Part shown: positions 1 through 14,560 of the stretch, in pieces
Layout of the letters: every line of letters starts with the position of its first letter
How positions within the stretch are numbered: the stretch's first letter is position 1
Assembly (NCBI GenBank): GCA_002690755.1
Contig: NZFT01000036.1
Location: forward strand, 4,262 to 18,821
Length of the DNA: 14,560 bases
Direction: 5' to 3'
From: Phycisphaerae bacterium
Lineage (GTDB): Bacteria; Planctomycetota; Phycisphaerae; Phycisphaerales; SM1A02
Translations under genes and position numbers: made by a program
Notes under the pieces: model-generated
Told to the model about the DNA's origin: nothing
Seen by the model: the letters and a program-made list of their open reading frames with translations, nothing else
Database searches by the model: none

Positions 1-251
1 GCGTCCAGGCCGGTCGATCCCAGCAGTCGGGCGACACCGTGCCCGAGTCCCGCGGCGGCCAGCATCCAGAGGACCGCGGGCCAGCCGGATTCGATCGCCA
101 CGAGCACGCCCACCGGGCCGATGAGGCCTCGATCGTCCCCGGCACCGAGGAGGAGCATCGTGACGATCACGATCGCGGCGCCGGCCAGCAGCCCGGGCAG
201 ACCTCGGCGGTCGTTCGGGGCGTCGAGGGTGGGGGATGACGGTGGGGGCAC
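1..251 (-). CDS. Partial membrane protein, N-terminus only, running off the left edge
   Basis: Read on the minus strand, this stretch is open to the window edge (83 full codons) and has the composition of a membrane protein. A proline/serine-rich leader (PPPSSPTLDAPNDRR) is followed by a hydrophobic segment (GLLAGAAIVIVTMLLLGAG). A short polar loop then leads to a second hydrophobic segment (VLWMLAAAGLGHGVARLL). This looks like a short cytoplasmic N-tail and the first transmembrane helices. The start is uncertain. The in-frame GTG at 251 is used here, but no clear Shine-Dalgarno precedes it, and the frame stays open and protein-like (TWSRIDDLPVIPYPSS) up to a stop near 369, so the true start may lie further upstream at a non-ATG codon. 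It is divergent from flgI and shares its upstream region. I do not recognise the family; the rest of the protein is outside the window. Confidence 0.5.
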   Translation of the reverse strand, partial: MPPPSSPTLDAPNDRRGLPGLLAGAAIVIVTMLLLGAGDDRGLIGPVGVLVAIESGWPAVLWMLAAAGLGHGVARLLGSTGLD

Positions 252-337
252 GGACGAAGGGTAGGGGATGACCGGCAGGTCGTCGATGCGGCTCCACGTC
301 GCCCTCGGGCCACCTTCCGCCGGGATTCGAGGCGGAT

Positions 338-353
338 TGGCACGGGATGTGCC
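338..353 (+). promoter_or_regulatory. Candidate sigma-54 (-24/-12) promoter of flgI, coincident with a GGA-loop inverted repeat
   Basis: TGGCACG (338-344), four bases, then GTGC (349-352) gives GG-N10-GC spacing, matching the sigma-54 consensus TGGCACG-N4-TTGC except for one base in the -12 box. Transcription would begin near 364, leaving a leader of about 20 nt. The same bases form a perfect inverted repeat GGCAC-GGGAT-GTGCC (339-353). As RNA from an upstream start, this would be a hairpin with GGGA in its loop, resembling a CsrA site (CACGGGAUGU against the consensus ACARGGAUGU). The two readings exclude each other for a given transcript. Confidence 0.4.
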
Positions 354-368
354 TCTGCTCGATGTCTC

Positions 369-383
369 TCACGGAGGATCCGC
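369..383 (+). promoter_or_regulatory. flgI ribosome binding site with candidate CsrA motif
   Basis: TCACGGAGGATC (369-380) contains GGAGG (373-377), 6 nt before the flgI ATG. The bases CGGA-GGA-TCCG (372-382) can fold into a 4-bp hairpin with a GGA triloop, which would partly bury the Shine-Dalgarno. The same 12-mer stands before both flagellin genes. Confidence 0.6.
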
Positions 384-1571
384 ATGAAGACGCACCATTT
401 GCGCATTCGTAGTCTCATTCCGCTGTTCGTTGGCGCGTTGTCTGCGCTGACCTGCGTCGAGCTGGTGGAACCAGCCGCGGCCCAGACCCAGCTCCAGACG
501 CTTCTGACCGCTGATTTCGAGCGTGAAGAAGCGCTCTCCGGCATCGGACTGGTCACCGGCCTCCTCGGCACCGGTGATTCGAAGGGCAATCTCGCCGCCG
601 CGAGCCTCTACGCCCAGCGACTCGCCGACGCCGGATTCGGCGACGAACCGCTCGAAGCGATCAGTCGTGGCGAGGGCGTCGCCTTGGTCCTGGTCACCGC
701 GAAGCTCCCGCAGGTGTGGAGCGAGGGCATGGAATTCGACTGCGAAGTCGGTGTCGCCGGTGGCGGCGCGACCTCGCTCGTCGGCGGGCGTCTCTGGACC
801 ACCCCGCTCAAGCGAGCGATGTCCGGGATCTTCCGCGACGCGAACGGAAACGCCCTCGACTTCGACGTGATGGCGTTCGCGGGGGGTCAGGTCGAGGTCC
901 GTGATCCGGACGGCAACCCGACCGCGGGTCGGATCGGGCTGGGTGCCCGGAGCCTCGGCATGCCCGAAGGGCTGCGGGAGTACCACGTCGGTCGCCGTGA
1001 GTTCACGCTGAGCGTCACCAAGCCGGCCTTCCGGACCGTGGTGATCACGAAGCAGATCGTCGACCTGATCAACGACAAGATGTCCGAGCAGGGATTCCGT
1101 TCCGGTCGCGGTTATTCGGAGATCGCGGCGCTGCTGGGCGACGGCATGATCCGGCTGCGGATCCCCGACGACTCGGACTACGACCCGCTCACCCTGGCCG
1201 CAGAGGTCCTCGCGTTCTACTTCGACTTCGGTCAGATCGAGACGCCGGCGGAGATCCGGTACTCGAAGATCGGGCAGAGTCTCACCATCTCGGGAAACAC
1301 CGAACTGCTCGACACGCTGATCACGGTGAACGGCCTGACGATCCAGACCGTGGCACCGGAGCCCGAACCGACCATCCGGAATCCGAAGGTCGTCACCGAG
1401 CGATTCATCGCGCTCAGCGGCACCGATGTTCCGCGGCGTTCCCTCGTCGCGTTCAAGTCGCAGCTCGATCGCCTCGGCATGCCGCTCGTCGACCAGGCCG
1501 CGGTCCTTCGACAGATGTGCGTGATGGGCCGCATCAACGGTCGCTTCATCGACGAGGACCTGAACGGATGA
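384..1571 (+). CDS. flgI: Flagellar P-ring protein FlgI
   Basis: FlgI is the periplasmic subunit of the P-ring, the bushing around the flagellar rod at the peptidoglycan layer. The 395-residue product starts with a Sec signal peptide (basic MKTHHLRIRS, hydrophobic core to about residue 27, AAA at 31-33 followed by Q, likely cleavage there). The mature part carries the family landmarks in order: GIGLVTGLLGTGD near residues 53-65, the EFDCEVGVAGGGATSLVGGRLWTTPLK region near 116-141, a long middle domain, and a C-terminal ING-RFID segment. It is slightly longer than the E. coli protein (about 365), with a short acidic tail. The ATG is fixed by GGAGG 6 nt upstream. It leads the flagellar cluster and its stop overlaps the next start (ATGA). 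A P-ring implies a diderm envelope. No flgH or flgA is adjacent in the window. Identification is by motif and context. Confidence 0.93.
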   Translation: MKTHHLRIRSLIPLFVGALSALTCVELVEPAAAQTQLQTLLTADFEREEALSGIGLVTGLLGTGDSKGNLAAASLYAQRLADAGFGDEPLEAISRGEGVALVLVTAKLPQVWSEGMEFDCEVGVAGGGATSLVGGRLWTTPLKRAMSGIFRDANGNALDFDVMAFAGGQVEVRDPDGNPTAGRIGLGARSLGMPEGLREYHVGRREFTLSVTKPAFRTVVITKQIVDLINDKMSEQGFRSGRGYSEIAALLGDGMIRLRIPDDSDYDPLTLAAEVLAFYFDFGQIETPAEIRYSKIGQSLTISGNTELLDTLITVNGLTIQTVAPEPEPTIRNPKVVTERFIALSGTDVPRRSLVAFKSQLDRLGMPLVDQAAVLRQMCVMGRINGRFIDEDLNG

Positions 1572-2047
1572 GCATCATCGAAACCAGCATCACGCCGCCG
1601 CCCGTGGTCGGTGGACAGTGGACCGGTCCGCTTCCCGCGAACCCCGGGGCGCCTCCCGCCCGCGGGATCGACCGGACCGCCGGACCGCCCGACCAGGCTT
1701 CCTTCCTTCGGGGCATGGTGCGCGAACTCGGCGGTGATCCCGACTCCGCGGAGGCCTCCACTCGCGAGGGGATCGTCGCGGTGGCCGCCCGACGGCTGGT
1801 CGCGGACGCCTTCGTGGAGCCCATGCTTCGCGAGGCGCGCGAGGCGGCGCAACCCACCGGGATCTTCGCGCCCGGCGCGGGCGAGAAGCGTTTCTCGCAT
1901 CTCGTCGATCGCGCGATGGCCGATCGGATCGTCGACGGACACCGGTTCGGGCTCGTCGACGCGCTCGAACGCAGTCTGCAGCGGCAGGTGACGGGACTCA
2001 CCGAGCCCGCGTCCCAGAGTGGTCTCGACCCGGAGCTCTTCGCATGA
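1568..2047 (+). CDS. FlgJ-type rod-binding protein without muramidase domain
   Basis: This 159-residue protein fits the rod-binding domain of FlgJ (Pfam Rod-binding family). After a proline/glycine-rich N-terminal half there is a helical core: AARRLVADAFVEPMLREAR, a gap, then EKRFSHLVDRAMADRIVDGHRFGLVDALERSL. This matches the family pattern of a helix with a paired basic/acidic face, then a D-x-x-x-A-x-x-I...G-x-G-L-V-x-x-L ending. FlgJ caps the growing rod in the periplasm. The C-terminal peptidoglycan hydrolase of gammaproteobacterial FlgJ is absent, as is usual outside Proteobacteria, so hole-making in peptidoglycan must depend on another enzyme. The start is the ATG overlapping the flgI stop (ATGA at 1568-1571), implying translational coupling; a longer in-frame start at 1517 inside flgI is rejected. 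It also overlaps the next gene by 4 nt. Confidence 0.75.
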   Translation: MSIIETSITPPPVVGGQWTGPLPANPGAPPARGIDRTAGPPDQASFLRGMVRELGGDPDSAEASTREGIVAVAARRLVADAFVEPMLREAREAAQPTGIFAPGAGEKRFSHLVDRAMADRIVDGHRFGLVDALERSLQRQVTGLTEPASQSGLDPELFA

Positions 2048-2589
2048 ACACCACCCCTGACCCGTCCGAATCGACGCCGCGAATCGAGACCGTTCCGATC
2101 CTGGTCCGAGGACTGGAGGCGACGCTCGCCACCCAGACCGAGGGCTATCGCCGGTTCCTCGAGACGATCGCGCGGAAGCGCGACGCGATCCGGAACGCGG
2201 AACTCGCACGACTGCCCGAGATCGCCGCGATCGAGGAGCAGATCATGGATCGACTGGAACGACTCGATCATCGCCGCACCGCGGAGGCCCGCCGGCTCGC
2301 GGAGGCGCTCGGGATCGATCCCGAGTCGACCGTCTCCGAGGTCGTCGCGGCGGTCGGCGAGGCGGATGGTTCGAAGCTCGCGGTGCTGGCGACCCAGCTT
2401 CGGGAACTCGTCGAACGGACGAAGCGGGAGCACTCCGTGGTTCGAGCCGCCGCGGATTCGCTGGCCCGTCACATGGCGGGGATCGTGCAGAGCGTCACCG
2501 GGGCGCTCTCCGGCACCGGAGTCTACGGACGGCAAGGCCGGCTGCGCGACGGTTCGTCGCTCGCGGCCGGTCTCGACCTGACCACTTGA
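2044..2589 (+). CDS. flgN: FlgN-type flagellar export chaperone
   Basis: The 181-residue product is almost wholly helical and charged, with heptad-like stretches over about residues 20-90 (ATLATQTEGYRRFLETIARK onward) and 105-150. It ends with a short VYGRQGRL-like segment reminiscent of the FlgN C-terminus. FlgN is the cytoplasmic chaperone that binds the C-termini of FlgK and FlgL and delivers them to the type III export apparatus. The call leans on helical character, size and above all position: it lies directly upstream of flgK and overlaps the rod-binding gene by ATGA (2044-2047). Its stop is 10 nt before the flgK ATG. Sequence conservation in this family is low, so the assignment is inferred from architecture and synteny. 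Confidence 0.72.
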   Translation: MNTTPDPSESTPRIETVPILVRGLEATLATQTEGYRRFLETIARKRDAIRNAELARLPEIAAIEEQIMDRLERLDHRRTAEARRLAEALGIDPESTVSEVVAAVGEADGSKLAVLATQLRELVERTKREHSVVRAAADSLARHMAGIVQSVTGALSGTGVYGRQGRLRDGSSLAAGLDLTT

Positions 2590-2599
2590 GGAGCCTGCC

Positions 2600-4300
2600 A
2601 TGGGATTGAACGGAGCACTCCAGATCGGCCGCTCGGCCATGCTCTCCAGCCAGGCCGCGATCAGCGTCACCGGCAACAACCTGGCGAACGCCGCGACGCC
2701 CGGGTACCACCGGCAGATCGCGGGGCTCACGCCGAACGGTTCGAGCCCGATCGGACGGAACCAGTTCGTGGGCACGGGCGTCGCCCTGACCACCATCAAC
2801 CGGGCGATCGACTCGGCGCTGCAGTCCCGGTTGCGTGATGCGATCAGCGATGAGAACGCGGCCGCGATCGACGAGCGGTTCCTCTCCTCGGTCGAGGCGA
2901 TCCAGAACGAACTTTCGGACAACGACCTCAGTTCGAAGCTCTCCGCGTTCTTCAACGCGTTCAGTGAGCTCGCGAACAATCCCCTCGACAACGCGGTTCG
3001 CTCGGTGGTGGTCCAGCAGGCGGTCAGCCTCACCGATCACGTCAATCTCCTGCAGGACCAGTACACGATGCTCCGGACCGAGTCCGATCGAGCCATCGGC
3101 GCGTCGGTCGAGCGGGTCGACGGTCTGCTCGGTGAGATCGCGGTGCTCAACGGCCAGATCGCGATGGCCGAGGGCGGCGGCGGCGGTGGTGGTGCCAACA
3201 GTCTTCGCGATCGGCGGGACCAGTTGATCGACGAGGTGTCGGGCTTCATCGACATCGACACGGTCCCCCAGGAGAACGGTTCGGTCGACATCCTCGTGGG
3301 GTCGATTCCCGTGGTGCTCGCGGGCGAGAGCCGCGGCATCACGATGCGGACCGAGAGCGGGCCCGAAGGCCTCGAGGTGTCGATCCGCGTCGCGGAGGAC
3401 GGCACGATCCTCGATGCGAAGTCCGGCTCGATCGGAGCGCTCCAGCGTCAGCGGGAGGAGACGATCCTGCCCGCCATGGCGACCCTCGACGAATTCGCCT
3501 CGGAACTGGTCTTCCAGGTCAACGATCTCCACGCCCAGGGTCAGGGGCTCGTCAATCGAACCGAGGTGGTCGGTTCCGTGGTGGGGATCGATGCGGACGA
3601 GAACCTCAACGCCACCGGGTCGGGCGTTCCCTGGGAGATTCGCAACGGCGTCTTCGAACTCCACGTGGTGAACGCCTCGACGGGACTTCGGGCGACCTAT
3701 CAGGTCGCCGTGGATCCGGACCAGATGTCGCTGCAGGATCTCGTCGATCGAATCAACGTGGACCTCGGCGTCTCCGACGCGACCGCGTCGATCGGACCCT
3801 CCGGGGAGTTCCGGATCACCGCGGCCCCGGGACACGAGATCGCGTTCTCCGACGACTCCTCGGGCGTTCTCGCGGGACTCGGCGTCAACGGACTGTTCAC
3901 CGGCGCCAATGCGAGCGAGATCACGGTCGACCAGTCGGTGCTCGACGATCCGTCCCTGCTCGCCACCTCGAAGGACTTCACCTCCGGCGGGAACGACACC
4001 GCGCTGGCCATCGTCGAACTCGAGAACCGCGCGGTGGACGCGTTCGGTGGTCGCAGTCTCCGGGAGAAGTGGCAGTCGGAGGTCAACACCCTCGCGGTCG
4101 CGACCGGCGCCGCCCGCACCCGTTACGAATCGAGCGTCCTCGTTCGCGAGAGCCTCGAGGCGCAGAACCAGACGGTGAGCGGCGTCAGCATCGACGAAGA
4201 GGCCATCGATCTCATGACGCTTCAACGGCAGTTCCAGGCCGCGGCCCGTTTCATCACCGTCATCGACGAGGCCATGCAGGTCCTCCTGAGCATCGCCTGA
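2600..4300 (+). CDS. flgK: Flagellar hook-associated protein 1 FlgK
   Basis: FlgK is the first hook-filament junction protein, sitting between hook and filament with FlgL. The 566-residue product opens with the rod/hook family N-terminus (GLNGALQIGRSAMLSSQAA, then ISVTGNNLANAATPGY, residues about 2-37). It has the FlgK helical domain with the RDRRDQLIDEVSGF motif near 204-217, and ends with SGVSIDEEAIDLMTLQRQFQAAARFITVIDEAMQ, the C-terminal D0 helix shared by axial proteins. An uninterrupted run of eight glycines (about residues 192-199) precedes the RDQL motif where relatives have a short loop. Length is near the family norm (about 500-600). AGGAG (2589-2593), overlapping the upstream stop, sets the start. 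flgL follows after 20 nt, so the pair is cotranscribed. Confidence 0.95.
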   Translation: MGLNGALQIGRSAMLSSQAAISVTGNNLANAATPGYHRQIAGLTPNGSSPIGRNQFVGTGVALTTINRAIDSALQSRLRDAISDENAAAIDERFLSSVEAIQNELSDNDLSSKLSAFFNAFSELANNPLDNAVRSVVVQQAVSLTDHVNLLQDQYTMLRTESDRAIGASVERVDGLLGEIAVLNGQIAMAEGGGGGGGANSLRDRRDQLIDEVSGFIDIDTVPQENGSVDILVGSIPVVLAGESRGITMRTESGPEGLEVSIRVAEDGTILDAKSGSIGALQRQREETILPAMATLDEFASELVFQVNDLHAQGQGLVNRTEVVGSVVGIDADENLNATGSGVPWEIRNGVFELHVVNASTGLRATYQVAVDPDQMSLQDLVDRINVDLGVSDATASIGPSGEFRITAAPGHEIAFSDDSSGVLAGLGVNGLFTGANASEITVDQSVLDDPSLLATSKDFTSGGNDTALAIVELENRAVDAFGGRSLREKWQSEVNTLAVATGAARTRYESSVLVRESLEAQNQTVSGVSIDEEAIDLMTLQRQFQAAARFITVIDEAMQVLLSIA

Positions 4301-4320
4301 ACCGACGGAGCCCATCTCTC

Positions 4321-6309
4321 ATGAACAGCATTTCATCCGTCATCGGTCGCGTGCCCAACCTGCTCTCTTCGCAGATGATGGTGGGTTCGATCAATCGAAG
4401 CAATTCCCAGCTGCTCCAGCTGCAGATGCAGCTCGCCTCGGGACGTGCGGTCAACCGGGCGAGCGAGAATCCCGTCGCGGCGGGGACGATCACCGTCCTC
4501 GACGACCTCGTGGAACGACGCGAGCAGCGGGTCCGCAACCTCTCCGAAGCCGGTTCGCTGCTGGGAACGATCGACTCCGCGCTCTCGGAGATGGGGGATC
4601 TCCTCCTCGAGGCCAAGGGCGTCGGCATGTCGCAGATCGGCCTCGGAAGCGACACCCAGACGCGGCGCAACCAGGCCCTGGTCATCGACTCGATCCTCGA
4701 GGGCATGCAGTCGCTCGGGAACCGCGAGTACCGCGGCATGTACCTCTTCGGTGGATCCGAGGTGGGGACCCGACCGTTCGACGGACTGCTGGGCGGGGTC
4801 CAGTACACCGGTTCGGGCGACGGCATGATCACCGATCTCGGCCTGGGCTCCTCGACGCCGGTCACGCTCGCGGGGGATCGGGCGTTCGGCGCCCTGAGCG
4901 CCCGCATCGAGGGTGATCGCGATCTCGACCCGGGGGTCACCGGTGACACGTTGCTGGCGAACCTGAACGGCGGACGAGGTCTCGGCATCGCCGCGGGCCC
5001 GATGATCCTGACCGTGAACGCGGTCCAGGTCGACCTGGATCTCGGGCATGCGATCACCGTCGATGACGTCCGCACCGCGCTCGAGGACGCGATTCGCACC
5101 GTCGACCCGGGTGCGACCGTCGACATCGATCCGGGCAGTGGCGATCGATTCCGAATCACGCCGAGCGTTGGCTTCGACGTCGACATCGCCGATTCGATCG
5201 AAGGAACGACCGCCGCGGATCTGGGACTCACCGGCACCTACGCGGGGGGCGGATCGACCTCGGGCGCCGATCTCGCGCCGCGGTTGACCTGGAACACCCG
5301 GATGGACGCCCTTGACGGCGTGACCACGCCGCTGGGAAGCCTGCGGATCGAGAACGCCGGTCAGGTCCGGGTGGTCGATCTCGCCGGCGTCGAGACGATC
5401 GGTGATCTGCGGGACACCGTGGAGCTGCTCGACATCGGGGTGCGGATCGAGCTCGGCGCCTCGGGTGATCGAATCTCCGTCAAGAACGAGCTTTCGGGCG
5501 GCGCGATGTCGATCTCGGAGGTCGGTGGTGGGGCCACCGCGACCGAGCTGGGGATTCGGAACTTCTCCGCCGACACGCTCCTCTCGGACTTCAACGACGG
5601 TCGTGGCGTCGAGATTCGAAGCGGTTCGGTCGATCCGATCTCCGGAAATCTCGATCCCGATGCGGACGTCGATTTCACGGTCTCGCTGCACGACGGTCGC
5701 GCCTTCGACGTCGATCTCGCCGGTGCCGAGACCGTGCAGGACGTGCTCGGTGCGATCAAGGCCGCCGCGAGCGGGATCGGGCTCGCCGTTCCGGGCGAAT
5801 TCGACGCCGGGCTCGCTTCGGACGGCAACGGCATCGAGTTCACCGACCTGACGGTCGGCGGTGGGGAGCTGACGATCGAACGACGGAACAACAGCAACGC
5901 GGCGGCGGATCTCGGGATCCAGGGATCGACCGCCGGCGCAACTCTTGCCGGAACCGACCGCGCAACGGTGGCGGTCGACGGGGTGTTCGGGCACCTGAAG
6001 GCCCTTCGCGACGCCTTGTACGCGGATGACGAGTCTGGCATCGCCTTTGCAGTTCAACGATTGGAAGCGGACATCGCTCGTTCCACCGAGGCAAGAGCCG
6101 AGGTGGGCGTGCGGGCCCGGCGTGTCGAGGACGCAACCGTTCGGGAAGAGGACCTGCAGGTGCAGGACCTCAGCCTGAAGTCGACCCTGCAGGACCTCGA
6201 CTACACCGATGCGGCCATCCGCTTCTCGCAACTGCAGCAGCAGTTGCAGGCCGGGCTCAGTACCGCCGGCCGGATCACGAGCCTCACGCTGCTGGACTAT
6301 CTCCGGTAG
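4321..6309 (+). CDS. flgL: Flagellar hook-associated protein 3 FlgL, enlarged by internal repeats
   Basis: FlgL joins FlgK to the filament. The N-terminus (VIGRVPNLLSSQMMVGSINR, then QLASGRAVNRASENPVAAGT, residues about 8-60) and the C-terminus (DLQVQDLSLKSTLQDLDYTDAAIRFSQLQQQLQAGL, ending LLDYLR) are the flagellin-like D0/D1 helices of FlgL. Typical FlgL is about 300 residues; this one is 662. The extra length is a beta-rich middle with three related units, about residues 208-308, 321-415 and 419-540. Units one and three open with LL-x-(N/D)-x-N-(G/D)-GRG, and all three close with (A/T)-(D/E)-LGI or LGL, like the Flagellin_IN repeats of flagellins. They would form a surface domain. The start is the ATG at 4321, with GGAG at 4307-4310; the frame is open far upstream inside flgK, but that extension is not FlgL-like. 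Confidence 0.92.
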   Translation: MNSISSVIGRVPNLLSSQMMVGSINRSNSQLLQLQMQLASGRAVNRASENPVAAGTITVLDDLVERREQRVRNLSEAGSLLGTIDSALSEMGDLLLEAKGVGMSQIGLGSDTQTRRNQALVIDSILEGMQSLGNREYRGMYLFGGSEVGTRPFDGLLGGVQYTGSGDGMITDLGLGSSTPVTLAGDRAFGALSARIEGDRDLDPGVTGDTLLANLNGGRGLGIAAGPMILTVNAVQVDLDLGHAITVDDVRTALEDAIRTVDPGATVDIDPGSGDRFRITPSVGFDVDIADSIEGTTAADLGLTGTYAGGGSTSGADLAPRLTWNTRMDALDGVTTPLGSLRIENAGQVRVVDLAGVETIGDLRDTVELLDIGVRIELGASGDRISVKNELSGGAMSISEVGGGATATELGIRNFSADTLLSDFNDGRGVEIRSGSVDPISGNLDPDADVDFTVSLHDGRAFDVDLAGAETVQDVLGAIKAAASGIGLAVPGEFDAGLASDGNGIEFTDLTVGGGELTIERRNNSNAAADLGIQGSTAGATLAGTDRATVAVDGVFGHLKALRDALYADDESGIAFAVQRLEADIARSTEARAEVGVRARRVEDATVREEDLQVQDLSLKSTLQDLDYTDAAIRFSQLQQQLQAGLSTAGRITSLTLLDYLR

Positions 6310-6321
6310 CGACGAAGAAGC

Positions 6322-6337
6322 GGCGCTGAACGGCGCC
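6322..6337 (+). other. GC hairpin directly after flgL
   Basis: GGCGC-TGAACG-GCGCC forms a 5-bp stem 12 nt after the flgL stop. There is no T-tract, so it is not an intrinsic terminator. It may stabilise the 3' end of a processed flgL message or insulate the downstream GGA array. Confidence 0.4.
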
Positions 6338-6357
6338 AACATCGAGCCCACCTCCAC

Positions 6358-6445
6358 CGACCGGATGGGTTCGAGGACAGGAAGTCCACGCCGGACGGAT
6401 CCGGCGGGCACCAAGGATTGGTGGTCGGTCGACCAGGAGCTCGAC
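6358..6445 (+). promoter_or_regulatory. fliW leader: tandem array of four GGA-loop hairpins plus Shine-Dalgarno GGA (candidate CsrA-binding array)
   Basis: Four adjacent stem-loops can be drawn, each with GGA in the loop. Hairpin 1 is CGACC-GGATG-GG(T)TCG (6358-6373, one bulged T). Hairpin 2 is GGAC-AGGAA-GTCC (6375-6387). Hairpin 3 is CGCCGGA-CGGA-TCCGGCG (6389-6406, 7 bp). Hairpin 4 is CACCAA-GGA-TTGGTG (6409-6423, 6 bp). The loop GGAs start at 6363, 6380, 6397 and 6415, spacings of 17, 17 and 18 nt, and a fifth GGA (6436-6438) lies in the fliW Shine-Dalgarno AGGAG. CsrA/RsmA binds GGA in hairpin loops, with site spacing near 18 nt favourable for dimer bridging. The layout resembles the CsrB/RsmZ sponge RNAs but sits in an mRNA leader. 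The function is inferred. Confidence 0.6.
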
Positions 6446-6892
6446 ATGCAACTCGAGACCACTCGTTTCGGAAACGTCGAAATCGACGAAAATCGCGTGA
6501 TCACCTTCCCCTCCGGCCTGCTCGGGTTCTCCAGCTTCACGGACTTCGTGCTGCTGCAACCCGACGAGCAGGGAGTCTTCTTCTGGCTGCAGTCCACCGA
6601 GACGCCGGATCTCGCCTTCGTGGTGACCGACCCGGCGCTGTGGGTGCCCGACTACAAGGCCAACATCCGCCGCGAGCAGATGGAGGATCTCGGCATGAAC
6701 AATATCGACGACGCGCAGGTCCTGGTGGTCGTCAACAAGCGCGACGACCTGCTCAGCGCGAACCTCCAGGGCCCGCTGGTGGTGAACGTCGACGGCAAGG
6801 CGGGCATGCAGCTCGTCCTCGCGGACAAGAAGTGGAGCACGCGACACGAGCTGCTCCGGGTCACGGAACCCGCGCAGGCCGCGTCGGCCTGA
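6446..6892 (+). CDS. fliW: Flagellar assembly factor FliW (CsrA antagonist)
   Basis: FliW is a small beta-barrel protein of the cytoplasm that binds CsrA and relieves its repression of flagellin translation. Free flagellin binds FliW in turn, coupling translation to filament export. The 148-residue product has the family hallmarks: an ETTRFGNVEIDENRVITFPSGLLGF opening (residues about 4-28), FVLLQPD, a FFWLQSTETPDLAFVVTDP core (about 46-64), and a LQGPLVVNVDGKAGMQLVL segment near the end. The ATG at 6446 fits the usual family start and has AGGAG 6 nt upstream. An in-frame ATG at 6365 would add 27 unrelated residues and translate through the hairpin array, so it is rejected. It lies between flgL and csrA, as in Bacillus, which supports the regulatory pairing. 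Confidence 0.95.
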   Translation: MQLETTRFGNVEIDENRVITFPSGLLGFSSFTDFVLLQPDEQGVFFWLQSTETPDLAFVVTDPALWVPDYKANIRREQMEDLGMNNIDDAQVLVVVNKRDDLLSANLQGPLVVNVDGKAGMQLVLADKKWSTRHELLRVTEPAQAASA

Positions 6893-6898
6893 CCGCGA

Positions 6899-7005
6899 CG
6901 GTTCGGATGTGAGCCGCCGGGCGAATCCCGGGGGCGGACCCGCGAGCTCGAGACCCGGTCCCACGGAGTTGGGACGACACGGGTATCCACGGAAGGAGCC
7001 GGCAC
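6899..7005 (+). promoter_or_regulatory. csrA leader with GGA-loop hairpins (candidate CsrA autoregulation)
   Basis: The fliW-csrA spacer holds a clear hairpin GTCCCA-CGGAGT-TGGGAC (6958-6975), a perfect 6-bp stem with GGA in a 6-nt loop. Then ACGGAAGGAG (6989-6998) has two GGAs across the csrA Shine-Dalgarno. The first of these GGAs begins 26 nt after the loop GGA. Upstream, CGGTTC-GGATGT-GAGCCG (6899-6916, one G-U pair) exposes GGATGT, and CGGG-GGCGGA-CCCG (6929-6942) may form a fourth site, though it competes with the CCGGG/CCCGG pairing at 6917-6931. Dual sites with one over the Shine-Dalgarno are the known architecture of CsrA repression, so autoregulation is inferred. Confidence 0.5.
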
Positions 7006-7308
7006 ATGCTGGTGCTCTCTCGACAGCGTGATGAAACGATCATGATCGGAGACGACGTCGAACTGACGATCGTCGACATCCGGGGGGACAAGGTGCGCAT
7101 CGGCATCTCCGCGCCCTCCAGCGTCTCGGTACACCGCAAGGAGGTCTACGAGGCGATTCGGACGGAGAACGAGCAGGCCGCCGCGATCAGCGGCGGGTTG
7201 AACGCATTTCACTCCGGGGCGTTCCCGCGAGTGAATCAGGGCGGGACGGTCCCGCCGTCGGCATCGCGACTCGTCGCGGGGACCGACATCCGGCGGGTGA
7301 CCGCCTGA
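7006..7308 (+). CDS. csrA: Carbon storage regulator CsrA, with C-terminal extension
   Basis: CsrA is a homodimeric RNA-binding protein that blocks translation by binding GGA motifs near Shine-Dalgarno sites; in flagellates carrying FliW its key target is flagellin mRNA. Residues 1-55 are a textbook Csr[47 protein letters not shown]. The RNA-contacting residues L4, R6 and R44 (in VHRKE) are all present. The protein has 100 residues against roughly 60-75 for well-known homologues. The extra tail (about 57-100) is rich in Gly, Ser, Ala and Pro and looks disordered. The start is set by AAGGAG (6993-6998). It lies 113 nt after fliW and 82 nt before flagellin 1, both spacers carrying GGA hairpins, so the gene sits among its probable targets. 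Confidence 0.96.
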
Positions 7309-7326
7309 AGCTCGACCGGCACGACG

Positions 7327-7390
7327 GCGGACGAGGATCGATTCCGCACCGTTTCCGGATGGATTCAAGCCGAAATCACGGAGGATCTCC
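7327..7390 (+). promoter_or_regulatory. Flagellin 1 leader with two GGA-loop hairpins and GGA Shine-Dalgarno
   Basis: The first hairpin (7327-7347) has outer stem GCGGA/TCCGC and inner stem CGA/TCG with a GGA triloop, interrupted only by a 2-nt AT bulge. The second (7352-7375) pairs TTTC(C)GG with CCGAAA and carries GGA (7361-7363) in an 11-nt loop. TCACGGAGGATC (7376-7387) follows at once, with GGAGG at 7380-7384, 6 nt before the ATG. Loop GGA and Shine-Dalgarno GGA are 19 nt apart. This is the two-site layout known for CsrA repression of hag in Bacillus; CsrA control here is inferred. Confidence 0.55.
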
Positions 7391-8872
7391 ATGGCTCGGA
7401 TCAATACCAACGTCTCTTCGATGATCGCTCGAAACAACCTCGGGCGAACGAACGAGAATCTCTCGGTCAGACTGCAACGGCTCTCGACGGGACTTCGGAT
7501 CAACCGGGGTGCCGACGACCCGGCGGGGCTGATCGTCTCGGAACGTCTTCGCTCGGAGATGCGCGGCATCGACCAGGCGATCGACAATTCCGAGCGTGCG
7601 AGTTCGGTCATCGCCACCACCGAGGGTTATCTCGCGGAGGTCGCGGACCTGCTCAACTCGATCAAGAGTCTCGTCGTCGAGGCCGCCAACACCGGCGGCG
7701 TCAGCGACGAGGAGGTCGAGGCCAATCAGCTCGAGATCGACTCGGCCATCGCGTCGATCACCAGGATCTCCAACACCGCGAGTTTCGCGGGGCTGCAGCT
7801 GCTGAACGGCAACCTCGACTACACCACCAGCGGCGTGGATTCCTCGAACATCGAGGGCGTCCAGATCGACGGTGCCCAGTTCGGCTCCAACGGCGATCTC
7901 GACGTCAGCGTCGAAGTGGTCAATGCGGCCGAGACCGCGTCGCTCTTCCTTTCCGGGGATGCGGGCGCCACGTCGGGGGAACTCGACGACAGCGTCACGG
8001 TCGAGATCGCGGGTTCGCTCGGTGTCCAGTCGGTGACCTTCGCATCCGGCACCACGATGTCGGCGATCGTCGCGGCGGTGAACACCCTTTCGGACACCAC
8101 CGGCGTCACCGCGCAGCTCGTGTCGGCGTCCGACCAGAGCAGCGGACTGGTCTTCAGTTCGACCGGCTACGGCTCCGACGAATTCGTCTCGGTCACCAAG
8201 GTGGGACCGGGCGGCACCGACTTCGACACCCTCGACGCCCAGGGTGGCACCGCCACCCAGCGTGACGAGGGTGTGGACGTGACCGCGGTGGTGAACGGTG
8301 CGGTGGCGGTCGGCGACGGCCTGGAGGTCTCGCTCAACTCGCCGGCGCTCAGCGTGCAGCTCGATCTTTCGCAGAACTTCGCGACCACGGTGTCCGGAAC
8401 GGCGAGCGTCTTCTCCATCACGGGTGGCGGCGCGCAGTTCCAGCTGGGACCGACGATCTCGGCGACCCAGAACATCGGGGTCGGCGTCCAGTCGATCGCG
8501 GCCACCCGGATCGGCGGGACCACGGTCGATGGAAGCCGTTTCTTCCTCGACAGTCTCGTGGGTGGGAAGGACAACTCCCTGCTGGCGGGCAACTTCAGCG
8601 ATGCCAGCGACATTCTCGAGAACGCCATCACCGAGGTCTCGGTCCTTCGGGGTCGACTCGGGGCGTTCGAACGGAACACGCTCCAGACCAACGTCCGGAG
8701 TCTCCAGATCGGACTCGAGAACATCACCGCCGCGGAATCCAAGATTCGTGACACGGACTTCGCGGACGAGACCGCCAAGCTCACCCGGGCCCAGATCCTC
8801 ACCCAGGCCGGGACCTCGGTGCTCGCCACCGCGAACGCCTCGGCTCAGAACGTGCTCGCCCTCCTCCAGTAG
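7391..8872 (+). CDS. Flagellin 1 (filament subunit)
   Basis: This is a filament protein exported through the flagellar type III system. The N-terminal D0/D1 region (residues 1 to about 145) has INTNVSSMIARNNLGRTNENLS, LQRLSTGLRINRGADDPAGL and the helix ending FAGLQLLNGNLDYT. The C-terminal D1/D0 region (about 381-493) has LRGRLGAFERNTLQTNVRSL, ENITAAESKIRDTDFADETA and the closing helix LATANASAQNVLALLQ. The middle (about 146-380) is a beta-rich surface domain with Flagellin_IN-like stretches (VEIAGSLGVQSVTFASGTT; FSITGGGAQFQLGP). At 493 residues it is close to E. coli FliC in size but with an unrelated middle. The ATG at 7391 follows GGAGG by 6 nt. It is 82 nt after csrA, and a strong terminator follows. 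The ends are clearly related to flagellin 2 while the middles have drifted apart. It may be a minor or basal subunit, which is inference. Confidence 0.95.
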   Translation: MARINTNVSSMIARNNLGRTNENLSVRLQRLSTGLRINRGADDPAGLIVSERLRSEMRGIDQAIDNSERASSVIATTEGYLAEVADLLNSIKSLVVEAANTGGVSDEEVEANQLEIDSAIASITRISNTASFAGLQLLNGNLDYTTSGVDSSNIEGVQIDGAQFGSNGDLDVSVEVVNAAETASLFLSGDAGATSGELDDSVTVEIAGSLGVQSVTFASGTTMSAIVAAVNTLSDTTGVTAQLVSASDQSSGLVFSSTGYGSDEFVSVTKVGPGGTDFDTLDAQGGTATQRDEGVDVTAVVNGAVAVGDGLEVSLNSPALSVQLDLSQNFATTVSGTASVFSITGGGAQFQLGPTISATQNIGVGVQSIAATRIGGTTVDGSRFFLDSLVGGKDNSLLAGNFSDASDILENAITEVSVLRGRLGAFERNTLQTNVRSLQIGLENITAAESKIRDTDFADETAKLTRAQILTQAGTSVLATANASAQNVLALLQ

Positions 8873-8906
8873 TTCCCCAGGATCGGCGATCATCGACCCG
8901 TCTTCG

Positions 8907-8935
8907 ACGACCCCCTCGCAGGAGGGGGTCGTTTT
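8907..8935 (+). terminator. Intrinsic terminator after flagellin 1
   Basis: A perfect 11-bp stem ACGACCCCCTC/GAGGGGGTCGT closes a GCAG loop and runs into TTTT (8932-8935), 34 nt after the flagellin 1 stop. It should end transcription reading from csrA and flagellin 1, so flagellin 2 probably has its own promoter downstream. Confidence 0.88.
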
Positions 8936-9126
8936 CTGCGCGTCGGTGCCGACCTGCGGACGCGTCGGGGCGTCGTCAACCGCCCTGGCGACCCCATAAA
9001 CGGCCACGCACTCGCTGTTTTCGAGGATCGCCGCAAATATGAACTCGATTTGAGGGGTCGAGGTGAATTCGCGCGTCAGTCGGTTCGATGAAAACTCCGC
9101 GGTCGGGCCGAACCATCGGACTCGAT
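8936..9126 (+). other. Intergenic region expected to hold the flagellin 2 promoter
   Basis: No convincing protein is encoded here. Because a strong terminator lies just upstream and flagellin 2 just downstream, a promoter is expected. The most AT-rich stretch is 9015-9053 (TGTTTTCG, then AAATATGAA, then GATTTGA). I could not match a sigma-28 (TAAA-N15-GCCGATAA) or sigma-54 consensus with confidence; CATAAAC at 8995-9001 is a possible half-site only. CGAGGATCG (9022-9030) is a 3-bp stem around GGA. Confidence 0.35.
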
Positions 9127-9258
9127 CGACTGAAGCGGAGGCCGGAGGCCGCCGGGCATTCAATTCAGTCGGCTGCGGAGGATCCGCCCCGATGACCGGT
9201 CCCCTCGCGTGTTGCGGGGGGCGTCACTGGATCGGCCAAGGACGCTTAGGGGCCGGTC
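9127..9258 (+). promoter_or_regulatory. Structured 5' region upstream of flagellin 2
   Basis: Three nested or adjacent folds can be drawn. CGACTGAA/TTCAGTCG (9127-9134 with 9164-9171) is a perfect 8-bp stem enclosing GGCC-GGA-GGCC (9140-9150). GCGGA-GGA-TCCGC (9175-9187) is a 5-bp stem with a GGA triloop; CGGAGGATCCGC is also found at the flgI ribosome site. GACCGG-T-CCC pairs with GGG-G-CCGGTC (9194-9203 with 9249-9258), a 10-bp stem including one G-U pair, enclosing a GCGTC/GACGC hairpin (9221-9225 with 9241-9245). If transcribed, this is a long, well-folded leader with several exposed GGA motifs. Confidence 0.45.
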
Positions 9259-9269
9259 GAATCTCGGGT

Positions 9270-9322
9270 GGTTCGAGCACAAGGGACATTCGCTCGAACC
9301 GGTTCACGGAGGATCTCATCCC
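9270..9322 (+). promoter_or_regulatory. Flagellin 2 leader: dual candidate CsrA sites
   Basis: GGTTCGAGC pairs perfectly with GCTCGAACC (9270-9278 with 9292-9300), a 9-bp stem. The 13-nt loop is ACAAGGGACATTC, close to the CsrA consensus ACARGGAUGU with GGGA unpaired. The Shine-Dalgarno element TCACGGAGGATC (9304-9315) follows directly, with GGAGG at 9308-9312, 10 nt before the ATG and 24 nt after the loop GGA. GGAT-CTC-ATCC (9311-9321) can also partly bury the Shine-Dalgarno. This is the strongest two-site CsrA target pattern in the window; the function is inferred. Confidence 0.65.
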
Positions 9323-10840
9323 ATGAGTCGCATCAATCAGAACATTTCCAGCATGGTCGCCCAGCGAACCCTCGGTTCGCAGAACATGAACCTCAACAAG
9401 AGCCTTCAGCGGCTCTCGACCGGTCTTCGCATCAACCGTGGTGCGGACGATCCGGCGGGTCTCATCGCCAGCGAGAACCTTCGCAGCGAGAAGGCCGCCA
9501 TCAACTCGGCGATCAACAACGCCGAGCGGGCCGAGCAGGTCGTGAACGTCGCCGAAGGCGGCCTCCAGGAGGTCTCGAACCTGCTGGTCGAACTGCAGTC
9601 GCTCGTCTCCTCGACCGCCAACGAAGCGGGCGTCTCCTCCGAGGAGAAGGCCGCCAACCAGCTGCAGATCGATTCGATCCTGCAGACCATCGACCGGATC
9701 GCCAACGCGACGTCGTTCCAGGGCGAGAAGCTGCTCAACGGCAACTTCGACTACCAGGACACCGCCGCGGCGGACGCGACGGAGCTCTCCGACGTCAAGA
9801 TCAACTCCGCGAAGCTCGCGGATGACGGCACCGCCCTGTCGGTCGACGTCACGGTCGACACCGTCGCCACCACCGGTACCGCCGCGATCGTCGGTGGCAC
9901 CGGCACCGGCAACTTCGACGCCGGCGTCGACGGCAACGGCGACGACATCGGCAGCTACACCATCGAAGTGACCGGTTCGAAGGGCAGCCAGCAGTTCACC
10001 TTCGCCGACGGCACCGCGATGACCGAGGTCAGCAACGCGATCAACTCGTTCGCCGACCAGCTCGGCGTCAGCGCCAGCCTGAGTGCCAACGCCGACGACG
10101 TGGTCATCAACTCCCAGGCCTTCGGTGGCGACTCGTTCGTCCGGGTGAAGGAACTCAACGACGGTACCACCGACGGTAGCGGCGGCACCTTCATCGGCAA
10201 CGAAGCCAGCACCTCGGGCACCTTCAGTGCCAACGCCGACTACAAGGACTACGGCAGCGATGCGGTCGTCCTGATCAACGGCAGCCAGGCCACTACGGAC
10301 GGCCTGACCGCCCGCGTCTCCAGCGCCGGCTTCGACGTCGAGATCACCCTCGACGCCAACAACGGCGGAAACGCCCTCGGCACCTTCAGCTTCGACATCA
10401 CCGGTGGCGGTGCGAACTTCAACCTCGCCCCCAGCGTCGATCTCGCCAGCAAGGTCTCGCTCGGAATCGGCACCGTGACCACGGGCAACCTCGGTTCCGG
10501 CTCGGCCGGCTTCCTCTCCGACCTCAAGTCGGGTGCGGGTGCCAACGTCCAGAACGGCGACCTCTCGAAGGCCCAGTCGGTCATCGACGACGCCATCAAG
10601 AAGGTCTCCAGCCTCCGTGGCCGACTCGGCGCGTTCCAGAAGAACACCGTCGGTTCGACCATCAGCTCGCTGGGCGTCGCCCTCGAGAACACCGCGGCGG
10701 CTGAAAGCCAGATCCGTGACACCGACTTCGCGGCCGAGACCGCGGAGCTCACCCGGGGCCAGATCCTCCAGCAGGCTGCCATCCAGTCGCTGTCCCTGGC
10801 CAACTCGAGCCCGCAGGCCGTGCTCTCGCTGCTCGGCTGA
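9323..10840 (+). CDS. Flagellin 2 (probable major filament subunit)
   Basis: This 505-residue flagellin has conserved ends. The N-terminal D0/D1 (1 to about 145) includes SRINQNISSMVAQRTLGSQN, LQRLSTGLRINRGADDPAGL and SFQGEKLLNGNFDY. The C-terminal D1/D0 (about 396-505) includes LRGRLGAFQKNTVGSTISSL, ESQIRDTDFAAETAELTRGQ and the last helix SLANSSPQAVLSLLG. The middle contains Flagellin_IN-like segments (YTIEVTGSKGSQQFTFADGT; FSFDITGGGANFNLAPSV). The start at 9323 is chosen because MSRINQN is the canonical flagellin beginning and GGAGG lies 10 nt upstream; the frame is open back to 9209, but that extension is not flagellin. Codons are more uniform (AAC, GGC, ATC, AAG, GCC) than in flagellin 1, which suggests higher expression. 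It has its own leader and terminator. Confidence 0.95.
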   Translation: MSRINQNISSMVAQRTLGSQNMNLNKSLQRLSTGLRINRGADDPAGLIASENLRSEKAAINSAINNAERAEQVVNVAEGGLQEVSNLLVELQSLVSSTANEAGVSSEEKAANQLQIDSILQTIDRIANATSFQGEKLLNGNFDYQDTAAADATELSDVKINSAKLADDGTALSVDVTVDTVATTGTAAIVGGTGTGNFDAGVDGNGDDIGSYTIEVTGSKGSQQFTFADGTAMTEVSNAINSFADQLGVSASLSANADDVVINSQAFGGDSFVRVKELNDGTTDGSGGTFIGNEASTSGTFSANADYKDYGSDAVVLINGSQATTDGLTARVSSAGFDVEITLDANNGGNALGTFSFDITGGGANFNLAPSVDLASKVSLGIGTVTTGNLGSGSAGFLSDLKSGAGANVQNGDLSKAQSVIDDAIKKVSSLRGRLGAFQKNTVGSTISSLGVALENTAAAESQIRDTDFAAETAELTRGQILQQAAIQSLSLANSSPQAVLSLLG

Positions 10841-10868
10841 TCGAGTTCGGTTCGAATGGAAACATCCG

Positions 10869-10901
10869 ACCGGCGGTCCCTTCGGGGGCCGCCGGTTTTT
10901 T
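10869..10901 (+). terminator. Intrinsic terminator after flagellin 2
   Basis: A 12-bp stem (10869-10880 with 10885-10896, one G-U pair) capped by the very stable C(TTCG)G tetraloop runs into six Ts (10896-10901), 28 nt after the stop. It lies between convergent genes and protects the sulfatase gene from flagellin read-through. On the minus strand only a short TTT follows, so it is weaker in that direction. Confidence 0.9.
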
Positions 10902-10911
10902 CATGGCCGGA

Positions 10912-12612
10912 TCAGGGGCCTTCGGCAGGTCGATCGGAACGGTCGGCCGGCGGAAACGACCAGCGGAGGCGTCGGGGTTCGAAGCCGATCCGGTGCGCGA
11001 GCAGCTGGAGCGTCTCGCCGGCATCGTCGATCGGAATCGGACCGGTCACCGGCGTCCACGCGTCGTCGCCGGCACGCCGAAAGCCGAGGGACGCGCCGGG
11101 CGTGGGGCACTCGACCCGCACGTTTCGGCCCGCCGGCGTCGCCACCACGCTCGGTACCGCGAATGCGGTCCGCGGTTTCCGGACGGCGCCGTTCCAGAGC
11201 CGGGTCCGGACCATGACGCCCTCGTCCTCGATCAGTCCCAGGTCACCGGTCCGGACCAGCCACGCGTCCAGGCGGGTTCGCATGGCGTCGATCCGTGCCC
11301 GGTGTGACGGGTCGTCGATGAGATTGTTCACCTCGTGGGGATCGGCGACGAGATCGTAGAACTCGGCCGGAGGCTTGGTCGGATCGACGAGCTGCCACTG
11401 GTCGGCCGTGGCGCGACCCGATGCTCGGAGGGCGTGGACGTCGGCCATCATCGGAACGTTCTCCGAATAGGCGACGTGATAGAGCCTTGGTCGCTCGGGC
11501 ATGAAGTTCCGGATGTATCGATGCCGTCCGTCGGTGATGGCCCGGGTTCGATCTCGAACCGAGTCCATCCGGTCGGCGTGGATGAACGCGTCGCCCGTCC
11601 CCGGTCGGGCGAACGGACCGGCGAAGGCCACGCCGGACATCCAGGCGGGCGGCTCGACGCCGCAGATGGAAAGAGCGGTGGAGGCGAAGTCGACGAATGA
11701 GACCACGCGGTCGTCGACGCCCCGGCGCTCGAGCGTCTTCGGCCAGCGGATGATCAGCGGTACCCGGGTTCCCGAGTCGTGGACGCACCGTTTTCCGCGC
11801 GGAAGGCCGACGCCGTGGTCGCTGAAGCACATCACCACCGTGTCCTCGAGGCGACCGGCCGCCTCGAGCTCCGACAACAGGCCGCCGACCTGGCGATCCA
11901 TCGCGGCGATGTTGTCGTACGTCCGCGCGATATCGGTCCGGGTCGACGGCGTGTCCGGGAGGTAGGGGGGCACGGTGACCGTGGCCGGGTCGCAGACCTT
12001 CGCGGTCCGCTTCCGATTGGCGAACGTGCCGCTCTCGTGGGTGACGCCGAGGTTGAAGACCGCGAAGAACGGCTGGTCCGAATCGGTCCGGCCTCGCCAG
12101 TGGGCCCGGCCGCCGGATCGATCCCAGGTCGTCGCGGGCGCCTGGAACTGGTAGTCGGTCTTCGAGCGATTGGTGCAGTACCACCCGCGGGCTCGAAGCA
12201 GCTCCGGGAAGCACCGGACCGCCGGCGGGGGCACGGCCTCGTAGTTCGGAATCCCCGCGTACGCATCCGGATTCCTCGAGAGGGCGGCGCCGCTCGGCGC
12301 TCCCGTCCGCATGTGCATCGAGCCGATTTCGGTCGCCCAGCATCCGGTGATCAGGGTGGATCGGCTGGGGGCGCAGACCGGGGTCGTCGCGAAGGCGTTC
12401 GTGTACCGCACGCCTTCCGCCGCGAGTCGATCGAGATTCGGGGTCGGCACGGTGTCGTCCCCGTAGCACCCGAGCCAGGGACTCATGTCCTCGATCGTGA
12501 TCCAGATCAGGTTGAAGGGGCGGTCCGCTCCGCCGACGGGCGGATCGGCGGCAGCGGGCCGGAACATCGCGTGGAGAAGGAACACGAGCACGAGGGGAGT
12601 GGATCGATGCAT
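10912..12612 (-). CDS. Secreted type I sulfatase with appended C-terminal beta domain
   Basis: This arylsulfatase-superfamily enzyme hydrolyses sulfate esters or sulfamates of sulfated glycans, outside the cytoplasm. The 566-residue product begins with a signal peptide (MHRSTPLVLVFLLHAMFRPAAAD, cleavage near residue 22). FNLIWITIEDMSPWLGCYGD (about 33-52) supplies the first metal ligands. VCAPSRSTLITG carries C80 in C-x-P-S-R, the cysteine converted to formylglycine. GVTHES (H192) and SDHG (264-267) are further active-site motifs. The EDMSPWLGCYGD type suggests the heparan N-sulfatase-like branch; the substrate is unknown. After the catalytic domain, the last ~80 residues (GASLGFRRAGDDAWTPVTGP...RIGFEP) resemble the chitobiase/Fn3-associated tails of planctomycete sulfatases. 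An ATG at 12636 would add 8 residues; neither start has a clear Shine-Dalgarno. It is convergent with flagellin 2, and the activating enzyme is not in the window. Confidence 0.9.
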   Translation of the reverse strand: MHRSTPLVLVFLLHAMFRPAAADPPVGGADRPFNLIWITIEDMSPWLGCYGDDTVPTPNLDRLAAEGVRYTNAFATTPVCAPSRSTLITGCWATEIGSMHMRTGAPSGAALSRNPDAYAGIPNYEAVPPPAVRCFPELLRARGWYCTNRSKTDYQFQAPATTWDRSGGRAHWRGRTDSDQPFFAVFNLGVTHESGTFANRKRTAKVCDPATVTVPPYLPDTPSTRTDIARTYDNIAAMDRQVGGLLSELEAAGRLEDTVVMCFSDHGVGLPRGKRCVHDSGTRVPLIIRWPKTLERRGVDDRVVSFVDFASTALSICGVEPPAWMSGVAFAGPFARPGTGDAFIHADRMDSVRDRTRAITDGRHRYIRNFMPERPRLYHVAYSENVPMMADVHALRASGRATADQWQLVDPTKPPAEFYDLVADPHEVNNLIDDPSHRARIDAMRTRLDAWLVRTGDLGLIEDEGVMVRTRLWNGAVRKPRTAFAVPSVVATPAGRNVRVECPTPGASLGFRRAGDDAWTPVTGPIPIDDAGETLQLLAHRIGFEPRRLRWSFPPADRSDRPAEGP

Positions 12613-12667
12613 GCCACGAGGATACCGATCGATCATCCGGGACTGCGACGAGTGCGATTCGGCGCAG

Positions 12668-12697
12668 AAAAACGACCCCGCCGAAAGGCGGGGTCGT
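12668..12697 (-). terminator. Intrinsic terminator of the rplKAJL operon
   Basis: On the minus strand a perfect 11-bp stem ACGACCCCGCC/GGCGGGGTCGT with loop TTTC is followed by a run of five Ts (A at 12668-12672 on the plus strand), about 40 nt after the rplL stop. It separates the ribosomal operon from the sulfatase and means no rpoB is cotranscribed directly after rplL. Confidence 0.9.
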
Positions 12698-12736
12698 GGT
12701 GCTCGCAATGTCGATGTGCGGCCGAGGCCGCAGGGG

Positions 12737-13150
12737 TCACTTGACCGCGACGGTCGCGCCGGCCTCTTCGAGGGCGGTCTTGAGCGCCTCGGCCTCGTCC
12801 TTCGAGACCTTCTCCTTGACGGCCTTGGGAGCGCTGTCGACGATCTCCTTGGCTTCCTTGAGGCCGAGACCGGTCGCTTCGCGGACGGCCTTGATGCACT
12901 GGATCTTCTTGTCGCCAGCGGCTTCGAGGATGACGTCGAACTCGGTCTGCTCGGCTTCGCCGCCAGCGTCGTCTCCACCACCACCACCGGCCATCATGAC
13001 GGCGCCACCGGCGGCGGGCTCGATGCCGTAGGTGTCCTTCATGTAGTCGGCGAGGTCGACGGCTTCCTTCAGGGTAAGACCGGCGATCTCGTCGCCCATC
13101 TTGGTGATCTTCGCGTCAAAGGTCTTTGCTTCGGTTGCTTCTTCGGACAT
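12737..13150 (-). CDS. rplL: 50S ribosomal protein L7/L12
   Basis: L7/L12 forms the mobile stalk of the large subunit and recruits translational GTPases. The 137-residue protein shows the N-terminal dimerisation helices ([20 protein letters not shown]), a Gly/Ala/Met hinge (residues about 46-64, [17 protein letters not shown]) and the C-terminal domain with [40 protein letters not shown] and a TVAVK-type ending. It is a little longer than E. coli L7/L12 (about 120), with an N-terminal extension ([13 protein letters not shown]). It lies 127 nt after rplJ in the same direction. Its Shine-Dalgarno CGGAGT sits in the loop of a TGGAA/TTCCA hairpin. Confidence 0.97.
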
Positions 13151-13166
13151 TGGAAACTCCGTTCCA
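13151..13166 (-). promoter_or_regulatory. Hairpin holding the rplL Shine-Dalgarno
   Basis: On the minus strand TGGAA-CGGAGT-TTCCA folds as a 5-bp stem directly before the rplL ATG, with the GGAG of the ribosome site in its 6-nt loop. It could modulate initiation on this highly translated gene. The loop is the same six bases as the csrA leader hairpin loop, which is either a hint of CsrA binding or a reminder that Shine-Dalgarno loops arise by chance. Confidence 0.4.
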
Positions 13167-13187
13167 CTTGGGTTGCCCCCCGAGAGG

Positions 13188-13203
13188 GCTCGAACGTTCG
13201 AGC
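13188..13203 (-). repeat. Perfect 16-bp palindrome in the rplJ-rplL spacer
   Basis: GCTCGAACGTTCGAGC is a perfect palindrome in the 127-nt gap between rplJ and rplL. As DNA it could bind a dimeric regulator; as RNA it gives a stem with no comfortable loop. No T-run follows, so it is not an intrinsic terminator. The gap may also hold a processing site or an rplL promoter, neither of which I can point to. Confidence 0.5.
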
Positions 13204-13277
13204 TTTAACCCTGGGGCCAGTCGGGGCGGCGGGAAAGGTACTTGATGAATCGGAAGGGGACGATGACGTTCGCGGGG

Positions 13278-13823
13278 TCAGCCGACCTTCGTGACGGTCT
13301 CCCCCTTTTCGAGCTTCTCCTCGAGCGACTTGACGACGCCCATCAACTTCGAGCCGGGGCTCTTCGCGGCGCCGACCAGGTTGCGGTAGGGCGAGAGGAG
13401 CAGGGTCACCACTGTGCCCTGGGCCTCGTCCCGGGTCGGATACTTGGCGAGGGCCTTCACGCCCGCTTCGCCCTCGAAGTACACGCCGTCGATCGACGCG
13501 GCGCAGAGTTCGAGTTCCTTGACCTTCTTGGCCCACTCGACGATCTCGCGGGCGACCTCGACGGGGCTTTCGGCGCCGTAGGCGATCGCGGCCGGGCCGT
13601 TCAACGCGGGGAAGAGGGCTTCCAGATCGGTGTCTGCGAACGCCTTCTTGGCGAGGGTGTTCTTCAGGACCGTGATGTTGATGGACTTCTTCCGGAGTTC
13701 GTTGCGGAGCACGTTGTTGTCCAACGCCTCCATGCCGCGAATCTGGAGGATCACTCCACCTTCGACGCCTTCGAACCGGCGTTGGTAGTCCTCGATGATC
13801 ATTTCCTTGACGGTCTTGCTCAT
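13278..13823 (-). CDS. rplJ: 50S ribosomal protein L10
   Basis: L10 anchors L7/L12 dimers to the ribosome at the stalk base and in other bacteria represses its own operon. The 181-residue product has the L10 layout: MSKTVKEMIIEDYQRRF, the LRNELRKKSINITVLKNTLA segment (about residues 39-58), GPAAIAYG near 76-83, and a C-terminal helix (KLMGVVKSLEEKLEKGE) that in homologues binds L7/L12. GGAG (13831-13834) supports the start. Only 19 nt separate it from rplA, so the long L10-binding leader known upstream of rplJ in E. coli is not present in that position; any autoregulation would have to use another site. Confidence 0.97.
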   Translation of the reverse strand: MSKTVKEMIIEDYQRRFEGVEGGVILQIRGMEALDNNVLRNELRKKSINITVLKNTLAKKAFADTDLEALFPALNGPAAIAYGAESPVEVAREIVEWAKKVKELELCAASIDGVYFEGEAGVKALAKYPTRDEAQGTVVTLLLSPYRNLVGAAKSPGSKLMGVVKSLEEKLEKGETVTKVG

Positions 13824-13842
13824 GGTTCGTCTCCAGCGGGGG

Positions 13843-14520
13843 TCAGACGGCGATCTCGACGCCGGGCGTCATGGTGCCTGACACCACGACCCTCTTGAGG
13901 TACACGCCCTTGGTGGACGCCGGCTTGATCTTCTCGACGGTCTCGAGGAAGTGGTTGAGGTTCTCGAACAGGTCCGCCTCGGAGAAGCTCATCTTCCCGA
14001 TGACGAGGTGGATGTTGCCGCCGTCGTCGTTGCGGTATTCCTGCTTGCCCGCCGCGAACTCCGCCACCGCGGTGGCGACGTCGGGCGTCACGGTGCCTGC
14101 CTTGGGACTCGGCATGAGTCCCTTCGGACCGAGGACCTTGCCGAGTCTGCCGACGAACCGCATCATGTCCGGACTGGCGATCGCCACGTCGAACTCGGTC
14201 CAGCCGCCCATGACCTTGGTCACGAGTTCCTCGCCACCGGCCTCCGCGGCACCGGCCGCGATCGCGGCTTCGGCCTTGTCGGTGTTGCAGAACGCGATGA
14301 CCCGGGCGGATCGACCGATGCCCTTGGGCATGGCGATCGAGCCTCGCAGGGCCTGGTCGGCCTGCTTGGGATCGATTCCGAGACTCGCGACCACGTTCAC
14401 GGACTGATCGAACTTGGTGGGCATGAACCCCTTCAGAACCTTCACGGCCTCTTCGGCCGGCACGGGGTTCTCGGGGAGCATGTCGAGGTTGGCCTTCTGT
14501 CGCTTGGTGAACTTCGGCAT
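13843..14520 (-). CDS. rplA: 50S ribosomal protein L1
   Basis: L1 binds 23S rRNA at the L1 stalk beside the E site and commonly acts as a translational repressor of the rplK-rplA message. The 225-residue protein matches the family throughout: KFDQSVNVVASLGIDPKQAD, RGSIAMPKGIGRSARVIAFC (about 59-78), LGKVLGPKGLMPSPKAGTVT (about 131-150) and TKGVYLKRVVVSGTMTPGV at the end. The length is normal (about 225-235). GGAGGAG inside the last rplK codons is the ribosome site, and the ATG is 1 nt after the rplK stop, so translation is probably coupled. Confidence 0.97.
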   Translation of the reverse strand: MPKFTKRQKANLDMLPENPVPAEEAVKVLKGFMPTKFDQSVNVVASLGIDPKQADQALRGSIAMPKGIGRSARVIAFCNTDKAEAAIAAGAAEAGGEELVTKVMGGWTEFDVAIASPDMMRFVGRLGKVLGPKGLMPSPKAGTVTPDVATAVAEFAAGKQEYRNDDGGNIHLVIGKMSFSEADLFENLNHFLETVEKIKPASTKGVYLKRVVVSGTMTPGVEIAV

Positions 14521-14521
14521 G

Positions 14522-14560
14522 TCAGTTCTCCTCCACGTCGACGCCCATCGAACGCGCCGT
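14522..14560 (-). CDS. rplK: 50S ribosomal protein L11, C-terminal end only
   Basis: The last 12 codons and stop of a gene entering from the right edge read TARSMGVDVEEN on the minus strand. GTARSMG-(I/V)-x-V is the conserved C-terminus of ribosomal protein L11, and rplK normally precedes rplA. Translation stops 1 nt before the rplA start. Only this tail is visible, so the call rests on the motif and gene order. Confidence 0.88.
   Translation of the reverse strand, partial: TARSMGVDVEEN

What the first reader, a model, noticed from the sequence alone, without database searches (positions are those of the whole stretch)
6358..6445. CsrB-like tandem GGA-hairpin array built into the fliW leader
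Four consecutive stem-loops with only 1-2 nt between them each present GGA in the loop (stems about 5, 4, 7 and 6 bp). The loop GGAs are spaced 17, 17 and 18 nt, with a fifth GGA 21 nt further on in the fliW Shine-Dalgarno. Sponge RNAs such as CsrB and RsmZ titrate CsrA with repeated GGA stem-loops, and about 18 nt is a favourable spacing for one dimer bridging two sites. Finding this array in cis, upstream of the gene for the protein antagonist of CsrA and one gene before csrA itself, suggests either a leader that senses free CsrA to set FliW output or an mRNA-borne CsrA sponge. I know of no described case of this arrangement, but I could not search the literature.
Basis: partly seen in the sequence, partly recalled or inferred. 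Interest (0 to 1): 0.85.

Follow-up and report, generated by a model that had tools for sequence, protein, structure and literature searches.

The report
Conserved CsrA-site RNA before fliW gene
The stretch of messenger RNA just ahead of the flagellar regulator gene fliW in this planctomycete folds into a conserved, knotted structure that displays several predicted docking sites for the RNA-binding protein CsrA, so CsrA probably controls the production of its own protein inhibitor; binding has not been tested.

Summary
Three hairpins (6375-6387, 6389-6406, 6409-6423) present GGA in their loops and another GGA lies in the fliW Shine-Dalgarno (6436). A covariance model built from 11 leaders of ten other genera ranks the window leader first in its genome (E 9.7e-7) and finds 83 of 150 fliW leaders of the family and order. 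All 17 modelled pairs show two-sided changes, and the long-range helix covaries (61 of 70 leaders, 37 by permutation). No Rfam family matches; outside the order the signal is weak or absent. Best reading: a CsrA operator in the fliW leader of Phycisphaerales, beside a second CsrA-site leader on csrA, that feeds the free-CsrA level back onto CsrA's protein antagonist. A sponge is not excluded. CsrA binding and the direction of control are inferred, not shown.

The parts
6310..6445 (+). flgL-fliW intergenic leader (136 nt), whole structured element
   Evidence: ORF listing; 6310-6480 MFE z -3.3; top CM hit in own genome, E 9.7e-7, 36.4 bits, C30:10634-10709 = window 6373-6448
6342..6374 (+). P1 hairpin, 9+3 bp, 7-nt apical loop 6356-6362 (ACCGACC)
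   Evidence: MFE; in the 71 of 80 relatives with an exact PKa, a stem of >=5 bp flanks it in 97% against 43% with shuffled flanks
6356..6362 (+). PKa, 5' strand of the long-range helix
   Evidence: 7 bp with 6423-6429, duplex -11.2 kcal/mol; covariation
6375..6387 (+). H1, GGA hairpin GGAC-AGGAA-GUCC (common form in relatives GACAGGANGUC)
   Evidence: helix 1: 94.4% of cells paired; the window's H1 holds ACAGGANGU
6389..6406 (+). H2, GGA hairpin CGCCGGA-CGGA-UCCGGCG
   Evidence: helix 2: 91.3% of cells paired, all 9 pairs with two-sided changes
6409..6423 (+). H3, GGA hairpin CACCAA-GGA-UUGGUG (core CCAAGGAUUGG 6411-6421 shared with many relatives)
   Evidence: helix 3: 87.5% of cells paired
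6423..6429 (+). PKb (GGUCGGU), 3' strand of the long-range helix, 5 nt before the Shine-Dalgarno; shares 6423 with the outermost pair of H3
6428..6445 (+). Shine-Dalgarno AGGAG (6435-6439) in the 8-nt loop of a 5-bp hairpin GUCGA-CCAGGAGC-UCGAC; competes with PKb at 6428-6429
   Evidence: GGA at the SD in 80 of 81 CM-aligned leaders
6446..6892 (+). fliW
   Evidence: Pfam FliW 2.3e-36; PDB 5dmb_A FliW 2.9e-20
6958..6975 (+). csrA-leader GGA hairpin GUCCCA-CGGAGU-UGGGAC, followed by CACGGAAG (6988) at the csrA Shine-Dalgarno
   Evidence: sequence and unpaired probability of GGA 6965 = 1.0; csrA leaders hold 125 CANGGANG against 8.65 in shuffles, 148 leaders
7006..7308 (+). csrA; L4, R44 and N55 present
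   Evidence: Pfam CsrA 1.9e-24; alignment to PDB CsrA chains

Best explanation
The flgL-fliW spacer is a structured CsrA-binding leader (operator) of fliW, so far seen only in Phycisphaerales. P1 and the strand just upstream of the Shine-Dalgarno pair at long range and fold the leader into a compact unit that presents three GGA hairpins plus the Shine-Dalgarno GGA. Two CsrA dimers could bridge H1-H2 (17 nt) and H3-Shine-Dalgarno (21 nt). When free CsrA is plentiful it would occupy these sites and block ribosome entry on fliW; when FliW is free it would strip CsrA off and its own synthesis would rise. A second CsrA-site leader would do the same for csrA. Shown here: the sequence elements, their conservation, covariation, gene context and lineage range. 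Inferred: that CsrA binds, that binding represses rather than activates, and that the long-range helix matters for it.
For: GGA-loop hairpins upstream of fliW: mean 2.40 against 0.88 in shuffles (129 of 130 family loci) and 2.40 against 0.95 (20 order loci); with a slightly different rule 2.40 against 0.81 over 149, and 0.96 against 0.65 in 24 leaders outside the order. Three tandem GGA hairpins: 65 of 149 leaders against 3% of 1490 shuffles (not always the homologous three). CM built without the window's genus finds 81 of 91 leaders and 2 of the other 59; in a search of 201 genomes of the order 39 of 41 matches lie directly upstream of fliW. Covariation: 91.1% of cells paired, 17 of 17 pairs with two-sided changes, slid controls at most 46%. 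Long-range helix: 61 of 70 non-redundant leaders carry the exact complement of PKb against 37.3 by permutation, p 5e-5; one row per genus and variant 10 of 17 against 3.8, p 0.0005. Fit to CsrA sites: ACAGGANGU 70 in 149 leaders against 0.3 in shuffles, CANGGANG 59 against 13.5; CANGGANG as a high-affinity form and an 18-nt optimal spacing are quoted in PMC4894983 (passages). SD GGA in 80 of 81; median spacings H1-H2 17, H2-H3 20, H3-SD 21 in the 48 of 81 leaders where all four were recognised. csrA follows fliW in 148 of 150 loci. CsrA keeps L4, R44 and N55 (the role of L4/R44 is recalled; N55D is FliW-binding-deficient in PMC6529632, passage).
Against: No CsrA binding, RNA or expression data. 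67 of 150 family/order leaders are not found by the model, and only 40 of 201 genomes of the order have a match at E 0.001 (how many of the 201 carry fliW was not counted); 11 of 11 other order genomes in the phylum sample have none at 0.01 under the strict filters, so the element is patchy. The window's own fliW leader has no CANGGANG match. In the 81 aligned leaders H2 was recognised in 67 and H3 in 62. In the MFE of 6342-6448 alone P1 is replaced by a nested fold in which the PKa-PKb contact closes a multiloop, so P1 and PK may alternate. PKb overlaps the ends of H3 and of the Shine-Dalgarno hairpin. A4 was fitted to the structure and includes one off-target row, so its pair counts lean to the structure; permutations ignore relatedness except for the one-per-genus test. 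Activation by CsrA is not excluded by the sequences.
Confidence: 0.68

Rival explanations
1. mRNA-borne CsrA sponge: the leader mainly titrates CsrA away from flagellin and other mRNAs, and its effect on fliW translation is secondary.
For: Several CsrA-type hairpins in tandem; precedent of flaA mRNA in C. jejuni and the fim leader in Salmonella (PMC4894983 passages).
Against: Conserved elements reach into the Shine-Dalgarno and a covarying long-range helix ends beside it; some genera not found by the model keep a GGA hairpin on the Shine-Dalgarno; room for about two dimers per mRNA, and this mRNA is expected to be scarcer than flagellin mRNA (both inference).
Confidence: 0.15
2. CsrA activates fliW: binding to H1-H3 opens the long-range helix and frees the ribosome site, giving negative feedback (CsrA raises its own antagonist).
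For: The covarying helix ends 5 nt upstream of the Shine-Dalgarno (coordinates) and could hinder ribosomes when CsrA is absent; this gives a simple homeostat.
Against: The Shine-Dalgarno itself is a GGA site in 80 of 81 leaders and sits inside a GGA hairpin in several genera, which points to occlusion.
Confidence: 0.12
3. A conserved structured leader that is not for CsrA: ribosome standby site, nuclease or other-protein site, with GGA from Shine-Dalgarno-like sequence.
For: H1 often contains AGGAGG; no binding data.
Against: The loop keeps GGA while the next base varies (GGAU, GGAA, GGAG, GGAC); fit to CsrA consensus and dimer spacing; the csrA leaders carry CANGGANG 125 times against 8.65 in shuffles.
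Confidence: 0.08

Closest known systems
CsrA-repressed flagellin leaders (hag of Bacillus subtilis; flaA of Campylobacter jejuni)
   Same: GGA sites in a flagellar-gene leader; in flaA two GGA hexaloops 21 nt apart (PMC4894983), in hag CsrA occludes the Shine-Dalgarno (PMC7652899)
   Different: Target gene here is fliW itself; three hairpins plus the Shine-Dalgarno GGA; covarying long-range helix bracketing the array; conserved in many genera of an order
CsrB/RsmZ sponge sRNAs
   Same: Tandem stem-loops with GGA in the loops
   Different: Part of an mRNA leader, four GGA sites, contains the Shine-Dalgarno, no Rfam match at the curated score
mRNA-derived CsrA antagonists (C. jejuni flaA mRNA; Salmonella fimAICDHF leader)
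   Same: Idea of a leader that can titrate CsrA (PMC4894983 passages)
   Different: Titration untested here; the gene is that of the CsrA antagonist
B. subtilis fliW-csrA translational coupling that fixes FliW:CsrA stoichiometry (PMC6529632 passages)
   Same: fliW directly before csrA
   Different: Here 113 nt separate the two genes in the window and each has its own predicted CsrA-site leader

Membership tests
CsrA-regulated mRNA leader | GGA in hairpin loops near or over the Shine-Dalgarno, beyond chance | tested here: met
CsrA-regulated mRNA leader | site structure conserved in relatives with compensatory changes | tested here: met
   83 of 150 leaders found by the model
CsrA-regulated mRNA leader | host encodes CsrA with RNA-binding residues | tested here: met
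   L4 and R44 by position, their role recalled
CsrA-regulated mRNA leader | CsrA binds and changes translation or stability | not testable with these tools
   needs gel shift, CLIP or reporter
CsrB/RsmZ sponge sRNA | match to an Rfam family of such sRNAs | tested here: not met
   0 matches at gathering score in the window; four sub-threshold matches to other sRNA families for 6300-6460
CsrB/RsmZ sponge sRNA | free-standing non-coding transcript with own promoter and terminator | tested here: inconclusive
   no sigma-70-type promoter and no + strand terminator found in 6150-7420; other promoter types not covered
mRNA-borne CsrA sponge | titrates CsrA from other targets | not testable with these tools
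   needs expression experiments

The most novel reading that the evidence does not exclude
A dedicated CsrA-sensing riboregulator: a pseudoknotted leader, widespread in the order, whose CsrA occupancy sets FliW output and, with the CsrA-site leader of csrA, fixes the FliW:CsrA ratio at the RNA level in place of the translational coupling used by B. subtilis, giving either a bistable switch or a homeostat for flagellin control.
Probability: 0.45. Interest if true: 0.82.

Novelty: new variant of a known kind. Interest (0 to 1): 0.68.

Why it matters
FliW is the protein antagonist of CsrA. In the passages I read, its level relative to CsrA is explained by gene order and translational coupling (PMC6529632). 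A conserved CsrA-site RNA on fliW, with a covarying long-range helix beside the Shine-Dalgarno, would add a missing feedback to the flagellin-FliW-CsrA circuit. The review PMC7652899 leaves open whether FliW and sRNAs act together on CsrA in any species; this would be a related case, with the RNA in cis. It also gives a precise, testable element in a phylum for which the library held only two papers with CsrA, FliW and Planctomycet together (listing only; neither title concerns planctomycete CsrA regulation).

Tried and rejected
Rfam membership: none at the curated score. Second copy in the own genome: the next CM hit (C92, E 0.0027) lies antisense to coding sequence that I read as pilB/pilC-like, taken as chance. 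Spread beyond the order: 7 weak CM hits (E 0.003-0.008) in 246 phylum genomes have no fliW in the 1.6-3.1 kb fetched round them; 24 fliW leaders outside the order (of 49 outside-order genomes with FliW; only 30 loci were fetched) have 0.96 GGA hairpins against 0.65 in shuffles. Transcription attenuator: no + strand terminator. Pairing of the P1 5' arm with the 3' side of the Shine-Dalgarno (UCGAGC/GCUCGA in the window fold): looked at by eye in two relatives only (partial in L033, absent in L056), dropped. MAFFT alignments A1 and A2 mis-register H1 or H2 between genera and were not used for counts; the CM was built from A3, 11 rows chosen by me as one clear type. Rows dropped: L127 (only 10 nt of leader) from the leader counts; G150 (fliW split over two contigs) not fetched; only the 75 of 149 leaders with a recognisable H3 were tested; the off-target row L035:827 and L030 (gap in PKb) were left out; the P1 count leaves out the 9 of 80 without an exact PKa. 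Eleven further order leaders (L191-L201) were looked at but entered no count except L195, which is the same locus as L020.

Full report
What was checked. The window carries flgI, an ORF without Pfam match, flgN, flgK, a flagellin-N/C protein after flgK that I call flgL (4321-6309), fliW, csrA and two flagellins (Pfam). flgL ends at 6309 and fliW starts at 6446. The genome is a 3.47-Mb draft in 133 contigs. Its closest named relatives by FliW (85-88% identity) are titled Phycisphaerales bacterium or Phycisphaera sp., so the order is taken to be Phycisphaerales.

The observation. The five GGAs and their spacings are as described. Folding gives three clean GGA hairpins, H1-H3, with the loop GGAs unpaired at p about 1.0; 6310-6480 folds better than 200 of 200 shuffles. 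In overlapping 136-nt windows over the rest of the 14.5 kb, both strands, 4 were met in 2 of 1682.

Relatives. FliW was found in 131 of 181 family genomes, and in 49 of 61 relatives with a query that was out of frame by my mistake. I took 150 fliW loci (130 family, 20 from other families of the order). csrA follows fliW in 148 of 150. In many leaders the same order of elements recurs: a hairpin, a GACAGGANGUC-type H1, a variable-stem H2, a CCAAGGAUUGG-type H3, a short strand, GGAG, start codon. GGA-loop hairpins average 2.40 per 140 nt against 0.88 (129 family) and 0.95 (20 order) in shuffles. Three tandem GGA hairpins are found in 65 of 149 leaders and in 3% of shuffles; at score 30 or more in 37% against 0.6%. 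This descriptor does not always pick the homologous three.

Covariance model. R1 was built from 11 leaders of ten other genera (A3). It hits 81 of the 91 leaders I judged likeliest, plus one off-target place, and 2 of the remaining 59: 83 of 150. In the own genome the fliW leader is first (E 9.7e-7); the next (E 0.0027) is taken as chance. In 201 genomes of the order 40 have a match at E 0.001 or less, in families f1 to f6, 41 matches in all, 39 directly upstream of fliW; the exceptions are G304:C2 and a second match in G014:C32 (with 10, 13, 49). I did not count how many of the 201 carry fliW. In 246 genomes of the phylum the 7 other matches (E 0.003-0.008) are not near fliW, and 11 of 11 other order genomes in that sample have none at 0.01 under the strict filters. 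So the element is widespread in the order but patchy, and not seen outside it. On the 79 distinct rows of A4 (one of them the off-target place) 91.1% of cells pair and all 17 pairs have two-sided changes; sliding the partner by one to three columns drops pairing to 46% or less. A4 was fitted to the model, which favours it.

Long-range helix. The strand between H3 and the Shine-Dalgarno (PKb; GGCCG in 53 of 80) is complementary to the apical loop of the upstream hairpin P1. The partners change together: window genus and its neighbour CCGAC/GUCGG, others CGGUC/GACCG, CGAUC/GAUCG, UCGGC/GCCGA, GGGCC/GGCCC, CGACC/GGUCG. Of 70 non-redundant leaders 61 carry the exact complement of their PKb within 70 nt upstream of H1, against 37.3 by permutation and 22% in shuffles; among the 24 with PKb other than GGCCG it is 17, against 15% with other genomes' upstream regions. 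With one row per genus and variant it is 10 of 17 against 3.8 (p 0.0005); several of the misses do have a helix when the register moves or G-U pairs are allowed. Where PKa is exact (71 of 80), a stem of 5 bp or more flanks it in 97% against 43% with shuffled flanks. In the window the loop is exactly ACCGACC (6356-6362), 7 bp with 6423-6429, -11.2 kcal/mol. GGCC is self-complementary, so the common form alone would prove little; the variants carry the weight.

CsrA signature. ACAGGANGU occurs 70 times in 149 fliW leaders (0.3 in shuffles), mostly in H1 but in some genera at the Shine-Dalgarno; CANGGANG 59 times (13.5) there and 125 times (8.65) in 148 csrA leaders, against 2 (23) in fliW coding sequence. 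The window's own fliW leader has ACAGGANGU in H1 but no CANGGANG. CANGGANG and the 18-nt optimum are quoted from PMC4894983 (passages); the similar SELEX consensus RUACARGGAUGU is recalled. Median GGA spacings are 17, 20 and 21 nt in the 48 of 81 leaders where all four sites were recognised (H1 in 76, H2 in 67, H3 in 62, Shine-Dalgarno in 80). CsrA of the window has L4, R44 and N55; CsrA N55D is deficient in FliW binding in B. subtilis (PMC6529632, passage). A second csrA lies elsewhere in the genome.

Leaders without the array. In some genera not found by R1 the fliW Shine-Dalgarno lies inside a GGA hairpin directly before the start codon: GGAACGGAGUUCC (as in L130-L133, L135, L140) and GCGACAGGAGGUCGU (as in L114, L119, L123); GGACGGAGGUCC or a close form occurs in L099-L101 and L113, of which R1 finds three (34 chosen leaders were shown, not all). 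Overall the Shine-Dalgarno GGA is in a loop with stem 4 or more in 39% of 143 leaders against 16% in shuffles; outside the order 22% of 23 against 23%. This points to Shine-Dalgarno occlusion as the common theme.

Mechanism. Most likely the leader is a CsrA operator of fliW (see best explanation). If CsrA represses fliW, CsrA and its antagonist form a double-negative loop, while the csrA leader gives negative autoregulation; which behaviour wins cannot be told from sequence. In B. subtilis the ratio of FliW to CsrA is held by translational coupling of overlapping genes (PMC6529632, passages); here the genes are 113 nt apart and each has its own predicted CsrA sites.

Literature. Searches and papers holding the terms: CsrA+FliW+leader, CsrA+GGA+sponge+UTR, CsrA+Planctomycet+FliW, feedback terms, candidate structured RNAs+fliW, CsrA+pseudoknot, fliW mRNA/leader/transcript terms, Phycisphaera+CsrA, multi-site leaders, three of CsrA/Planctomycet/flagell/regulatory RNA. 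I saw listings with the starts of abstracts, 12 to 20 papers of each longer list, and passages of PMC4894983, PMC7652899, PMC11898703 and PMC6529632. Nothing I saw describes CsrA sites in a fliW leader; subscription papers and bioRxiv are not in the library.

Score. The element is well supported as a conserved RNA; its function is inferred. It is a new variant of a known kind (multi-site CsrA leader), of interest because of its target gene and its covarying long-range helix.

Noticed in passing
window 370, 6988, 7377, 9305: CANGGANG overlaps the Shine-Dalgarno of flgI, csrA and both flagellins (4 of 7 + strand matches in the window); strong GGAGG Shine-Dalgarnos make this easier, so it only suggests a flagellar CsrA regulon.
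   Followed up: partly
window 6958-6975 and csrA leaders of relatives: csrA has its own GGA-hairpin leader, in many relatives GGCACGGAUGCC, plus AGGAAGGAG; 125 CANGGANG in 148 leaders against 8.65 in shuffles.
   Followed up: partly
L114, L119, L123; L130-L133, L135, L140; L099-L101, L113 (before the fliW start): In some genera the fliW Shine-Dalgarno is itself in the loop of a GGA hairpin next to the start codon.
   Followed up: partly
G000:C12:19795-19959 (L163): A second csrA gene in the same genome, more divergent (E 1.9e-13).
   Followed up: no
L213 upstream of fliW: A genome of the same class but another order has a CCAGGAUGG element before fliW, perhaps a reduced form of the leader.
   Followed up: no
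L263, L268, L276: Public records titled Limnohabitans sp. and Candidatus Kuenenia stuttgartiensis hold fliW loci 66-70% identical to this FliW: possibly mislabelled MAGs.
   Followed up: no
window 6342-6448: Alternative nested fold in which the PKa-PKb contact closes a multiloop and the P1 5' arm (UCGAGC) pairs with GCUCGA next to the Shine-Dalgarno; a possible switch in this genus.
   Followed up: no
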